Assembly: GCA_016207245.1 (NCBI GenBank)
Contig: JACQQA010000008.1
Coordinates: 1 to 58,551 of the forward strand
From: Candidatus Magasanikiibacteriota bacterium
GTDB lineage: Bacteria; Patescibacteriota; Patescibacteriia; Magasanikbacterales; UBA922
Direction of reading: 5' to 3'
Length of the DNA stretch: 58,551 nt
Shown here: positions 1 through 58,551 of the stretch, one piece after another
How positions within the stretch are numbered: position 1 is the stretch's first letter
Layout of the letters: every line of letters starts with the position of its first letter
Made by a program: the position numbers and the translations under genes
Notes under the pieces: generated by a model
What the model was told of the DNA's origin: nothing
The model's database searches: none
What the model saw: the letters and a program-made list of their open reading frames with translations, nothing else

Positions 1-140
1 GAACCCTGTGTTTTGTGAAAAAACAAAAAGCGCAATGGGGTGGCCAGAGGGAGTTTCCGCCCAAGGCGGATGGGCCTTGGGCCCAGAACCCTGTGTTTTG
101 TGAAAAAACAAAAAGCGCAATGGGGTGGCCAGAGGGAGTT
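1..140. repeat. 55-bp direct repeat duplicating the tRNA-His 3' end
   Basis: Bases 1-55 are repeated exactly at 86-140. The repeat holds the last ~20 bases of the minus-strand tRNA-His (T-arm and acceptor, including CCA) plus ~35 bases of its downstream flank. The 30-base spacer (56-85) is itself hairpin-forming: GCCCAAGGC at 59-67 pairs with GCCTTGGGC at 74-82. Only the second copy is joined to a full tRNA. The left copy starts at the window edge, so the array may continue outside. It could be an attachment-site-like scar or a simple tandem duplication. Confidence 0.85.
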
Positions 141-195
141 GAACCCTCGATAGCGGATCCACAATCCGCAGTTTTACCGTTAAACTATGGCCACC
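121..195 (-). tRNA. tRNA-His (GTG)
   Basis: The minus strand folds as a cloverleaf: an 8-bp acceptor including the extra G-1:C73 pair diagnostic of tRNA-His, A14/G18G19 in the D-loop, anticodon GTG in loop TTGTGGA, T-arm with GGTTCAACTCC, and an encoded CCA at the 3' end (121-123 on the plus strand). The 3' third is duplicated upstream at 36-55. Confidence 0.95.
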
Positions 196-217
196 ACGCT
201 GCGCTTTTTGTATTTTT

Positions 218-964
218 CTATTTCCCTAACCTCTCAAACGCTCTCAACACTTCCAACGGCACCGCGAAGATAACAGTGTTTGATTGATCCGAACTCAAAT
301 CATTAATGGTGCTTAATGTCCGCAGGTGGAGCGCGCCCGGCGATTGCGCGAGTATGCCAGCGGCTTTGGCGATGTTTTCCGCGGCAATTACTTCTCCGCT
401 CGCCTTAATAATCACCGATCTTTTTTCCCGCTCGGCCTCGGCTTGCTGGGCGATTACTCTCTGCATATTTTCCGGCAAGACAATGTCTTTTAATTCAACC
501 GCTTCAACTTTAATTCCCCATTGACCGGTGGCGTGTTCAATAATTTCTTTTATTCTTTGCGCCGCGGCATCGCGGTTGGCCAGCAATTCATCCAGTTCCA
601 GTTCACCGACAACATTGCGCATTGTCGTTTGCGCGAGCTGTGATACGGCATTCCAAAAATTTTCTACTTCCAGCACCGCTTTGGACGCGTCAACGACTTT
701 GTAATAAATCACCGCGTTGATTTTTGCCGAGATATTATCTTTGGTGATCGCCTCCTGCAAAGGCACATCCACCGCTTTGGTGCGCATGTCAATTTTAACC
801 ATGCTTTGAACAATCGGAATTACCAAGCGCCAGCCCGGCTCGGCAATATTAATATATTTTCCCAGCATGAATTTTACGCCTCGCTGATACTGGTTTACTT
901 GGCGGACGCTGATGATGACGAGAATGCCAATCGCGATCGCGATGGGAGTTAATATATCGGACAT
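218..964 (-). CDS. Slipin / SPFH (band 7) membrane protein
   Basis: A 248-aa protein with one N-terminal hydrophobic segment (about residues 4-20) followed by an SPFH/band-7 domain: the RGVKFMLGKY start, PGWRLVIPIVQ, a VDVPLQEAITKDN segment and a helical AEAEREKRSVIIKASGE region are typical of prokaryotic slipins (stomatin-like). The family forms membrane-anchored oligomers that scaffold microdomains. Slipins are often paired with an NfeD protease partner, but none is seen here. Start at 964 gives a normal slipin N-terminus. It sits between tRNA-His and tRNA-Arg on the same strand. Confidence 0.9.
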   Translation of the reverse strand: MSDILTPIAIAIGILVIISVRQVNQYQRGVKFMLGKYINIAEPGWRLVIPIVQSMVKIDMRTKAVDVPLQEAITKDNISAKINAVIYYKVVDASKAVLEVENFWNAVSQLAQTTMRNVVGELELDELLANRDAAAQRIKEIIEHATGQWGIKVEAVELKDIVLPENMQRVIAQQAEAEREKRSVIIKASGEVIAAENIAKAAGILAQSPGALHLRTLSTINDLSSDQSNTVIFAVPLEVLRAFERLGK

Positions 965-1006
965 AAAATTAATATCATTAATTAAAAATTATAAATTTTT
1001 ACCTTG

Positions 1007-1078
1007 TCTCCCCGGCAGGAATCGAACCTGCATTACCTGCTTAGAAGGCGGGTGTTCTATCCATTGAACTACGGAGAG
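1007..1078 (-). tRNA. tRNA-Arg (TCT)
   Basis: Minus-strand cloverleaf with acceptor CTCTCCG/CGGGGAG, T8 A9, D-loop A14 and GG, anticodon loop CTTCTAA (anticodon TCT) and T-arm GCAGGTTCGATTCCTGC. The discriminator is A; CCA is not encoded. Confidence 0.95.
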
Positions 1079-1119
1079 TGAAAATCGTGCTGATATATTA
1101 GCGAAAAAAATATAAGCTG

Positions 1120-2109
1120 TCAATCCCCGCCGCGCTGTTTGCCGTGAAATTTTTTGTAAATATTCTTCAACTCTTTGTCAGTGATGTGCGTGTAAATTTG
1201 CGTGGTGGTGATTGACGAATGTCCCAGCATTGTTTGCACGCTTCGGATATCCGCGCCATTTTGCAATAAATCAGTCGCGTAAGAATGCCGCAAAGTATGC
1301 GGCGTTACCGGCTTGGTAATTCCCGCGGCCCGCGCGTATTTTTGCACCAATCTCTGCACTGACCTCGGCGTCAGGGGCAGAGTGCCGTCTGTTCTTTTAT
1401 CATGCGACACAAACAAATATTGATTCATATCCTGCCTCGTTTCCAGATATTTTTTCAGCCAATATCTCGCTTGCTCCGACAAAAAAACCACGCGCGATTT
1501 TCTGCCTTTGCCCATGATCGTAAACTCTTCTTTTTCCAAATTGACTTTATCTTTTTTCAGTCCCGCCAATTCAGACACGCGCAGACCGGTGGAAAACAAC
1601 AGCTCCAAAATCGCCTTATCGCGATATTTAATTAATTCGCCGTCTTTGTTCGTTTGTTTTCTGTTATCTGTATTTCCCTCGGCCTGAGCTCGGGACGAAG
1701 GCTGCATTCTGCTCGCCAACGGCGCTTCCAGCAATCTATTCAAATCACTCCCTTCCAAAAAACTCACTTCGCGGTCAGGCATTTTCATCAATTCAATTTT
1801 TTCCGCCGCCAGAGTCTTCACGTCTCGTTTGGCCAGATATTTTAGGAAAGAACGGAGAGCGATTAGATGATAATTCTGGGTGTTTTTTCTTAACGGGTCG
1901 CCGTGCGCATCAATGAGACGATTCAGCCACAGACGATACTGGCGCACATTTTCCGCCTCCAAACTTTCCGGTTTTTTTGCTTCGCCGAACCAGCCAATGA
2001 ATCTTTTTAAATAAAAATCATAATTTCTCACCGTCTGCTGACTGCGGTTTTTTTCTATTTCAAGATATTCTAGGAAGTCAATTAGGTATTTAGACAGTGT
2101 TTTAGACAT
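1120..2109 (-). CDS. Tyrosine recombinase, XerC/XerD family
   Basis: A 329-aa tyrosine recombinase. The N-terminal SAM-like core-binding domain covers about residues 1-100. The catalytic domain has Arg177 in TGLRVSEL, a beta-hairpin lysine near 201, the H271-x-x-R274 box in HTLRHSYATDLL, His297 in GHSSITTTQIYTH and the nucleophile Tyr306. The length fits a XerC/D-type protein acting on chromosome dimers, but no dif site was identified here. Residues ~134-156 (PSSRAQAEGNTDNRKQ and flanks) lie where the family normally runs directly from LLEAP to IKYRDKAILELL. They are encoded by an inserted repeat with TCTGTTATC/TGCATTCTG arms. Confidence 0.9.
   Translation of the reverse strand: MSKTLSKYLIDFLEYLEIEKNRSQQTVRNYDFYLKRFIGWFGEAKKPESLEAENVRQYRLWLNRLIDAHGDPLRKNTQNYHLIALRSFLKYLAKRDVKTLAAEKIELMKMPDREVSFLEGSDLNRLLEAPLASRMQPSSRAQAEGNTDNRKQTNKDGELIKYRDKAILELLFSTGLRVSELAGLKKDKVNLEKEEFTIMGKGRKSRVVFLSEQARYWLKKYLETRQDMNQYLFVSHDKRTDGTLPLTPRSVQRLVQKYARAAGITKPVTPHTLRHSYATDLLQNGADIRSVQTMLGHSSITTTQIYTHITDKELKNIYKKFHGKQRGGD
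1651..1711. repeat. Heptamer-type repeat arms plus GC element inserted in the xer gene
   Basis: Arms reading TCTGTTATCTGTATT and GCTGCATTCTG, the same units as the intergenic CAGAATN repeats, flank a GC-rich core. A 27-base stretch of the core (1676-1702) recurs exactly at 35537-35563 inside the epmA-like gene. Reading frame is preserved through the insertion. Confidence 0.75.
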
Positions 2110-2114
2110 ACATG

Positions 2115-2213
2115 CTATTCAGAAGATAGAATGCAGATAACAGAATACATCTGCGTTTGATTTTACCACCAACACCAGTTTGTTGCCTTCTGTTACCTGT
2201 ATTTTGCATTCTG
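2115..2213. repeat. Inverted repeat with heptamer-iterated arms (CAGAATN type)
   Basis: The left arm is a run of near-heptamers (CAGATAA, CAGAATA), the right arm is its complement (TGTATTT, TGCATTC). The loop contains CGTTTGATTTTAC, which recurs in the loop of the element at 40905-41020, so the two are copies of one element. It lies between the xer start codon and the next promoter. Confidence 0.85.
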
Positions 2214-2229
2214 ATATTGTACGACACTA

Positions 2230-2258
2230 TTGACAAACGGTCAAATTTGTGCTATACT
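2230..2258 (+). promoter_or_regulatory. Sigma-70-type promoter of the 43-aa ORF
   Basis: TTGACA (2230-2235), 17-bp spacer, TATACT (2253-2258), in the context TTTGTGCTATACTAT, which also resembles an extended -10. The promoter at 30613-30641 before the second DUF5667 gene is nearly identical and shares downstream ATATTGATTA. Confidence 0.8.
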
Positions 2259-2300
2259 ATTAATATTGATTACAGCAAAATAGTGTAGTTAATCAAAAAC

Positions 2301-2330
2301 TCCGCCCGGGGCGGATCCGCCTCGGGCGGA
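2301..2330. repeat. 30-base near-perfect palindrome in the leader
   Basis: A TCCGCCCG...CGGGCGGA palindrome centred on GCGGATCCGC, with only one non-complementary base pair position. It lies between the promoter at 2230 and the small ORF at 2343 and would form a stable 5' UTR hairpin followed by an A-rich stretch. Confidence 0.75.
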
Positions 2331-2342
2331 AAAAATAAAAAT

Positions 2343-2474
2343 ATGCAAAACAAAAATACGGGGGCGGAGACCCGACCAAACTCCGCGATTTCTTTGGTTT
2401 ATTATTACTTGTTAGCAGGCATCGCGCTGTTGGTGTCTGTTTTTTTATTCCTGCCTCGGGTGGCCGCGGGGTGA
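2343..2474 (+). CDS. Small single-span membrane protein (43 aa), unknown
   Basis: An ATG ORF encoding 43 residues: a polar N-terminus (MQNKNTGAETRPNS), then an uninterrupted hydrophobic stretch of about 23 residues (LVYYYLLAGIALLVSVFLFL) and a short PRVAAG tail. It has a consensus promoter 85 bases upstream (2230-2258) and an intrinsic terminator 22 bases downstream (2496-2522), so it forms a complete transcription unit. No Shine-Dalgarno sequence is present, as for most genes here. The length and single span suggest a membrane-anchored regulatory peptide, leader or toxin-like peptide; no family is recognised. Confidence 0.6.
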   Translation: MQNKNTGAETRPNSAISLVYYYLLAGIALLVSVFLFLPRVAAG

Positions 2475-2495
2475 GCTTCAAATAGACATGTGGAC

Positions 2496-2522
2496 AAGCG
2501 GGTTGCTCCGCTTTTCTTTTTA
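2496..2522 (+). terminator. Intrinsic terminator after the small ORF
   Basis: Stem AAGCGG/CCGCTT (2496-2501 with 2508-2513) followed by a T-rich tract (TTTTCTTTTT). Confidence 0.7.
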
Positions 2523-2573
2523 ATCTATACTATAAATAGCCCGGTTGGGCGGATAATTTTTTAAGCAGATTTT

Positions 2574-3632
2574 ATGAAGTATTGGTTAATTTTTTCAATA
2601 ATGTTAGCGGTTTTGTGGTTTGCGCCGGTTCAAGCGCAAAGCGCGGAGCCGGCGGCGGACAGCGTTGACACTGTCGCGGGTTTGGAAGTTTCGGCAGAAC
2701 CGCCAGCGGTTGACGCAAGCGTGACAGCCAGCATAGTCGCTGAAGAACCTGAATTAGAAGGAATGGTGGTGGAACAGCCGAAAGAGGTGCCGTCAGTGTT
2801 CGGTTTGTGGTGGAAAGGCGTAAAAGAAAAAGTTTCAATCGGTTTAACTTTCAATCCAATTAAAAAAGCGGAAAAACAATTGCAATTCGCGGAAGAGCGC
2901 ATGAAGTTGGCGGAACTGATGGCGCAGAAATCTAAAGATCAAAAAGTGCAAGCGCGCATTCATCGCGCGATCGGCCAGGCGCAGGAAATGATGGAAAAAG
3001 TTGAGGCGCGTCGCGAACGTCTGTTACAGCAGAAAGACGAACAAGCCGCGCGTTTATTGCGCAATATCGCGACGCACCAAATCAGGCGCGAAGCGGTGAT
3101 GGATAAGATAGAAGAAAAACTTCCTGAGGGAGCAATAGAAAAATTTGATGAATTAAGAGATAAAGGAATGATGCAGGAGCGCCGTTTATTAAACGCGATT
3201 AATAACGAAAACGCGCCGGCCGAAGTGCGTGAACATTTGCAAGCGGTAAAAGACCGGATTGAAGCGCATGCTGAAGAAATTAAACTATTCCGCGAACGCC
3301 GCGCTGAACTAATGGATGAATTTAAAGCCGGCGATGAAGCGGTTAAAGAGCAAACAAAAGAAGAGATGAAAGAATTGCGCCAAGATCGCGTGGAAATGTT
3401 GAAAGACCGGCGCGAGGAGCGGGTTGAAAAAAATCAAAATGGCGAAGCGATTAAGCCGCCGCTGGAGAACAAGCCCGGCGCGATTATTAAATTAAAAGCG
3501 CTGAAACAAGAATTAAAAAATGAGTTTAAAGAAGAAAAGAACAAAGTTAAAAAAGAAATTGACGAACCGGATGATGATGTAAATGATGACGTGACAGATA
3601 ATAAAAATAACACTGTAAGTAGTCAGCTATAA
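2574..3632 (+). CDS. Secreted DUF5667-type helical protein
   Basis: A 352-aa protein with an N-terminal signal/anchor (residues ~1-22, cleaved or anchored near VQAQSAEPAA), an acidic Pro/Ala linker to about 65, then the SVFGLWWKGVKEKVSIGLTFNPIKKAEKQLQFAEERMKLAE segment that matches DUF5667-family proteins of Patescibacteria. The rest is long charged alpha-helix with a Lys/Glu-rich coiled-coil tail. Role unknown; likely cell-envelope. A paralogous domain occurs in the 741-aa protein at 30674. It is followed 12 bases later by the zinc-ribbon gene. Confidence 0.8.
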   Translation: MKYWLIFSIMLAVLWFAPVQAQSAEPAADSVDTVAGLEVSAEPPAVDASVTASIVAEEPELEGMVVEQPKEVPSVFGLWWKGVKEKVSIGLTFNPIKKAEKQLQFAEERMKLAELMAQKSKDQKVQARIHRAIGQAQEMMEKVEARRERLLQQKDEQAARLLRNIATHQIRREAVMDKIEEKLPEGAIEKFDELRDKGMMQERRLLNAINNENAPAEVREHLQAVKDRIEAHAEEIKLFRERRAELMDEFKAGDEAVKEQTKEEMKELRQDRVEMLKDRREERVEKNQNGEAIKPPLENKPGAIIKLKALKQELKNEFKEEKNKVKKEIDEPDDDVNDDVTDNKNNTVSSQL

Positions 3633-3644
3633 ATTTTAATAAGT

Positions 3645-4043
3645 ATGAGAGAAAGCGGAAAAGAAAATCCAACATTGAGTGAAAGAAAAACTGCCAGTGT
3701 CATAGAAGTGGACGGCATTAAGCGGTGTTCCGCGGTTATAAGCGGCCGCGCGTGCAATGCCGCGGTTAAACCGCCCGGCAAGTTCTGTGAAAAATGCGGG
3801 GCGAAGTTAGTGTATAGCGACGGCAGAAGAGAAACACAATTTCTCGCGTCAGCCGCTGGTCGGGTTGAAATGAAACCCCCCGCAAGCACTGGTTCAGAAG
3901 TTGATCCCGATCCTGCCGTCAGATTGGACGCTGATGCGGTGAAAGCGGCGTTGAAAAAACCGCCTAAAGTTTGGGAAGATGAAGACGAAACAATGGCGTT
4001 CGACGTTGATGAAGATGGGAAAATTCACCGGAAGGGCAAGTAA
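3645..4043 (+). CDS. Hypothetical protein with a four-cysteine zinc ribbon
   Basis: 132 aa. Cys28, Cys37, Cys48 and Cys51 (KRCSA...RACNA...FCEKCGAK) form a plausible treble-clef or ribbon zinc site. The C-terminal half is acidic and probably disordered (WEDEDETMAFDVDEDG). It lies 12 bases after the DUF5667 gene and before a strong terminator, so the two are probably cotranscribed. No named family recognised. Confidence 0.65.
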   Translation: MRESGKENPTLSERKTASVIEVDGIKRCSAVISGRACNAAVKPPGKFCEKCGAKLVYSDGRRETQFLASAAGRVEMKPPASTGSEVDPDPAVRLDADAVKAALKKPPKVWEDEDETMAFDVDEDGKIHRKGK

Positions 4044-4066
4044 ATACCACAACCGATTAATGTTTG

Positions 4067-4094
4067 CCACCGATTTTCAGTCGGTGGTTTTTTT
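4067..4094 (+). terminator. Intrinsic terminator
   Basis: CCACCGA (4067-4073) pairs with TCGGTGG (4081-4087), followed by TTTTTTT. It ends the DUF5667/zinc-ribbon unit. Confidence 0.85.
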
Positions 4095-4151
4095 ATTGTT
4101 TTTTGTTGGCAAGTTTGTTATATTAGATTGGTTAAATATAAATAGAAGAAT

Positions 4152-4817
4152 ATGAACACGATCGTTTTTGACATTGAAACCGTAGCGCAGGATTTTAATC
4201 AGTTAGATAAAGCGAGGCAGGATTATTTATTGAAAGGCGCGGAAACCGAGGAGGAGAAAGAGAAGGCTGTGGATCAAATGGCTTTGTGGGCGCTGACCAA
4301 TCAGATTGTGGCAATCGGCATGCTGTCGGTTGAAACGCAAAAAGGCGCGGTATATTTTAATGGCGAATCGGGAAAAGAATTTGAGGAAAATAATATTAAA
4401 TATTGGGCGGGAAGCGAGAAGGAAATTTTAGAAAAGTTTTGGCAGGCGATTTCGCGCGCCGACAGATTCGTTACTTTCAACGGCCGCGGATTTGATTGTC
4501 CGGTGCTGATGCTCCGTTCAGCGATGCAAAAAGTTAAGCCGACAAAAAATTTAATGCCCTATCGCTACAGCGTTGAGGCGCATATTGATCTGCTGGAGCA
4601 GCTTACTTTTTATAATTCCGTTCGTAAATTTAATTTGGATTTTTTTTGCAAATCATTCGGCATTGAATCGCCGAAAGCGCAAGGTATTACCGGCCACGAT
4701 GTCGGGACCCTGTTCGCGGCCGGCGAGCGGGAGAAGATCGCTCGCTATTGCGCCGGTGATTTGGCGGCCACGCGCGAGTTATACTTGAGGTGGAAGGAAT
4801 ATATGCAGATGGGGTAG
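4152..4817 (+). CDS. Predicted 3'-5' exonuclease (PolB-like DEDD fold)
   Basis: 221 aa. Exo I motif FDIET (Asp7, Glu9), Exo II in FVTFNGRGFDCPVL (about residue 120) and Exo III in YCAGDLAATRELYLRW (about 205) are the DEDD metal ligands of the exonuclease family related to the proofreading domain of DNA polymerase B. It is freestanding with no polymerase domain. It probably trims DNA or RNA 3' ends during repair. A weak purine-rich AGAAGA precedes the ATG. Confidence 0.85.
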   Translation: MNTIVFDIETVAQDFNQLDKARQDYLLKGAETEEEKEKAVDQMALWALTNQIVAIGMLSVETQKGAVYFNGESGKEFEENNIKYWAGSEKEILEKFWQAISRADRFVTFNGRGFDCPVLMLRSAMQKVKPTKNLMPYRYSVEAHIDLLEQLTFYNSVRKFNLDFFCKSFGIESPKAQGITGHDVGTLFAAGEREKIARYCAGDLAATRELYLRWKEYMQMG

Positions 4818-4840
4818 TTTATTGGTATAATATCAGTTGC

Positions 4841-4902
4841 CAGAATACAGATAACAGAATGCAGTGTGTGGGTGTATCGTGTTATCTGCATTCTGTATTC
4901 TG
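4841..4902. repeat. Inverted repeat with heptamer-iterated arms (CAGAATN type)
   Basis: Left arm CAGAATA CAGATAA CAGAATG, loop of about 20 bases, right arm TCTGCAT TCTGTAT TCTGAAT. It fills the gap between the exonuclease and the next gene; a false upstream start codon at 4864 lies within it. Confidence 0.85.
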
Positions 4903-4914
4903 AATCTTAATCGT

Positions 4915-5616
4915 ATGCATCACCCGCAGGTTAAACACACCATAGACATTTTTGAACGCATGTATCAGAACTTGCCGCCTTTGGTTCCGGAGTTGGTGGC
5001 GAGAGAAATGAAGCACGCGCTGGAACACTTGCGCGATGATGTGGAAGTCGGGATTGACGAAGTGGAAAACATCGCGGTTTCTTTGGGCAAGAAAATTTGG
5101 CCTTATTGGAAGGCTTTTGAAGAGCTTTGCAGTATGAGCCAAGGCCGGTTGGGCGAAAAATTTTTGTTGGGGCGTTTGCCCGCGCAATTAAAACAAAAAT
5201 ACGCGGAATTTAAGGAACACGGCGCGGATTATCATGATTTGCGTTCAGGTGGCGGGGCAAGTTATTTTTCTTTGGAAGAAAGACAGGAAATAACCAGAAT
5301 TTTAATAATGGTTGATCAAGAGGTAAAAGAGCATGTGAAACAGGCGGTATTAAGCGTTGACGAGAAAAAATATCAAGATTTGATAATTGATTTTCAGAAT
5401 ATTTTGGATGATATGGAAAAACGGCTAGACAGTTTGCGTTTGATGGCCGAAGACGAAGAAGAGCATCCGGAATTAGCCGAAGAAATTCGCGATAAAATTA
5501 AAACTTTTGAATTAGGCTTGTGTTTGCTCGGACCGAACACCAGACATCACGAACTTTTGAATGTGGATGATCATTTTGTGGAGAGAAGAGGGGCGAGGAG
5601 AGGGTTGCGAGTGTAG
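4915..5616 (+). CDS. Conserved-looking hypothetical helical protein
   Basis: 233 aa from the ATG at 4915 (MHHPQVKHTIDIFERMYQ). The in-frame ATG at 4864 was rejected because it lies inside the CAGAATN repeat. The sequence is predicted nearly all alpha-helical, with VAREMKHALEHLRDDVEVGIDEVENIAVSLGKKIWPYWKAFEEL and an acidic coiled-coil region near residues 150-190. There are no catalytic motifs, membrane segments or cysteine clusters. Family unknown to me. Confidence 0.7.
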   Translation: MHHPQVKHTIDIFERMYQNLPPLVPELVAREMKHALEHLRDDVEVGIDEVENIAVSLGKKIWPYWKAFEELCSMSQGRLGEKFLLGRLPAQLKQKYAEFKEHGADYHDLRSGGGASYFSLEERQEITRILIMVDQEVKEHVKQAVLSVDEKKYQDLIIDFQNILDDMEKRLDSLRLMAEDEEEHPELAEEIRDKIKTFELGLCLLGPNTRHHELLNVDDHFVERRGARRGLRV

Positions 5617-5620
5617 TAGA

Positions 5621-5696
5621 CAAAACACATAACACAGTTAACAAAACACAATGAACTCATTTGTTAATTCTATGTGTTATGTTAATTGTGTTTTGA
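5621..5696. repeat. Inverted repeat with heptamer-iterated arms (AAAACAC type)
   Basis: Left arm AAAACAC ATAACAC AGTTAAC AAAACAC AATGAAC; the right arm is the approximate complement (TATGTGTTATGTTAATTGTG). The architecture matches the CAGAATN elements, the heptamer differs. It fills the gap between two plus-strand genes. Confidence 0.8.
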
Positions 5697-5714
5697 TTTT
5701 TGTCGTTAATTATT

Positions 5715-6239
5715 ATGTCTAAAAAAATTCTGTTCGTCATCGCCAGCGAGGGGTTTCAGCCGATTGAGTACGGCGACGCGAAAAAAGTCTTGGAAGCGGC
5801 AGGTTTAATTGTGGTGACGGCAAGCGACCATGTTGGCGCGGCAGTGGCAAGAGATGGTTCGACAGCCGCGGTTGATTTGTTGGTGAAAGATGTTATCCCA
5901 GAGGATTACGACGGTTTATTTTTCATCGGCGGGCCGGGGGCGCTGGAGCATTTGGATAATGAAGATAGTTATAAATTGTTGCGCGAGTGGCAGAAGACCG
6001 GAAAACCGTATGGCGCGATTTGCATCTCACCGCGGATTTTGGCGAAAGCCGGAGTTTTACGAAATAAAAAAGCCACCGGCTGGGATGGCGATGGCGAGTT
6101 GGCGGATATTTTTGTTGATAACGGCGTTGAATATGTCCGCCAGCCGGTTGTTGTTGACGGCAATGTGGTGACTGGGAATGGACCAAGCGCGGCGAGAGAT
6201 TGGGGAGAGAAGATTGGCGGGATATTAAATATTGGATAG
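5715..6239 (+). CDS. DJ-1/PfpI family protein
   Basis: 174 aa from ATG 5715. Rossmann-like DJ-1/PfpI fold: KKILFVIASEGFQPIEYGD start, FIGGPGALEHL, and the nucleophile elbow GAICISPRILAKAG with Cys about residue 103. The family includes proteases, deglycases/glyoxalases and chaperones; the acidic residue near SEGFQPIE is consistent with the catalytic Glu. Specific substrate not assignable. The in-frame TTG at 5700 is a less likely start because it abuts the preceding repeat. Confidence 0.85.
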   Translation: MSKKILFVIASEGFQPIEYGDAKKVLEAAGLIVVTASDHVGAAVARDGSTAAVDLLVKDVIPEDYDGLFFIGGPGALEHLDNEDSYKLLREWQKTGKPYGAICISPRILAKAGVLRNKKATGWDGDGELADIFVDNGVEYVRQPVVVDGNVVTGNGPSAARDWGEKIGGILNIG

Positions 6240-6271
6240 TAGATATTCCGGAATCTCTTATTACTCATCAT

Positions 6272-7294
6272 TCATAATATTTCTGTTTTAACTTTAACAA
6301 ACTTCTTCACCATTTTCTCAATCCCGCTTCTATTCAACAGCCCGGTCTGCGCGCCGATTTGCTGGATGACGCCGGAAGAATTAGCTGTGCCCCATCGCAT
6401 TGCTTCAGCCAATGATTTGCCATTTATTACAGCTGATAAAAATCCGCTGGCGTAAGCGTCCCCGGCGCCGGTTTTGGAAATGATTTTTACATCATAAGCC
6501 GGCAGATGATAACGCTCGGTTGAATTAGCGGCATAAGAGCCGTTTTCGCCGTCAGTGATGACTGCGGTTTTTACGCCCAGTTTTAGGAGAGATGACAAAA
6601 GTGCCGCGACTGGATTGCTGGATTGCTTCGTCAGCGCCTCATCGGCGCTTCCTCGCAATGGCAGATCATCGCCAACTATTTTTTCCGCTTCTTCTTTGTT
6701 TACAAAAAGCAATTCAATCATCGGTAAAATGGGCTTGAATCCGGTCAAATCTTTTTTTATGTGGTATGAGCCCGGGTTGCAGGCAAAACGGCAATCAGGG
6801 TGTTTTTTTAAATAAACCAAAATTTGTTTTTGCAAAATTCGGAAATCATCGCCGACAGACGTGTAATACAGCCAGTCAGCCGCGGGTATGGCGGGCAGAG
6901 AATATTTGCGTTTGGCGTGGTAAGAAAGTATCGTGCGTTCCCCCAAATAGCTAAGAATAATTGAATAGCGGGTTTCGTTTTTTGGATTTAATCTGACAAA
7001 TTTTGTGTCAATGCCGATTTTATTAAACTCCTGTTTAATTATCGCGCCGTTGATATCATCGCCGAGTTCGGTAACGATCGCTGTTTTTAAACCCAGCGCG
7101 CGGCAACCGGCCGCGATGTTCGCCGCATTGCCACCGAGGGACTGAACAGTTTGGCTGATAGGAATTTTATCCGCGTAATTCAAACAAATCTGGCAGTGTT
7201 CTTTTTTCAGATCGCACTGCACCTGCGCGTCGTCAATCATCAGAATCGTATCCATGGTGCTGTCTCCAACGACAATGAGGTCAAATTTATTCAT
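6272..7294 (-). CDS. PfkB-family carbohydrate/nucleoside kinase
   Basis: 340 aa from the ATG at 7294, chosen because the upstream gene stops 1 base earlier (TGA-T-ATG) and because MNKFDLIVVGDSTMD is the typical PfkB start. Features: SLGGNAANIAAGCRALG substrate/hinge region, DGENGSYA, and the anion hole/catalytic GAGDAYASGFL near residue 285. Ribokinase-like fold phosphorylating a sugar or nucleoside; cysteines in CDLKKEHCQICLNY near the lid are unusual. RGSADEALTKQSSNPVAALL is an in-frame insertion from a repetitive element (6619-6660). Confidence 0.85.
   Translation of the reverse strand: MNKFDLIVVGDSTMDTILMIDDAQVQCDLKKEHCQICLNYADKIPISQTVQSLGGNAANIAAGCRALGLKTAIVTELGDDINGAIIKQEFNKIGIDTKFVRLNPKNETRYSIILSYLGERTILSYHAKRKYSLPAIPAADWLYYTSVGDDFRILQKQILVYLKKHPDCRFACNPGSYHIKKDLTGFKPILPMIELLFVNKEEAEKIVGDDLPLRGSADEALTKQSSNPVAALLSSLLKLGVKTAVITDGENGSYAANSTERYHLPAYDVKIISKTGAGDAYASGFLSAVINGKSLAEAMRWGTANSSGVIQQIGAQTGLLNRSGIEKMVKKFVKVKTEIL
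6619..6660. repeat. GC-type palindromic element inserted in the pfkB-like gene
   Basis: GGATTGCTTCGTC ... CCTCGCAATG matches the element at 36563-36612 and the inverted repeat at 58422-58517. It adds about 14-20 residues to the kinase without breaking the frame. Confidence 0.8.
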
Positions 7295-7295
7295 A

Positions 7296-7625
7296 TCAGC
7301 GGCGTTTGTTAATTGCTTTGTGCAGACTGCATTTGCACTCAACATCATGGCAGACGCACCGGTGAATGCCAAGTAGGATTTCTATGAATTCAACCAGCGC
7401 GGCGAGAAAAAAACCTGCCATGGCGATGGTAAAAATCAGATTGCCGATAAACAGCGCATAGACCAAAAGACAACCGGCGCCGATTAAGAACACCGCGTCT
7501 TGGCGGCGTTCGGTTTCCAAAAAAACGCCATAAATCAACAAAATCGCGCCTAAACCGGCTACGACATAAATTATGGTTTGCAGCATTGTTGCCGGAAGTT
7601 GAGGGAGGATGAATTCTAGGAACAT
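7296..7625 (-). CDS. Small multi-span membrane protein
   Basis: 109 aa with three hydrophobic segments (about residues 14-33, 44-64, 65-85). The C-terminal tail CVCHDVECKCSLHKAINKRR is Cys- and Lys-rich. Met14 is an alternative start. It is translationally coupled to the downstream PfkB gene (1-base gap). No family assigned. Confidence 0.6.
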   Translation of the reverse strand: MFLEFILPQLPATMLQTIIYVVAGLGAILLIYGVFLETERRQDAVFLIGAGCLLVYALFIGNLIFTIAMAGFFLAALVEFIEILLGIHRCVCHDVECKCSLHKAINKRR

Positions 7626-7670
7626 AGTTTATTGTATGATTACATTGGGTGATTTAATTATATCACAAGA

Positions 7671-9332
7671 CTATCTTTTTTCACCAGCCTTCTTTTGAAG
7701 AATAAATAATACGCCATTCGGGTTAGACGGCTCTATTTTTCTCATATCAACTACAGTATAACCAGCAAGCGGGCCGAAGCTTACCGCGTAATTTCGCGTG
7801 TTATTGGTAAAAATTTGATAAATCCACCATGGGGCGGTTTTCGGCCCGTTTTTTATTCCGGAATTTGCCGCCGGCCAATAACTATTCCAGCCATCCCACT
7901 CATATCCGCCGTCAATTTGTTCGGCCGATACGCCCTGTTTCAAAACCGAGTTCGCTAATTCCCAGCGCGCCTGATTCCACTTTAAATAATAATCAGTTTG
8001 AGTAATGTTATACGCGCCAATCGGGATTAAAATTAAAATTGCGACAAGATAATTAAATTTTAGATGTTTTAAATTTTGCGTTAGAGCGATTATCAACACC
8101 AAAAGCAGGGGCAAGAAGTAGCGGTCAAAACTTTTAAAAACTAATATCGGAATTAAGTAAAGCCAGCCGAACAGATAAATAAATCCAACCCTTCGTCCAC
8201 GCTCAGGGCGGGCATCCGCCGGTTCTTGATTGTTATGTCTTTTGCTTAAAATAAAAATCAACAAAGCAAGACTGGCGGCCGCGATTAAAGTAATTATCCC
8301 CCATACCCAGCTCGGCGCCAGCAGCTTTAAGTTGCCGGCAATTACGCTCTTCATCGGGCCAAGGCCGTAGAGCGAAATCATATTGTCCACGTAAGGAAAT
8401 TGCAAGTGATAAACTTGCCGTATCAACACGGCCGCGCTGACAAAAGACGCAAGCGAGAGCCAGAGCATTTTGTTTTTTAAATGCCGCAGATGCGCGAGTA
8501 ACCAACCGCTCGTTAATGGCAAAACGAATAGACCTAAATAAATCGGCGTATACCATAGCCACCATTTGATGTGTCCTAACAGCCGCGGAATAGTTTCTAT
8601 GGTATGAGCGCCGACGCTTTGCGGCAATAAATTATAAATAGTCAGATAAGAATAAATCGTGCCGCCGATTGCCAGAGGCAGGCCGAATCCAAGCAATAAA
8701 TTTTTGAAATGAATTTGTTTTATTTCTTTTAACGCGTATAATCCGGCGGCAATTAAAATTAAGATATTAGTTTGGCGAGTGTAGAAACCGATTATAGAAA
8801 AAAGAGAACCAACAAAAAACCACCGCCATTTTTTGTCCAGCACCTTCCAAGGGAAAGTGCTGGATTTGTTTTCAAAAGCCGAGTAATAAAAATAAATTGA
8901 CAGTATTAAAAACAGCAGAGCGGGGATGTCGGTCATGAAAGTGAAGGAGAGATTGAAAAAAATCGGATTGAGCCACAAAGTCAGCGCGCCGACAAAAGCG
9001 AGAGCGGGGCGATGAGTCAGTTTGACTAGAAACAGAAACAAGAGCAAGATTGAGATTAGCGCGATAGCCAGAGTTGAAATCCGCAAAAGGGTGAAAGAAA
9101 AACCAAAGATTTTTACCAAAGCAGCGCCATATAATATGGGGACATAGAAAGTCGGCCCGGCGTAGGGCATAAGACGAAACGAACCGGCTTCCACCCAATG
9201 TTTAATTGTGTCCGTGTGCACCCAGTCGTCATTCAGGGCAAACTCGCCTTTGGGGGAGATAAATAAAAACTGGGCTAAAAACAGCCCTATGAGTAAGCAG
9301 AAGAGGAGTTTGTTTTGGATAGGTTTGGACAT
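7671..9332 (-). CDS. GT39-like polytopic glycosyltransferase
   Basis: 553 aa from ATG 9332 (MSKPIQNKLLFCLLIGLFLA); upstream in-frame codons lack a membrane start. At least ten hydrophobic spans. An early luminal ALNDDWVHTDTIKHWVEAG acidic motif, then GPTFYVPILYGAALVKIFG, and RQTN after a loop are characteristic of dolichyl-phosphate-mannose/ArnT-type (PMT) transferases, which move a sugar from a lipid carrier to protein or lipid outside the membrane. The segment PADARPERGRRVG (encoded at 8189-8222) is a repetitive-element insertion in a loop. Confidence 0.8.
   Translation of the reverse strand: MSKPIQNKLLFCLLIGLFLAQFLFISPKGEFALNDDWVHTDTIKHWVEAGSFRLMPYAGPTFYVPILYGAALVKIFGFSFTLLRISTLAIALISILLLFLFLVKLTHRPALAFVGALTLWLNPIFFNLSFTFMTDIPALLFLILSIYFYYSAFENKSSTFPWKVLDKKWRWFFVGSLFSIIGFYTRQTNILILIAAGLYALKEIKQIHFKNLLLGFGLPLAIGGTIYSYLTIYNLLPQSVGAHTIETIPRLLGHIKWWLWYTPIYLGLFVLPLTSGWLLAHLRHLKNKMLWLSLASFVSAAVLIRQVYHLQFPYVDNMISLYGLGPMKSVIAGNLKLLAPSWVWGIITLIAAASLALLIFILSKRHNNQEPADARPERGRRVGFIYLFGWLYLIPILVFKSFDRYFLPLLLVLIIALTQNLKHLKFNYLVAILILIPIGAYNITQTDYYLKWNQARWELANSVLKQGVSAEQIDGGYEWDGWNSYWPAANSGIKNGPKTAPWWIYQIFTNNTRNYAVSFGPLAGYTVVDMRKIEPSNPNGVLFILQKKAGEKR
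8189..8222. repeat. CTTCG...GCTCAGGGC element inserted in the glycosyltransferase gene
   Basis: CCCTTCGTCCACGCTCAGGG resembles the elements in the adenosyltransferase (13320-13382) and lamin-tail (17083-17120) genes. The frame is open through it. Confidence 0.65.
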
Positions 9333-9443
9333 GGCGGGTATTATACCCCCCCTGTGGATAAATGTTAAGTTTGCATGACACAATTTTGCCGCAGTTAAAT
9401 TGCGGCGTTAGTTTAAGCCAAAATGCCAGTGTCGTAAAATTAT

Positions 9444-9473
9444 TTGGGCAGGCTTCCGCGATTGTGCTATAAT
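9444..9473 (+). promoter_or_regulatory. Extended -10 promoter of nrdJ
   Basis: TTGGGC (9444-9449), 18-bp spacer, TGC-TATAAT (9465-9473). The TGTGCTATA context is shared with the promoters at 2253 and 30636. Confidence 0.65.
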
Positions 9474-9490
9474 AGTCTTTGTCAATTAAA

Positions 9491-9538
9491 CCACAAGATG
9501 TAGTGGTTTAAATTTATCTTAACCACAATATATATGGG
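9491..9538 (+). promoter_or_regulatory. Pair of NrdR-like boxes upstream of and over the nrdJ start
   Basis: Box 1 CCACAAGATGTAGTGG (9491-9506) is nearly palindromic; box 2 CCACAATATATATGGG (9523-9538) overlaps the start codon. The centres are 32 bp apart, about three helical turns. This is the arrangement known for NrdR repressor sites before ribonucleotide reductase genes. No nrdR gene lies in the window. Confidence 0.75.
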
Positions 9539-12500
9539 TCCAACTGATTCCCGCGTTATTCAGAACGTCCATTTGGGGCAGGAAAATACCGTTGATTTTA
9601 AATATGACATTGAAAACGGCTTGCACTTCAAGCGCGTGTTCAGCCAGGACGGCCAAGACCCGTTTGATTCAGTTGAATATGAACGGCGTTCGTCAGTCAT
9701 CCGCGAGCCGGACGGCACCGTGGTATTTGAAATGAAAGATATTGAAATTCCCAAAGACTGGTCGCAAGTGGCAACCGACATTTTGGCGCAAAAATATTTT
9801 CGTAAAACCGGCGTGCCGCAATATTATAAAGACGGAACGTCAAAACTTAATTCCGACGGAAAACCAATCCTCGGTCCGGAGACTAGCGCCAAGCAAATCA
9901 TTCATCGTTTGGCCGGAACCTGGCGCTATTGGGCGGAAAAATACGGCTACTTTGCTTCGCCGCAGGATGCGCAGATTTTTTACGATGAGTTGGCGGTTAT
10001 GTTGTTAAAACAAATGGCCGCGCCAAACTCGCCGCAATGGTTTAATACCGGATTGTTTTGGGCATATGGCATCAATGGTCCGGCTCAGGGACATTATTTT
10101 GTTGATCCGGATACCGGCGTGATGACGCGCGCAGTTGATTCTCATACGCATGCGCAAGCACATGCTTGTTTTATCCAATCAATCAAAGATGATCTGGTCA
10201 ATGAAGGCGGGATTATGGATTTGTGGGTGCGCGAGGCTCGTTTATTTAAGTATGGTTCTGGCACGGGCACAAATTTTTCTTCTTTGCGCGGCAAGAACGA
10301 AGCATTATCCGGCGGCGGCAAGTCCAGCGGATTGATGAGCTGGCTCAAAATCGGCGATCGCGCGGCCGGAGCCATAAAATCCGGCGGAACCACCCGGCGA
10401 GCGGCAAAAATGGTGGTCCTGGACGCGGACCATCCGGATATTGAAGAGTTTACCAATTGGAAAGTAAATGAAGAAAAAAAGGTGGCGATTTTAATCGCCG
10501 CGGGGTATCCTTCCGACTACGAGGGCGAAGCGTACCAAACTGTGTCCGGACAAAACTCCAACAATTCCGTGCGGATTCCGCATCGGTTCATGGAAGCGGT
10601 TAAAAATGACGGTTCGTGGAATTTAACTTGGCGGACTGACGGCAGTGTGGCCAAGACGATTAAAGCCCGCTCATTATGGGATCAAATTTCCAATGCCGCG
10701 TGGTCATGCGCCGATCCCGGCGTTCAATATGATGGCACGATTAACGAGTGGCATACTTGCCCGCAGTCAGGCCGGATTAACGCTTCCAATCCATGCAGTG
10801 AATACATGTTTATTGATGACACCGCGTGCAATTTGGCGTCAATTAATTTGCTTAGATTTTATGATATTGAAAAACGATATTTTAAAGTCGCTGAATTTAA
10901 GCACGCGGCGCGTATTTTGACTTTGGTTTTGGAAACCAGTGTTTTAATGGCCCAATTTCCGAGCAAGGAAATCGCTCAAGGCAGTTATGATTTTCGCACT
11001 TTGGGTTTAGGCTACGCTAATTTGGGTTCAGTATTGATGATGGCTGGCGTGCCTTATGAATCAGAAGATGCCCACGCTTTCGCCGCCTGTGTCACTTCCA
11101 TCATGACCGCGAAGGCCTACAAGACCAGCGCGGAAATGGCCAAAATTTTGGGGCCGTTTCCAAAATTTGAATACAATCGCGATGAGATGCTACGGGTGAT
11201 AAGAAATCATCGCCGCGCGGCTTTCAACGCGGAAAAAGATGAATATGAAAAATTAACCATCACGCCAAAAGGCATTGACCCGCAATACGCGCCGGCATAT
11301 TTATTGGCCGCGGCCAGAGAAAGCTGGAATGACGCGCTGATGATGGGCGAGCGCTATGGCTATCGCAATGCCCAGACCACTTGTTTGGCGCCGACCGGCA
11401 CTATCGGCTTGCTGATGGACTGTTCCACGACCGGAGTTGAGCCGGATTTTGCTTTGGTGAAATTCAAGAAATTGGCCGGTGGCGGCTATTTCCGCATTGC
11501 CAACGAGGCGATACCGCTGGCTTTGAAAAATTTGGGATACGTGGAAAAAGAAGTTGAAGATATTTTGAATTATGTTAAAGGCACGGCCAAAATTGATGAC
11601 GCTCCGCGGATAAATAAAAAAACGTTGCAAACAAAGGGGTTCAATGAGCAAGATATTGATAGTGTAAACAAAGCTTTGGCTGGCGCGTTTGACATTAAAT
11701 TTGTTTTTAATGTTTGGACATTGGGAGAAGATTGCATGAAGCGGGCGGGATTTTTGGCGGCGCAATATAATGATCCGAATTTTAACATGTTGCGCGCGTT
11801 GGGCTTTGCTGACGAAGAAATTGAGGCGGCCAATGAATTTGTTTGCGGCACGATGACGATTGAGGGCGCGCCGCATTTAAAATTGGAACACTATATGGTG
11901 TTTGATACTGCCAATCGCAACGGCAAAAAAGGCAGGCGGTTTATTCCATATATGGGCCACATCAAAATGATGGCCGCGACCCAGCCATTTTTGTCCGGCG
12001 CGATTTCCAAAACTATTAACATGTCAAATGAGGCGACGGTTGACGACGTAAAATACGCTTACGACCAGTCGTGGCAAATGGGTTTGAAAGCAGTCGCGCT
12101 TTATCGCGATGGGTGTAAATTAAGCCAGCCATTGTCCACAACCTCAAAAAATAATGACAAACGGGTTGATTTAGTTAAAGAAGAATTGGTTAAAGAAAAG
12201 ATTGTCATTCCGCAGGCGTTGATTAAAGAAGAAGAAATTAAAGAAATAGTAAAGATGGTTCCGTCCGATGATTTGGATGAAGCTTTACAGCAGGCAAGCG
12301 AGATTTTGAGCCAGCATGTCAGTTTGTCAGGCGTTCAAACCCCGACAGTGTCATATCACCGCGACGGCCAAGTGGCGGAACGGCGGGTATATTTGCATGG
12401 CGAAAAGAGGCGGTTGCCGGCCAAGCGGAGCGGCATTACTATCTCCGCCACGATCGGCGGTAAATCACAGATTTGGTTGAGAACCGGCGAGTATCCGGAC

Positions 12501-13064
12501 GGAAAATTGGCCGAGATTTTTATTGATATGTATAAAGAGGGTTCGGCTTTCAGCAGTATGTTGAATATGTTCGCGATCAATGTTTCCATGGGCTTGCAAT
12601 ACGGCGTGCCGCTGGAAAAATACGTGGAGAATTTTACTTTTACCCGTTTTGAACCGTCGGGAATGACCGACCACCCGAATATTAAAATGTGCACTTCGGT
12701 AATTGATTTTGTGTTTAGAGTTTTGGGAATGGAATATTTGGGCCGGATGGATTTTGTTCAAGTGCCGACTCAGGGAATACAAAAAAATAAGTTTGAAAAT
12801 TTAGCCAAGCTCGCGCGCGCGGGTGTTCTGCAAGAAACAATCGATTTTGATCGTCCGCAGACAGAGGTTGGCGGTATTAATAATACAACCGAAGAAGTTC
12901 AAGCCACTCTGCCTAACATCGGCGCGCCAAAAGACAGCATGAGCCAATCGCTCGGCAAGATGATGGGCGACGCGCCGGCCTGTCCGACTTGCGGGCATAT
13001 TACAGTCAGGAACGGCAGCTGCTATAAGTGTTTGAATTGCGGGGACTCGCTCGGGTGTTCATAG
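9534..13064 (+). CDS. nrdJ: Adenosylcobalamin-dependent ribonucleoside-diphosphate reductase (class II)
   Basis: 1176 aa, the long form of the B12-dependent RNR, which makes deoxynucleotides without oxygen. Visible: the first redox Cys in ACFIQSIKDD (about 210), the active-site loop NPCSEYMFIDDTACNLASINL (about 420-440), the CLAPTGTIGLLMDCSTTGVEPDF finger-loop region (about 618) and a C-terminal cysteine-rich tail CPTCGHITVRNGSCYKC...GCS that can act as zinc ribbon/re-reducing arm. No ATP-cone is evident at the N-terminus. No Shine-Dalgarno. It is followed 13 bases later by the enzyme that makes its cofactor. Confidence 0.97.
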   Translation: MGPTDSRVIQNVHLGQENTVDFKYDIENGLHFKRVFSQDGQDPFDSVEYERRSSVIREPDGTVVFEMKDIEIPKDWSQVATDILAQKYFRKTGVPQYYKDGTSKLNSDGKPILGPETSAKQIIHRLAGTWRYWAEKYGYFASPQDAQIFYDELAVMLLKQMAAPNSPQWFNTGLFWAYGINGPAQGHYFVDPDTGVMTRAVDSHTHAQAHACFIQSIKDDLVNEGGIMDLWVREARLFKYGSGTGTNFSSLRGKNEALSGGGKSSGLMSWLKIGDRAAGAIKSGGTTRRAAKMVVLDADHPDIEEFTNWKVNEEKKVAILIAAGYPSDYEGEAYQTVSGQNSNNSVRIPHRFMEAVKNDGSWNLTWRTDGSVAKTIKARSLWDQISNAAWSCADPGVQYDGTINEWHTCPQSGRINASNPCSEYMFIDDTACNLASINLLRFYDIEKRYFKVAEFKHAARILTLVLETSVLMAQFPSKEIAQGSYDFRTLGLGYANLGSVLMMAGVPYESEDAHAFAACVTSIMTAKAYKTSAEMAKILGPFPKFEYNRDEMLRVIRNHRRAAFNAEKDEYEKLTITPKGIDPQYAPAYLLAAARESWNDALMMGERYGYRNAQTTCLAPTGTIGLLMDCSTTGVEPDFALVKFKKLAGGGYFRIANEAIPLALKNLGYVEKEVEDILNYVKGTAKIDDAPRINKKTLQTKGFNEQDIDSVNKALAGAFDIKFVFNVWTLGEDCMKRAGFLAAQYNDPNFNMLRALGFADEEIEAANEFVCGTMTIEGAPHLKLEHYMVFDTANRNGKKGRRFIPYMGHIKMMAATQPFLSGAISKTINMSNEATVDDVKYAYDQSWQMGLKAVALYRDGCKLSQPLSTTSKNNDKRVDLVKEELVKEKIVIPQALIKEEEIKEIVKMVPSDDLDEALQQASEILSQHVSLSGVQTPTVSYHRDGQVAERRVYLHGEKRRLPAKRSGITISATIGGKSQIWLRTGEYPDGKLAEIFIDMYKEGSAFSSMLNMFAINVSMGLQYGVPLEKYVENFTFTRFEPSGMTDHPNIKMCTSVIDFVFRVLGMEYLGRMDFVQVPTQGIQKNKFENLAKLARAGVLQETIDFDRPQTEVGGINNTTEEVQATLPNIGAPKDSMSQSLGKMMGDAPACPTCGHITVRNGSCYKCLNCGDSLGCS

Positions 13065-13077
13065 GCGATTCTGCGTT

Positions 13078-13674
13078 ATGCCAAAAATCTACACCAAAAC
13101 CGGCGACAAGGGGGAGACATCGCTGTTGGGCGGGAAAAGGGTGAAAAAGTGTTGCTTGGAAATGGAAGCGATTGGCGAGGTTGATGAGCTGAACTCTTTG
13201 CTCGGGATGTTGATTGAAGAAATAATTGAAGATTTTCCCCGCGGAGCGAAACAATTGTTTGATGTTCAGCGACAACTTTTTGTTGTTGGTGCTCGTTTGG
13301 CAGGCGTGCAGATGTCAAAATCCAGTCGCACACCCTTCGGCTTGGTTCGACTCCGCTCACCACTGGTCGCTCAGGGCAAGCTTACAAGCTTGGAAAAATG
13401 GATTGACGCGATGGAAAAAGATTTGCCTCAGCTGAAAAATTTTATTATCCCCGGCGGATGCGAGGAAGCGGCCCTGTGTTTTTACATTCGCGCCGTCTGC
13501 CGCCGCGCGGAAAGACGAGTGATTGGGCTGGCAGAAAGTTATTCGGTTGATCCGGTGATAAAGCAATATCTTAATCGTTTGAGCGACTTGTTGTTTGTGT
13601 TGGGGAGATGGTTTAACAAAAAAACTACTCCTTTATCTCCGGAAACGTGTATCTTAACACCGCGCGATAAATAG
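13078..13674 (+). CDS. Cob(I)alamin adenosyltransferase, PduO type
   Basis: 198 aa. The PduO signature is present: MPKIYTKTGDKGETSLLGGKRV, GEVDELNSLLG, FIIPGGCEEAALCFYIRAVCRRAERRV and YLNRLSDLLFVLGRW. It transfers adenosyl from ATP to cob(I)alamin, giving the cofactor for NrdJ encoded immediately upstream. The segment SRTPFGLVRLRSPLVAQGKL (13320-13382) is an in-frame repetitive insertion in a helix-connecting region. The 3' end overlaps the convergent CBS gene by 50 bases. Confidence 0.93.
   Translation: MPKIYTKTGDKGETSLLGGKRVKKCCLEMEAIGEVDELNSLLGMLIEEIIEDFPRGAKQLFDVQRQLFVVGARLAGVQMSKSSRTPFGLVRLRSPLVAQGKLTSLEKWIDAMEKDLPQLKNFIIPGGCEEAALCFYIRAVCRRAERRVIGLAESYSVDPVIKQYLNRLSDLLFVLGRWFNKKTTPLSPETCILTPRDK
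13320..13382. repeat. CTTCG...GCTCAGGGCAAGC element inserted in the adenosyltransferase gene
   Basis: CACCCTTCGGCTTGGTTCG ... GCTCAGGGCAAGCTT shares its 3' part with the element at 17083-17120. It is absent from the normal PduO-type alignment and in frame. Confidence 0.75.
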
Positions 13675-14083
13675 TCCCGCGCGAGACCATGCCGACGACT
13701 TTTCCATTCTCCACCACCGGCACGCGGTGGATGCCGGAAGCGATCATCAGTCCGCCGACTTTTAGCACGTGAGTGTTTGGCGTGGTGGTAACAACGCGGC
13801 GAGACATAATTTGATCGATTGTTTTTTCTTTGGCGTCTTGAGCTGTCTCTTCCAGCTCTTTTTCATTTAGAAACGGCGTTGGATTCTGATAAAAACTCTG
13901 ATAACTCGGATAAAGAGCGCGGAACAAATCTTTTTCAGACAACACCCCGGCGAGATTGCCGGCTGAATCCAAAACTGGCGCGCCGCTGATTTTGTTTTGC
14001 AAAAATAACTCCGCGGCCTCCAAAAAGTTCATGTCGTTTTTTAGACAGACGACATCGGTGTACATTACGTCTTTGACTAGCAT
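13625..14083 (-). CDS. Tandem CBS-domain protein
   Basis: 152 aa made of two CBS domains: LVKDVMYTDVVCLKNDMNFLEAAELFLQNKISGAPVLDSAGNLAGVLSEKDL and IDQIMSRRVVTTTPNTHVLKVGGLMIASGIHRVPVVENGKVVGMVSRG. Such stand-alone pairs bind adenine nucleotides and regulate partner proteins; the partner is not evident. Convergent with the adenosyltransferase gene, with overlapping 3' ends. Confidence 0.9.
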   Translation of the reverse strand: MLVKDVMYTDVVCLKNDMNFLEAAELFLQNKISGAPVLDSAGNLAGVLSEKDLFRALYPSYQSFYQNPTPFLNEKELEETAQDAKEKTIDQIMSRRVVTTTPNTHVLKVGGLMIASGIHRVPVVENGKVVGMVSRGTIYRAVLRYTFPEIKE

Positions 14084-14087
14084 AGGA

Positions 14088-14128
14088 TTGGATATTAAAT
14101 ATTAGATATTTTGATATTGAGATTATGC
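14088..14128. repeat. Single arm of tandem GATATT-type heptamers
   Basis: GGATATT AAATATT AGATATT TTGATATT: imperfect 7-base iterations like the arms of the inverted-repeat elements, but no clear partner arm. It lies just upstream of the CBS gene start. Confidence 0.5.
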
Positions 14129-14200
14129 TTGTATTATAACACTGCTTGGTTTGGTGGCAAGAGGGCGTGTCAGACAGCGCCTCTTGATTTTTTAAAAGAC

Positions 14201-14244
14201 GATGATATAATTGTTTTACAAAGATGATATATTTGTTTTACAAA
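14201..14244. repeat. 22-bp tandem repeat upstream of tRNA-Leu
   Basis: Two adjacent 22-bp copies of GATGATATAATTGTTTTACA+AA differing at one base (14201-14222 and 14223-14244), ending 5 bases before the tRNA-Leu gene. Probably part of its promoter region. Confidence 0.75.
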
Positions 14245-14249
14245 ATCGA

Positions 14250-14335
14250 GCCCGAGTGGTGAAATGGTATACACGCGACACTTAAAATGTCGTGGCCGCA
14301 AGGCCATGTGGGTTCGAGTCCCACCTTGGGCACCA
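14250..14335 (+). tRNA. tRNA-Leu (TAA)
   Basis: Class II tRNA with acceptor GCCCGAG/CTTGGGC, a long variable arm (TGGCCGCAAGGCCA), anticodon loop CTTAAAA (TAA) and encoded CCA. The next ORF starts 14 bases after the 3' end. Confidence 0.95.
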
Positions 14336-14349
14336 ATTTTTCTTAAAAT

Positions 14350-14781
14350 ATGGACACTGAAGACAAAAATAAAAAATATAACGAGCTGATGGCTCGCTTG
14401 GGAGGGGAATCCGCGAAAAGAACGGCGGAGCAAGAACCATGGAGAGATGCCAAGCCAAACAGTTTGGTTGGTTGGTATTTGGGGCCTTGCGTGAGATATA
14501 TTTTAGAGGGAAAAGTTACGGAAGCACAGGTGCGGAAGATTTTTATCTCCCAATTCCGCTCCGAGGATGATGAAGTAGAACTGGCGCAATTAATTGATGA
14601 ATGCCGAAGGAAATATTGGTTGCAAGACCCGGCGGAAGGAGAGGCGATAGCGAGAAGACTTTGGGGCGCAAAAAAGATAGTAAAATCTGATGAAGAGCCG
14701 GGGAGCGGTTTTATCAAGGATTGGGTGAACATGGGGGACAATGTCTCGGCTAAAATTGTCAAAGAAACCATAATAAACTGA
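14350..14781 (+). CDS. Hypothetical protein
   Basis: 143 aa, soluble, helical and charged. It starts 14 bases after tRNA-Leu with no Shine-Dalgarno. Notable segment: GWYLGPCVRYILEGKVTEAQVRKIFISQFRSEDDEVELAQLIDECRRKYW. No recognised domain. Probably produced by read-through from the tRNA promoter. Confidence 0.6.
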   Translation: MDTEDKNKKYNELMARLGGESAKRTAEQEPWRDAKPNSLVGWYLGPCVRYILEGKVTEAQVRKIFISQFRSEDDEVELAQLIDECRRKYWLQDPAEGEAIARRLWGAKKIVKSDEEPGSGFIKDWVNMGDNVSAKIVKETIIN

Positions 14782-14846
14782 AAATGATTTTGCAAATTTT
14801 TTACAATAATGTTAAAATATTAAAAAGATTTTTTAATTAAGGGGGT

Positions 14847-17800
14847 ATGACAATTAAAATGTTTACCCGCCATGCTTTCCGACTAAATCGGAATGCGGGC
14901 GGGCATGTCAAATTATTTCTCACGATTTTTTCAGTGGGAATTTTTTTATTTTTAACTCCGGTCAAAGCCGCCGGCAGTGTAATTATAAATGAAATTTGTC
15001 CGACCGGCTGCGCGATGAGCGGTTATCAGTGGATTGAAATATATAATAACAGCGCTTCGGCGGCGGATTTAACCGGTTGGAAGTTTTGGGAAGGCGAAAC
15101 AAATCACGGTTTGGAATTGTCCGCTTCATCCACCCAACAAGATTATTTAATCGGCGCGGGCGAATACGCGGTAATAACGCAAAACGACGGGAATTTTTTT
15201 ATTGAACATCCGGCTGTCGCAGTTACCGTGTTTGACAGCTCATGGGGCACGTTAAATAAGGGCGGTGAAATGATTGGGTTGAAAGATGTTAGCGGAAATT
15301 TAGTTGAAGAGTTTAGTTACGCGGCGGTGGTTGATAATTCGTTAGAAAAAAAGAACCCATCGGTTGCCGCGAGCGAGGTCGGTAATTGGGCTGAGCATCC
15401 GAACTCGGATACGGCCGGTGTTCAAAATTATTGGTATCAGATCTTGCCGCAGATAGACGACGTCACAGATACCGCAGATAGCGACAGCCCGTCTGGTACA
15501 GATGCTGTTGCCGTCACCACAACCTACAGCGTGATTGGGAATTTCTCCAGCCTTGTTATAAACGAAGTAGTAAGCGATCCGGCATCCGGCGGAAAAGAAT
15601 GGATTGAATTATATAATTTTTCCACCTCAACGATTGATTTGGCCGGCTGGAAACTGTTTGACAATGTCGGCCAGATCGCGGCGCCGACTAACACCATTGC
15701 GGCGAGCGGATTTTTTGTGATTGAATTATCCAGCAGTAAATTAAATAACGATGGCGATATAATTATTTTAAAAAATACCGCGGATCAAATTGTTGATCAA
15801 GTCGCTTATGGCGTTTATGATGATGGAAACATCGCGGATAACGCGCCGGCAGTTTCTGATCCGCATTCAATTGTCCGTTCCGCTTCGAGCGGAGATACTG
15901 GCAATGACGCGAGCGATTGGTTTGAAACCACGACTTTGACAAAAAACGCTGTTAATCAAATCACTGCGCCGGTTCAGCCGGTTCAATCAGGCAGTTCGGC
16001 GGATTCGGCAAGCTCACCGCAGACAAGCTTAGGGCAGGGCGGAGGCGGGTCATCTGCTCCGCAGAATCAATCGGTTTCTTATCAGGCCGGCTTAGTGGTG
16101 ATAAACGAAATCGTATCAGACCCGACGGATGATTTTGATGAATTTATTGAGCTTTTTAATAATTCTAACGCGGTAATTGATTTGCGCCAATGGTGGCTGG
16201 AAGACGGCAGTGAGGCGCGGACGAATTTAGACGGCCAAATTTTACCGCATGGATTTTTTGTCGTTAATAATCCGGCGGGGAATTTAAATAATTCCGGCGA
16301 TATTATTTTTTTGTTTGACCCGAGCGGGAAAACCATTGACCAGCTTACTTATGGCGGTTGGAATGACGGCAGTTTAAACGACAACGCGCCGGCGGCCGAA
16401 GACCCGCTGTCTTTGGTAAGAAAAATTGACGGCCGCGACACGGATAATAATTATTATGACTTCGCGCTTACCGGACAAATTACCAGAGGCAGTGGAAATA
16501 AAATCGTCAGCCTAAATCCACAAGGAGAAAAAATTTCGGAGACGACAATAATTTCCTCGCCGATTATTCTCAACGAAGTTTTTCCCAATCCCAAAGGTTC
16601 GGATACAGCCGAGGAATTTATTGAATTGCGTAATTTAGGAGACAACCAAATTAATTTGAGCGGCTGGCAATTGGGCGATTCCAGTGAGAAAAAATACAAA
16701 ATTAATCAGGGGACCATCCCAGCCAAGGGCTATATCGCGTTCAAACGGGAATTAACCGGCATCGCTTTGAATAATTCCGGACAAGAAGAAATAAAATTAT
16801 ATAATCAAACCGGCGCGTTGGTTGATAAAATAAAATATGAAGGCGTCGCGGCGGAAGATCAGAGTTACGCGCGGCGCGAGGACGGTGTTTGGAAATGGAC
16901 GATTAAAACCACGATCGGCAAAGAAAATATTATTGAAGGCAAAAGCGCGGCGCCGGCGATTGTTTTGGAATTTAGTTCCGAAGCCTCATTAAACGAGGAA
17001 ATAATTTTTGACGCGTCCGATACCACTGATCCTGATGGAGACGCGATTAAATTCAGTTGGGATTTTGGCGACAGCCCTTCGACTCTCCTTCAACAAGCTC
17101 AGGATCGCTCAGGGCAAGCGGGCGATACGATTAAACACATATATAACAAAATTGGCGAGTATTCGGTGAGATTAACAGTCACTGACTCAGCTGGCAACAC
17201 GGCGGAGAAAATAGTGAAGGTGTCTGTGTTGGGAGATTATGTTGGTGGTTGGTTGGATTTGGCCGGGCAGATTTTAATATCTGAAATTTTACCTAACCCG
17301 GTTGGTTCGGATTCGGCCGAGTTTATTGAATTATATAATCCAGCCGACACGGCAGTTGATTTATCAGATTATAAAATAGACGATGAGGATGGCGGTTCGC
17401 GGCCTTATGTTTTTCCGGAAGGAACAATTATTGAGCCGAGGAGTTTTTTGCTGTTAGAGAGGAATAAGACTGGTTTAGCTTTAAATAATTCAAACGACGC
17501 GGTTAGGATTTTAGATCAAGATAATAATATTGTTGTTGAGATTGAATATGATAACGCGGCGGAAGGGGCGAGTTACATATATGATGTTGAAAGCGGAGAT
17601 TGGGTCTGGACAACGGAGATTACGCCCGGGACTGACAATATAATAAACATGCGAAACTCCGAAAGCACTGCGAAAATGCGAACAGCGGAAGACGCGAGTG
17701 TGGCGATTGGCGCGATGAAGAAAGAGAAAAAAGTGATTGATGTCGCGTTGGATAAAATTAGGGACAATGATGTTGGCGACCGAGTTAAATTTACCGGAAT

Positions 17801-18503
17801 CATTGCGGTTCGGCCCGGAGTTTTGAGTTCGCAGTATTTTTACGCGATTAGCGATGACGGCGCGCCCGGCATACAGGTTTATATGAACAAAAAAGATTTT
17901 CCGCTGTTGGCGGTTGGCGATTTAGTTGAAGTCTCAGGTGAAATATCAGCAGCGTATGGCGAGACGCGGATAAAAACCAGCGTCCGCGATGATATTAAAT
18001 TATTAAAACAAGATAACCCGCCACTGCCGCGGGAAGTAGAGATTGCCGGTATCAGTGAAGAGTTTGAAGGCGGGCTAATTAAAGTTAAAGGCGAAATTAC
18101 CGAGTTAAAATCATCGTATATGTATGTCGATGACGGCACTGAAGAATTGAAAGTCTATTTTAAAAAAGGCGCCGGGATTGATAAGAGTGTGTTGCGGGTC
18201 GGCGATACGGTTGAAGCAGTCGGTTTGCTTGGTTCAACTCGCGCCGGCTATCAATTATTACCACGCGAACAAAATGATATAGATGTAGTCAGCGTGTTGA
18301 CGGAAGATAAAGGAGAGATGTTGTCGGCAGGAACCGGCGGTCCGGACAATATGGCGGAAACATATTTAACTGTCACCGCCGGCGGACTGACTTCAATTTT
18401 AATTGGCTTGTTTGCCAGAGCGAGAGGCGCGATGGCGTTTGGGTTGTTGAAGAGAGTTGGAAAAATTGCCTTGACTGTCATTAAGCGCGTGCCGAGGGTT
18501 TAG
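14847..18503 (+). CDS. Giant secreted lamin-tail-domain / PKD surface protein
   Basis: 1218 aa. A signal/anchor lies at about residues 22-45. Five lamin-tail (LTD) beta-sandwich repeats start near residues 44, 232, 412, 570 and 825, each with a VIINE..SDP or ILNEVFPNP start and a W(I/L)E(L/I)YN strand. One PKD domain at about 728-808 contains FDASDTTDPDGDAIKFSWDFGD. An OB-fold-like region (RVKFTGIIAVRPG..., about 970-1145) and a C-terminal hydrophobic anchor (about 1170-1195) follow. Likely a cell-surface adhesin or DNA/polymer-binding protein. Two repetitive elements are inserted in frame: RHAFRLNRNAGGHVK near the N-terminus and PSTLLQQAQDRSGQAG within the PKD domain. Confidence 0.85.
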   Translation: MTIKMFTRHAFRLNRNAGGHVKLFLTIFSVGIFLFLTPVKAAGSVIINEICPTGCAMSGYQWIEIYNNSASAADLTGWKFWEGETNHGLELSASSTQQDYLIGAGEYAVITQNDGNFFIEHPAVAVTVFDSSWGTLNKGGEMIGLKDVSGNLVEEFSYAAVVDNSLEKKNPSVAASEVGNWAEHPNSDTAGVQNYWYQILPQIDDVTDTADSDSPSGTDAVAVTTTYSVIGNFSSLVINEVVSDPASGGKEWIELYNFSTSTIDLAGWKLFDNVGQIAAPTNTIAASGFFVIELSSSKLNNDGDIIILKNTADQIVDQVAYGVYDDGNIADNAPAVSDPHSIVRSASSGDTGNDASDWFETTTLTKNAVNQITAPVQPVQSGSSADSASSPQTSLGQGGGGSSAPQNQSVSYQAGLVVINEIVSDPTDDFDEFIELFNNSNAVIDLRQWWLEDGSEARTNLDGQILPHGFFVVNNPAGNLNNSGDIIFLFDPSGKTIDQLTYGGWNDGSLNDNAPAAEDPLSLVRKIDGRDTDNNYYDFALTGQITRGSGNKIVSLNPQGEKISETTIISSPIILNEVFPNPKGSDTAEEFIELRNLGDNQINLSGWQLGDSSEKKYKINQGTIPAKGYIAFKRELTGIALNNSGQEEIKLYNQTGALVDKIKYEGVAAEDQSYARREDGVWKWTIKTTIGKENIIEGKSAAPAIVLEFSSEASLNEEIIFDASDTTDPDGDAIKFSWDFGDSPSTLLQQAQDRSGQAGDTIKHIYNKIGEYSVRLTVTDSAGNTAEKIVKVSVLGDYVGGWLDLAGQILISEILPNPVGSDSAEFIELYNPADTAVDLSDYKIDDEDGGSRPYVFPEGTIIEPRSFLLLERNKTGLALNNSNDAVRILDQDNNIVVEIEYDNAAEGASYIYDVESGDWVWTTEITPGTDNIINMRNSESTAKMRTAEDASVAIGAMKKEKKVIDVALDKIRDNDVGDRVKFTGIIAVRPGVLSSQYFYAISDDGAPGIQVYMNKKDFPLLAVGDLVEVSGEISAAYGETRIKTSVRDDIKLLKQDNPPLPREVEIAGISEEFEGGLIKVKGEITELKSSYMYVDDGTEELKVYFKKGAGIDKSVLRVGDTVEAVGLLGSTRAGYQLLPREQNDIDVVSVLTEDKGEMLSAGTGGPDNMAETYLTVTAGGLTSILIGLFARARGAMAFGLLKRVGKIALTVIKRVPRV
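14866..14908. repeat. Palindromic element in the lamin-tail gene N-terminus
   Basis: CCCGCCATGCTTTCCGA ... TCGGAATGCGGGCGGGCATG is an imperfect inverted repeat that interrupts what would otherwise be a simple signal-peptide coding region. Its CCCGCCATG end resembles the CCCGCCATGGCGGG palindromes elsewhere in the window. Confidence 0.65.
17083..17120. repeat. CTTCG...GCTCAGGGCAAGC element within the PKD-domain coding region
   Basis: CCCTTCGACTCTCCTTCAAC ... GCTCAGGGCAAGCG adds about 13 residues between WDFGD and TIKHIY, two blocks that are normally close together in PKD domains. Related to 13320-13382. Confidence 0.75.
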
Positions 18504-18532
18504 AAAAAATGTTGGAAATGGTATAATGTAAA

Positions 18533-18572
18533 TGAGTTTGTAAGTGGGTAAGTAAATAAGTGTGTAAGTGAG
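18533..18572. repeat. Single arm of tandem GTAAGTNN octamers
   Basis: GTAAGTGG GTAAGTAA ATAAGTGT GTAAGTGA. A near-identical arm occurs at 36194-36230. No partner arm nearby. Confidence 0.7.
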
Positions 18573-18597
18573 GAATTGTTATATTGAAAATTAATAA

Positions 18598-18627
18598 TGT
18601 ATTCTGTTATCTGCATTCTGCATCTTG
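18598..18627. repeat. Single CAGAATN-type heptamer arm
   Basis: TGTATTC TGTTATC TGCATTC TGCATCT, the same arm as in the elements at 2115, 4841 and 42248, directly before the antiporter start codon. Confidence 0.75.
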
Positions 18628-18633
18628 CAAAGT

Positions 18634-20328
18634 ATGGCTGAAAACATTTTTTTCCAAATCAGCATTATTTTTGGCATTACCGTAAGCATCGCTTTGGTGA
18701 TGCGGCTTTTGCGCCAGCCGTTGATTGTGGCTTACATTATCGCCGGGTTGGCGGCCGGGCCGTTGTTTTTGAATTTGGTAAACGACAGCGCCGCGTTTTT
18801 TTCCACTTTCGCGCAATTTGGGATAGTGCTTTTGTTGTTTGTGGTTGGATTAAATTTGAATTTTGATTTTATCAAACGGATGGGCAGAGCGGTGGCGCTT
18901 GCGACATTGTGGCAGTTTGTTTTAACGGTAATTTTGGGATTTGTTCTAATGTATTTGCTGAATTTCAGCGCGGTTTCTTCCGTTTTTCTCTCGGTCGCGC
19001 TTTCTTTTTCCAGCACGATTATTGTCACAAAATTACTAGGCGAGAAAAAAGACCTGGAAGCGGTTTATGGCCGATTTATCGTCGGCGTGCTGTTGGTTCA
19101 AGACATTATCGCGGTTATTGCCTTGATATTTTTAAACACCTGGCATGCCGGCAACGAGCCATGGTACAGGATTTTGGCAGTTACCGGCGGCAAAGGCGTT
19201 TTACTGGTCGGTCTAGTGTTTTTGTTGGCTCGTTACGCGTTACCAAAACTAATGGACAGAGTGGCGAAGAGCGGCGAGTTATTATTTGTTTTCACTGTGG
19301 CGTGGTGTTTTGGCGTGGCCAGTTTAGTTTACTGGGCGGGATTTAATATTGAAATCGGCGCGATTATCGCCGGTATCTCTTTGGGCGCTTCGCCGTACCA
19401 GCCGGAAATCAGCAGCCGCATGCGTCCGTTGCGGGATTTTTTTATTGTTTTGTTTTTTATCGTCTTGGGCAGCGAGCTGCAGGTGGGAGAAGTGAGAGAG
19501 GCGATTGGGCCGGCCATGGCCTTGTCCCTGTTTGTGATTTTGGTTGATCCGATTGTTTTATTTTGGGCAATGCGTTCGCTTAAATACACGCGCCGCAGTT
19601 CATTATTGGCCGGCATCACTTCCGCGCAAGTCAGCGAGTTTGGTTTTATTTTGGTTTTTACCGGCATACAGCTCGGCTATTTGCAAGGATCGGAGCTGGC
19701 GGTTTTAACACTGACGGCTTTAATCACAATTATTGTTTCGTCTTATCTCATCACTTACAATGAACAGATTTATTTAAAATTTTTACCCCTATTTAATAAA
19801 TTTGGACGGGATTCGGCTTACAAAGAAGATGATAACAAAAAAATTTATGATGTCTGGGTGTTTGGCTATCATCGTTTGGGCTGGCAAGTGTGCGAAGCGC
19901 TGGCCGCGAAAAAAGCCAAGTTCGCGGTGATTGATTATAACCCAACGGCGATTGCCAAATTAAAACGGCGCGGCATCCCGGCATTTTTCGGCGATGCGGC
20001 CGATGTGGAATTTTTGTCCGAATTATCTTTGGAAAAATCCAAACTGATTATCTCCACGATTCCCGAAGCCGATGACCAGAAAGCGATGATTAACCATGTC
20101 AGAAAATTGAGCGGCAAACCGATTATTATCGCCAATTTATTCCATAATTTTCATCTGGAAGATTTATACGAAGCCGGCGCGAACTACGTGATGATGCCGC
20201 ATCTTTTGGGCGGGCAATGGATGTCGGAAGTCCTGCGCCATCACGCCTGGACGCCAAACACTTTTAAAGAATTGCGTCAGAAACAACATGAAGAGCTGAA
20301 GTTAAGATACACGGCAGAAGTTCATTAA
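18634..20328 (+). CDS. Kef/CPA2-type cation:proton antiporter with TrkA-N domain
   Basis: 564 aa from ATG 18634; the in-frame TTG at 18625 lies in the repeat. About 12 membrane spans: LRQPLIVAYIIAGLAAGPL, the VGLNLNFDFIKRMG segment and SFSSTIIVTKLLGEK are characteristic of the Na+/H+ exchanger fold of CPA2. From about residue 410 a cytosolic RCK/TrkA-N Rossmann domain follows (YDVWVFGYHRLGWQVCEAL, VIDYNPTA, FGDAADVEFLSELSLEKSKLIISTIPE). Probably a nucleotide-gated K+ efflux or Na+/H+ antiporter. Confidence 0.92.
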   Translation: MAENIFFQISIIFGITVSIALVMRLLRQPLIVAYIIAGLAAGPLFLNLVNDSAAFFSTFAQFGIVLLLFVVGLNLNFDFIKRMGRAVALATLWQFVLTVILGFVLMYLLNFSAVSSVFLSVALSFSSTIIVTKLLGEKKDLEAVYGRFIVGVLLVQDIIAVIALIFLNTWHAGNEPWYRILAVTGGKGVLLVGLVFLLARYALPKLMDRVAKSGELLFVFTVAWCFGVASLVYWAGFNIEIGAIIAGISLGASPYQPEISSRMRPLRDFFIVLFFIVLGSELQVGEVREAIGPAMALSLFVILVDPIVLFWAMRSLKYTRRSSLLAGITSAQVSEFGFILVFTGIQLGYLQGSELAVLTLTALITIIVSSYLITYNEQIYLKFLPLFNKFGRDSAYKEDDNKKIYDVWVFGYHRLGWQVCEALAAKKAKFAVIDYNPTAIAKLKRRGIPAFFGDAADVEFLSELSLEKSKLIISTIPEADDQKAMINHVRKLSGKPIIIANLFHNFHLEDLYEAGANYVMMPHLLGGQWMSEVLRHHAWTPNTFKELRQKQHEELKLRYTAEVH

Positions 20329-20332
20329 AGAG

Positions 20333-20361
20333 TTGACAATTTGGCGTTGGCGGCATAAAAT
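20333..20361 (+). promoter_or_regulatory. Promoter of the tRNA-Gly/rlmN unit
   Basis: TTGACA (20333-20338), 17-bp spacer, TAAAAT (20356-20361), 14 bases before tRNA-Gly. Confidence 0.7.
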
Positions 20362-20374
20362 GGCGATTGATTGC

Positions 20375-20449
20375 GCGGGTATAATATAACGGCTATTATG
20401 TGAGTTTTCCAAACTCAATACGCGGGTTCGACTCCCGCTACCCGCTCCA
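20375..20449 (+). tRNA. tRNA-Gly (TCC)
   Basis: Acceptor GCGGGTA/TACCCGC, anticodon loop TTTCCAA (TCC), T-arm GCGGGTTCGACTCCCGC and encoded CCA at 20447-20449. The rlmN start codon follows after one base. Confidence 0.95.
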
Positions 20450-20450
20450 A

Positions 20451-21500
20451 ATGAACATTTTAGCGGAACTTCTAACTAACGAGCCAAAATACCGCCTCAA
20501 GCAAATTCAAAAGGCGTGGTTTGATTTGTCGGTAAATAATTATGAAGAGATTACCACACTGCCGGTTGAATTGCGGGAGAAATTAAAAAATCTGCCGTGG
20601 CTGGCGGTAAAAATGCACAAGATTTTAAAAAGCAAAATAGACAGCACGGAGAAAGCTTTGCTGGAATTAAGTGATGGAGAATTAATTGAAACTGTTTTGA
20701 TGAGTAGAGAGAGTCTAAAAGAAAATAAGGGATCGTCAGAGTGGCCGGTTGAGGAAAGACACACGATTTGTGTTTCTTCTCAAGTTGGTTGTGCCATGAA
20801 TTGTGTTTTTTGCGCCACGGGCAAGGTCGGATTCAAGAGAAATTTAACAACCGAGGAAATCGTGGATCAGTTTCGTTTTTGGCAGAGGCGGTTGAATGGA
20901 CGCATTTCCAACATCGTCGTTATGGGCCAAGGCGAGCCATTGTTGAATTATGACAACTTAAAAAATGCTTTGAATATTATCTTAAACAATACCGAAATCG
21001 GCCCGACAAAAATCACAGTTTCCACTTGCGGAATACCGGAGCAAATGGACAAATTATTGACGGATAAAGATTTTCCTCAAGTATGCTGGGCAATATCCTT
21101 GCATAGCGCGATTGAGCAAACCAGAAAAAAAATAATGCCGGTGCATCGTAAAGATTTTCTAAAATTTTTAGTTGATTGGTCGCAAAGGTATCACAAGTTA
21201 ATCCCCAGCCGGACACACTTCATTGGGCTGGAATATTTAATGCTGGCCGGAGTGAATGATAATGAAAAACACTTAAAAGCATTGGAAAAATTGGCAAACA
21301 AAATCCCGCGGGTTAAAATAAATTTGATTCCTTATAATGATACCAACAGCCAGGGGTTAAGCAAAACTTCTCAAGAAATGATTGAATACTGGCACGACTA
21401 TTTAATGAAGGCCGGTTTTGTCTGCACCATCCGCCATTCCCAAGGCCAAGACATTGCCGCGGCCTGCGGGCAGTTATGCAATAACTTTAATTATGATTAA
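20451..21500 (+). CDS. rlmN: Dual-specificity RNA methyltransferase RlmN
   Basis: 349 aa from ATG 20451. Radical SAM enzyme: the CxxxCxxC cluster is Cys114, Cys118, Cys121 (GCAMNCVFCATG), followed by VVMGQGEPLLNYDN (GEP motif), TVSTCGIPEQM and WAISLHSA, with the methyl-carrying C-terminal Cys in IAAACGQL (about 343). It methylates C2 of adenine in 23S rRNA and in some tRNAs. The start codon is one base from the tRNA-Gly CCA end, so tRNA 3' processing would yield an almost leaderless mRNA. The last 8 bases overlap the ABC ATPase gene. Confidence 0.95.
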   Translation: MNILAELLTNEPKYRLKQIQKAWFDLSVNNYEEITTLPVELREKLKNLPWLAVKMHKILKSKIDSTEKALLELSDGELIETVLMSRESLKENKGSSEWPVEERHTICVSSQVGCAMNCVFCATGKVGFKRNLTTEEIVDQFRFWQRRLNGRISNIVVMGQGEPLLNYDNLKNALNIILNNTEIGPTKITVSTCGIPEQMDKLLTDKDFPQVCWAISLHSAIEQTRKKIMPVHRKDFLKFLVDWSQRYHKLIPSRTHFIGLEYLMLAGVNDNEKHLKALEKLANKIPRVKINLIPYNDTNSQGLSKTSQEMIEYWHDYLMKAGFVCTIRHSQGQDIAAACGQLCNNFNYD

Positions 21501-22278
21501 GGCCACTAATCTCACAAAAAAATTTGGCGATTTTTTAGCAGTGGACGATGTCTCGTTTCAGGTTAAAAATGGGGAGATTTTCGCTTTTCTCGGTCCGAAT
21601 GGCGCCGGCAAGTCAACCACCATAAAAATGCTGACTACTTTGTTGAACCCAACCAGCGGCACGGTCGCTTTAAACGGCCATGATCCGGTTAATCATCCTG
21701 ACGAAACGCGGCGCTCGTTTGGCATCGTTTTTCAAGATCCGAGTTTGGACGATGATCTGACTGCTTGGGAAAATATGGAGATTCATGGAATACTCTATGA
21801 CGTGCCGAACGGTTTGAGAAAACGACGGAGCGAGGAATTACTCAAATTTGTTGAGTTGTGGGACCGCAAAGACAGCTTGGTGAAAGAATTTTCCGGCGGC
21901 ATGAAACGCCGTCTTGAAATCGCCCGAGGGCTTTTGCATCACCCGAAGATTATTTTCCTTGATGAACCAACAATCGGCCTTGATCCGCAGACCAGAAATC
22001 ATCTCTGGGCATATTTAAGAGAGCTGAACAAAAATGAAGGCACCACGATTTTTTTCACGACACATTACATGGAAGAGGCTGACCGCATCGCTCAACGCAT
22101 CGCGATTATTGACCATGGCAAAATTATCGCCGTTGGAACTTCCGAAGAATTAAGAAAACAAACCGATACGTCTTCGCTCGAAGACGCGTTTCTCGCTCTC
22201 ACCGGAAAAGTTATTCGCGATGAGGAGGCTAATGCCACGGATCGCCTAAGAACCATGCGGCGCGCGTGGAAAAAATAA
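21493..22278 (+). CDS. ABC-2 type exporter ATP-binding subunit
   Basis: 261 aa from ATG 21493, which overlaps the rlmN stop (typical coupling). Walker A GPNGAGKST, Q-loop VFQDPSLDDDLT, signature FSGGMKRRLEIARG, Walker B IIFLDEPTIGLD and H-loop TTHYMEEADRI. DrrA/NatA-like importer-independent ATPase powering the permease encoded next. Substrate (drug, lipid or polysaccharide) unknown. Confidence 0.95.
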   Translation: MIKATNLTKKFGDFLAVDDVSFQVKNGEIFAFLGPNGAGKSTTIKMLTTLLNPTSGTVALNGHDPVNHPDETRRSFGIVFQDPSLDDDLTAWENMEIHGILYDVPNGLRKRRSEELLKFVELWDRKDSLVKEFSGGMKRRLEIARGLLHHPKIIFLDEPTIGLDPQTRNHLWAYLRELNKNEGTTIFFTTHYMEEADRIAQRIAIIDHGKIIAVGTSEELRKQTDTSSLEDAFLALTGKVIRDEEANATDRLRTMRRAWKK

Positions 22279-22288
22279 TGGCGTTTTT

Positions 22289-23035
22289 ATGAAAAAAATT
22301 TATATACTTTGGCTAAGACAAATTAAAAAATACCTGCGTTCCAAGTCGCGCATGATAGGATCGCTTGCCCAGCCGTTGCTTTTTTTGCTCGCCCTTGGCT
22401 ATGGTTTGGGTTCCGTGTTCCAACAAGCCGGACAGGGGAATTATCTAAATTTTCTTTCGCCGGGCATCATCGGCATGAGTATTTTATTTACAGCTATTTT
22501 TTCCGGCATTGAATTGATTTGGGATCGTCAATTTGGTTTTTTAAAAGAGACACTGGTGTCGCCAATGTCTCGATTTAATATCATGATCGGAAGAACGCTT
22601 GGCGGCGCCACGGTCGCCACGGCGCAAGGCGTTGTCGTGATGCTCATCGCGCTGATTTTTGGCTTCCATCCGGCAAACTGGCTGATGGTTATTCCCGCGG
22701 TCGGGATTATGTTTTTGATGGCGCTTCTTTTCACTTCGCTCGGCACGATGATCGCTTCGTTGCTTGACGATATGCAAGGATTTCAGCTGATTATGAATTT
22801 TTTGATTATGCCGCTGTTTTTTCTCTCCGGCGCGCTTTTTCCGCTTCAAGGATTGCCAAAAGCGCTGGCGATTATAGCCAGAATTGATCCGCTTTCTTAT
22901 GGCATTGACGCGTTACGCGCCCTGCTTCTGAATGCCGGCCACTACGGCTTGGGGATGGACATTTTTATTCTCTCGTCCGTTACACTGATATTTTTGTGGC
23001 TGGGGAGTTATTTTTTTAAAAAGATACAAGTTTAA
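22289..23035 (+). CDS. ABC-2 type exporter permease subunit
   Basis: 248 aa with six hydrophobic spans and the ABC2 family pattern: GIIGMSILFTAIFSGIELIWDRQFGFLKETLVSPMSR, GRTLGGATVATAQG and FFLSGALFPLQGLPKALAIIARIDPLSYGIDALRALLL. Forms the exporter with the ATPase gene 10 bases upstream. Confidence 0.92.
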   Translation: MKKIYILWLRQIKKYLRSKSRMIGSLAQPLLFLLALGYGLGSVFQQAGQGNYLNFLSPGIIGMSILFTAIFSGIELIWDRQFGFLKETLVSPMSRFNIMIGRTLGGATVATAQGVVVMLIALIFGFHPANWLMVIPAVGIMFLMALLFTSLGTMIASLLDDMQGFQLIMNFLIMPLFFLSGALFPLQGLPKALAIIARIDPLSYGIDALRALLLNAGHYGLGMDIFILSSVTLIFLWLGSYFFKKIQV

Positions 23036-23055
23036 TCAATTTTTTTAATGTCAAT

Positions 23056-23082
23056 AAAACCAACTCTCTCGGGTTGGTTTTC
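23056..23082 (+). terminator. Intrinsic terminator after the ABC operon
   Basis: AAAACCAAC (23056-23064) pairs with GTTGGTTTT (23073-23081). The T-tract is short. Confidence 0.65.
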
Positions 23083-23134
23083 CTGTAGATAAATACTGCG
23101 TCGGCTGTCAATGTGTTTTTTGTAATAACCGTGT

Positions 23135-23163
23135 TTGACTAAAACTCAAGTATTTGCTATAAT
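23135..23163 (+). promoter_or_regulatory. Promoter of the tRNA cluster
   Basis: TTGACT (23135-23140), 17-bp spacer, TATAAT (23158-23163), 18 bases upstream of tRNA-Ala. Confidence 0.75.
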
Positions 23164-23181
23164 TTTTGCACAAATTAAGGC

Positions 23182-23257
23182 GGGCCCGTAGCTTAGCTGG
23201 TATAGCGCCGCGTTTGCATCGCGGAGGTCAGCGGTTCGATCCCGCTCGGGTCCACCA
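23182..23257 (+). tRNA. tRNA-Ala (TGC)
   Basis: Acceptor GGGCCCG/CGGGTCC, anticodon loop TTTGCAT (TGC), T-arm AGCGGTTCGATCCCGCT and encoded CCA. Confidence 0.95.
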
Positions 23258-23293
23258 GTTTACGGCGAATCCGTCGACTAGCGGAGAAGTCGA

Positions 23294-23365
<72 letters not shown>

Positions 23366-23370
23366 CTAGT

Positions 23371-23812
23371 AATTTAAGATTTCTGATTTAAGATTTGTGA
23401 TCGGCAACCATCCGCGGCCATTTTAAGTTTTAAATTACAAAATGAATAGTGAAGAATTAAAAAAACGGACAAAAGATTTTGCTTTACGAATTTTAAAATT
23501 GGTAAATGCTCTACCAAAAACATAATTGGTTTGCCAATCGGAAACCAAATAATTCGTTCGGGAACATCTACCGCCGCCAACTATCGAGCCGCACTAAGAG
23601 CAAGGTCGACGTCGGAGTTTATTGCCAAACTGCGAATCGTAATTGAAGAAGCTGATGAGACAGTATTTTGGTTGGAAATTATTATTGAGGGCAACCTAAT
23701 GAAAAAGGAGCTTGTCGTGCCTTTGCTTCAAGAGGCCAACGAAATAGTAGCAATCATGGTTTCCACCTGTAAAACAACAACAAAAAATCTTACATCTTAA
23801 ATCATAAATTAT
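23371..23812. mobile_element. Inverted-repeat-bounded S23 cassette within the tRNA cluster
   Basis: The left arm (23371-23402) reads in heptamers ATTTAAG ATTTCTG ATTTAAG ATTTGTG; the right arm (23786-23812) is its imperfect complement in heptamers ATCTTAC ATCTTAA ATCATAA. They enclose the S23/four-helix-bundle ORF between tRNA-Phe and tRNA-Pro. A second arm-like copy (TTTTAAGTTTTAAATTAC) lies just before the ORF. The organisation recalls rRNA intervening sequences, but located between tRNA genes, and it shares its heptamer layout with the cargo-less inverted repeats elsewhere in the window. Confidence 0.6.
23442..23800 (+). pseudogene. S23-type four-helix-bundle protein, frameshifted
   Basis: The first frame encodes MNSEELKKRTKDFALRILKLVNALPKT and stops at 23523. 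The remainder continues in another frame as IIGLPIGNQIIRSGTSTAANYRAALRARS...FIAKLRIVIEEADETVFWLEIIIEG through 23800. Joined, these give an approximately 118-aa protein of the 23S-rRNA-intervening-sequence/bAvd four-helix-bundle family. One extra A in the CCAAAAACA run (about 23514-23521) would restore the frame. This may be a true pseudogene, a homopolymer assembly error, or slippage. Confidence 0.75.
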
Positions 23813-23814
23813 AT

Positions 23815-23887
23815 CGGGGCGTAGCTCAGTTGGTAGAGCGCCTGGTTTGGGACCAGGAGGCCGCAGGTTCAAGTCCTGTCACCCCGA
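23815..23887 (+). tRNA. tRNA-Pro (TGG)
   Basis: Acceptor CGGGGCG with 3' CACCCCG (one C-A mismatch at position 6-67), anticodon loop TTTGGGA (TGG), discriminator A, no encoded CCA. The stop codon of the minus-strand ORF at 23879 lies inside its 3' end, so this tRNA is the likely integration site of the adjoining island. Confidence 0.92.
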
Positions 23888-24802
23888 CAATGTGAAACAA
23901 TCGGATTTTTCAAGAGAATAGAAATTATGGTCGGCCAAACGTACGGCGGCGTTTTCGGCGTAACCACCAACAATTTTAAAACCCCCCACCCACAACCACG
24001 ACACTTTTCTTCCCCCGAGACGGCGGTTCGTTCCGTGCTCTGCCACAAATGATTTTATTTCATTAAAATCATTCGACACCGCCAATTTTTTGGCTTGGTG
24101 AGCGGCTTTCCAGAATGTTCGCATAGGTTTGATCCATGAAATGCCTTTCCGTCCAAAATCCGATTTCTTCCGGTTGAAGTCGGTTTTTTGTTTAATGAGT
24201 TCTTCTTTTTTAACAAGATAGATTTCTTTTTCAATGGTTCCGTCTAAATAAGAGTCAACCAACTTATTTAATTTCTGATCATTTTCTTGGGTTTTGATTT
24301 CAAGATTTTGGACGAAAGAGGCATTGTTGTTTTTTAATTCTTTTTCCCACTGTTCAATTTGGGCAAGCCCTTGGCTATGCCAGTCATCGGAGATGGCGAC
24401 CGTTTGAAGATTGGTTTTTATTTGTTCGGCAAGTTCCTTTTCTTGCACATACTTTTGTGAGCACGGCCCAAGGCGTTTAGTACATCGGTAGTAGCGGTAA
24501 GTCCCACCATGACCATGTATATCCTGAAGGGAGTGTTTATCTAAATCTTGGAATGCTCGAACAACTTTTTTCCTACTTCCTGCTAGCGTGCGCTGATACC
24601 ATCCAGCTCTTTTATTATTATGGTAAGGATCAAATTCGTCACGCATGTTCTGTATAGTTTTTGGTTTTACGCTTAATATTTTACCGATACTCCTCGCGGC
24701 TTCATTAAAAGATGAATAGCCGAGATCGGCCACGGCTTCTCTATCAAAACGAGAGAGATAATAAGCGCTTATTAGCGCGAGTTTATTATTATCAGACATC
24801 AT
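23879..24802 (-). CDS. Chimeric ORF: R-M-associated N-terminal domain joined to serine recombinase C-terminus
   Basis: 307 aa. Residues ~1-93 (NNKLALISAYYLSRFDREAV, SFNEAARSIGKILSVKPKTI, NMRDEFDPYHNN.RAGWYQR) resemble an N-terminal domain I associate with restriction-type endonucleases. From about residue 97 (GGTYRYYRCTKRLGPCSQKY) the sequence turns into the second half of a recombinase zinc-beta-ribbon, followed by the coiled coil and the tail of large serine recombinases common in Patescibacteria. The catalytic resolvase domain and the first zinc-ribbon cysteines are missing. The last codons and stop are formed by the tRNA-Pro 3' end. Probably an insertion junction; a functional fusion is possible. 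Confidence 0.65.
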   Translation of the reverse strand: MMSDNNKLALISAYYLSRFDREAVADLGYSSFNEAARSIGKILSVKPKTIQNMRDEFDPYHNNKRAGWYQRTLAGSRKKVVRAFQDLDKHSLQDIHGHGGTYRYYRCTKRLGPCSQKYVQEKELAEQIKTNLQTVAISDDWHSQGLAQIEQWEKELKNNNASFVQNLEIKTQENDQKLNKLVDSYLDGTIEKEIYLVKKEELIKQKTDFNRKKSDFGRKGISWIKPMRTFWKAAHQAKKLAVSNDFNEIKSFVAEHGTNRRLGGRKVSWLWVGGFKIVGGYAENAAVRLADHNFYSLEKSDCFTLSG

Positions 24803-24813
24803 AAAAAGGCGAC

Positions 24814-25617
24814 TTATTGTTCCATTATTTCCTCTGCAATTTTTTTAATTAATCCCTGTAGGCTTTGCCTATCAAGCGCTATTATTTTTTTTACACCGTA
24901 CACGAGATTGAGCTCTTTCGCCAATCTACGTATATTTTCGCGATTATCTGTAAATTTTTTGTTTTTATCCAAATAATCTAAAATAGAAATCAAAATCTTT
25001 GATGAGCGTCCCATGCCTCGCTCTAAAAGCGTTTGATAAATATCCTGAGTATACAGCAGCGTTTTAGTAAAATAATAAGGATCATCTTTTTTCATGCCAC
25101 CAAAAAATTCCGGGTCTTTTTCCCATGGCGCATATGTAAGATGCGCTGCCCACCAAAGACGAGCTAGGGAATGACGGCGAAGACCCTTTAAGTCCCCGCC
25201 CGTGCCAAACCAATGTTCAAGTACCTGATTTATCGCGGCTCTTAACTTTGTTGGGTCGTCCTTTAAATCATCATGGTTTTCTTTAATTCCCCATCGAGCA
25301 AGAGTATACTTTCTAAAAAGAACATGGCTTAAATAAACCCAAAAACGCGGATCAGACGCCTGCATTTCATCTATTTTAAAATATTCATGCAAGGCTATAG
25401 CGTTTTCCAAATCAGCAGAGGCTGGATCGCCTTTAGGAATCTTAAGTGTGGGAAGTTTTTCCTGTATCGCAATATTAGTAACGAGCAAATCTTTTTGCTT
25501 AACTTGGAATTGTTCTTCATAGTAACTTTTGAATGATTTGCTTGAACGTAAATCCGCCCGGAGCTGATCAACTGCGACGCTTCTAAAAATCTTCAAGTTG
25601 TTCTGTTTATTTTTCAT
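24814..25617 (-). CDS. DUF6339-like protein of the defence cassette
   Basis: 267 aa, soluble. Segments HEYFKIDEMQASDPRFWVYLSHVLFRKYTLARWG, HWFGTGGDLKGLRRHSLARLWWAAHLTY and YYFTKTLLYTQDIYQTLLERGMGRSSKI resemble the DUF6339 family; this is from memory, not searched. No nuclease motif is obvious. Its start overlaps the previous gene's stop by 4 bases (ATGA), so it is translationally coupled to the 283-aa gene and likely works with it and the ATPase. Confidence 0.6.
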   Translation of the reverse strand: MKNKQNNLKIFRSVAVDQLRADLRSSKSFKSYYEEQFQVKQKDLLVTNIAIQEKLPTLKIPKGDPASADLENAIALHEYFKIDEMQASDPRFWVYLSHVLFRKYTLARWGIKENHDDLKDDPTKLRAAINQVLEHWFGTGGDLKGLRRHSLARLWWAAHLTYAPWEKDPEFFGGMKKDDPYYFTKTLLYTQDIYQTLLERGMGRSSKILISILDYLDKNKKFTDNRENIRRLAKELNLVYGVKKIIALDRQSLQGLIKKIAEEIMEQ

Positions 25618-26465
25618 ACTTCTTCGGTGTTATTAAAATTGAGAAGCGACAAAATACTTTCAAAATTCCTAGCCATTGGTGATTCTAGAATAATTTGTGC
25701 GGCTTCAAGGGGCGGTTTATGCGCCAACCCCTTGCTCTCTAAGATAGATTCAAGCCTGCCGAACCAATTCCGATCTGCATGATCGCTGTCTCTCCCATTA
25801 ACCTGATAAATAGCATCAGCAAGAACAGGTAGTACGATTGACGCATGAATTACTCCCTGAACTGCTTTTTCGCGCACGGTGTCGCAATAATTTTTATAAT
25901 CAGCTTTAGAAAGCTCGATGGTAATTTTATCCGAAGAGTAGTCTATCTCCATGGGACCGGTATGCCTTATCCCCTCTACTACAGCCACAAACGAAGATAG
26001 CGGTGGTCGCATTGGATCAAATTCTTTTTCTGCTATAAATGAGCAGTAGCCACCCATCGCCAGAACATCGCCATTTTCAATATCGAATTTTAACCCCTTG
26101 TAATCTGGATGGCAATCGCTTGGTTGATAATTAGCAATTTCTTCATTTGAACAAATATAGAATCCTACCGTAACTCGTTCTCTAAGAAGTTTAGATGGAA
26201 TTATAAATTTATCTGCTGTTTTTTGTGTAGAAAAGGCGTTGCGATAGAAAGTGCTTGCACATTCCGCCTCAACAATAAAAGAGGCCTTGCCCTTTTTAAT
26301 AAGCTCCTCTATGGCTTTGCTTTTTAAATCAAAAACACAAATAAGGGCGACATCCTGCTTAGATAATTCATACCGAAAATCTACGCTAAAAACTCCGCCT
26401 AGATCGTCTCCGTTCCCAAGCACAGGGTGGGGGTAAGATTTTAAATTAATTTTCATAGCTTTCAA
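25614..26465 (-). CDS. Unknown protein of the GHKL ATPase cassette
   Basis: 283 aa (or from Met4 at 26456). The N-terminal two thirds look beta-rich: INLKSYPHPVLGNGDDLGGVFSVDF, ALICVFDLKSKAIEELI, FIVEAECASTFYRNAF and TVGFYICSNEEIANY. The C-terminal part is helical with RDSDHADRNWFGRLESILESKG. It overlaps the ATPase stop by up to 20 bases and the next gene by 4, so the three form one operon. Function unknown; possibly a substrate-recognition or scaffold component. Confidence 0.65.
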   Translation of the reverse strand: MKAMKINLKSYPHPVLGNGDDLGGVFSVDFRYELSKQDVALICVFDLKSKAIEELIKKGKASFIVEAECASTFYRNAFSTQKTADKFIIPSKLLRERVTVGFYICSNEEIANYQPSDCHPDYKGLKFDIENGDVLAMGGYCSFIAEKEFDPMRPPLSSFVAVVEGIRHTGPMEIDYSSDKITIELSKADYKNYCDTVREKAVQGVIHASIVLPVLADAIYQVNGRDSDHADRNWFGRLESILESKGLAHKPPLEAAQIILESPMARNFESILSLLNFNNTEEV

Positions 26466-28320
26466 TTCCTAGGGCGTACTTCTTTTTTGAGCCAAGCTTA
26501 ACAGCAAGGCGGAGAGTTTCGCCACGTTTAATTTTAAGTCCGCCAATCAATGGCCCTTCAGACTGGTATATTTCTTTAGAATCAAGATTTCTGGCTGATA
26601 ATATTTCAGCTGGATAAGCGCTATCATCTCCTATTGTGATAATTTTAATTCCACCTTCGCAATCCTCGCGGCCAGCAATAGCAAAATGATACTCTAAATC
26701 GTCTTTTATTTTTTGAACAAAACTTCTAAAGTTTATGTTAGATGTTTTAATCCTAGACCCAGCCGTCTCTCCTTCTTCAGTACCGATTGGCTTACTATTC
26801 ATACCCCCACCGTTGCCAAAACCTCCTGGCGTTGTACCAGCTATAATCTTAGCTGATTGCTTATTTGTTACAATTCCTTTCCTAACTACCTTTTCTGTCT
26901 CAAGCGCCTCTGGTTCTTTGGTGGCACCAATCTGTCTCCAGGTTTCTTGTTCGCCAGAAAGATCGGTTTCCTCAACAGATTCAGTTTCTTGCCTATCGAC
27001 AGAATCCTTCTCGTCACTATCAGGCAAATACCTGTCTAATCCTGGGATATCCTGAGGTGGAATTGAGAACATAGCACTCATAGATTTTAAAGACTGCCTT
27101 ATAAACCCTTCTAATTCTCTAATTACAGTTGCACCATTTTCAGCGCGTTTTTCATCCCACTTATCATGTTCCGGAGGTTCCAAAGATCTAAGCAGACGGT
27201 TGCCTTTATCATCTTCACAGATAAAAACTCCGGCGTATTGCTCGCGAAGTACATGATTAGACTTATCAGTAACAAACATTTTTGGCTTTCTGGCCATCAT
27301 TATTCTACGAGGATAACCATCCTGCTTGCGCACATATAAAATGCATTTTCCTAAAAATTTTAATTCCTGTTCGAATGTTTGAGTAGAATTAACCACTGAG
27401 GCATAATAAGCTTTAGTTTCTTCTGGAGCATAGGTTTCTAAATCTTCCCGCAGGCTTTCTTTGTTAATAACTTTTGTGTCGCCATTCTTGAGCAGAACTT
27501 CAAGATCTCCGTGATGTATTGTTAGCCAAAAATTCTGGAGGACAGACTTGATTAGTTTTTCTTTCCAATCAGCGGTGGCATTATATCCCATTATAAAAAT
27601 ATCCGTGCCTCTCTCGCTTCTCCTAAAGAACGCTGGAATATTGCGTTGATTGCGTACTGCTTTATAGCCATCAATCCCATAAAATCCAGTTCTTTGCTTT
27701 ATATCGTTATCGCGGTCGATATGGCTTACGAGACGCGCCTTACCTTGAAAAACCGGCTCACCTTTTTCATTGATTGAAGAATAGAATACTGTATGAAGTG
27801 AGGACGCTGCAATCGGCGCTCCTTTTCCAATACCAAAAGAACCGCCACCAACACCCTTCATCGAGCTCATACCAGCCGCCCTAACAAGACGATACCAATT
27901 ACCCTCTATATCTTCATCAGAACCGGTAAGACCTCTGGTGTTAAAATCGCTTATTTTTAAAACGGTTAAATCTCGTGATTTTAAAAGATTTATAGCGTTA
28001 TTAAAAAATGGAACGGCTTTTTCATCATTCGGAGCAAACTTCAAACAGCGCTTCATTTTATCTGAAAGCATATCGTTTCCTGGAAGATCAGACGCTCGGA
28101 TTTTTAGCTCCTCAAATATGACTACTGCCGGTTTTGTATCATCCAACCGCGCGTCGACAGCATTCTGTATAGTTTCACGCGCGATATAACGTTCGTGGTC
28201 GCCTTCAAAATATTGAAGCTGCTCATCCGAAAAGCCGTGCGCTTCGCCATGATCCGTGCTTGGAAAAAACCACGTTAAGGCCGGCTTGGCATTTTTTGAT
28301 TTACGCGTTTTTTTTGCCAT
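26446..28320 (-). CDS. GHKL (MutL/MORC/Hsp90-type) ATPase
   Basis: 624 aa. Bergerat-fold motifs: N-box YIARETIQNAVDAR (Glu49, Asn53, Asp56), G1 LKISDFNTRGLTG (about 118-130), the glycine-rich lid GVGGGSFGIGKGAPIAASS (about 155-173) and SERGTDIFIMGYN. A variable acidic linker lies at about 430-520 and a C-terminal domain of unknown type follows. MutL- and MORC-like ATPases encoded next to Dcm methylases and Vsr nucleases are a known class of R-M-associated genes. No nuclease domain is seen in this protein. Eight bases separate it from the upstream 71-aa gene. Confidence 0.82.
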   Translation of the reverse strand: MAKKTRKSKNAKPALTWFFPSTDHGEAHGFSDEQLQYFEGDHERYIARETIQNAVDARLDDTKPAVVIFEELKIRASDLPGNDMLSDKMKRCLKFAPNDEKAVPFFNNAINLLKSRDLTVLKISDFNTRGLTGSDEDIEGNWYRLVRAAGMSSMKGVGGGSFGIGKGAPIAASSLHTVFYSSINEKGEPVFQGKARLVSHIDRDNDIKQRTGFYGIDGYKAVRNQRNIPAFFRRSERGTDIFIMGYNATADWKEKLIKSVLQNFWLTIHHGDLEVLLKNGDTKVINKESLREDLETYAPEETKAYYASVVNSTQTFEQELKFLGKCILYVRKQDGYPRRIMMARKPKMFVTDKSNHVLREQYAGVFICEDDKGNRLLRSLEPPEHDKWDEKRAENGATVIRELEGFIRQSLKSMSAMFSIPPQDIPGLDRYLPDSDEKDSVDRQETESVEETDLSGEQETWRQIGATKEPEALETEKVVRKGIVTNKQSAKIIAGTTPGGFGNGGGMNSKPIGTEEGETAGSRIKTSNINFRSFVQKIKDDLEYHFAIAGREDCEGGIKIITIGDDSAYPAEILSARNLDSKEIYQSEGPLIGGLKIKRGETLRLAVKLGSKKKYALGIESYEN

Positions 28321-28328
28321 AGAAAAAA

Positions 28329-28544
28329 TTAAAGTTTGAATGCTCTATCACGGTTCGGAAAAGTGAATTTAGCTTTAACTTCACGGATTTTCTTTTCAAT
28401 TTCCGCAAAGATTTTATTAACCTCTTCTTCGCTGTAATCATAAGAACTGCGGTTAGAGCAATTACCGAGAATTTTTACTCGTCGTAATACTTCATTTGTA
28501 CGCCTTTCGGCTAGTCGTTTAAAATTGTCTTTCCGTTTTTCCAT
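28329..28544 (-). CDS. Small conserved-looking protein of the defence cassette
   Basis: 71 aa, basic and helical: NEVLRRVKILGNCSNRSSYDYSEEEVNKIFAEIEKKIREVKAKF. The LGNCSNRSSYDYSEEEV motif looks like a conserved short family found near DNA-modification genes; family name not known to me. It is the first gene of the ATPase transcription unit, 26 bases after its promoter. Confidence 0.6.
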   Translation of the reverse strand: MEKRKDNFKRLAERRTNEVLRRVKILGNCSNRSSYDYSEEEVNKIFAEIEKKIREVKAKFTFPNRDRAFKL

Positions 28545-28569
28545 ATATAAATAGATTATATTTAATGTA

Positions 28570-28598
28570 AATATAGCACACTATTATATAAATGTCAA
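28570..28598 (-). promoter_or_regulatory. Promoter of the ATPase operon
   Basis: On the minus strand TTGACA (28598-28593), 17-bp spacer ending GTGTGC, then TATATT (28575-28570). It separates the dcm-vsr unit from the 71-aa/ATPase/283-aa/DUF6339 unit. Confidence 0.75.
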
Positions 28599-28622
28599 GT
28601 TCTGTACAAAAAGCTGCATTAT

Positions 28623-29048
28623 TTAAGATATTTTTCGTTTTGTTTTAGCCAAAAATATGGCTATGAGTTGGCACGTTTTATCTTTATCTTCGAGCACTTG
28701 GTGGCCCCAGATGTTCATAATTTTCCACCCACGACGCTTCAATGCGCGACAGTTTCGCTTATCTCTTTTTATATTAGATTCTATCTTTGCTATCCAATAT
28801 TTACGTGGAATCCTATTTCTCCAAATGCGGAATTTGTAGCCATGCCAAAAATCTCCATTTATGAACACGGCTTTCTTTTGAGAAGGCAACGCAATATCTG
28901 GTTTACCTGCCACTTTTGAATAATGTCGTTGGAAGTAGATGTTATGTTTCCGTAAATAAGAGAAGACCGTTCTTTCGATTCCGGTCTCCTTCGATTTAAT
29001 GCGCGACATTATTTCGCTTCTTTTCTTTTTTGAAAATACATCAGCCAT
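28623..29048 (-). CDS. vsr: Very-short-patch repair (Vsr) endonuclease
   Basis: 141 aa. Vsr family motifs line up: IMSRIKSKETGIE (Glu25), GKPDIALPSQKKAVFINGDFWHGY with Asp51 and His69, WIAKIESNIKRD and LKRRGWKIMNIWGHQV. The enzyme nicks at T:G mismatches left by deamination of 5-methylcytosine, protecting sites modified by the neighbouring methyltransferase, whose stop codon is 4 bases upstream. Confidence 0.95.
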   Translation of the reverse strand: MADVFSKKKRSEIMSRIKSKETGIERTVFSYLRKHNIYFQRHYSKVAGKPDIALPSQKKAVFINGDFWHGYKFRIWRNRIPRKYWIAKIESNIKRDKRNCRALKRRGWKIMNIWGHQVLEDKDKTCQLIAIFLAKTKRKIS

Positions 29049-29052
29049 ATGT

Positions 29053-30018
29053 TTACGCTTCTAAAGCGGCGCGAATATTCTCTGCAACACGCGCAACAAC
29101 AGGAACGCTAACTGAATTACCGATTTGTTTATATAAATGAATATCTGACATTCCTTCAGGGAAGATGAAGGACTCTGGGATACCTTGTAGTCTTGCGCAC
29201 TCTCTTGGAGTCAACTTACGGATACCTTTTAGATCTCTAATGATTGGGACATTATGGCCTCCCATACCCATGCTTGCGGTTAAGGTAGGACAAGTTCCTT
29301 TGCGACTATTTTCCCGAACATAGACACGACGATATTGATAGAAACGATCTCTGAATTTTACTGCTTCTTTGAGTTTTGGATAGATAAATTTATCATCTGG
29401 CGTATAGTAATATTTAGGGTCAACAGTCTTCTCAAGAATATCCGACATTTTTCTGGTCAATTCTAGCGGATCAGGAAACCGAAATTTCATCAGCTTGCGC
29501 GGATCACGGAAAGCCACAATATAAATACGTTCGCGCGCCTGTGGGACATTGCCAAATTGCATGCTATTTAACACCTGCCCTTTAATATAATAACCAGCCT
29601 GGCGAAATTCGTCTTCAATTCTTTTGTAAGTCCGCTCATCATCATGATGTATTAGATGTTTAACATTTTCTAAAAATACTGCTACCGGTTTTCTTTTTTT
29701 TAAAATTTCAATCACCGCAAAGAGTAAATCACCCCTGCCTTTATCTGCAAACCCGCGTTTATATCCAGCAACAGAAAATGGCTGGCATGGAAACCCGCCC
29801 GTTAGAATATCAAATTTTTTTGGTATGCGCTTCATGCCCCTTTCACTAACAACATCAAATAGGCTCGCTACATCAATATCACCAAAATTAGCGCCATAGG
29901 TCAGCGCCGCCTTTTCATCTTTATCGTTGGCATAAATTGTTTCAAATCCGGCATTTTCAAATCCTATTCTGATTCCACCAATACCGGCAAACAAGTCTAT
30001 TGTCTTCAATTGTGCCAT
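29053..30018 (-). CDS. DNA (cytosine-5) methyltransferase
   Basis: 321 aa. C5-methylase motifs in order: I DLFAGIGGIRIGFENAG, IV GGFPCQPFSVAG with catalytic Cys78, VI FLENVKHL, VIII QARERIYIVAF, then a short target-recognition region and IX/X RKLTPRECARLQG and KQIGNSVSVPVV. The target site cannot be read from the sequence. Head of the dcm-vsr unit. Confidence 0.95.
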   Translation of the reverse strand: MAQLKTIDLFAGIGGIRIGFENAGFETIYANDKDEKAALTYGANFGDIDVASLFDVVSERGMKRIPKKFDILTGGFPCQPFSVAGYKRGFADKGRGDLLFAVIEILKKRKPVAVFLENVKHLIHHDDERTYKRIEDEFRQAGYYIKGQVLNSMQFGNVPQARERIYIVAFRDPRKLMKFRFPDPLELTRKMSDILEKTVDPKYYYTPDDKFIYPKLKEAVKFRDRFYQYRRVYVRENSRKGTCPTLTASMGMGGHNVPIIRDLKGIRKLTPRECARLQGIPESFIFPEGMSDIHLYKQIGNSVSVPVVARVAENIRAALEA

Positions 30019-30300
30019 ATGATAGATTTATATCATTATTTTACACCATATCTGGTCTAAATAGAAGTCCTGAGTGGCGCGCCAGCAAAGCTGGCACGAA
30101 ACAACACCCCCTCGGCGAGAATGTGGGCGGGCGGCCACGGGCGGGCAAAAATTCCCTCCCCTTAAACCCCTTCCTTTTTGCCCGCGACAATTTGTGGGGT
30201 TGTAGGGGCAAAGCCCCTACACCATAACCCCCTAATAAATATTTTCAAAAAAGGTTCGTACGTCGTTCAGGATTTTCGACCAATCAAGACATTTCAAACA
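30019..30300. other. Non-coding right flank of the defence island
   Basis: No convincing gene. It contains several short inverted repeats (GCGCGCCAGCAAAGCTGGC; GTAGGGGCAAAGCCCCTAC at about 30204-30222) and a GC-rich patch unlike the AT-rich island genes. An 8-base match to the tRNA-Pro T-arm (AAGTCCTG, 30065-30072) is the only hint of a right attachment site. Confidence 0.5.
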
Positions 30301-30332
30301 AAAAACTCCGGCGCGTTGCTGGAGTTTTTTGC
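30301..30332 (-). terminator. Bidirectional terminator of the tRNA-fMet/tRNA-Gly unit
   Basis: ACTCCGGC pairs with GCTGGAGT (one G-U pair), flanked by A-tract and T-tract, so it works on both strands. Confidence 0.7.
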
Positions 30333-30372
30333 CATACAGTATCGGGCTCGGGTTTGTGTTTTAAAGCCCTAG

Positions 30373-30445
<73 letters not shown>

Positions 30446-30464
30446 ACGGCTTCGTTTCACTAAG

Positions 30465-30538
30465 TTGCGGGGGTGGGATTTGAACCCACGACCTCGGGGT
30501 TATGGGCCCCGCGAGCTGCCGGGCTGCTCTACCCCGCG
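30465..30538 (-). tRNA. Initiator tRNA-fMet (CAT)
   Basis: Minus strand. Unpaired C1 x A72, three G-C pairs stacking on the anticodon stem and loop CCCATAA identify the initiator. No encoded CCA. Confidence 0.95.
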
Positions 30539-30562
30539 GCGCTGTTGATTTTGGTGTCTATA

Positions 30563-30591
30563 ATTATACCCTGATAAAATTCTGCTGTCAA
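30563..30591 (-). promoter_or_regulatory. Promoter of the tRNA-fMet/tRNA-Gly unit
   Basis: Minus strand TTGACA (30591-30586), 17-bp spacer, TATAAT (30568-30563). Confidence 0.8.
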
Positions 30592-30612
30592 GCGCCAAGA
30601 GCGAAAAAAAAG

Positions 30613-30641
30613 TTGACAAAACCCCTTTTTTGTGCTATACT
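30613..30641 (+). promoter_or_regulatory. Promoter of the 741-aa DUF5667 gene
   Basis: TTGACA (30613-30618), 17-bp spacer, TATACT (30636-30641). TTTGTGCTATACTAT and the downstream ATATTGATTA match the promoter at 2230-2258. Confidence 0.8.
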
Positions 30642-30673
30642 ATATATATTGATTATATATTTAAACTATTTTT

Positions 30674-32899
30674 ATGCTCTTCCAAACGAAAGGATCGGCG
30701 GCAATCTTAAGAAGTGCCGCGATTTTAGCAGGCGTTATACTTTTGGCGGCTGTTTTTTTAATTATAAAACCGGCTTTGGCGCAATCAGAAGTGGCGGCTG
30801 AAGTACCGGCCGACGCCCCAGCTACGGTTTCATTGTCGAACGAATCGGCTGCCGAAATTTCATCAGAACCGGTATTGATATCAGAACCGACAGAATCGGC
30901 GCCGACAGCAGAAGAACTAGTCGCGGAAGAACAGCCAGTATCCGCGGAAGCGCAAATGGATTCCAAAGTTACTCTCCAGGATTTGGGAGCGAGTAACGCT
31001 AAAATTTTACCAAACAGTTTTTTCTACGGTTTTAAAAGATTCGGCCGGGCGTTTAGCGAGGCTTTCACTTTCAACCCGGTGAAAAAGGCGGAATTAAAAC
31101 TTGAACACGCCAATCAGGAATTGGCCGACGCCACCAAATTGATCGCGCAGCAGCCAACCGATAGCAAAGCGCTGGAAGCGGTCGCCGGATCATTGGAAAA
31201 ATTTCAAAATAAAATCGCTGATTTGAAAAATCTAACGCAGGATTTGCAGAAGGAGCAAGCCGGCGGGGATAAAAATGTTGGGAAATTCATTACCAATGTT
31301 TTGGATCAGCAGATAAAACAGCAAAAAGTTTTTGAACTGATTCAAGGCGGGATGATAAAAAATATGCCGGCGCGGTTCGCCGAAGAAATGTTGGGGAGAA
31401 TTAACGACGCGCGCCAGGCTACAGCGGAAAATACCGCCGGAGTTGTTACTGATGTGGTAAAGGACGCTGATTCTTTGGCGGGGTATTTTGACGCCGCCAT
31501 GCAAAATCAGCCGGGCAGTGAATTTAAAGAGATTAAGAATCTTGAGGCGCTAAAGCGGGTGGAGCAATTTGTTCCGGAATTTGCCAAGGACGCGATCCGC
31601 CAGGCGCAAGACAACGCGTTCAAGCGGTTCGGCGCGCGAATGGAAAAGATGCCTGCCGGCGAGAGAGCGCAGAAATTTGAAGATTATGTCGGAGGAATGA
31701 ATGGCGATGGATTGCGCCAGATGGAAATTTTTGACCAATTGGAAAACGCGCCGGAATTGCCGCCGGAAATTATGGACAAGATGGAGACAGCCAAAGATAT
31801 AACAGCTCGTAAATTTCAAAATCAAGTTGAGCAAACCAGTCAAAAATTTGATGATAACGCGCAGGCCAGGCCGGCGCTCGGGCGTTACTTTTCCAGTGTT
31901 GATTTGGGCGAACCGGACGTGGATAAACTGCGGGTCATGGAAGAAATCCGCAAGCGGGTTAAATTTGATGACGCGAATTTGAATCAAGAAATGGATAATC
32001 AACGTTCTAAAATGATTGATAATTTTCAAGGACAGTTCAACCAGACGGACGGCCAAGGAGTGTCTGAAGAATTTACTCGTTTCAGCGAACAAATGGCGCA
32101 GAGGCCGGATCCGACGACCTTTCAATTGATGAACGCGTTTGAAGATAAAATGAAAGCCGACCCCAAAAAACTTGAAATGCTTGGCAAAATGAGGCAGGAA
32201 GTGAAGGCTCAATTTGTTGAACAGGCGCAAAAAGAGCCGGATAAATTTTTCAGCCGCATCACAACCAACAATCCGGAGGATTTAGCGGTGTTTAATGACT
32301 TGAAAGAAGAATTTAAAAACAATCCGGAACAATTTTTAGTTCAGCCGCCAAAGGATAATTTTCAACCAATGCAGCCAAGCCAACCATTCCAACCAATGCC
32401 GATGAATGAGTTTTTTGATCAGGCAATTCAAAAACAAACCGAAGCCATCACCGGACAACTTGGCGAGATAAAAAAGCCGGAAGAATTTGAGCAATTCAAT
32501 AAAAAGTTTGAAGGGATGGGGCAGGAAATGAAATCGGGGGTGATGAACACACTTAATCAGCAGTCGCAGAATTTTCAGCAGAAATTTAACTCAAAACAAG
32601 AGTTTATTCAGGATTTTAAAATGAAACCGCCGGAGGTTGGCGGGCAGGGCATGTCGGGCGGACAAGCGTCTAACGTGATGAATCCGCCAAAAGAAAATTT
32701 TCAAGGGCAACCGCAACAAAATAGTTTCGCGCCAAAACCAATGATGCAGCCACAACCCATGAATGAACCTAAACCGGAGATTCAGGTTAATCAGATTAAG
32801 GAACCGATGATGGTTCAGCCGGTCAACAATAATATGAATGGCGGATTTGAAAAACCGCAGATTTCTTTGCCGGAGCCGCAACCGATGATGAATAATTAA
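30674..32899 (+). CDS. Large secreted DUF5667-domain protein
   Basis: 741 aa with an N-terminal signal/anchor (about 12-34, ending KPALAQSE), a Glu/Ala/Pro linker to about 110, then the DUF5667-like block NSFFYGFKRFGRAFSEAFTFNPVKKAELKLEHANQELADA. It has long helical repeats through about 550, and a Gln/Pro/Met/Asn-rich low-complexity C-terminus (QPMQPSQPFQPMPMNEF; PEPQPMMNN). It is related to the protein at 2574, which has the same domain and promoter type. Probably an abundant envelope protein; no enzymatic motif. Confidence 0.8.
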   Translation: MLFQTKGSAAILRSAAILAGVILLAAVFLIIKPALAQSEVAAEVPADAPATVSLSNESAAEISSEPVLISEPTESAPTAEELVAEEQPVSAEAQMDSKVTLQDLGASNAKILPNSFFYGFKRFGRAFSEAFTFNPVKKAELKLEHANQELADATKLIAQQPTDSKALEAVAGSLEKFQNKIADLKNLTQDLQKEQAGGDKNVGKFITNVLDQQIKQQKVFELIQGGMIKNMPARFAEEMLGRINDARQATAENTAGVVTDVVKDADSLAGYFDAAMQNQPGSEFKEIKNLEALKRVEQFVPEFAKDAIRQAQDNAFKRFGARMEKMPAGERAQKFEDYVGGMNGDGLRQMEIFDQLENAPELPPEIMDKMETAKDITARKFQNQVEQTSQKFDDNAQARPALGRYFSSVDLGEPDVDKLRVMEEIRKRVKFDDANLNQEMDNQRSKMIDNFQGQFNQTDGQGVSEEFTRFSEQMAQRPDPTTFQLMNAFEDKMKADPKKLEMLGKMRQEVKAQFVEQAQKEPDKFFSRITTNNPEDLAVFNDLKEEFKNNPEQFLVQPPKDNFQPMQPSQPFQPMPMNEFFDQAIQKQTEAITGQLGEIKKPEEFEQFNKKFEGMGQEMKSGVMNTLNQQSQNFQQKFNSKQEFIQDFKMKPPEVGGQGMSGGQASNVMNPPKENFQGQPQQNSFAPKPMMQPQPMNEPKPEIQVNQIKEPMMVQPVNNNMNGGFEKPQISLPEPQPMMNN

Positions 32900-32908
32900 C
32901 CCGCCTAC

Positions 32909-32926
32909 GTCCCGCCATGGCGGGAC
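32909..32926. repeat. CCCGCCATGGCGGG palindrome
   Basis: Perfect 18-base palindrome GTCCCGCCATGGCGGGAC flanked by CTACG direct repeats. The core recurs at 36583, 42887 and 56204. Confidence 0.85.
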
Positions 32927-32960
32927 TACGGCGTGGCGAAGCAATTAACAAGCGATTGGC

Positions 32961-32984
32961 AAACCCCCGTGTCGGGGGTTTTGT
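32961..32984 (+). terminator. Intrinsic terminator
   Basis: AAACCCCCG/CGGGGGTTT stem with a short T-tract, after the 741-aa gene. Confidence 0.75.
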
Positions 32985-33048
32985 CGTGCTTGATATTTAA
33001 CAGCAGGATGGTAATCACAATCATTTTTTATATTCTTTAAGCAAAAAT

Positions 33049-33112
33049 CCATTCGCGTTGTCCCCACATCTTCATCTTAAACATTAAGAAAAAAATGTGG
33101 TGTGCGAATGGA
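33049..33112. repeat. Long imperfect hairpin downstream of the 401-aa gene
   Basis: ATCCATTCGC pairs with GCGAATGGAT and CCACAT with ATGTGG across an A-rich loop. On the minus strand it is followed by TTTTTGC, so it can act as terminator for the minus-strand gene. Between it and that gene (33113-33188) is a second Shine-Dalgarno (AAGGAGG) followed by a very short ORF starting at 33164 (MQARDPP). Confidence 0.65.
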
Positions 33113-33188
33113 TCTTCGTGCTCGCACCATCCACAGCCATTTATGGCGGGTCGCGAGCTTGCATGTTGTCCTCCTTATGTTTACTGTA

Positions 33189-34394
33189 CTATTTTAGAAC
33201 GGCGACTGTACCACCCGGCAGTTCGCCCGGTCTGAGCATGTGTCGGTTTACGAGGGTTGCTCGAACTTTTACAGTTCTCGGTGCTGTCGGGTCGTCACCG
33301 CACCCCTTCTCTCGTCGTGTGTGTGCCCGTCGCCAGTGAATGGGGAGCGTGTACCCTCCCTTTTTGTCTCTGTCCGTCAGCACTAACCGACGTTCCTCGG
33401 CAGTGAGGAAATGTTCGGCCGTGACGGCGCAGACCATAGCACTGTCGGTGATGCATCCGCGCCTGCCATCGTGCGGTTGGACGGGTATGCGCCGGAATGG
33501 GAGCCGGATTTGTGGTGGAAGGGTTTCAAGGTAAGTGCAGAGATTGACTACCAACCTAATGGCGCTGTCGTACAGCCCCCATGGTTCGTCCTCGCCAGTT
33601 CGGGTTGGCAATCCGGCTTCTGTACGCATGTCGAAAGCGTGGTCGGTGACGTTACGCTCCGCAATGGCTTCGTATGGCAAACCCACAGATTCTACACCTT
33701 CACTATTGTGTTTGTGGCAGCAGTCACCCCACCAGCACGCCCAACGACGATAAGCATCGTTTGCCTTTTGCCATTTTTGCTGTCTCACCAGCCGTTCCAT
33801 TGTTTCTCTGGCTTGTCTGTGGCAATGGGCGTATACACCCATGAGTTCGGAAAACAGCATGATAAAGACGGGGCTCGTGTCTTTATCTTGGGTGTTCAGC
33901 GGTATGCGGGATGCAAGTATGCAATCGTAGGAAATTCCGCGGTCGATAAGCGGTTTATCCAATGCGATTGCAAAGGCGGAGAATGGCCAACCGACATCGT
34001 CCCAGCACAGCCCCCGCAGTGATGTGGCGGTAAGAAGCTGTGTGAGTTCTTCGGTAATATGAAACACTCGACGAGAAGAGCGTGTCCACACCGAAAGAAG
34101 ATAAGGGATTCTGGATAGACAGGTTAGCTGCTGAGCTGCTTTTTCGTGTCCGTCCGCGTCAGTGGTTGGGTTGGGAGGGATGAAACGTTCATCAATCCAA
34201 CCAGAGGGCTTTCCGTTGTTGCTCGACGCGAGCAATGACCTGCGGAAGTCTGGCGCGTGGATGAATGGTGAGTCAGGAAGAGGGTCTCGGACCCTAGCGG
34301 CTTTGTACATAGCCTTTCTTGCTGTGACAATGGCACAGCGGTCTTCCCAGCACCGCAGAGCTTCTTCTAGTCGCCACGCCATTTGGCCTTTCAT
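33189..34394 (-). CDS. Hypothetical protein, GC-rich, strong Shine-Dalgarno
   Basis: 401 aa from ATG 34394, chosen for the perfect AAGGAGG 5-6 bases upstream (upstream in-frame codons would extend it to 34445). Trp-, Arg- and Cys-rich: MAWRLEEALRCWEDRC, SGWIDERFIPPNP, RRWACWWGDCCHKH, RREKGCGDDPTAPRTVKVRATLVNRHMLRPGELPGG. No recognised domain or membrane span. Codon use is GC-richer than its neighbours and the ribosome-binding site is unlike most genes here, suggesting transfer. Confidence 0.65.
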   Translation of the reverse strand: MKGQMAWRLEEALRCWEDRCAIVTARKAMYKAARVRDPLPDSPFIHAPDFRRSLLASSNNGKPSGWIDERFIPPNPTTDADGHEKAAQQLTCLSRIPYLLSVWTRSSRRVFHITEELTQLLTATSLRGLCWDDVGWPFSAFAIALDKPLIDRGISYDCILASRIPLNTQDKDTSPVFIMLFSELMGVYAHCHRQARETMERLVRQQKWQKANDAYRRWACWWGDCCHKHNSEGVESVGLPYEAIAERNVTDHAFDMRTEAGLPTRTGEDEPWGLYDSAIRLVVNLCTYLETLPPQIRLPFRRIPVQPHDGRRGCITDSAMVCAVTAEHFLTAEERRLVLTDRDKKGGYTLPIHWRRAHTRREKGCGDDPTAPRTVKVRATLVNRHMLRPGELPGGTVAVLK

Positions 34395-34466
34395 GAGATC
34401 CTCCTTATCTTTGTTGGCAGTCGGTTTATAAAATATAAAGAACATCTATTACTGTATCTTACCTTC

Positions 34467-34496
34467 ATTATATACACATTTTTTTGTTTTTGTCAA
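34467..34496 (-). promoter_or_regulatory. Promoter of the 401-aa gene
   Basis: Minus strand TTGACA (34496-34491), 18-bp spacer, TATAAT (34472-34467), about 70 bases before the start codon. Confidence 0.75.
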
Positions 34497-34538
34497 GACC
34501 TTGACTAAATCTTTATTTTCCGTCAAAATAACCGCGTT

Positions 34539-35624
34539 ATGGAACATGTTGCGCATATCAGTAAAAACAAACAAACATTGGAATTGCGGTTCGCGATTTT
34601 GAAATTGATCCGCGAATGGTTTTGGTCGCAAGGATTTACCGAAGTTGAAACGCCGAATATCGTCAAAGTCCCCGGGCAAGAACCATATCTTTCGCCGATG
34701 CCGGTAAAGTTGCATAATGAGCAAGGCGAGGAATTTTTTGGTTATCTCCATACTTCGCCGGAATATACCATGAAAAAAATGCTGGCGGCCGGTTTTGACA
34801 AGATTTTTTCTTTGGGGAAATGCTACCGCGATTACGAAAGTTTCGGCGGAACGCATAATCCGGAATTTACGATGCTGGAGTGGTATAGGGTGGAGAGTGA
34901 TTATAAAAAAATAATGGAGGATGTGGAGGAGTTGATCGGGTTTATTATACAGAAGTTGATGGAACATAGAACATTGAACATGGAACACCGAACGAAAGAT
35001 CTTTGCTCCATGCTCAATGCTCAATGTTCAATACGGGTTAGTATGAGCGATTTATGGGAGAAATTTGTCGAAGTGGATTTGGATGAGTGTCTGACGAGCG
35101 AGGCCATGTTGAGATTGTGCAGAGAAAAAAAATATGATGCGAAAGACAGCGAGAGCTATGAGGATTTGTTTTATCGGATATTTTTGAATGAGATTGAGCC
35201 GAAATTGAAAGAAGTGGGCGGTATAATTATTTATGATTATCCGGCAAAACTGGCGGCGCTGTCGCGTTTATCCGCGTCAGATCCGCGTTATGCCGAACGG
35301 TTTGAGGTTTATGTGAACGGTATAGAGTTGGCTAACGCTTTTTCCGAACTGACTGACACGGATGAGCAATTAAAACGTTTAAAAGAGGAACAAGAATTGA
35401 GACGAAAGCTCGGCAAAGAGGTTTATAATATAGATGAAGAATTTCTGTTAGCGGTCGGACAAATGCCAAAGTCAGCTGGCATTGCCTTGGGAGTTGATCG
35501 GCTGGTTCAGATCATTGCGGCCCTTCGGCATGGCTCCCCTCGGCCTGAGCTCGGGACGAAGGCAGGGCAAGTTTGCAAAAACATTGACGATGTGATAACA
35601 TTGCCAGCGAGTAAACTATTTTAA
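34539..35624 (+). CDS. epmA: EF-P lysine ligase (EpmA/PoxA/GenX-like, truncated LysRS)
   Basis: 361 aa. Class II synthetase core without the N-terminal anticodon-binding OB fold: RFAILKLIREWFWSQGFTEVETP (motif 1), SLGKCYRDYESFGGTHNPEFTMLEWYRV (motif 2) and GIALGVDRLVQIIA (motif 3). This is the layout of EpmA, which attaches beta-lysine to EF-P, and efp begins 1 base downstream. Two repetitive insertions are in frame: MEHRTLNMEHRTKDLCSML... (34962-35031) and LRHGSPRPELGTKAGQ (about 35519-35573), the latter just before the C-terminal NIDDVITLPASKLF. No EpmB is in the window. A stand-alone catalytic LysRS paralogue is the alternative. Confidence 0.85.
   Translation: MEHVAHISKNKQTLELRFAILKLIREWFWSQGFTEVETPNIVKVPGQEPYLSPMPVKLHNEQGEEFFGYLHTSPEYTMKKMLAAGFDKIFSLGKCYRDYESFGGTHNPEFTMLEWYRVESDYKKIMEDVEELIGFIIQKLMEHRTLNMEHRTKDLCSMLNAQCSIRVSMSDLWEKFVEVDLDECLTSEAMLRLCREKKYDAKDSESYEDLFYRIFLNEIEPKLKEVGGIIIYDYPAKLAALSRLSASDPRYAERFEVYVNGIELANAFSELTDTDEQLKRLKEEQELRRKLGKEVYNIDEEFLLAVGQMPKSAGIALGVDRLVQIIAALRHGSPRPELGTKAGQVCKNIDDVITLPASKLF
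34962..35031. repeat. Heptamer-iterated inverted repeat inserted in epmA
   Basis: Left arm GGAACAT AGAACAT TGAACAT GGAACAC CGAACGA; right arm TGCTCCA TGCTCAA TGCTCAA TGTTCAA. The inverted repeat encodes about 25 extra residues and preserves the frame. Confidence 0.9.
35519..35573. repeat. GC-type element inserted in epmA
   Basis: Contains the 27-base stretch (35537-35563) that is identical to 1676-1702 in the xer gene. Relative to the genes the two copies are in opposite orientation, so they encode unrelated peptides. Confidence 0.85.
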
Positions 35625-35625
35625 T

Positions 35626-36198
35626 ATGGGCGACACGACTGATATCCACAAAGGCGCGGTGATAAAACACAATAATGATTTGTATGTGGTTACTTTCGCG
35701 CAGTTTGTAAATCCGGGCAAGGGTTCGGCTTTTGTTAAAACAAAATTGAAAAGTATTTCTTCCGGCAAAGGCACGGAAATTACCTACAAAAGCGGCGAGT
35801 CGGTTGATACTGTAAGCGTTGAATATGTCAACATGCAATATTTATACAACAACACGCGGACGTATTCTTTCATGAACAAAGATACTTTTGAAACTGTTGA
35901 TGTTGGCGCGGATTTGCTCGGTGATGATGTAAAATTTTTAAAAGAAGGTTTGGAAGTGGTGATGGCCACGCACGAAGACCGCGTGGTTGCCATGCAGCTG
36001 CCGAAAAAAATTAAATATACGGTCAAAGACGCTCCGCCGGCGATTAAAGGCGACAGCGCGTCCGGCAATGTGACGAAAGAGATTGTTATGGATAATGGTT
36101 TGATAGTCTACGCGCCGATTTTTATTAAAGAAGGCGAGGAGATTCTCGTCAACACCGAGACCGGCGAGTATAGCGGGAGAGCGGGGGAAAATAGTTAG
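35626..36198 (+). CDS. efp: Elongation factor P
   Basis: 190 aa, three beta-barrel domains. Domain I loop NPGKGSAFVKTKL carries the modifiable lysine (Lys32), the target of EpmA-type enzymes; domain II begins MQYLYNN; the domain III segment GLIVYAPIFIKEGEEILVNTETGEYSGRA is normal. EF-P relieves ribosome stalling at polyproline. Coupled to epmA (TAA-T-ATG). Confidence 0.96.
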   Translation: MGDTTDIHKGAVIKHNNDLYVVTFAQFVNPGKGSAFVKTKLKSISSGKGTEITYKSGESVDTVSVEYVNMQYLYNNTRTYSFMNKDTFETVDVGADLLGDDVKFLKEGLEVVMATHEDRVVAMQLPKKIKYTVKDAPPAIKGDSASGNVTKEIVMDNGLIVYAPIFIKEGEEILVNTETGEYSGRAGENS

Positions 36199-36230
36199 TA
36201 AGTTGGTAAGTGAATAAGTGTGTAAGTAAA
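36194..36230. repeat. Single arm of tandem AGTNNGTA octamers
   Basis: AGTTAGTA AGTTGGTA AGTGAATA AGTGTGTA AGT, overlapping the efp stop codon. Same type as 18533-18572. Confidence 0.7.
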
Positions 36231-36253
36231 AATCCGCTGAGAGGCGGATTTTA
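36230..36253 (+). terminator. Bidirectional terminator between efp and the DUF1294 gene
   Basis: AAATCCGC (36230-36237) pairs with GCGGATTT (36244-36251); T-tract on the plus side, A-tract on the other. Confidence 0.75.
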
Positions 36254-36264
36254 TTTGTAAGTGT

Positions 36265-36552
36265 TTAGACTGCCGACAAAATCAAAAATATCTGAATCGC
36301 CAGAATTATTGCCAGTATCGCTTGGAACGATATTTTTTTCGTTTTATGCCGAAAGAAATGCATGCCAAGCAGGGTTCCGAGCGAACCGCCGATGAGGGCT
36401 GACAACCAAAGAGTTTTTTCGCTGACGCGGCGGCGGTTTAGCTGTGCTTTCATTTTATCAACGCCGATGTAAAAAAAGCTGATTAAATTTATCAGCAGAA
36501 AATATAAAAGCAAGATTTGAGTTGGCAGATTAAGTTCTAAAAACCAGCGCAT
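36265..36552 (-). CDS. DUF1294 small membrane protein
   Basis: 95 aa from Met at 36552 (MRWFLELNLPTQILLLYFLLIN). Three hydrophobic spans and the DUF1294 pattern FFYIGVDKMKAQLNRRRVSEKTLWLSALIGGSLGTLLGMHFFRHKTKKISF. The longer in-frame ORF to 36669 was rejected because its extra residues (SRRHCEDPAMAGDEAVQS) come from the repeat at 36563-36612. Function unknown. Confidence 0.8.
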   Translation of the reverse strand: MRWFLELNLPTQILLLYFLLINLISFFYIGVDKMKAQLNRRRVSEKTLWLSALIGGSLGTLLGMHFFRHKTKKISFQAILAIILAIQIFLILSAV

Positions 36553-36562
36553 AGAAATTGTG

Positions 36563-36612
36563 AGAGACTGGACTGCTTCGTCCCCCGCCATGGCGGGGTC
36601 CTCGCAATGACG
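36563..36612. repeat. TGCTTCGTC...CCTCGCAATGAC element with CCCCGCCATGGCGGGG core
   Basis: Composite: GACTGCTTCGTC and TCCTCGCAATGAC ends as in 58422-58517, enclosing the perfect palindrome CCCCGCCATGGCGGGG (36583-36598). It lies directly before the DUF1294 start. Confidence 0.85.
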
Positions 36613-36625
36613 GCGCGATTCACCG

Positions 36626-37165
36626 TCAATTTGTATGATGAAATTTGCGGTCTTGTTCGGCAAGCTCAATCAGGGCTTGGCGTACTTCATTTGGGCTGGG
36701 AATATCGCGGAAGATAATTTGGGAATTGTCAGAAGAGGTTTTAACGTATAGATTGCCATATTTAAACATCGTGGCGAAGAAACCGGAGGTCTCCACGGTG
36801 ACGTCTTGAATATTATACAGATCAAGCTCGGAAATTGTGCGAGAGAATAGCCCATGCTGTTCAATGTCAACAATGCGGTCGTTGGTGACGATCCAGAGGT
36901 CAAGATAAAAATCAATAAATTGGCCGTAGAAAAATAAGTAGATGCTTAAATAAAATATACTGGCGAATAACACTAAAACCGGATAAGACAGTTGGCCGGT
37001 TAGAAGCTGTGGAAAGAGATTATTAACTAAAAAATACATCGCGACTGGCACCAATAGCAATATAATAAAAACACCAAGAATCGGCAAAAAAGTCAGCGGA
37101 TGACGGCGCAGGTAATATTCGATTTTTTCGTACGGTTTTTGTTTTATGAGATGCGCTACCTGCAT
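36626..37165 (-). CDS. Bacterial PH-domain membrane protein
   Basis: 179 aa from Met at 37165 (MQVAHLIKQKPYEKIEYYLRRHP), one base after the stop of the upstream gene. Two hydrophobic spans (about 24-48 and 57-80) are followed by a bPH2-type domain: WIVTNDRIVDIEQHGLFSRTISELDLYNIQDVTVETSGFFATMFKYGNLYVKT. Such proteins are membrane-associated; role unknown. Confidence 0.82.
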   Translation of the reverse strand: MQVAHLIKQKPYEKIEYYLRRHPLTFLPILGVFIILLLVPVAMYFLVNNLFPQLLTGQLSYPVLVLFASIFYLSIYLFFYGQFIDFYLDLWIVTNDRIVDIEQHGLFSRTISELDLYNIQDVTVETSGFFATMFKYGNLYVKTSSDNSQIIFRDIPSPNEVRQALIELAEQDRKFHHTN

Positions 37166-37166
37166 A

Positions 37167-37427
37167 TTAAAACTGAAATATATTTGAAATCCAGTTGCTG
37201 TTGAATAAAACAACCGGAGTTTGCCAGTCTATTTCAATCAGCAATTGTTGGGTAAAATACAGAGTGAGAATAGTCAAGGAAAAAATAAAAAAAGAGATGA
37301 TAAAACTCACCAGTGTAAATGAGGCGGTTTCCAGAACGTGATAAAAGTTTAAAATTGAAAATACAGCAAAAATCGCCAAAAAAATCAGGTAGGCGAAGAG
37401 GAAAAAGTAGAGAGGAACGGTTAGCAT
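37167..37427 (-). CDS. Small membrane protein upstream of the PH-domain gene
   Basis: 86 aa with two long hydrophobic segments (about 4-27 and 36-62) and a polar C-terminus (EIDWQTPVVLFNSNWISNIFQF). Coupled to the PH-domain gene (TAA-T-ATG). No family recognised. Confidence 0.6.
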   Translation of the reverse strand: MLTVPLYFFLFAYLIFLAIFAVFSILNFYHVLETASFTLVSFIISFFIFSLTILTLYFTQQLLIEIDWQTPVVLFNSNWISNIFQF

Positions 37428-37430
37428 ACG

Positions 37431-37536
37431 AAATGTCTAATGTCTAATTTCTAATTACAAATAAAATTTCCAACGTCAATTTTTATTGGGCATTTGTCAT
37501 TTTATTAGAAATTTGACATTTGGAATTAGAAATTTT
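37431..37536. repeat. Inverted repeat with heptamer-iterated arms (AATGTCT type)
   Basis: Left arm AATGTCT AATGTCT AATTTCT AATTACA; right arm TTAGAAATTTGACATTTGGAATTAGAAATTT. It occupies the whole gap between ruvB and the membrane-protein gene and touches the ruvB stop codon. Confidence 0.85.
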
Positions 37537-38587
37537 AAAGCAGTTCTTCTTGCGGTCTATATTTGTTTTCCACATTTAAGTGTTTGTACGCTTCTCTCGT
37601 TGCTTTTCTTCCTCTCGGCGTGCGTTCCAGCATACCGATTTGCATCAAATATGGCTCATAGACCGATTCAATCGTATCCATTTCCTCGGCAATCGCGGCG
37701 GACAGAGTGTTGAGGCCGACTGGACCGCCGGAAAATTTGTGGATAATCGCGTGGAGAATTTTTCGGTCAACTTCATCCAGCCCGTGCTGGTCAACATTAA
37801 GCATATCAAGAGCTGATTGGGCGGCTTGTTTATGTATTCTACCACCAAATCTGACTTCCGCGAAATCACGCACTCGTTTTAACAAGCGATTGGCGACGCG
37901 CGGGGTGCGGCGGGAGCGCGCGGCGATTAGGGAAACCGCCTCGGGTTCAATTTCCGCGGACAAGATTTTAGCATTGCGGTTAACGATTTTTTCAATATCT
38001 TCCGGCTCATAAAAATTCAAATGGAAAACATGGCCGAACCGATCGCGCAACGGGCTGGAGAGCAAACTGATTTTGGTTGTGGCGCCGATCAGCGTAAATT
38101 TATTCAAGGGCATGCGCATCGTGCGCGCGGCCGGGCCTTTGCCGATAATGATATCAACCGCGAAGTCCTCCATTGCCGCGTATAAAACTTCTTCAATGGT
38201 TTTGTTCATGCGATGGATTTCGTCAATAAATAAAACATCACCCTCTTCCAAGTTAGACAAAATTGCCGCCAGGTCGCCCACTCGTTCCAGCGCCGGACCG
38301 GCCGTTACTTTAATGTTGCCGCCCATTTCTCTGGCGATAATATTTGCTAAAGTTGTTTTTCCCAGTCCGGGGTTGCCGTAAAGCAAGATATGTTCAATCG
38401 GTTCATTGCGTTTTTGCGCGGCTTCAATGGAAATATTTAGCGGTTCTTTGATCTGGTTTTGGCCGACAAAATCAACCAGTGTTTGGGGACGGAGGGTAAC
38501 CTCTATTTTTTCTTCGCCGTCTTCTGTCTTGGCGCTAACGATTCTAGGAGCAAGATTTTCGTCTAATTGGTAGATTTCTTCGTCCAT
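37535..38587 (-). CDS. ruvB: Holliday junction branch migration ATPase RuvB
   Basis: 350 aa from Met at 38587. RuvB hallmarks: LRPQTLVDFVGQNQIKEPL, Walker A GNPGLGKT (71-78), Walker B LFIDEIHRMNKTIEEVLY, sensor 1 TLIGATTKISLLSSPLRDRFG, arginine-finger region and a C-terminal winged helix (GGPVGLNTLSAAIAEEMDTIESVYEPYLMQIGMLERTPRGRKAT). It drives branch migration with RuvA, which is not encoded adjacently. Met eight codons into the longer frame was chosen for the conserved N-terminus. Confidence 0.97.
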   Translation of the reverse strand: MDEEIYQLDENLAPRIVSAKTEDGEEKIEVTLRPQTLVDFVGQNQIKEPLNISIEAAQKRNEPIEHILLYGNPGLGKTTLANIIAREMGGNIKVTAGPALERVGDLAAILSNLEEGDVLFIDEIHRMNKTIEEVLYAAMEDFAVDIIIGKGPAARTMRMPLNKFTLIGATTKISLLSSPLRDRFGHVFHLNFYEPEDIEKIVNRNAKILSAEIEPEAVSLIAARSRRTPRVANRLLKRVRDFAEVRFGGRIHKQAAQSALDMLNVDQHGLDEVDRKILHAIIHKFSGGPVGLNTLSAAIAEEMDTIESVYEPYLMQIGMLERTPRGRKATREAYKHLNVENKYRPQEELL

Positions 38588-38618
38588 AATGCTTGTATTG
38601 TACAGCAAGAAAGTGGTG

Positions 38619-38647
38619 TTGACAAGGTTGATGATTTGTTGTATGAT
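38619..38647 (+). promoter_or_regulatory. Promoter of the 258-aa gene
   Basis: TTGACA (38619-38624), 17-bp spacer, TATGAT (38642-38647). The ~80-base leader has a hairpin (TGGGC/GCCCA, 38703-38721) just before the GAGGAGG ribosome-binding site. Confidence 0.75.
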
Positions 38648-38734
38648 ATATTATTCTTCTCATGGTGGGAGGGATACCTGTCCCGGGTATAGGGAAAACT
38701 TTTGGGCGATAAAAAAGCCCAGAGGAGGTTCGTC

Positions 38735-39511
38735 ATGGTTAGTCCATTGGTGAGAGTAAAGGATTATACAATGGGGCAGTTGGCGGCTTTGGTTCACAAG
38801 GTGGAGCGTGCGGGAGCCACTGTGGACGAGGTGCTGGCAGATTCCAAACTGCTGAAGGTGGTCGGTGCCGATGACATTTCGGCTCCATACTTCACCCGCC
38901 TCGTTACCGAAGAGTCGATCGTGTCGGCTCTCAGCCATGCGATGTCGGAGCAGGAGGCGGGAAAGCTGTGCGAGGCCGGACTGAAATGCGCGGTGGATCA
39001 CTTCGACTATCACGGCTCCCCGTTCTGGACGTCTCGCGCCGGCTTCACACTGAGGTCGCACGCGGTCAAGCTGGGATCCTGCTACCAGGATTTTCAGTAC
39101 TTGCATGGCTGGGACTTTGAGGACCGTCCCACCACTGACTCGGTGCTGTTCTGTCCGCCCCGTCTGGTTCCTGACAGTTTGGGCAAGAACGTGGACAAGC
39201 AGATGGTCTTGCTGGCCAAACTGCGGGAGAAGTTCGGTCTGCCGGCTTACTTCTTCAACTCCTTCGGCGAGTCGTCCACGCTGTCTGGCATCATCCTGAC
39301 AAACTACAACCAGACAGGTGAATGCGTCCCGTTGAATGGGCTGTGGGTGCGCACCAACACCCGCCTCCGCGGCGGTGGCGGCCGGCTCGGTCTCGGCGGC
39401 TTCAGCCGCGATGGCTTGGGCTGCGACGACTGGGGCTGGGGCGGTGCCGGCAGCAGCATCGGTTGTCTCGCTCCGGGGGTGGTGGACTTGGGGAAGTCCG
39501 CCAACCTGTAG
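38735..39511 (+). CDS. Hypothetical protein, GC-rich, strong Shine-Dalgarno
   Basis: 258 aa from ATG 38735 preceded by GAGGAGG. Residues 1-200 are a soluble mixed alpha/beta sequence (MVSPLVRVKDYTMGQLAALV, GLKCAVDHFDYHGSPFWTSR, ILTNYNQTGECVPLNGLWV). Residues ~205-258 are a Gly/Trp/Arg low-complexity tail (RLRGGGGRLGLGGFSRDGLG). GC-rich codon use differs from neighbouring ruvB and trxB. No known family; probably acquired. Confidence 0.65.
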   Translation: MVSPLVRVKDYTMGQLAALVHKVERAGATVDEVLADSKLLKVVGADDISAPYFTRLVTEESIVSALSHAMSEQEAGKLCEAGLKCAVDHFDYHGSPFWTSRAGFTLRSHAVKLGSCYQDFQYLHGWDFEDRPTTDSVLFCPPRLVPDSLGKNVDKQMVLLAKLREKFGLPAYFFNSFGESSTLSGIILTNYNQTGECVPLNGLWVRTNTRLRGGGGRLGLGGFSRDGLGCDDWGWGGAGSSIGCLAPGVVDLGKSANL

Positions 39512-39561
39512 AACGTGTGGTGTATTTGGTACCAAACGGTACCCTGTACACCCGAACCCCT

Positions 39562-39599
39562 GAACCCCCGTGCTTCGCGCCGGGGGTTCTTGTCTTTTA
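39562..39599 (+). terminator. Intrinsic terminator
   Basis: GAACCCCCG (39562-39570) pairs with CGGGGGTTC (39581-39589) over a 10-base loop, then TTGTCTTTT. Confidence 0.85.
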
Positions 39600-39641
39600 T
39601 ATAACAACCGCCGTGTTTTGCGGACGAAAACAAAAAAGAGA

Positions 39642-39782
39642 ATGTTTGCAAGAATAGAAATCCATTCGACTAAAGGAAATCTGTGTTCTTATTTAGGATT
39701 AGTGAAGCATGGAAATTGTTTTGAGTTGAAGCAGAGAATTTTGGAAAGTCAAAAATCTGCTGACGCGGGTTTTAGCTGTTGA
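39642..39782 (+). CDS. Possible short ORF in the gap before trxB
   Basis: 46 aa (MFARIEIHSTKGNLCSYLGL...). It has no Shine-Dalgarno, promoter or recognisable similarity. The rest of 39600-39885 shows nothing else I can support, so this stretch may simply be non-coding. Confidence 0.25.
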   Translation: MFARIEIHSTKGNLCSYLGLVKHGNCFELKQRILESQKSADAGFSC

Positions 39783-39885
39783 TGGAAGTCGCCGTCATTA
39801 ATATTTTTTTCGGGCTGGTTTTGAGCGGAGATGGTGCGCTTGTTTTCATTGTCAAATATTCTATAGTGGTCTGTTGTGTGTTTGG

Positions 39886-40890
39886 TTATGAAAGGGATCC
39901 TTCATCCGCTGTGGCGGATTCAGGATGGAGCTCACTGTGACGCTCGCTCCACTTATTAATATACTCAATCGCGCTTAAGGCGGCAGTGACGCCGTGGCCG
40001 GCGGAGATGGCGATTTGTTTGAAAGGGATGTTCGTAACATCGCCGGCGGCGAAGATTCCCGGGCAGTCGGTCTGGCATTTGATGTTCACTTCAATTTCGC
40101 CGAGCGGATTTTTTTTGCCGCAGGCGACAAAATCAGAATTTGGCAGCTGGCCGATATGCACCATTACGCCGTCAACCGCGATTTCTTTGGTTTTATTTTT
40201 CGCGGTATCAAGATATTTTATGCCGGAGACATTTTCTTTTCCCAGAATTTCTTTCGTGTCAGCGCCGTAAATTATTTCAATATTCGGCAATGATTTAACT
40301 TTTTCAATTAAAATATCTTCGCCTTTGGGAAATCCGCCTTTACTTTCTCTATTATTAGGATAGCGGGTAATTAAAAAAAGTTTTTTCGCGATGCCGGACA
40401 TCATCAGCGCCGATTCAAGAGCGGCATTGCCCGCGCCGACGGTTACCGTTGTCTTGCCTCTAAAAAGCGGGCCGTCGCAGGTGGTGCAATAAGTAACGCC
40501 TTTGCCGCGCAATTCTTTTTCTCTCGGGATATTCAGCGTCCGCGGATGAATGCCGCTTGCCACGAGCACGGCTTTGGTTTTATAGATTTTTTCTTTGCCA
40601 TTGGCATCGCGCGCGGTGACGATGTGGTGGTTTTTTTCTGTTTTGATTCCGATTATTTGATAACCGATGTCAGTCGGCACGCTGTAAGATTTGACATGAT
40701 TGTACATATCCTGCGCCAGTTTGAAGCCGTTGGTTTCAATCTGTCCGGGCCAATTATTTATAATTCCGGATTGCGCGACCTCGCCGCCAATGTCTTTGGT
40801 GACGATGATTTGATTCAAATTTCTTCTCGCGCCGTAGATGGCTGCCGAACAGCCGGCCGCCGCCGCGCCAATGATTACGAGGTCGTACAT
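39886..40890 (-). CDS. trxB: Thioredoxin reductase (NAD(P)H/FAD)
   Basis: 334 aa. FAD site YDLVIIGAAAAGCSAAIYGARRN, redox pair in GVTYCTTCDGPLF (Cys ~138 and ~141), NADPH site VGAGNAALESALM and C-terminal GIFAAGDVTNIPFKQIAISAGHG. It reduces thioredoxin, which keeps RNR and other thiol enzymes reduced. AALSAIEYINKW is the normal end; the following SERHSELHPESATADEGSLS is encoded by a repetitive element that replaced the original stop. Confidence 0.93.
   Translation of the reverse strand: MYDLVIIGAAAAGCSAAIYGARRNLNQIIVTKDIGGEVAQSGIINNWPGQIETNGFKLAQDMYNHVKSYSVPTDIGYQIIGIKTEKNHHIVTARDANGKEKIYKTKAVLVASGIHPRTLNIPREKELRGKGVTYCTTCDGPLFRGKTTVTVGAGNAALESALMMSGIAKKLFLITRYPNNRESKGGFPKGEDILIEKVKSLPNIEIIYGADTKEILGKENVSGIKYLDTAKNKTKEIAVDGVMVHIGQLPNSDFVACGKKNPLGEIEVNIKCQTDCPGIFAAGDVTNIPFKQIAISAGHGVTAALSAIEYINKWSERHSELHPESATADEGSLS
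39889..39955. repeat. GGATCCTTCATCCGC... element at the trxB 3' end
   Basis: GGGATCCTTCATCCGCTGTG ... GGATTCAGGATGG with inverted GGAGCTCACTGTGACGCTCG. It extends the TrxB C-terminus by about 20 residues. Its GGGATCC start is shared with the rpe insertion at 41371. Confidence 0.7.
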
Positions 40891-40904
40891 AGTTTTACAT
40901 GATA

Positions 40905-41020
40905 CAGAATACAGATAACAGAATACATCCGCGTTTGATTTTACGCCCCAACACCCGCTCGTTGCATTCTGTTATCTGGTAACTGTATTTGTGCAACGTT
41001 ATCTGGTTTCTGTATTCTGT
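40905..41020. repeat. Compound inverted repeat with heptamer-iterated arms (CAGAATN type)
   Basis: Left arm CAGAATA CAGATAA CAGAATA; two right arms, TGCATTC TGTTATC TGGTAAC TGTATTT and GTTATC TGGTTTC TGTATTC. The loop CGTTTGATTTTAC matches the element at 2115-2213. It also supplies the last codons of rpe (GQNTETR-stop). Confidence 0.85.
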
Positions 41021-41682
41021 CCGATTATTAATTTCATTTGCTTGATGTTATCCACAGGTTTGCCCACCTTAAACGTGGCGCTGCCCGGGCAGATGGCATT
41101 CACGCCGGTTTTAACTATATCCGGCAGATTGGATTCGTTCACCGCGCCGTCAATTTCCGTGAATATTTTAGGATATTTAGTCGTGAATTTTGTGATTTTA
41201 GTTAACACTTCTTTAATCAGCGACTGGCCCTGAAAACCCGGGTGAACGCCCATGAACATTACCGCGTCAAGTTGATTTAAAAACGGCTCAATCGCGCTGA
41301 TGGGGGTGTCGGGATTGAGCACGATGCCGACTTGCCAGTTATTTTTTTTTGCAAAATTAATTATTTTAGAAAGGGATCCCTCGGCTCCCTCCGGTCGCTC
41401 GGGATGACAACCTTGCGACTCGTAATGAAATAGTACCCGTTTAACTTGTTTTACGCCAATCCATTTTTTTAATTCAGCGAGCGGGTCGGCAACCATCAAA
41501 TGCAGTTCAACATTAAGTTTGCGCAGTTTTTTTACCACTGTCGGATTAGCCCAAGTCACGTTTGGCACGAATTTTCCATCGGCGATATCAAGCTGAATTT
41601 GCTTAACCGAATCACCCAGCCCTTTCATTTGCTGTAAAAATTGTTCTTCGGTTTGGACCAGGACGGAGGGGATTATTTCCAT
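40999..41682 (-). CDS. rpe: Ribulose-phosphate 3-epimerase family protein
   Basis: 227 aa TIM barrel: EIIPSVLV, IQLDIADGKFVPNVT, VELHLMVADP, VGIVLNPDTPIS, AVMFMGVHPGFQGQSL, EIDGAVNESNLPDIVKTGVNAICPGSATFK. It links ribulose-5-P and xylulose-5-P. Residues around 90-105 (GCHPERPEGAEGSLSK) are an in-frame repetitive insertion. The metal-binding His in ELHLMVADP and the Asp residues in LDIADGK and EIDGAV are retained. Downstream of rpiB on the same strand. Confidence 0.88.
   Translation of the reverse strand: MEIIPSVLVQTEEQFLQQMKGLGDSVKQIQLDIADGKFVPNVTWANPTVVKKLRKLNVELHLMVADPLAELKKWIGVKQVKRVLFHYESQGCHPERPEGAEGSLSKIINFAKKNNWQVGIVLNPDTPISAIEPFLNQLDAVMFMGVHPGFQGQSLIKEVLTKITKFTTKYPKIFTEIDGAVNESNLPDIVKTGVNAICPGSATFKVGKPVDNIKQMKLIIGQNTETR
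41371..41413. repeat. GGGATCCCTCGG...CGGGATGACAA element inserted in rpe
   Basis: The element reads AAGGGATCCCTCGGCTCCCT followed by CGGTCGCTCGGGATGACAA and encodes the HPERPEGAEGSLS peptide. It lies in a loop between a TIM-barrel strand (VLFHYES) and the next helix. Confidence 0.85.
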
Positions 41683-41690
41683 ATGATTGT

Positions 41691-41724
41691 TTCAGAATGC
41701 AGAAATCAGATAACAGAATACATT
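41691..41724. repeat. Single CAGAATN-type heptamer arm
   Basis: TTTCAGAATG CAGAAAT CAGATAA CAGAATA, between rpiB and rpe. Confidence 0.75.
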
Positions 41725-42187
41725 ACGAATTTTCAATTTCCAATTTTTTGAGTTTTTTTAAGCGGCGGAGGCGGCGAGTGATTGGTTTGAAATCGGTTTG
41801 CAGGAATTTTTTTACAATGGCGGATGCTTTGGTGGAATTTACAGCGCTGGCGGCTAAACAGAGGATGTTGCCATTATCATGGAGGCGAAGCATTTCCGCG
41901 CCTTCCGCGCTGTAGCCGATTGACGCGCGCGCGCCGGCTATTTTGTTTGCCGTGATACACATGCCGTGTCCGCTGTGGCAGATTAAAATACCGCGATTAC
42001 TTTCATTTTTAACCACAGCGCGGCTTACTTTTATCGCGTAATCAATCGCATCATCACACTCAATACGCTTTTTCGCCCCCAAATCTTTTACTTCTTTTTT
42101 GAGTTTATTTTTTATATAGATTTTCAGTTTTTCTTTTAGCTCAAATCCCATGTAGTCAGAGCCAATGTAGATAGTTGGTTTGGACAT
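41723..42187 (-). CDS. rpiB: Ribose-5-phosphate isomerase B
   Basis: 154 aa: TIYIGSDYMGFELKEKLK, CDDAIDYAIKVSRAV, GILICHSGHGMCITANKIAGARASIGY and HDNGNILCLAASAV match RpiB/LacA. The catalytic Cys is in ICHSGHGM. Interconverts ribose-5-P and ribulose-5-P, the substrate of rpe encoded next. The C-terminus is very basic (RRLRRLKKLKKLE). Confidence 0.9.
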   Translation of the reverse strand: MSKPTIYIGSDYMGFELKEKLKIYIKNKLKKEVKDLGAKKRIECDDAIDYAIKVSRAVVKNESNRGILICHSGHGMCITANKIAGARASIGYSAEGAEMLRLHDNGNILCLAASAVNSTKASAIVKKFLQTDFKPITRRLRRLKKLKKLEIENS

Positions 42188-42247
42188 ATTTTTTAGTATA
42201 AGCAGGGTTATTATAGAAGATTATGGGCGGCTTGGCAAGCCCGGTGT

Positions 42248-42336
42248 TCAGAATGCAGAATGCAGATAACATGACTCATGCGATGCGGAGACTCTGTTGT
42301 TTGAATGTATTCTGTTATCTGTATTTTGCATTCTGA
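42248..42336. repeat. Inverted repeat with heptamer-iterated arms (CAGAATN type)
   Basis: Left CAGAATG CAGAATG CAGATAA CATGACT CATGCGA; right TGTATTC TGTTATC TGTATTT TGCATTC. Confidence 0.85.
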
Positions 42337-42445
42337 CGTGGGGCTGGACAAACACCCAATTTTATGTTACAATTCGACCCAGACTGCCATGTCTCAATCT
42401 GCCAAGTCGGCAGAAAAGAGATTGGTAAAGTGAAAGGAGAAAAGG

Positions 42446-42724
42446 TTGAAAGGAGCCACGATAACTTCCATTGTGGGGGGTAAAAAAAGGCGGCGAGCCG
42501 GTTCTGCGCCGAAAATTGCGCCGAAGGAACCATTCCCCAACAAAGTAAGGCAAGAGCGCGAGGCTCGGCTCCTATGCAAGTCCGAGCTTGCGAAAAAGGC
42601 AGGTATCTCGCCGGCCACTCTTGATCGTCTGGAGCGCGGTTTGTCGTCAAGGCCAAGCACCAGGCGCAATGTGCTGTTCGCCCTTGGCTACACCATCCTC
42701 CAGAAAGAAGTAGTCTTCCCTTGA
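42446..42724 (+). CDS. XRE-type helix-turn-helix protein
   Basis: 92 aa from a TTG start at 42446, chosen because GAAAGGAG lies 6 bases upstream. A basic N-terminus (GGKKRRRAGSAP) is followed by an HTH: VRQEREARLLCKSELAKKAGISPATLDRLERGLSSRPSTRRNVLFALGY. GC-rich with strong Shine-Dalgarno, like other apparently acquired genes here. Probably a transcriptional regulator; target unknown. Confidence 0.75.
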   Translation: MKGATITSIVGGKKRRRAGSAPKIAPKEPFPNKVRQEREARLLCKSELAKKAGISPATLDRLERGLSSRPSTRRNVLFALGYTILQKEVVFP

Positions 42725-42787
42725 TAGCGCGCCCAGCGCCTCATCGCTCCTTCGCCCCCGTTACCCTTTCCGTCCTGGAAAGTTGGG

Positions 42788-42835
42788 GGCCAATCAATTT
42801 GTTTTTATCCGCGGATAAAAACAAATTGATTGGCC
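42788..42835. repeat. Perfect 48-bp palindrome abutting the rpsO promoter
   Basis: GGCCAATCAATTTG...CAAATTGATTGGCC is perfectly self-complementary over 24+24 bases, centred on CCGCGG. It ends 3 bases before the -35 box at 42839. No trailing T-tract, so it is not an ordinary terminator. Candidate operator, cruciform or mobile palindrome. Confidence 0.9.
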
Positions 42836-42838
42836 TGC

Positions 42839-42867
42839 TTGACAAACGCTCCAGTCTTTGATATAAT
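42839..42867 (+). promoter_or_regulatory. Promoter of rpsO
   Basis: TTGACA (42839-42844), 17-bp spacer, TATAAT (42862-42867): full consensus. The leader to the start codon is about 85 bases and contains the palindrome CCCCGCCATGGCGGGG (42887-42902). Confidence 0.85.
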
Positions 42868-42886
42868 ATTTTCATACTTGAAATTT

Positions 42887-42902
42887 CCCCGCCATGGCGG
42901 GG
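42887..42902. repeat. CCCCGCCATGGCGGGG palindrome in the rpsO leader
   Basis: Perfect 16-base palindrome; the same core lies in the rpsB leader (56204-56221), upstream of the DUF1294 gene and after the 741-aa gene. Confidence 0.85.
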
Positions 42903-42958
42903 CGGACCACGGAAAGGCGCCTGTCCCGCTCGCCATGGCCTGTAAATTTAAAAATCTT

Positions 42959-43303
42959 ATGTTAGACAAGGACAAAAAGCTTAGAATAATCAAAAAGTTT
43001 CAGACCCATGAGGGCGATACCGGTTCCACCGAAGTTCAGGTGGCGATTTTATCCGAGGAAATTAAGGAATTAACCGACCATCTAAAACAACACAGCAAGG
43101 ACCACTCTTCCCGCCGCGGTTTGCTCCGCAAGGTGGGCGAAAGGCGAAGATTGTTGCGCTATTTGCGCAAAGAGAACGCGAAGTCATACGATGAGTTGAC
43201 CAAAAAATTAAAATTAAAACAAGTAAAAACTTTGGGCCAGCCGACCACAAAAGTGGACGGCAGTTCTGATGAAATTGACGAAGATGTTGAAAGCCATGAA
43301 TAA
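42959..43303 (+). CDS. rpsO: Small ribosomal subunit protein uS15
   Basis: 114 aa from ATG 42959. The S15 core is clear: KKFQTHEGDTGSTEVQVAILSEEIKELTDHLKQHSKDHSSRRGLLRKVGERRRLLRYLRKEN. About 25 C-terminal residues (LGQPTTKVDGSSDEIDEDVESHE) extend beyond the normal end and are acidic. Binds 16S rRNA. Its 3' end overlaps the start of the NYN gene. Confidence 0.95.
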   Translation: MLDKDKKLRIIKKFQTHEGDTGSTEVQVAILSEEIKELTDHLKQHSKDHSSRRGLLRKVGERRRLLRYLRKENAKSYDELTKKLKLKQVKTLGQPTTKVDGSSDEIDEDVESHE

Positions 43304-43859
43304 CAAACGCAATCCGTTAAAACACCCCGATCAACGCGTAGGGGTGTTTATTGATGTGCAGAATCTGTATTATTCCGCCAAGAATTTATTCGGCCAAAAA
43401 GTTAATTTCGGCAATATTGTCAGTGAAGCGGTGGCCGGCAGGAAATTAATCCGCGCGATTGCTTACGTAGTTAGAACCGAAACGAAAGAAGAAACGCCTT
43501 TTTTTGAAGCGCTTTACAATTTAGGCATTGAAACCAGAGAAAAAGATTTGCAAGTTTTCAGCACCGGAATGAAAAAAGCGGATTGGGATGTTGGTTTGAC
43601 GGTTGACGCGATCAGATTAGCCCAAAGTTTGGATGCGGTAGTGATAGTTTCCGGCGATGGCGACTATTTGCCGTTGGTTGAATATTTGCAAAAAAGCGCC
43701 GGCAAACAGGTTGAAGTGGTGGCGTTCGGTGACACAACTTCCAGCCGGCTGATTGAAGCCGCGGACGATTTTATTGATTTGGGAAAAGAGAAAGAGAGGT
43801 TTCTGATTACTGATAGGTTTGCGAAACAGACGGGGTTTAATGTCAAAAAGAGAGAGTGA
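43296..43859 (+). CDS. NYN-domain (LabA/DUF88-like) predicted RNase
   Basis: 187 aa (in-frame Met at 43284 is an alternative start). The PIN-like NYN core has GVFIDVQNLYYSAKN (first Asp), DVGLTVDAIRLAQSLDAVVIVSGDGDYLPLVEYLQ (second Asp cluster) and VEVVAFGDTTSSRLIEAADDFIDL. Probably a metal-dependent RNase in RNA turnover. Overlaps rpsO by 8 bases and precedes pnp. Confidence 0.88.
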   Translation: MNNKRNPLKHPDQRVGVFIDVQNLYYSAKNLFGQKVNFGNIVSEAVAGRKLIRAIAYVVRTETKEETPFFEALYNLGIETREKDLQVFSTGMKKADWDVGLTVDAIRLAQSLDAVVIVSGDGDYLPLVEYLQKSAGKQVEVVAFGDTTSSRLIEAADDFIDLGKEKERFLITDRFAKQTGFNVKKRE

Positions 43860-43871
43860 AGAATTAACAAA

Positions 43872-43990
43872 CAGAAGACACAAGACACAAGAAACAAGAA
43901 ACAAATAAAATTAAATATTTAAACTTCAAATTACAATTTTTATATCTTAAATTTTAGTTTGAAATTTATTTGTATCTTGTGTCTTGGTTA
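43872..43990. repeat. Inverted repeat with heptamer-iterated arms (GACACAA type)
   Basis: Left GACACAA GACACAA GAAACAA GAAACAA; right TTTGTATCTTGTGTCTTGG. The internal loop contains a second inverted repeat (AACTTCAAATT / AGTTTGAAATTT). It fills the NYN-pnp gap. Confidence 0.85.
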
Positions 43991-44010
43991 TTAATTATTA
44001 ATAAATCGAT

Positions 44011-44077
44011 GCTGGTCAAGAGGAATCTAGGTCCATACGTATAAAAATACGTGGCGATCTATCTCTTCTAGATCAGC
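44011..44077 (+). promoter_or_regulatory. Long structured leader hairpin of pnp
   Basis: Nested pairings: GCTGGTC (44011-44017) with GATCAGC (44071-44077), AAGAG (44018-44022) with CTCTT (44063-44067), TAGGTC (44028-44033) with GATCTA (44056-44061), ACGTAT (44037-44042) with ATACGT (44047-44052). It forms one long irregular hairpin ending 17 bases before the start codon. In E. coli, RNase III cleavage of a pnp leader hairpin underlies PNPase autoregulation; a similar role here is inferred. Confidence 0.7.
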
Positions 44078-44094
44078 TTCGGAAAGGATCCTTT

Positions 44095-46326
44095 ATGGAT
44101 ATCAAAAATTGGTCCCTTGATTGGGGGGGACGAAAGCTGACGGTGGAAACCGGTAAATTAGCTTTGCAAGCCCATTCATCTTGCACGGTGCGATACGGCG
44201 ACACCGTGATTTTAGCGACGGTCGTCAAAAGCAAAAATATCAGAGCCGGAATTGATTATTTTCCGTTGATGGTGGATTTTGAGGAAAAACTTTACGCCGC
44301 CGGGAAAATAAAGGGTTCGCGTTTTATCAAACGCGAAGGCCGTCCAAGCGACGAAGCGATTTTGTCCGGCCGCATGGTTGACCGCGCCATTCGTCCGCTG
44401 TTTGATGAGCGCGTGCGCAATGATGTTCAGGTGGTTTTGACCGCGCTGTCGGTTGACGGCGAAAACGACGCGGCGGTTACTTCCTTTTTGGCCGCCAGCA
44501 TCGCGCTGGCGACATCCGCGGTTCCTTGGGCCGGTCCGATCGGCGCGGCGCGAGTCGGCATGACGGAAACCGGCGAGTTTATTTTAAACGCCACGACCGA
44601 GCAGTTGGCAACCGGCGGATTAAACTTAGTGGTGGCCGGCACGCCGGAAAAATTAGTAATGGTTGAAGTCGGAGCCAAAGAAGTGTCGGAGGAAACGATT
44701 TTTAAAGCCATGAAATGGGGTTGCGAGCAATTAAAACCGGTGATTGAATTCATTAAAAAAATTCAAACGGAAATCGGCCAGCCAAAAGAAGCGGTTCCGG
44801 CTTTGGCCGATGACGCGGCCGGCGCTGATGATAAATTTGAAGAAGAAGCGCGTCAGATCGCGCGAGAATACATTGCCAAGAATGTTGAGACAATGATTTT
44901 TGACGCGGTTAAAATTACTCGTCCGGAACGCACGGCGATGCTGGATAAATTTTCCGAAGAGATTGAAAAAATATTGGCGGAAAAAAATTATGAAGAAGAG
45001 GTGCGGAAAGTCGCGTTGAATAATGTTAAATTATATGTTGAAGAACAAATTACCAAACGGATTTTGGCGAAAGACCAGAGACTGGACGGCAGAAAATTAA
45101 CGGAAATCAGAAAACTTTCTTCGGAAATTGATTTATTGCCTCGGGTGCATGGTTCAGCTTTGTTTATGCGCGGAGACACGCAAGTATTGTCCGTCGTTAC
45201 TTTGGGCGCGCCCGGTGATGTCCAAACATTAGACAGCATGGAAGAGGATGGCACCAAGCGCTATATGCACCATTATAATGACGCGCCATTCGCTTACGGC
45301 GAAGCCAAACCGATGCGCGGACCGGGGAGAAGGGCGATTGGACATGGCGCTTTAGCTGAACGCGCTTTGGAACCAGTTTTGCCGTTGGAAGCAGATTTTC
45401 CCTACGCGATCCGCGTGGTTTCCGAAGTAATGGGTTCCAATGGCTCCAGCTCAATGGCATCAACCTGCGGATCATCTCTGTCTCTTATGGCCGCGGGCGT
45501 GCCGATTAAAAAAGCCGTGGCCGGCATTGCCATGGGTTTGGCGTCTGACGCGGCGGAAAATAACGGCGAGATTAAAAAATATAAGATTTTAACCGACCTG
45601 CAAGATGTGGAAGACGGTCCGGGCGGGATGGATTTCAAGATCGCCGGCACGATTGACGGCGTTACCGCGGTGCAGATGGATACAAAGACGCATGGTTTGA
45701 CATGGGAAATTGTTGAGCAGACAATCAAACAAGCGCGCGAAGCCAGACTGCAAGTTTTGGCGAAAATGAATGAAGCAATCGCGGCGCCGAAGCCGGAATT
45801 GTCCCCATACGCTCCGCGGATTGAGACAATCAAGATTGATCCGGAAAAGATCGGCGACCTGATTGGCCCGGGCGGAAAGACAATTAAAAAAATTACCGAG
45901 GGCACCGGTGTTACAATTGATATTGAACAAGACGGACGAGTGATGATTACTTCGGTTGATATGGGCGCGATGGAAAAAGCCAAACAGATGGTGATTGAAT
46001 TAACAAAAGAAGTTGAGGCCGGAGAAACTTATGAAGGCAAGGTCGTGCGTATGGAAGATTTTGGCGCGTTTGTGCAAATTTTGCCTAACAAAGATGGTTT
46101 AGTGCACGTCAGCGAATTGCGCTGGGAGCGAGTTGGCCGGCCGAGCGATGTATTGAAGTTGGGCGACACGGTGAAAGTTTTGGTAAAAGAAATTGATAAT
46201 TTGGGCCGGGTGAATTTATCAATGAAAGCGCTGATGCCCAAGCCGGAAGGTTATCAGCCGCCGGTTTTCGCTGATCGCGGGCCGAGTCCGCATCGCGGCG
46301 GAGGCGGGTTTAGACGGAGGAATTGA
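44095..46326 (+). CDS. pnp: Polyribonucleotide nucleotidyltransferase (PNPase)
   Basis: 743 aa with Shine-Dalgarno AAAGGA. First RNase PH domain from residue 1 (KLALQAHSSCTVRYGDTVIL, REGRPSDEAILSGRMVDRAIRPLF), helical domain, second RNase PH domain (LPRVHGSALFMRGDTQVLSVVTLG, SNGSSSMASTCGSSLSLMAAG, DGPGGMDFKIAGT), KH domain near 580 (KIGDLIGPGGKTIKKI) and S1 domain (GETYEGKVVRMEDFGAFVQILPNKDGLVHVSEL). Phosphorolytic 3'-5' exoribonuclease of the degradosome. The Arg-Gly tail HRGGGGFRRRN is short. Confidence 0.97.
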   Translation: MDIKNWSLDWGGRKLTVETGKLALQAHSSCTVRYGDTVILATVVKSKNIRAGIDYFPLMVDFEEKLYAAGKIKGSRFIKREGRPSDEAILSGRMVDRAIRPLFDERVRNDVQVVLTALSVDGENDAAVTSFLAASIALATSAVPWAGPIGAARVGMTETGEFILNATTEQLATGGLNLVVAGTPEKLVMVEVGAKEVSEETIFKAMKWGCEQLKPVIEFIKKIQTEIGQPKEAVPALADDAAGADDKFEEEARQIAREYIAKNVETMIFDAVKITRPERTAMLDKFSEEIEKILAEKNYEEEVRKVALNNVKLYVEEQITKRILAKDQRLDGRKLTEIRKLSSEIDLLPRVHGSALFMRGDTQVLSVVTLGAPGDVQTLDSMEEDGTKRYMHHYNDAPFAYGEAKPMRGPGRRAIGHGALAERALEPVLPLEADFPYAIRVVSEVMGSNGSSSMASTCGSSLSLMAAGVPIKKAVAGIAMGLASDAAENNGEIKKYKILTDLQDVEDGPGGMDFKIAGTIDGVTAVQMDTKTHGLTWEIVEQTIKQAREARLQVLAKMNEAIAAPKPELSPYAPRIETIKIDPEKIGDLIGPGGKTIKKITEGTGVTIDIEQDGRVMITSVDMGAMEKAKQMVIELTKEVEAGETYEGKVVRMEDFGAFVQILPNKDGLVHVSELRWERVGRPSDVLKLGDTVKVLVKEIDNLGRVNLSMKALMPKPEGYQPPVFADRGPSPHRGGGGFRRRN

Positions 46327-46328
46327 GC

Positions 46329-46362
46329 GAACAGAAAACAGTTACCAGATAACAGAATGCAC
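46329..46362. repeat. Single CAGAATN-type heptamer arm
   Basis: ACAGAAAACAGTTACCAGAT AACAGAATGC directly after the pnp stop codon. Confidence 0.7.
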
Positions 46363-46365
46363 GAG

Positions 46366-46386
46366 ACGGGCGAAGAACCCGTTTTT
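46366..46386 (+). terminator. Intrinsic terminator after pnp
   Basis: ACGGG (46366-46370) pairs with CCCGT (46378-46382), followed by TTTT. Confidence 0.6.
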
Positions 46387-46417
46387 GTGTTATAATAAAC
46401 AAGAAATAATTATCAAT

Positions 46418-47443
46418 ATGCCAACACAAACAAAGTCTGGTAAAAAACATTTGCACAATAATTTAATTTCCATAATAGATTACAACGAGACGCATTTGGA
46501 AGAAAAAGAAACTTATGATTTGGCCGAATGCGTGTATTACAAAAACACGCCGGAAGTGACGTGGATAAATATTGATAATGTGCCACCGTTAAGTTTTTTG
46601 AGCGAATTGGGTTTGGGGTTTGATTTGCATCCGGTTATTATGGAAGATATTGTCAATCCAAACCAGCGGCCAAAGATAGAAATTTTGGATGATTATATTT
46701 ATGTGGTTTTAAAAATGTTAACCCCCGGGAAGAATCCCAGCCAGCCGTTTATTTCCGAACAAGTCAGTATCGTGATGGCGAATAAATTTGTGATTACGCT
46801 TCAGCAGGGAGTGAAAGGCGACGCGTTTGATCGCGCGCGCATGTTAATCAGAAAAGAAAAAACCAGAATCCGCTCTTTGGGTACGGATTATTTAGTGTAT
46901 GAGTTAATTGATGATATCGTGAATAATTATTTTAAAGTTTTGGAAGATTTCGGCGAGAGGTTGGAATTGTTGGAATCGGAGTTGATTAAGGATCCTTCGC
47001 AAAAAACTCTGCGCTCAATTTACAGCCTCAAGCGCGAGATTCTCGCTTTGCGCAAAGCGATTTGGCCTTTGCGCGAAGTGGTGGATATTTTGGAGCGCGG
47101 CGACAGTCCGTTGATTAAAAAAAGCACGCGGATTTATCTGCGCGATATTTACGACCGCGTGGTGCAAGCGATTGATACCATGGAAACTTATCGCGATATG
47201 GCGACCGGCATGCTTGATATTTATTTATCAAGTTTGAGCAATCGGATGAACGGCGTAATAAAAGTTTTAACGATAATCACGACCGTTTTCATGCCCTTGA
47301 GTTTTTTGGCGGGTTTGTATGGAATGAATTTCAAATACATGCCGGGCTTGAGCGCGCCGTGGGGTTTTGACGTCATGGTTATCGTAATGCTGCTTGTCTT
47401 TTGGAGCATGATTATTTTCTTCAAGAAAAAAAAGTGGCTGTGA
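46418..47443 (+). CDS. corA: CorA-like magnesium transporter
   Basis: 341 aa from ATG 46418. The cytoplasmic funnel domain has WINIDNVPPLSFLSELGLGFDLHPVIMEDI, a long helix (ERLELLESELIKDP.. SIYSLKREILALRKAIWPLREVV) and two C-terminal membrane spans carrying the YGMNF signature at about 301. Basic C-terminus KKKKWL. Pentameric Mg2+ channel. No Shine-Dalgarno. Confidence 0.93.
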   Translation: MPTQTKSGKKHLHNNLISIIDYNETHLEEKETYDLAECVYYKNTPEVTWINIDNVPPLSFLSELGLGFDLHPVIMEDIVNPNQRPKIEILDDYIYVVLKMLTPGKNPSQPFISEQVSIVMANKFVITLQQGVKGDAFDRARMLIRKEKTRIRSLGTDYLVYELIDDIVNNYFKVLEDFGERLELLESELIKDPSQKTLRSIYSLKREILALRKAIWPLREVVDILERGDSPLIKKSTRIYLRDIYDRVVQAIDTMETYRDMATGMLDIYLSSLSNRMNGVIKVLTIITTVFMPLSFLAGLYGMNFKYMPGLSAPWGFDVMVIVMLLVFWSMIIFFKKKKWL

Positions 47444-47503
47444 GCTTGACTTTCTCTATATTTTGGGGTTAAATAGGTAAAAATTGAAAGATCCGCACAG
47501 CAC

Positions 47504-47585
47504 GCCTTGGTGGCGGAATTGGCATACGCGCATGCCTTAGGAGCATGTCCCGCAAGGGTTGAGAGTTCAAATCTCTCCCAAGGCA
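47504..47585 (+). tRNA. tRNA-Leu (TAG)
   Basis: Class II tRNA: acceptor GCCTTGG/CCAAGGC, anticodon loop CTTAGGA (TAG), long variable arm (TGTCCCGCAAGGGTT), discriminator A, no encoded CCA. The next gene starts 7 bases after its 3' end. Confidence 0.93.
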
Positions 47586-47592
47586 CAAAATT

Positions 47593-49191
47593 ATGAATTT
47601 TTTCAGCTCGTGGTCCGGCAGAATGGGGATTTTTGTTTTTTCTGCCGCGACGATTTTAATTATCATTCGCGTCTTGGCGGAATACATTCCGCGCCTTTTT
47701 ATTTTTTTGAAGTCGGTGTTTTGCTCCGTTATCGAAGCGGTTGCGAACAATCAGGATGTAAAAAAATTTATTTCCAAACATTGGATATTCTTCCGATTCA
47801 TCCGCCGCCGGCTGGACAGGGATAGATTTTCCGGCTTGCCGCTCACCCTTCTCAGTTTGCCTTTTTTGTATATTGTTTTTCTTTTTTTGGGAGTTATTGA
47901 AGGCGTAATCAAATCCGATGCGATTATCATGGCAGACGCGCGCGCGGCCAATTTGCTCCTTGCTTTTAGAACCGCCGAACTCGTTCAAATTTTCACGTGG
48001 ATAACTCTGCTCGCGAAGTCTTCAATCATCGCCGGCGCCATCGTTGTTTTTTCCGCGGTTTTATTATTGGTTAAAAAAAGGATATATATTTTACCCTTCT
48101 GGGCGACGGTTGCCGGCACCGGGCTGTCTGTTTTTCTCGGGAAGTTGATAACTCATCGTCCGCGTCCGGATGTCGCGCTGTATCTTGAAGACTCCTTTTC
48201 TTTTCCAAGCGGACACGCCGCGATGGCCGTGGCGTTTTATGGTTTTTTGACGTATGTTTTGTTCCGGCAGATAAAAAAATGGAGATACAAAATAAACGCG
48301 CTGTTTTTCAGCGCCGCTATAATTCTCGCGATTGGTTTCAGCAGGCTTTATCTCGGAGTGCATTTTTTGAGCGATGTCTGGGGCGGCTATCTCCTCGGCG
48401 CTTTGTGGCTGATTATTGGAATCGCCGTTTCTGAATTATTGACTCACAACAAGCCTGTGCCGGGAAGCGCGTTGCCGCGCAAGACCAAGGCCGCTGTCCT
48501 GATTTTGATTTTAGCCTGGATTGTTTTTTACGCGGGTTTTGCCGCTGTTTATCGTCCGCCGTTTGCCAGCCAAAAAGCGCCGGCCGCCGCCACTGTTAAT
48601 AACGCGCTGGATATTTTTAATGACAAAAATATTTCCCGTTTCACCGAGACCATAACCGGAGAAAAGCAGGAGCCGCTGAGTTTCATCATTGTCGCCGATG
48701 ATGATGGCGCGTTTATCGGCGATATGCGGAAGGCGGGGTGGCGGTTGGCCGATCCGCCAAGTCTTGTGTCAGTGGCGAGAATGGCAAAGGCCGCAGTTTT
48801 AAATGGAGAATACTATTCAGCGCCGATGACGCCGTCATTTTGGGACGCGCAGGCGCACGATTTCGGTTTTGAGAAACCCACCGAAAATCAAACCGTGCGC
48901 GCGAGGCACCACGCGAGATTTTGGCGCGCGCGATTTCAAACCGCGAGCGGAAAGCGCATTTACGTCGGGACGGCGAGCCAAGACGTCGGCATAAAATGGC
49001 TGATTACGCACACCATCAAGCCGGATATTGACACGGAACGCGACTTTTTATTTTTCGATCTGGAAAACGCGGGGACCGTGCAAGGCTTCACGAAGGAGAA
49101 ATTCGTTGAGCCGACGCTCGGCAAGAATTTTTTTGGCGATCAATTTTTCACCGACGGGGAAGCGTACGTGGCGGTTTTGGAAAGTGTATAA
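47593..49191 (+). CDS. PAP2 phosphatase fused to LssY C-terminal domain
   Basis: 532 aa. Membrane-embedded PAP2 domain (about 90-270): KLITHRPRPDVAL (C1), SFSFPSGHAAMAVAF (C2) and GFSRLYLGVHFLSDVWGG (C3) hold the vanadium-haloperoxidase-type catalytic residues. The residues after about 320 form an LssY-C-like extracytoplasmic domain (GWRLADPPSL, MTPSFWDAQAHDFGFEKP, ARHHARFWRARF, VGTASQDVGIKWL). Probably dephosphorylates undecaprenyl-PP or another lipid phosphate. It begins 7 bases after tRNA-Leu with no Shine-Dalgarno. Confidence 0.9.
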   Translation: MNFFSSWSGRMGIFVFSAATILIIIRVLAEYIPRLFIFLKSVFCSVIEAVANNQDVKKFISKHWIFFRFIRRRLDRDRFSGLPLTLLSLPFLYIVFLFLGVIEGVIKSDAIIMADARAANLLLAFRTAELVQIFTWITLLAKSSIIAGAIVVFSAVLLLVKKRIYILPFWATVAGTGLSVFLGKLITHRPRPDVALYLEDSFSFPSGHAAMAVAFYGFLTYVLFRQIKKWRYKINALFFSAAIILAIGFSRLYLGVHFLSDVWGGYLLGALWLIIGIAVSELLTHNKPVPGSALPRKTKAAVLILILAWIVFYAGFAAVYRPPFASQKAPAAATVNNALDIFNDKNISRFTETITGEKQEPLSFIIVADDDGAFIGDMRKAGWRLADPPSLVSVARMAKAAVLNGEYYSAPMTPSFWDAQAHDFGFEKPTENQTVRARHHARFWRARFQTASGKRIYVGTASQDVGIKWLITHTIKPDIDTERDFLFFDLENAGTVQGFTKEKFVEPTLGKNFFGDQFFTDGEAYVAVLESV

Positions 49192-49203
49192 TTACAGCAC
49201 TTT

Positions 49204-49776
49204 ATGCAAACTGAATTTGAAGCTACATTTTTAAAAATTGACAAGGACAATATGCGGCGCTCGCTTAAAGAAGCGGGCGCGATTTTGGTTTATCCCGAGA
49301 CATTGTTAAAAAGAGATGTGTTTGATCCGCCATTGCCGATTAAAGGTGGCTGGCTGAGAGTGCGCCACGAGGCAAATGGGGTGACAATGAGTTTAAAAAT
49401 AGTGGATGGCGACAAAATTGAAAATCAAAAAGAGATTGAGTTAAAAATAGACGATTATAAACAAGGGGCGGGGTTTTTGTTGGCTATTGGCGCGAGGCAC
49501 AAATCATATCAAGAAACTAAACGAGAGTTATGGAATTTTATGGATACGCAAGTTACGATTGATACCTGGCCAGGTCTGCAACCATTTGTGGAAATAGAAA
49601 GCGATGATGGGGAAAAAGTAAAACAGGCTGCCGTGGCACTGGGCTTTGATTACGCCCAAGCGTATTTTGGCGCTGTGGATGTGGTTTACGAGGAAGAGCT
49701 TAACATTCCTTTTCAGGTAATCAATCAGATGCCGGTTATTACTTTTGAAGATCCGCCGCAGAGATATTGTAGTTAA
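49204..49776 (+). CDS. CYTH-domain protein (class IV adenylate cyclase/triphosphatase-like)
   Basis: 190 aa. MQTEFEATFLKID start (ExE-type motif), GGWLRVRHEANGVTMSLKIV, KEIELKIDDYKQ and FVEIESDDGEKV are CYTH tunnel strands that bind triphosphates. The family includes inorganic triphosphatases, thiamine triphosphatase and CyaB cyclases; the exact activity cannot be told. It starts 12 bases after the PAP2 gene, so the two are cotranscribed. Confidence 0.85.
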   Translation: MQTEFEATFLKIDKDNMRRSLKEAGAILVYPETLLKRDVFDPPLPIKGGWLRVRHEANGVTMSLKIVDGDKIENQKEIELKIDDYKQGAGFLLAIGARHKSYQETKRELWNFMDTQVTIDTWPGLQPFVEIESDDGEKVKQAAVALGFDYAQAYFGAVDVVYEEELNIPFQVINQMPVITFEDPPQRYCS

Positions 49777-49796
49777 GAAATAAAAAGCGCAACTAA

Positions 49797-49820
49797 AACA
49801 ACCCTCGCAGGTTGTTTTTT
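49797..49820 (+). terminator. Intrinsic terminator
   Basis: AACAACC (49797-49803) pairs with GGTTGTT (49810-49816), then T-tract. Confidence 0.8.
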
Positions 49821-49851
49821 AGTAACAAAATTTTTTAGCGAGTTTTGTCTC

Positions 49852-49881
49852 TTGACTTTTATCATTAAATTTGTTTAAAAT
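49852..49881 (+). promoter_or_regulatory. Promoter of the deoC-ALDH operon
   Basis: TTGACT (49852-49857), 18-bp spacer, TAAAAT (49876-49881). Confidence 0.6.
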
Positions 49882-49961
49882 AGATTCGCCTTAAGATTTT
49901 CTTTTGGCACCTAACTGCAAGGAAGATGCAGGCAAGAAGAAAGAAGAAAAAGGAGGATGCC

Positions 49962-50918
49962 TTGAATGTGAACACTTCGCTTCCGTTCAGACTTGACCTT
50001 GTCCTTGACGGGACGAAGGTCAACTGCCCCGCCGCGGAACGGCGCGTCGCAGAGATCGGCACTCGCCGGTCGTTCAAGAAGGAGGCTCAAGTGGCGGCGC
50101 TTTTGCGCGCCGTCCAGTGCATGGACCTGACCACGCTCGCTGGCGATGACACGCCCGGCCGCGTGGACAGGCTGTGCGCCAAGGCTCTCCGGCCGGTCAG
50201 GCAGGAGATCCTCAACGAGCTCGGCTTGTCCGAGCTCAACCTCACTGTGGGAGCTGTCTGCGTCTATCACGCGCAGGTGGCCGAAGCAGTGAATCGGCTC
50301 CGTGGTGCGATTCCGGTGGCCGCGGTCTCTACTTCGTTCCCTGATGGTCAGGGACCGATGGAAACGCGACTCGCGGAGATCAAGGCGTCAATCAGCGCTG
50401 GCGCGACCGAGATCGACATCGTAATTGAGCGCGGTCTGGCTCTCACCGGCAAATGGCAGGCGCTCTACGATCAGATCCGCGCCTACCGCGATGCCTGCGG
50501 CGACAAAGCCCACCTCAAGACCATTCTCGGAACCGGAAATTTGGGCACGCTCACCTGCGTGGCCCAGGCATCGGCAGTGGCCATCATGGCCGGCGCTGAT
50601 TTCATCAAGACGTCCACTGGCAAGGAAGGCACGAACGCCACCCTGCCGGTGAGCCTCACGATGGTGCGGCAGATCCGCCGTTTCCAGACCGAGGTGGATT
50701 CTGGCCGACGCATCGGGTTCAAGCCCGCCGGCGGTATCAAAACCGCCAAAGACGCCATGCTCTGGCTCTCCCTCATGTTGGAGGAACTCGGAGAAGAGTG
50801 GACGCATCCGGAGCTGTTCCGCTTCGGCGCGAGTTCGCTTCTCACGGATCTGGAACTCCAACTCGAGCACTGCGCAACCGGGAAATACGCGGCCGTCAAC
50901 CACCAGCCTCTCGCATAG
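49962..50918 (+). CDS. deoC: Deoxyribose-phosphate aldolase
   Basis: 318 aa from TTG 49962, chosen because AGGAGG lies 5 bases upstream; ATG 49926 in frame would add MQARRKKKKEDA and has GGAAG too close. DeoC TIM barrel: LNLTVGAVCVYHAQV, VAAVSTSFPDGQGPMETRLAEIKASISAGATEIDIVI, HLKTILGTGNLG, ADFIKTSTGKEG (Schiff-base Lys) and GFKPAGGIKTAKDAM. Cleaves deoxyribose-5-P to glyceraldehyde-3-P and acetaldehyde. Longer than the ~220-aa bacterial form. GC-rich, probably acquired. Confidence 0.93.
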   Translation: MNVNTSLPFRLDLVLDGTKVNCPAAERRVAEIGTRRSFKKEAQVAALLRAVQCMDLTTLAGDDTPGRVDRLCAKALRPVRQEILNELGLSELNLTVGAVCVYHAQVAEAVNRLRGAIPVAAVSTSFPDGQGPMETRLAEIKASISAGATEIDIVIERGLALTGKWQALYDQIRAYRDACGDKAHLKTILGTGNLGTLTCVAQASAVAIMAGADFIKTSTGKEGTNATLPVSLTMVRQIRRFQTEVDSGRRIGFKPAGGIKTAKDAMLWLSLMLEELGEEWTHPELFRFGASSLLTDLELQLEHCATGKYAAVNHQPLA

Positions 50919-50940
50919 CGAGGTAGAAAGGAAAAAGCTA

Positions 50941-53322
50941 ATGGACGCGGAAAAAATTCGCGGCTACCTCGGAAAGCTGGACTACGATCCGGCTCCCGAG
51001 GATGCCAAGCAGGCCAAGAAATGGCTTAAGGAACATGCCCCTTTCGGTCACTTCATCAACGGCGACTGGTACGTTCCAGCCGACGGCAGTTTCCCCACCA
51101 ACAACCCGGCCACTGGCGAGCAACTCGCCAAGGTGGCGATGGGCTCTCCGGAGCACGTAGACTTGGCTGTGAAAGCCGCAGCCGACGCTTTCCCGAAGTG
51201 GAAAGCGTTCTCAGGTTTCGATCGGGCTCGGTTTCTCTACGCCATCGCCCGCGCCATTGCCAAGCACTCGCGGCTCTTCGCAGTGCTGGAGAGCATGAAC
51301 AACGGCAAGACCATTCGCGAAACTCGCGACGTGGACATTCCGCTGGTGATTCGTCACTTCTACGCGCACGCCGGCTGGGCATCGGTCATGGAGCAGGAGT
51401 TCCTTGGCTGCGCGCCGGGCGGGGTAGTTGCCGCGATCATTCCGTGGAACTTCCCTCTGCTCATGCTCGCGTGGAAAGTCGCGCCTGCGATCGCGGCCGG
51501 TAACACCGTGGTTCTCAAACCAGCGGAGACGACTCCGCTCACAGCTTTGCTGTTCGCGGATATTCTCAACGAGGTCGGTCTTCCTCCGGGTGTCGTCAAC
51601 ATCGTAACCGGTGATGGCACGACCGGAGAGGCGCTCGTAAGACATCCTACCCCGTGGAAGATCGCTTTCACGGGCTCTACCGAAGTCGGCCAGCTCATTC
51701 GCCGGGCCACGGCCGGCTCTGGCAAGCATCTCACCATGGAACTCGGCGGCAAGAGCCCGTTCATCGTCTTTCCTGACGCTGATCTGGACTCAGTCGTAGA
51801 AGGCGTCGTAGATGCCATCTTCTTCAACCAGGGGCACGTCTGCTGTGCCGGTAGCCGCCTCCTTGTCCATGAAAGCATCGTCGAGCGCTTCATCTCCAGG
51901 CTCAAGCGTCGGATGGGGAGACTTCGCATCGGCGATCCGCTGGACAAGTGTACTGATATCGGAGCCATCAATTCCGAGGCTCAATACAAAAAAATTCAGG
52001 ACCTCATCTTGAAGGGCAAGAGCGAGGGCGCGACCTGCTGGCAGCCGGACTGTTCTCCCCCGGACGGCGGTTTCTTCATTCCGCCGACCCTCTTCACTGA
52101 TGTGCAACCGTCAAACACCATCGCGCAAACGGAAATCTTCGGTCCGGTGCTGGCGGCCATGACTTTCCGCACTCCGGATGATGCGGTGGCGCTCGTCAAC
52201 AACACTCCGTATGGACTGGCCGCTTCGGTCTGGACTACGGATACCGGCACCGCGCTGGACATGGCCAAGCGCGTCAAGGCCGGGACAGTCTGGGTTAATT
52301 CTCACAACCTGTTTGACGCGGCCGCGCCATTCGGCGGGTACCGCATGAGCGGGTTTGGACGCGAGGGCGGTCGCGATGGTTTCCGCGACATGCTCTTGGA
52401 AAAAACCCCGCCGTTCCAATCATTTGAAACTGCTTCTGTTCCAGTTCCTCCTGCTACCGTCACGTCTTCCCCGCCTGTAACTATCGATCGGACATACCGA
52501 TTCCTGGTGGGCGGGAAACTCGTCCGTCCCGATGGCGGCGCAAGCTACCACGTATACGGCAAGGACCGAGCCATTCTCGGCACGGTCGGCGCCGCGAATC
52601 GCAAGGATGTGCGCAACGCGGTTCAGGCAGCTCGCGCAGCTGCGGACTCCTGGGCCAATCAGTCCGCTCACCTGCGGGCGCAGATTCTCTTTTTCCTGGC
52701 CGAGAATATGGCAAACGAGCGGGAACGTTTCATCGCTTGTCTCATCAGCGCTGGAATCTCTCGCTTGCACGCAGAGCACGAACTGACAGACTCGATTGAG
52801 CGGCTGTTCTACTGGGCCGGGTACGCGGACAAGTTCGGCGGAGAAATTCAGTCAGTTCCCGGCCGTCTTTTCGTCACCACAACCAACGAGCCGATCGGCG
52901 TTTTGTGTCTGCGGGCTCCGGATGAGCAAGCGCTTCTCGGTTTCGTATCGCTCGTTGCTCCGGCAATCGCTATGGGTAACACTGTAGTGGTTGTTCCGGG
53001 CATTCAGCCCTTGCCCGCGCTGGATTTGCTCCAGGTCATTCAACATTCGGATGTGCCGGCCGGAGCGGTCAACATCCTCACTGCCGAAGACCCTGATGCG
53101 CTCGCGAAGCTACTCGCCGAACACATGGATGTTGACGGCGTTTGGTCGTTCGGCACTACCGAGGGTTCGGTCGAGGTTGAGAAAGCCTCGGCCCACAACA
53201 TGAAGCGCACGTGGGTCAACTACGGTCAGCGCTTTGATTGGTCAGGCTCGTGGGGCAGGAGCAAGCGCTTTCTCTACGAGGCCACGCAGGCCAAAACTAT
53301 CTGGGTTCCGTTCGGAGCCTAG
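50941..53322 (+). CDS. Two-domain aldehyde dehydrogenase (ALDH16-like)
   Basis: 793 aa. Domain 1 (about 30-500) is a complete ALDH: IIPWNFPLLMLAWKVAPAIAAGNTVVLKPAE, general base in MELGGKSPF (Glu ~267), nucleophile in NQGHVCCAGSRL (Cys ~301) and TEIFGPV. Domain 2 (about 515-793, TIDRTYRFLVGGKLVRPDGG ... AMGNTVVVVPG ... VWSFGTTEGSV) is an ALDH-like fold lacking the catalytic Cys. This is the ALDH16 arrangement. It is 22 bases after deoC and likely oxidises the acetaldehyde DeoC releases. Shine-Dalgarno GAAAGGAAA. Confidence 0.9.
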   Translation: MDAEKIRGYLGKLDYDPAPEDAKQAKKWLKEHAPFGHFINGDWYVPADGSFPTNNPATGEQLAKVAMGSPEHVDLAVKAAADAFPKWKAFSGFDRARFLYAIARAIAKHSRLFAVLESMNNGKTIRETRDVDIPLVIRHFYAHAGWASVMEQEFLGCAPGGVVAAIIPWNFPLLMLAWKVAPAIAAGNTVVLKPAETTPLTALLFADILNEVGLPPGVVNIVTGDGTTGEALVRHPTPWKIAFTGSTEVGQLIRRATAGSGKHLTMELGGKSPFIVFPDADLDSVVEGVVDAIFFNQGHVCCAGSRLLVHESIVERFISRLKRRMGRLRIGDPLDKCTDIGAINSEAQYKKIQDLILKGKSEGATCWQPDCSPPDGGFFIPPTLFTDVQPSNTIAQTEIFGPVLAAMTFRTPDDAVALVNNTPYGLAASVWTTDTGTALDMAKRVKAGTVWVNSHNLFDAAAPFGGYRMSGFGREGGRDGFRDMLLEKTPPFQSFETASVPVPPATVTSSPPVTIDRTYRFLVGGKLVRPDGGASYHVYGKDRAILGTVGAANRKDVRNAVQAARAAADSWANQSAHLRAQILFFLAENMANERERFIACLISAGISRLHAEHELTDSIERLFYWAGYADKFGGEIQSVPGRLFVTTTNEPIGVLCLRAPDEQALLGFVSLVAPAIAMGNTVVVVPGIQPLPALDLLQVIQHSDVPAGAVNILTAEDPDALAKLLAEHMDVDGVWSFGTTEGSVEVEKASAHNMKRTWVNYGQRFDWSGSWGRSKRFLYEATQAKTIWVPFGA

Positions 53323-53448
53323 AGCGATAGCGTTCTTTTTCGTTGAGTGCGGACAACAATATTCATAGGGAGGTAAGGAGGGATTCTGTAGCCGCACCTA
53401 CAGAACCCAACTTGAAAATATAATTAAATTGTGTTTTCAAGATAAAAA

Positions 53449-53478
53449 ACAATCCGCCGAAGAGGCGGATTGTTTTTT
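53449..53478 (+). terminator. Intrinsic terminator after the ALDH gene
   Basis: AACAATCCGCC pairs with GGCGGATTGTT, T-tract of 7. A sister hairpin with the same GGCGGATTGTT arm lies at 54892-54922. Confidence 0.9.
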
Positions 53479-53525
53479 TATTACACACTATTGATTTATA
53501 TTTTGGTTTATGGTAAAACAAAAAA

Positions 53526-53544
53526 GCTGGGCAAGTTGTCCAGC
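53526..53544 (+). promoter_or_regulatory. Leader hairpin of the DeoB-like gene
   Basis: GCTGGGCAAGTTGTCCAGC folds into a 7-9-bp stem, about 25 bases before the GAGGAGG ribosome-binding site. Possible stability or control element. Confidence 0.5.
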
Positions 53545-53579
53545 GAGTCAAAACAGATAACTACGTGAGGAGGATAACC

Positions 53580-54779
53580 ATGGCAACCGCGCTCGTTCTC
53601 GTGCTCGACGCAGTGGGAATCACCACGCTCGAGTATTTGCTCGATCACTACTCGGGGTCAGTTCATTTTCCCAACCTCTCGCGTCTCGGCTTGGGCACTC
53701 TGCTCGACGAGCGTCATCGCAGTCGCTTCGGTCCGTTTGATGGCGGTTCTTATGCCGCATGTCTGGAACAGGCATCCGCTTCGGCTGACAGCGTGGTCGG
53801 GCACCGCGAGATGATGGGCATCGTGGATGCTCGCATCTACGACCTTTTCCCGGACGGTTTTCCTACTAACTACATCGCGGCGCTGGAAGATCGTATCGGC
53901 CGCAAGACAATGTTCAACCAGATGGCCGGCGGAGTGGAGGCGATTGAGCAGAACGCCGCGGAGCACGCGCGAACCGGCCACCCAATCGCGTACGCGAGCA
54001 TGTGCGATCCGTTGCTCCAGCTTGCGATGGATGAAGCCGTCATTCCGGTTTCGGAACAGCGCCGGATCGCGGACATCGCTCTCGTCTTGGCGCTGGAGAT
54101 GGGAATTCCGATTACTCGGGTCATTGATCGGGCTTTCGTCAAGACGCCGGACGGCGAGTATGTTCGCACCGCCAATCGGCACGACGCGGTCCTGCCGCTT
54201 CCGGGAAGCACACTCGTGGATATTCTGACTGAACGGGGTGTTCGGACAGTCGCTGTTGGCAAAACCAGCGATCTCGTGAATACCGTTTACAGCGAGGAGC
54301 TTCATCTCTCGGCCGTTGACCAAGGGGTTGACCTTCGCTTCGTGCACCCAAAGAAGAAGGACACCAATCCATTCACAATGCAGGGCGTCTTGCACGCTCT
54401 CAACGACGCGCGAAACGACACATTCATCTTCGCGAACTGCGTGGATACTGACGCGCTCTACGGTCACACCCGCGATGTGGACGGCGCCATCCACTGCATT
54501 GAGGAGTGTGACCGCGTTCTGCCGATGATTGAAGCCCGGCTTCAGATGGGCGATCTCCTGATCATAACCGCTGACCACGGCATGGAGCATCGAGCTGACT
54601 ATGGCTACCACAACCGCGAGCCTGTTCCGCTCTTGGTCAAGCGCGTCGGCCGCGGCAAGGATCTCGGCGGAATGGAATTCGGCCAAACTCTAGGTCTGAC
54701 GCAAGTCGGCGATCTCGTGGCGCAGATGTTCGGGTGCGCCGGAGAATTTCGCCGGTCTATTATTAAAATTCCCGCCTGA
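53580..54779 (+). CDS. deoB: Phosphopentomutase-like metalloenzyme (DeoB-like)
   Basis: 399 aa from ATG 53580 (GAGGAGG upstream). Alkaline-phosphatase superfamily mutase: LVLDAVGI metal site, DALYGHTRDVDGAIHCIEECDRVLP, LLIITADHGMEHRADYGYHNREPVPLLV. The nucleophile position in ADSVVGHREMMG is Ser71, where classical DeoB has Thr, as in cofactor-independent phosphoglycerate mutase. It probably interconverts (deoxy)ribose-1-P and -5-P, feeding DeoC. GC-rich like deoC and the ALDH gene, but with its own leader after a terminator. Confidence 0.82.
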   Translation: MATALVLVLDAVGITTLEYLLDHYSGSVHFPNLSRLGLGTLLDERHRSRFGPFDGGSYAACLEQASASADSVVGHREMMGIVDARIYDLFPDGFPTNYIAALEDRIGRKTMFNQMAGGVEAIEQNAAEHARTGHPIAYASMCDPLLQLAMDEAVIPVSEQRRIADIALVLALEMGIPITRVIDRAFVKTPDGEYVRTANRHDAVLPLPGSTLVDILTERGVRTVAVGKTSDLVNTVYSEELHLSAVDQGVDLRFVHPKKKDTNPFTMQGVLHALNDARNDTFIFANCVDTDALYGHTRDVDGAIHCIEECDRVLPMIEARLQMGDLLIITADHGMEHRADYGYHNREPVPLLVKRVGRGKDLGGMEFGQTLGLTQVGDLVAQMFGCAGEFRRSIIKIPA

Positions 54780-54891
54780 ATCGCTCATTCTCGTTCATCC
54801 AGCCTTTGATCGGATGAGCGCGTAAGCCCATCCGGATCCCTTGGTTGATAAATAATTTGTCAATTGAGGGAGATGGGTTTGCAAAATTAAA

Positions 54892-54922
54892 AACAGTCCG
54901 CCTCTTCGGCGGATTGTTTTTT
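54892..54922 (+). terminator. Bidirectional terminator between deoB and the AI-2E gene
   Basis: AACAGTCCGCC (54892-54902) pairs with GGCGGATTGTT (54908-54918); T-tract on both sides, serving convergent genes. Confidence 0.85.
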
Positions 54923-54951
54923 GCATTCTGTTATCTGCATTCTGCATCCTG
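54923..54951. repeat. Single CAGAATN-type heptamer arm
   Basis: TGCATTC TGTTATC TGCATTC TGCATCC, next to the stop codon of the AI-2E gene; near-identical to the arm at 18598-18627. Confidence 0.75.
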
Positions 54952-54952
54952 T

Positions 54953-56014
54953 CTAGTTATTCTGCAACTCATTCCGATAGTGATGATCATAAATCGCCAT
55001 TACCGCGACAAATAGCGAGGCGATGACCGGACCGATGACAAATCCGGAAATGCCGAAAAAAAATATTCCGCCCAAAGTTGAGAACAACACCAGCAGAGGA
55101 TGCATTTGAATGTCTCGGCCGACAAGTTTAGGTCTGATGAAATTATCAATCGTGCTGATGACAAAAAATCCGAATAGCAATATCACAAGGCCCTGCCAGA
55201 AATTTCCGAGCGCGAGCATAATAATTCCGGCCGGAAACCAGACAATTGACGGACCGATCGCGGGAATGGTAGCGAAAATAATCATGATTACGCTCCAAAT
55301 CAGCGCGCCTTCAATGCCGGTTGCCCAGAAAAGAATTCCGCCGATAATACCCTGCACCCCGCCGACAATAAATGTGCCTTTTAATGTGGCGCGAGCGGTG
55401 GAGCGGAATTTTTCATACAGCATTATTTCGTGTTCGTCGCCAAGCGGAGAGAGGTGCATGATTTGTTTTAATAATTCCGTTCCGTCTTTTAGAAAATAGA
55501 ATAAAGAGTAGAACATTATAAAGAGCATGAAAATAAATCGCAAAGAATTTTCTGTGATGCTCTTGATATTATTAAATAAGAAAACACTGATGGTCTTTGC
55601 CGCGTCAGCCGCGTAACTGCCCCACTCGCTTTGCACACTGCTTAAAACCGGAGCCAGCGGAGTGTTGTTTAGTTTTTGCGTCGCGTCTTGCAGTTGCGAA
55701 CTGAAATTCCAATGCGATACGGTTTGATAAAGTCCGACGGATTCGTTTATCAGCAAAGTTGAGAGCAGAGTTAGTGGCAGAAAAATTATAATCACCACCA
55801 AAACCAAAGTGGACAAAGCGCTCAAGCTTGGCAGTTTCAAATATTTATCCAGCCGTTCATACAGCGGATGAAACAGCATCGCGATTACCGCGGCCCAGAA
55901 AACCGGGTAAAGAAACGGACGGATAACATAAAGCAACGCGATAGCCAGAATGATTATCAAACTGAAAAAAAAGATATTACGCACGCGGTCAAAGCCGAAT
56001 TTTTCTTTTGACAT
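54953..56014 (-). CDS. AI-2E family (PerM/YdiK-type) transporter
   Basis: 353 aa with about 8 membrane spans. Family features: VIRPFLYPVFWAAVIAMLFHPLYERL, a central extramembrane helix region, and the conserved C-terminal GGVQGIIGGILFWATGIEGALIWSVIMIIFATIPAIGPSIVWFPAGI and FIRPKLVGRDIQMHPLLVLFSTLGG. Substrate unknown (AI-2 or cations reported for members). Monocistronic, convergent with deoB. Confidence 0.92.
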   Translation of the reverse strand: MSKEKFGFDRVRNIFFFSLIIILAIALLYVIRPFLYPVFWAAVIAMLFHPLYERLDKYLKLPSLSALSTLVLVVIIIFLPLTLLSTLLINESVGLYQTVSHWNFSSQLQDATQKLNNTPLAPVLSSVQSEWGSYAADAAKTISVFLFNNIKSITENSLRFIFMLFIMFYSLFYFLKDGTELLKQIMHLSPLGDEHEIMLYEKFRSTARATLKGTFIVGGVQGIIGGILFWATGIEGALIWSVIMIIFATIPAIGPSIVWFPAGIIMLALGNFWQGLVILLFGFFVISTIDNFIRPKLVGRDIQMHPLLVLFSTLGGIFFFGISGFVIGPVIASLFVAVMAIYDHHYRNELQNN

Positions 56015-56070
56015 AATGTTTTGGGATTAGAAATTAGTAGCGATAATTATATTATACCAAACCTACGCTC

Positions 56071-56099
56071 TTGACACCAGTCAGTAATTATATTATCAT
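56071..56099 (+). promoter_or_regulatory. Promoter of rpsB-tsf
   Basis: TTGACA (56071-56076), 17-bp spacer, TATCAT (56094-56099). The ~130-base leader holds hairpins GCACC/GGGTGC (56110-56125) and ATCCCGCCATGGCGGGAT (56204-56221). Confidence 0.75.
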
Positions 56100-56203
56100 A
56101 TCGCCACTACGCACCACGCTGGGTGCATGGCAAGTCTTATTTATCTCTCACTTCCCACACTTTTTCCTGTCCCGGATCACTTCGGGGTTGGCGGGGAGGA
56201 GGC

Positions 56204-56221
56204 ATCCCGCCATGGCGGGAT
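56204..56221. repeat. ATCCCGCCATGGCGGGAT palindrome in the rpsB leader
   Basis: Perfect 18-base palindrome ending 4 bases before the AAAGGA ribosome-binding site, with the same CCCGCCATGGCGGG core as the rpsO leader. Confidence 0.85.
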
Positions 56222-56234
56222 AAAGGAAAAAACT

Positions 56235-56960
56235 ATGATTAAATTACCCAGCATTTTAGAAATGCTGCAGTCCGGCGTCCATTTCGGGCATCAAATTTCA
56301 CGGCGTCATCCCAAGATGGATCCGTATATATTCGGCGAGCGCAACGGCGTTCATGTGATTGATTTGGAAAAGACCCGCGTTAAATTAGAGGAAGTTTTGG
56401 CGACAGTTCAAAAAATGGCAACCGAAGGCAAGATTATTTTATTCGCCAGCACCAAACCGCAAGCGCGCGAGATTGTGAAACAAGCGGCGATTGATTGCGG
56501 TATGCCGTATTTGGTGTCGCGCTGGCTGGGCGGATTGATAACGAATTTTAGCGAGCTAAAAAAATTGATCCAGAAATACAACACGATGAAAACGGAGCAG
56601 GCGAGCGGCGAGTGGGAGAAATATACCAAGAAAGAGCAGATAGATTTCGCGAAAAAATTAGAAACCATGCACGAAACATTAGCCGGGCTTTCCAGCTTGA
56701 CTAAACTTCCCGACGCGCTGTTCATCCCGGCTTTACAGCGAGAAAAAACTGCGGTGGCTGAAGCCAACAAAATGAATGTCGCGATTATCGGCGTGGCTGA
56801 CACCAATGCTAATCCGAACAAAGCGACCTTGGTGATTCCCGCCAATGATGACGCGGTTAACTCTATTAAAATGATCGTTGGATTGGTGGCGGAAGCGATA
56901 AAAGCCGGCAAGGTAGAATGGGAAAAGACGAAGGTGATTGGAGCGATAGCCATAAGGTAA
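56235..56960 (+). CDS. rpsB: Small ribosomal subunit protein uS2
   Basis: 241 aa from ATG 56235 with Shine-Dalgarno AAAGGA. S2 signature LPSILEMLQSGVHFGHQISRRHPKMDPYIFGERNGVHVIDL, LVSRWLGGLITNF, KLPDALFIPALQREKTAVAEANKMNVAIIGVADTNANP. The coding frame extends upstream to 56127, but that part is leader containing the palindrome. First gene of the rpsB-tsf operon. Confidence 0.97.
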   Translation: MIKLPSILEMLQSGVHFGHQISRRHPKMDPYIFGERNGVHVIDLEKTRVKLEEVLATVQKMATEGKIILFASTKPQAREIVKQAAIDCGMPYLVSRWLGGLITNFSELKKLIQKYNTMKTEQASGEWEKYTKKEQIDFAKKLETMHETLAGLSSLTKLPDALFIPALQREKTAVAEANKMNVAIIGVADTNANPNKATLVIPANDDAVNSIKMIVGLVAEAIKAGKVEWEKTKVIGAIAIR

Positions 56961-57012
56961 GTTTACTAAGTTGGCTAAGTAGCTAAATTATCTAAGTTAA
57001 CCAAGTAAATTT
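56957..57012. repeat. Iterated CTAAGTNN repeat between rpsB and tsf
   Basis: GTAAGTTTA CTAAGTTGG CTAAGTAG CTAAATTAT CTAAGTTAA CCAAGTAAA: 8-9-base imperfect iterations that fill the whole rpsB-tsf gap. Confidence 0.75.
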
Positions 57013-57014
57013 TT

Positions 57015-57662
57015 ATGTCATTTACTGCTTCTGACATCGCGGCGCTTCGCACCAAGACCGGCGCGGGGATGATGGATTGCAAAAAAGCGCTGGATGAATC
57101 TAATGGCGACACCGAGAAGGCGGTGCAGATTTTGCGCGAGAAAGGAATTTTGAAAGCGGCAAAGCGCGCTGATAAAATCGCGGCCGAAGGTTTGGTGACC
57201 AGCTATATCCACGGCGCCGGACGAATTGGCGTTTTGGTTGAAGTAAATTGCGAAACGGATTTTGTCGCCAAAACCGACCAATTCAAGCAATTAGTAAACG
57301 ACATTGCCATGCAGATCGCGGCGGCAAATCCGAAGTATTTGGTTCCAGCCGATGTTTCGGCGCCGGACTTAGAAAAAGAAAAAAATGTTTATCGCGAGCA
57401 GTTGAAAAACGAAGGCAAGCCTATGGAAATGATAGAAAAGATTGTTGAAGGCAAAATGTCAAAATATTATGGCGAAGTTTGTTTGCTGAATCAGCTGTTT
57501 ATTAAAGATGAAACCAAGACCATAGAAAAACTTCTTATTGAAAAGACGGCAGAGATTGGCGAGAAAATTACCGTGCGCCGTTTTGTCAGATTTGAACTCG
57601 GCGAAGGGTTGGAAAAAAAATCTTCCGATTTCGCCAAAGAAGTGGCGGAACAAATGGGATAA
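57015..57662 (+). CDS. tsf: Elongation factor Ts
   Basis: 215 aa. The N-terminal UBA-like segment SDIAALRTKTGAGMMDCKKALDESNGDTEKAVQILREKG, the core AAEGLVTSYIHGAGRIGVLVEVNCETDFVAKTDQFKQLVNDIAMQIAA and the C-terminal TVRRFVRFELGEGLE are typical. Nucleotide exchange factor for EF-Tu. No Shine-Dalgarno; its stop codon lies within the 46-base palindrome. Confidence 0.97.
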   Translation: MSFTASDIAALRTKTGAGMMDCKKALDESNGDTEKAVQILREKGILKAAKRADKIAAEGLVTSYIHGAGRIGVLVEVNCETDFVAKTDQFKQLVNDIAMQIAAANPKYLVPADVSAPDLEKEKNVYREQLKNEGKPMEMIEKIVEGKMSKYYGEVCLLNQLFIKDETKTIEKLLIEKTAEIGEKITVRRFVRFELGEGLEKKSSDFAKEVAEQMG

Positions 57663-57704
57663 CAACAGTAGAGCCGCATTGCAATGCGGCTCTACTGTTG
57701 TTAT
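57659..57704. repeat. Perfect 46-bp palindrome over the tsf stop codon
   Basis: ATAACAACAGTAGAGCCGC ... GCGGCTCTACTGTTGTTAT, perfectly self-complementary, centred on TTGCAA. It includes the tsf TAA (57660-57662) and its right end forms part of the next -10 (TATAAT, 57702-57707). There is no real T-tract, so a terminator role is uncertain. Confidence 0.9.
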
Positions 57705-57716
57705 AATATAGGCACT

Positions 57717-58379
57717 ATGCGCCTATATTTTTGTTTGTGTATCGCGACTTCTTTAATACTTTTTCCCTTAAACGCGGGGTCGGCCTCAATGTCTTCGGAA
57801 AACTTTCAGTTGCAGGTTGATACGGTGGATGTTGGCGGTGATTTGGTTAATTCCACCAACTACCAGATTTCCGGCAGTTTTGGCGAAGCGCCGGGCGTTA
57901 ATGACACGCAGAGCACCAGCACAAATTACATTATTGAGGCCGGATTTCAGGCCGCGGCTTCCGGAGCGGCTTTGTCGGCCACGCTTTCAACCAACTCAGT
58001 GGCTTTGAGTTCCTTATCCACCGGCGCTGTCAACAGCGCCAGCCAGATTTTAACTGTTACCACCAATTCGCCGACAGGATATACAACCACGATTACCGAA
58101 GACGGCAATTTGCGTTCCGGCAGTGATGATATCAATGATGTTTCCGACGGCGCCGTCACTTTGGGCAGTGAAGAATATGGAATCAGCACCTCAGGCGCGG
58201 CCGGGCAGTTTAACAGTACCGACACTTCAATCACCGGCGTTGCTAAAACTATCGCCACCACTTCCACTATCGCTATTAGCGAACAAACAACAATTAGTTA
58301 CAAAGCCGCCATTAGCGGCAGCACAGCCGCCGGTTCTTACGGCCACACGGTTACTTTTACCACTACCGCGAATTATTAA
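57717..58379 (+). CDS. Secreted Ser/Thr-rich beta protein
   Basis: 220 aa from ATG 57717. Signal peptide MRLYFCLCIATSLILFPLNAGSA, then SMSSENFQLQVDTVDVGGDLVNSTNYQISGSFGEAPG and TSTNYIIEAGFQ, followed by a Ser/Thr/Ala-rich beta-sandwich-like region (TNSPTGYTTTITEDGNLRSG ... GSYGHTVTFTTTANY). This looks like a small surface or pilus-like subunit of the kind common in Patescibacteria. No enzymatic motif. Confidence 0.75.
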   Translation: MRLYFCLCIATSLILFPLNAGSASMSSENFQLQVDTVDVGGDLVNSTNYQISGSFGEAPGVNDTQSTSTNYIIEAGFQAAASGAALSATLSTNSVALSSLSTGAVNSASQILTVTTNSPTGYTTTITEDGNLRSGSDDINDVSDGAVTLGSEEYGISTSGAAGQFNSTDTSITGVAKTIATTSTIAISEQTTISYKAAISGSTAAGSYGHTVTFTTTANY

Positions 58380-58421
58380 AATAAGCTGTAAGAATCGACA
58401 GCGTTGTTTATACTTCTTAAA

Positions 58422-58517
58422 GTCATTGCGAGCCTTCGCAGGCGAAGCAATCCACACCGTTATCGCGTTCCCATGCGATTGCTGGATTGCTTCGTCGCGC
58501 GAGCTCCTCGCAATGAC
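58422..58517. repeat. GTCATTGCGAG...CTCGCAATGAC inverted-repeat element
   Basis: 96 bases bounded by GTCATTGCGAG and CTCGCAATGAC, with an inner inverted pair GCGAAGCAATCC / GGATTGCTTCGTC. Full-length relative of the copies inside the pfkB-like gene (6619-6660) and before the DUF1294 gene (36563-36612). No gene in 58380-58551. Confidence 0.9.
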
Positions 58518-58551
58518 TGATTTGCCACATAAAGCTCATAAAAGTATAAAC

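What the first reader, a model, noticed from the sequence alone, without database searches (positions are those of the whole stretch)
23371..23812. An S23/four-helix-bundle gene carried between heptamer-iterated inverted repeats in a tRNA cluster
Seen: left arm (ATTTAAG ATTTCTG ATTTAAG ATTTGTG) and right arm (ATCTTAC ATCTTAA ATCATAA) flank the ORF between tRNA-Phe and tRNA-Pro. Known: S23 proteins are encoded in 23S rRNA intervening sequences bounded by inverted repeats, and related bAvd proteins serve diversity-generating retroelements. Inference: the cargo-less heptamer repeats in this window could be non-autonomous relatives, with S23/bAvd-type proteins as the trans-acting factor.
Basis: partly seen in the sequence, partly recalled or inferred. 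Interest (0 to 1): 0.75.

Follow-up and report, generated by a model that had tools for sequence, protein, structure and literature searches.

The report
Tiny mobile element with repeat-array ends
The window holds a broken copy of a widespread, roughly 430-base mobile element whose only gene makes a five-part ring protein (S23) and whose two ends are mirror-image arrays of a short repeated unit, most often with five repeats of an anchor letter pair per end; the classic S23 insert in bacterial 23S ribosomal RNA turns out, in the one case examined here, to be the same thing.

Summary
The window gene is S23/TIGR02436 but broken by one frameshift. All 7 S23 genes of this genome have flanking inverted arrays of a 7-10-nt unit, each element with its own unit. 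Of 176 S23 loci from many phyla, 133 exceed the 99th percentile of mismatched controls. Arms hold a modal FIVE in-register anchor dinucleotides (mostly AG) at period 7 or 8, while solved S23 proteins have five chains. The cassette is absent from this tRNA-Phe/Pro gap in relatives; one cyanobacterial plasmid site gives a base-exact empty/filled pair (423-bp insert, 5-bp duplication), though target duplications are not detectable generally. Several ORF-less arrays in the window match arms of S23 elements in this genome or genus, so they look like non-autonomous relatives; the most abundant family has no S23 partner. An S23 gene inside 23S rRNA (Azospirillum) has the same arms. In Chryseobacterium S23 is under strong purifying selection (dN/dS 0.06). 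Reverse transcriptase does not track S23. That S23 pentamers bind the arms, and what catalyses insertion, is inferred, not shown. No description was found in the papers searched.

The parts
23372..23401 (+). left arm: four heptamers plus AT (five in-register AT anchors)
23442..23525 (+). N-terminal 27 codons of the S23 gene, ending at TAA because of a frameshift
23531..23800 (+). rest of the S23 gene (89 aa, TIGR02436 positions 27-108) in another frame; broken copy
23785..23809 (+). right arm, inverted to the left arm; overlaps the end of the ORF
18526..18572 (+). ORF-less period-8 array (AGTGTGTA unit); matches the arm of S23 element L008 of a congeneric genome
   Evidence: score 32
34962..35032 (.). 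ORF-less inverted heptamer pair (GAACATG type); matches arms of S23 element L005 of the same genome
   Evidence: 19.5 against 11 for S23 elements of other genera
37432..37534 (.). ORF-less inverted heptamer pair (AATGTCT type); matches arms of S23 element L004 of the same genome
   Evidence: 23.5 against 8.5
43867..43986 (.). ORF-less inverted heptamer pair (ACAAGAC / AAGAAAC type); no S23 partner found
40904..41020 (.). ORF-less inverted pair of the CAGATAACAGAATGCA family (many copies in the genome; no S23 partner found)

Best explanation
The window cassette is a decayed copy of a small mobile element. SHOWN: S23 (TIGR02436) genes of many phyla are bounded by inverted arrays of a 7-10-nt unit that is specific to each element; filled and empty alleles of the same site exist; related elements sit at unrelated sites; one member sits inside 23S rRNA as a classic IVS; ORF-less arm pairs with the unit of an S23 element occur in the same genome or genus. 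INFERRED: the S23 homopentamer is the element's own nucleic-acid-binding protein. Each arm is one ring site, with five anchor dinucleotides (usually AG) spaced 7-9 nt, one per subunit, the bases between serving as linker; a change of spacing from 7 to 8 to 9 is easier on a flexible single strand wrapped round the ring than on rigid double-stranded DNA. Binding of the arms brings the two ends together, or holds the transcript or single-stranded DNA open, for insertion. ORF-less arm pairs are non-autonomous or solo forms. The cutting and joining activity is not in S23 as far as its fold shows, and is presumably supplied by the host or by another element.
For: All 7 S23 genes of the genome have unit-specific inverted arms. 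36/48 in the family, 34/39 in viral contigs, 9/9 on plasmids and 54/80 in named genomes exceed the 99th percentile of mismatched arm pairs. Base-exact empty/filled site with 5-bp duplication GTAAT and 423-bp insert; further filled/empty sites. The L222 and L130 elements are 83% identical at different plasmid loci. Five in-register AG per arm: left 40/108, right 48/108, joint 29/108, against 14/10 for four and 13/6 for six; kept after dereplication below 60% identity; wrong-period control never exceeds 3. Units per arm constant near 4.5 at periods 7, 8 and 9. Solved relatives 2gsc and 2rld have five chains each. G of all five AG invariant in 28 Chryseobacterium copies while other stem positions tolerate mismatches. 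ORF-less arrays match S23 arms of the same genome or genus. IVS in 23S rRNA with the same arms. Strong purifying selection.
Against: Only one clean target-site duplication; no general signal (13% against 11% with a 5-nt match). Long-term retention at one site under dN/dS 0.06 also fits a host function rather than a purely selfish element. Arm similarity follows the protein only above about 60% identity, and the period test by Mantel was not significant (200/2000), though the tree test was (22 changes against 30-38 in 200 shuffles). After dereplication below 50% identity the five peak rests on few loci (9/21 left, 6/21 right). About a quarter of S23 loci show no arms above the 99% control. No binding data exist here.
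Confidence: 0.6

Rival explanations
1. Regulatory module, not a mobile element: S23 binds the five-anchor array beside its own start codon (as TRAP binds (G/U)AG repeats) and controls its own translation or that of the neighbouring gene; ORF-less arrays are its regulon.
For: Left arm lies just before the start codon in many loci. Strong purifying selection at a fixed site in Chryseobacterium. Anchors more constant than pairing. Intergenic heptamer repeats before start codons were proposed as regulator sites in PMC4679880.
Against: Does not explain the inverted right arm, empty/filled alleles, the 5-bp duplication, insertion in 23S rRNA, or different units per paralogue.
Confidence: 0.2
2. RNA element: the arms pair in the transcript into a long stem that RNase III removes, as in 23S IVS; S23 is a passenger or stabiliser and arms are kept complementary by selection on the stem.
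For: IVS precedent in Coxiella (PMC4990558) and the Azospirillum case; arms complementary in most loci; both arms changed unit together in orthologues L007/L010.
Against: In 28 Chryseobacterium copies non-anchor pairs break freely with no compensatory change; periodicity and a count of five anchors are not needed for a stem.
Confidence: 0.15
3. Mobilised in trans by a Y1 (TnpA/RAYT-like) transposase that acts on hairpins; S23 is cargo or an accessory.
For: S23 number correlates with Y1_Tnp presence over 46 genomes (rho 0.63); arms can form hairpins.
Against: 11 S23-bearing genomes have neither Y1 nor RT at the cut-off; the correlation may reflect general element load; known REPs lack heptamer arrays.
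Confidence: 0.1
4. DGR-like retromobility with an RT partner (S23 as an Avd homologue).
For: The model matches Avd 4dwl and DGR RNP chains 8ube/8ub7 (TM 0.76-0.79).
Against: RT presence does not track S23 number (rho 0.18, p 0.24; 10 of 21 genomes with 5 or more S23 lack RVT_1); no TR/VR arrangement was seen.
Confidence: 0.05

Closest known systems
23S rRNA intervening sequences (IVS) with S23/IVP ORF (Coxiella, Leptospira, Azospirillum)
   Same: same protein family, about 430 nt, terminal inverted repeats; the Azospirillum IVS examined here has the same heptamer arms
   Different: described only inside 23S rRNA and as simple stems; here intergenic sites in many phyla, iterated units with five anchors, ORF-less relatives
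REPIN / RAYT systems
   Same: coding copy flanked by inverted repeats plus ORF-less inverted copies elsewhere in the genome
   Different: no Y1 transposase in the element; arms are tandem 7-9-nt units, not single palindromes; the unit differs for each paralogue
MITEs
   Same: short ORF-less inverted-repeat copies derived from a coding element
   Different: no transposase parent known; no general target-site duplication seen
Avd of diversity-generating retroelements
   Same: same four-helix fold and pentamer
   Different: under 12% identity, no RT or TR/VR, no tandem-array arms known
TRAP (trp RNA-binding attenuation protein)
   Same: analogy only: ring protein whose site is a row of (G/U)AG repeats matching its subunits (own knowledge)
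   Different: unrelated fold, 11 subunits, shorter spacing, not a mobile element
Intergenic heptamer repeats of Beggiatoaceae, Cyanobacteria and Bacteroidetes (TAACTGA, PMC4679880; STRR)
   Same: iterated 7-nt units between genes in the same phyla, spread thought horizontal without a known mechanism
   Different: reported as direct repeats without a protein partner; link to S23 not tested here

Membership tests
S23 / 23S_rRNA_IVP (TIGR02436, PF05635) | profile match over the curated cut-off | tested here: met
   TIGR02436 65.7 bits against 24; PF05635 43.9 against 33.8
S23 / 23S_rRNA_IVP (TIGR02436, PF05635) | intact coding frame | tested here: not met
   one frameshift in the window copy; most other copies are listed without an internal stop
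23S rRNA IVS | located inside 23S rRNA | tested here: not met
   window copy lies between tRNA-Phe and tRNA-Pro; one related element (L135) is inside 23S rRNA
23S rRNA IVS | terminal inverted repeats | tested here: met
Mobile genetic element | empty and filled alleles of one site | tested here: met
Mobile genetic element | target-site duplication | tested here: inconclusive
   5-bp GTAAT in one exact case; no enrichment over 60 elements
Mobile genetic element | own recombinase or transposase | tested here: not met
   sole ORF is S23; nearest folds are S23 and Avd
REPIN / RAYT | Y1 transposase in the coding copy | tested here: not met
Diversity-generating retroelement | reverse transcriptase with template and variable repeats | tested here: not met
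   the RT of the genome lies on another contig and is split in two frames; TR/VR pairs were not searched for systematically
Ring-protein site of the TRAP kind | protein binds one anchor per subunit | not testable with these tools
   five anchors per arm and five-chain structures are only consistent with it

The most novel reading that the evidence does not exclude
A new class of mobile element without its own transposase: a homopentameric four-helix-bundle protein recognises two inverted arrays of five anchor dinucleotides on a single strand and mobilises itself and ORF-less copies; classic 23S IVS are one niche of it, and many unexplained heptamer arrays of bacterial genomes are its debris.
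Probability: 0.4. Interest if true: 0.92.

Novelty: new variant of a known kind. Interest (0 to 1): 0.8.

Why it matters
It would give one source for three loose ends: the function of the very common 'four helix bundle protein' (S23), the origin and spread of 23S rRNA intervening sequences, and at least part of the heptamer repeat arrays of Cyanobacteria, Bacteroidota and Patescibacteria. The five-anchor arm and five-chain protein make a direct, cheap binding test possible.

Tried and rejected
General target-site duplication: no enrichment. RT as obligate partner: no correlation. Period as a trait tied to protein distance by Mantel test: not significant, although the tree test was positive. 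Compensatory base pairs in the arms: none in 28 Chryseobacterium copies. Phage records: no S23 match with the one query used. S23 partner for the CAGATAACAGAATGCA family: none found among arms examined. Paper searches found no description of S23 with iterated arms; only open-licence papers were searched.

Full report
WHAT IS THERE. Window 23372-23401 and 23785-23809 are inverted heptamer arrays between tRNA-Phe and tRNA-Pro. The gene between them is S23/TIGR02436 but carries one frameshift: 27 codons from ATG 23442 to TAA 23525, the remaining 89 aa in another frame to 23800. The right arm overlaps the end of the ORF.

NOT CHANCE, AND GENERAL. The window's genome (687 kb, 84% complete) has 7 S23 genes. 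All seven have inverted iterated arms and each uses a different unit. Over 48 loci of the same family the score of the true arm pair has median 18.75 against 8.5 for left and right flanks from different loci; 36 exceed the 99th percentile. The same holds for 34 of 39 viral-contig loci, 9 of 9 plasmid loci and 54 of 80 named genomes from Patescibacteria, Bacteroidota, Cyanobacteria, Proteobacteria, Acidobacteria, Chloroflexi, Clostridia and others. The genome scan used one S23 subfamily, so this sample is not an even survey. Period is 7 in 96, 8 in 28, 9 in 10 of 136 arrays with a clear period.

ANATOMY. In 108 of 136 arrays the unit contains AG, read towards the gene on the 5'-3' strand of each arm; AG is kept in 94-97% of units at period 7 while other positions differ between elements. 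The number of in-register AG per arm peaks sharply at five: 40/108 left, 48/108 right, against 14 and 10 with four, 13 and 6 with six; 29 elements have five in both arms. The peak stays after removing proteins over 60% identical (20/57, 25/57) and thins to few loci below 50%. It is five at period 7 and at period 8, but not visible at period 9 (10 loci); units per arm stay near 4.5 while arm length grows from 32 to about 40 nt, so the count, not the length, is constant. The window copy has an AT/GAT anchor, five in the left arm. S23 relatives of known structure, 2gsc and 2rld, have five chains; an AlphaFold model (pLDDT 95.7) matches them and, more weakly, DGR Avd. One anchor per subunit is my inference.

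MOBILITY. In relatives the tRNA-Phe/Pro gap is 3-37 nt in 14 genomes and 448 nt here. On a cyanobacterial plasmid the filled allele (Trichormus variabilis, L130) and empty alleles (Nostoc linckia, N. carneum; flanks 98%) give an exact junction: AAAAAGTAAT|423-bp insert|GTAATTAACAAAT against AAAAAGTAATTAACAAAT, a 5-bp duplication. The same site in Scytonema has lost 14 bp (two units) from the left arm, and in Nostoc C052 most of the ORF. Other sites are filled in one and empty in another plasmid but with diverged junctions: cas10/cmr3, beside an integrase, L222, L260 with an ORF-less form in L266. L222 and L130 elements are 83% identical at unrelated loci. A scan for short duplications over 60 elements was negative.

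ORF-LESS RELATIVES. Arrays without ORF in the window match arms of S23 elements of the same genome or genus far better than those of other genera: 37432-37534 with L004 (23.5 against 8.5), 34962-35032 with L005 (19.5 against 11), 18526-18572 with L008 (32; the related S23 L056 of another genus 20); also C3:36172 with L018. The numerous CAGATAACAGAATGCA family has no S23 partner among the arms examined. In 83 Chryseobacterium purC-purF spacers about a third carry the S23 element; the rest hold remnants or ORF-less palindromes of other units.

SELECTION. Twelve intact S23 ORFs at that site have median dN/dS 0.059 at dS 0.80: the protein is used. In 28 copies the G of all five AG anchors is invariant while other stem positions mismatch without compensation, which favours recognition of anchors over pairing. 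Arm similarity follows protein identity (Mantel r 0.22, 0 of 2000 permutations) but only near relatives share units; period is clustered on the protein tree (22 changes against 30-38). In orthologues L007/L010 both arms changed between GACTAC and GACTAT together.

LINK TO THE CLASSIC IVS. The S23 gene of Azospirillum lipoferum plasmid AZO_p2 lies inside 23S rRNA (RF02541, 1348.8 bits) and its arms read TCAGAGGACGGATGACAGAGGACGGAGGACAG. This is one case; the Coxiella IVS was described as a 28-bp stem (PMC4990558) and was not examined for periodicity here.

PARTNERS. RT does not track S23 number; Y1 transposase does (rho 0.63), but 11 S23 genomes lack both. What joins the DNA is unknown.

VERDICT. 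Mobile element of S23/IVS kind with iterated five-anchor arms: well supported. Pentamer-anchor recognition: a testable inference. Catalysis: open. No earlier description was found in the open-licence papers searched, which does not exclude one elsewhere.

Noticed in passing
relatives: L247, L237, L248, L250 (tRNA-Phe/tRNA-Pro gap): The same tRNA gap holds other small inserts in relatives: a GIY-YIG-like ORF start (L247), an unidentified ORF fragment (L237), ORF-less periodic palindromes (L248, L250). It looks like an insertion hot spot.
   Followed up: no
window 1655, 2134-2199, 4848-4905, 18602, 40904-41020, 41692-42336, 46330, 54922: Copies of an abundant CAGATAACAGAATGCA repeat family, many as inverted pairs about 65-75 nt apart, densest on contig C9 of the genome; no S23 partner found.
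   Followed up: partly
G000:C9:2940-3589 (L126, L127): A reverse transcriptase (RVT_1) split over two frames, so probably broken.
   Followed up: partly
G000 C1, C3, C7, C9 (TCTGTCATTGCGAGGA / GACGAAGCAATCC): REP-like palindromes of a known type occur beside the heptamer arrays, with one Y1 transposase at C4:30591-30935.
   Followed up: no
L284, L290, L300-L302, L280, L282, L314, L315, L330 and others (purC-purF, Chryseobacterium): ORF-less palindromes of several unrelated units sit at the same spacer in different species, arms still complementary after loss of the ORF; cause unknown (repeated insertion or arm conversion).
   Followed up: partly
L128, L133 (cyanobacterial plasmids): S23 elements lie inside CRISPR-Cas operons (cas6/cas4, cas10/cmr3).
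   Followed up: partly
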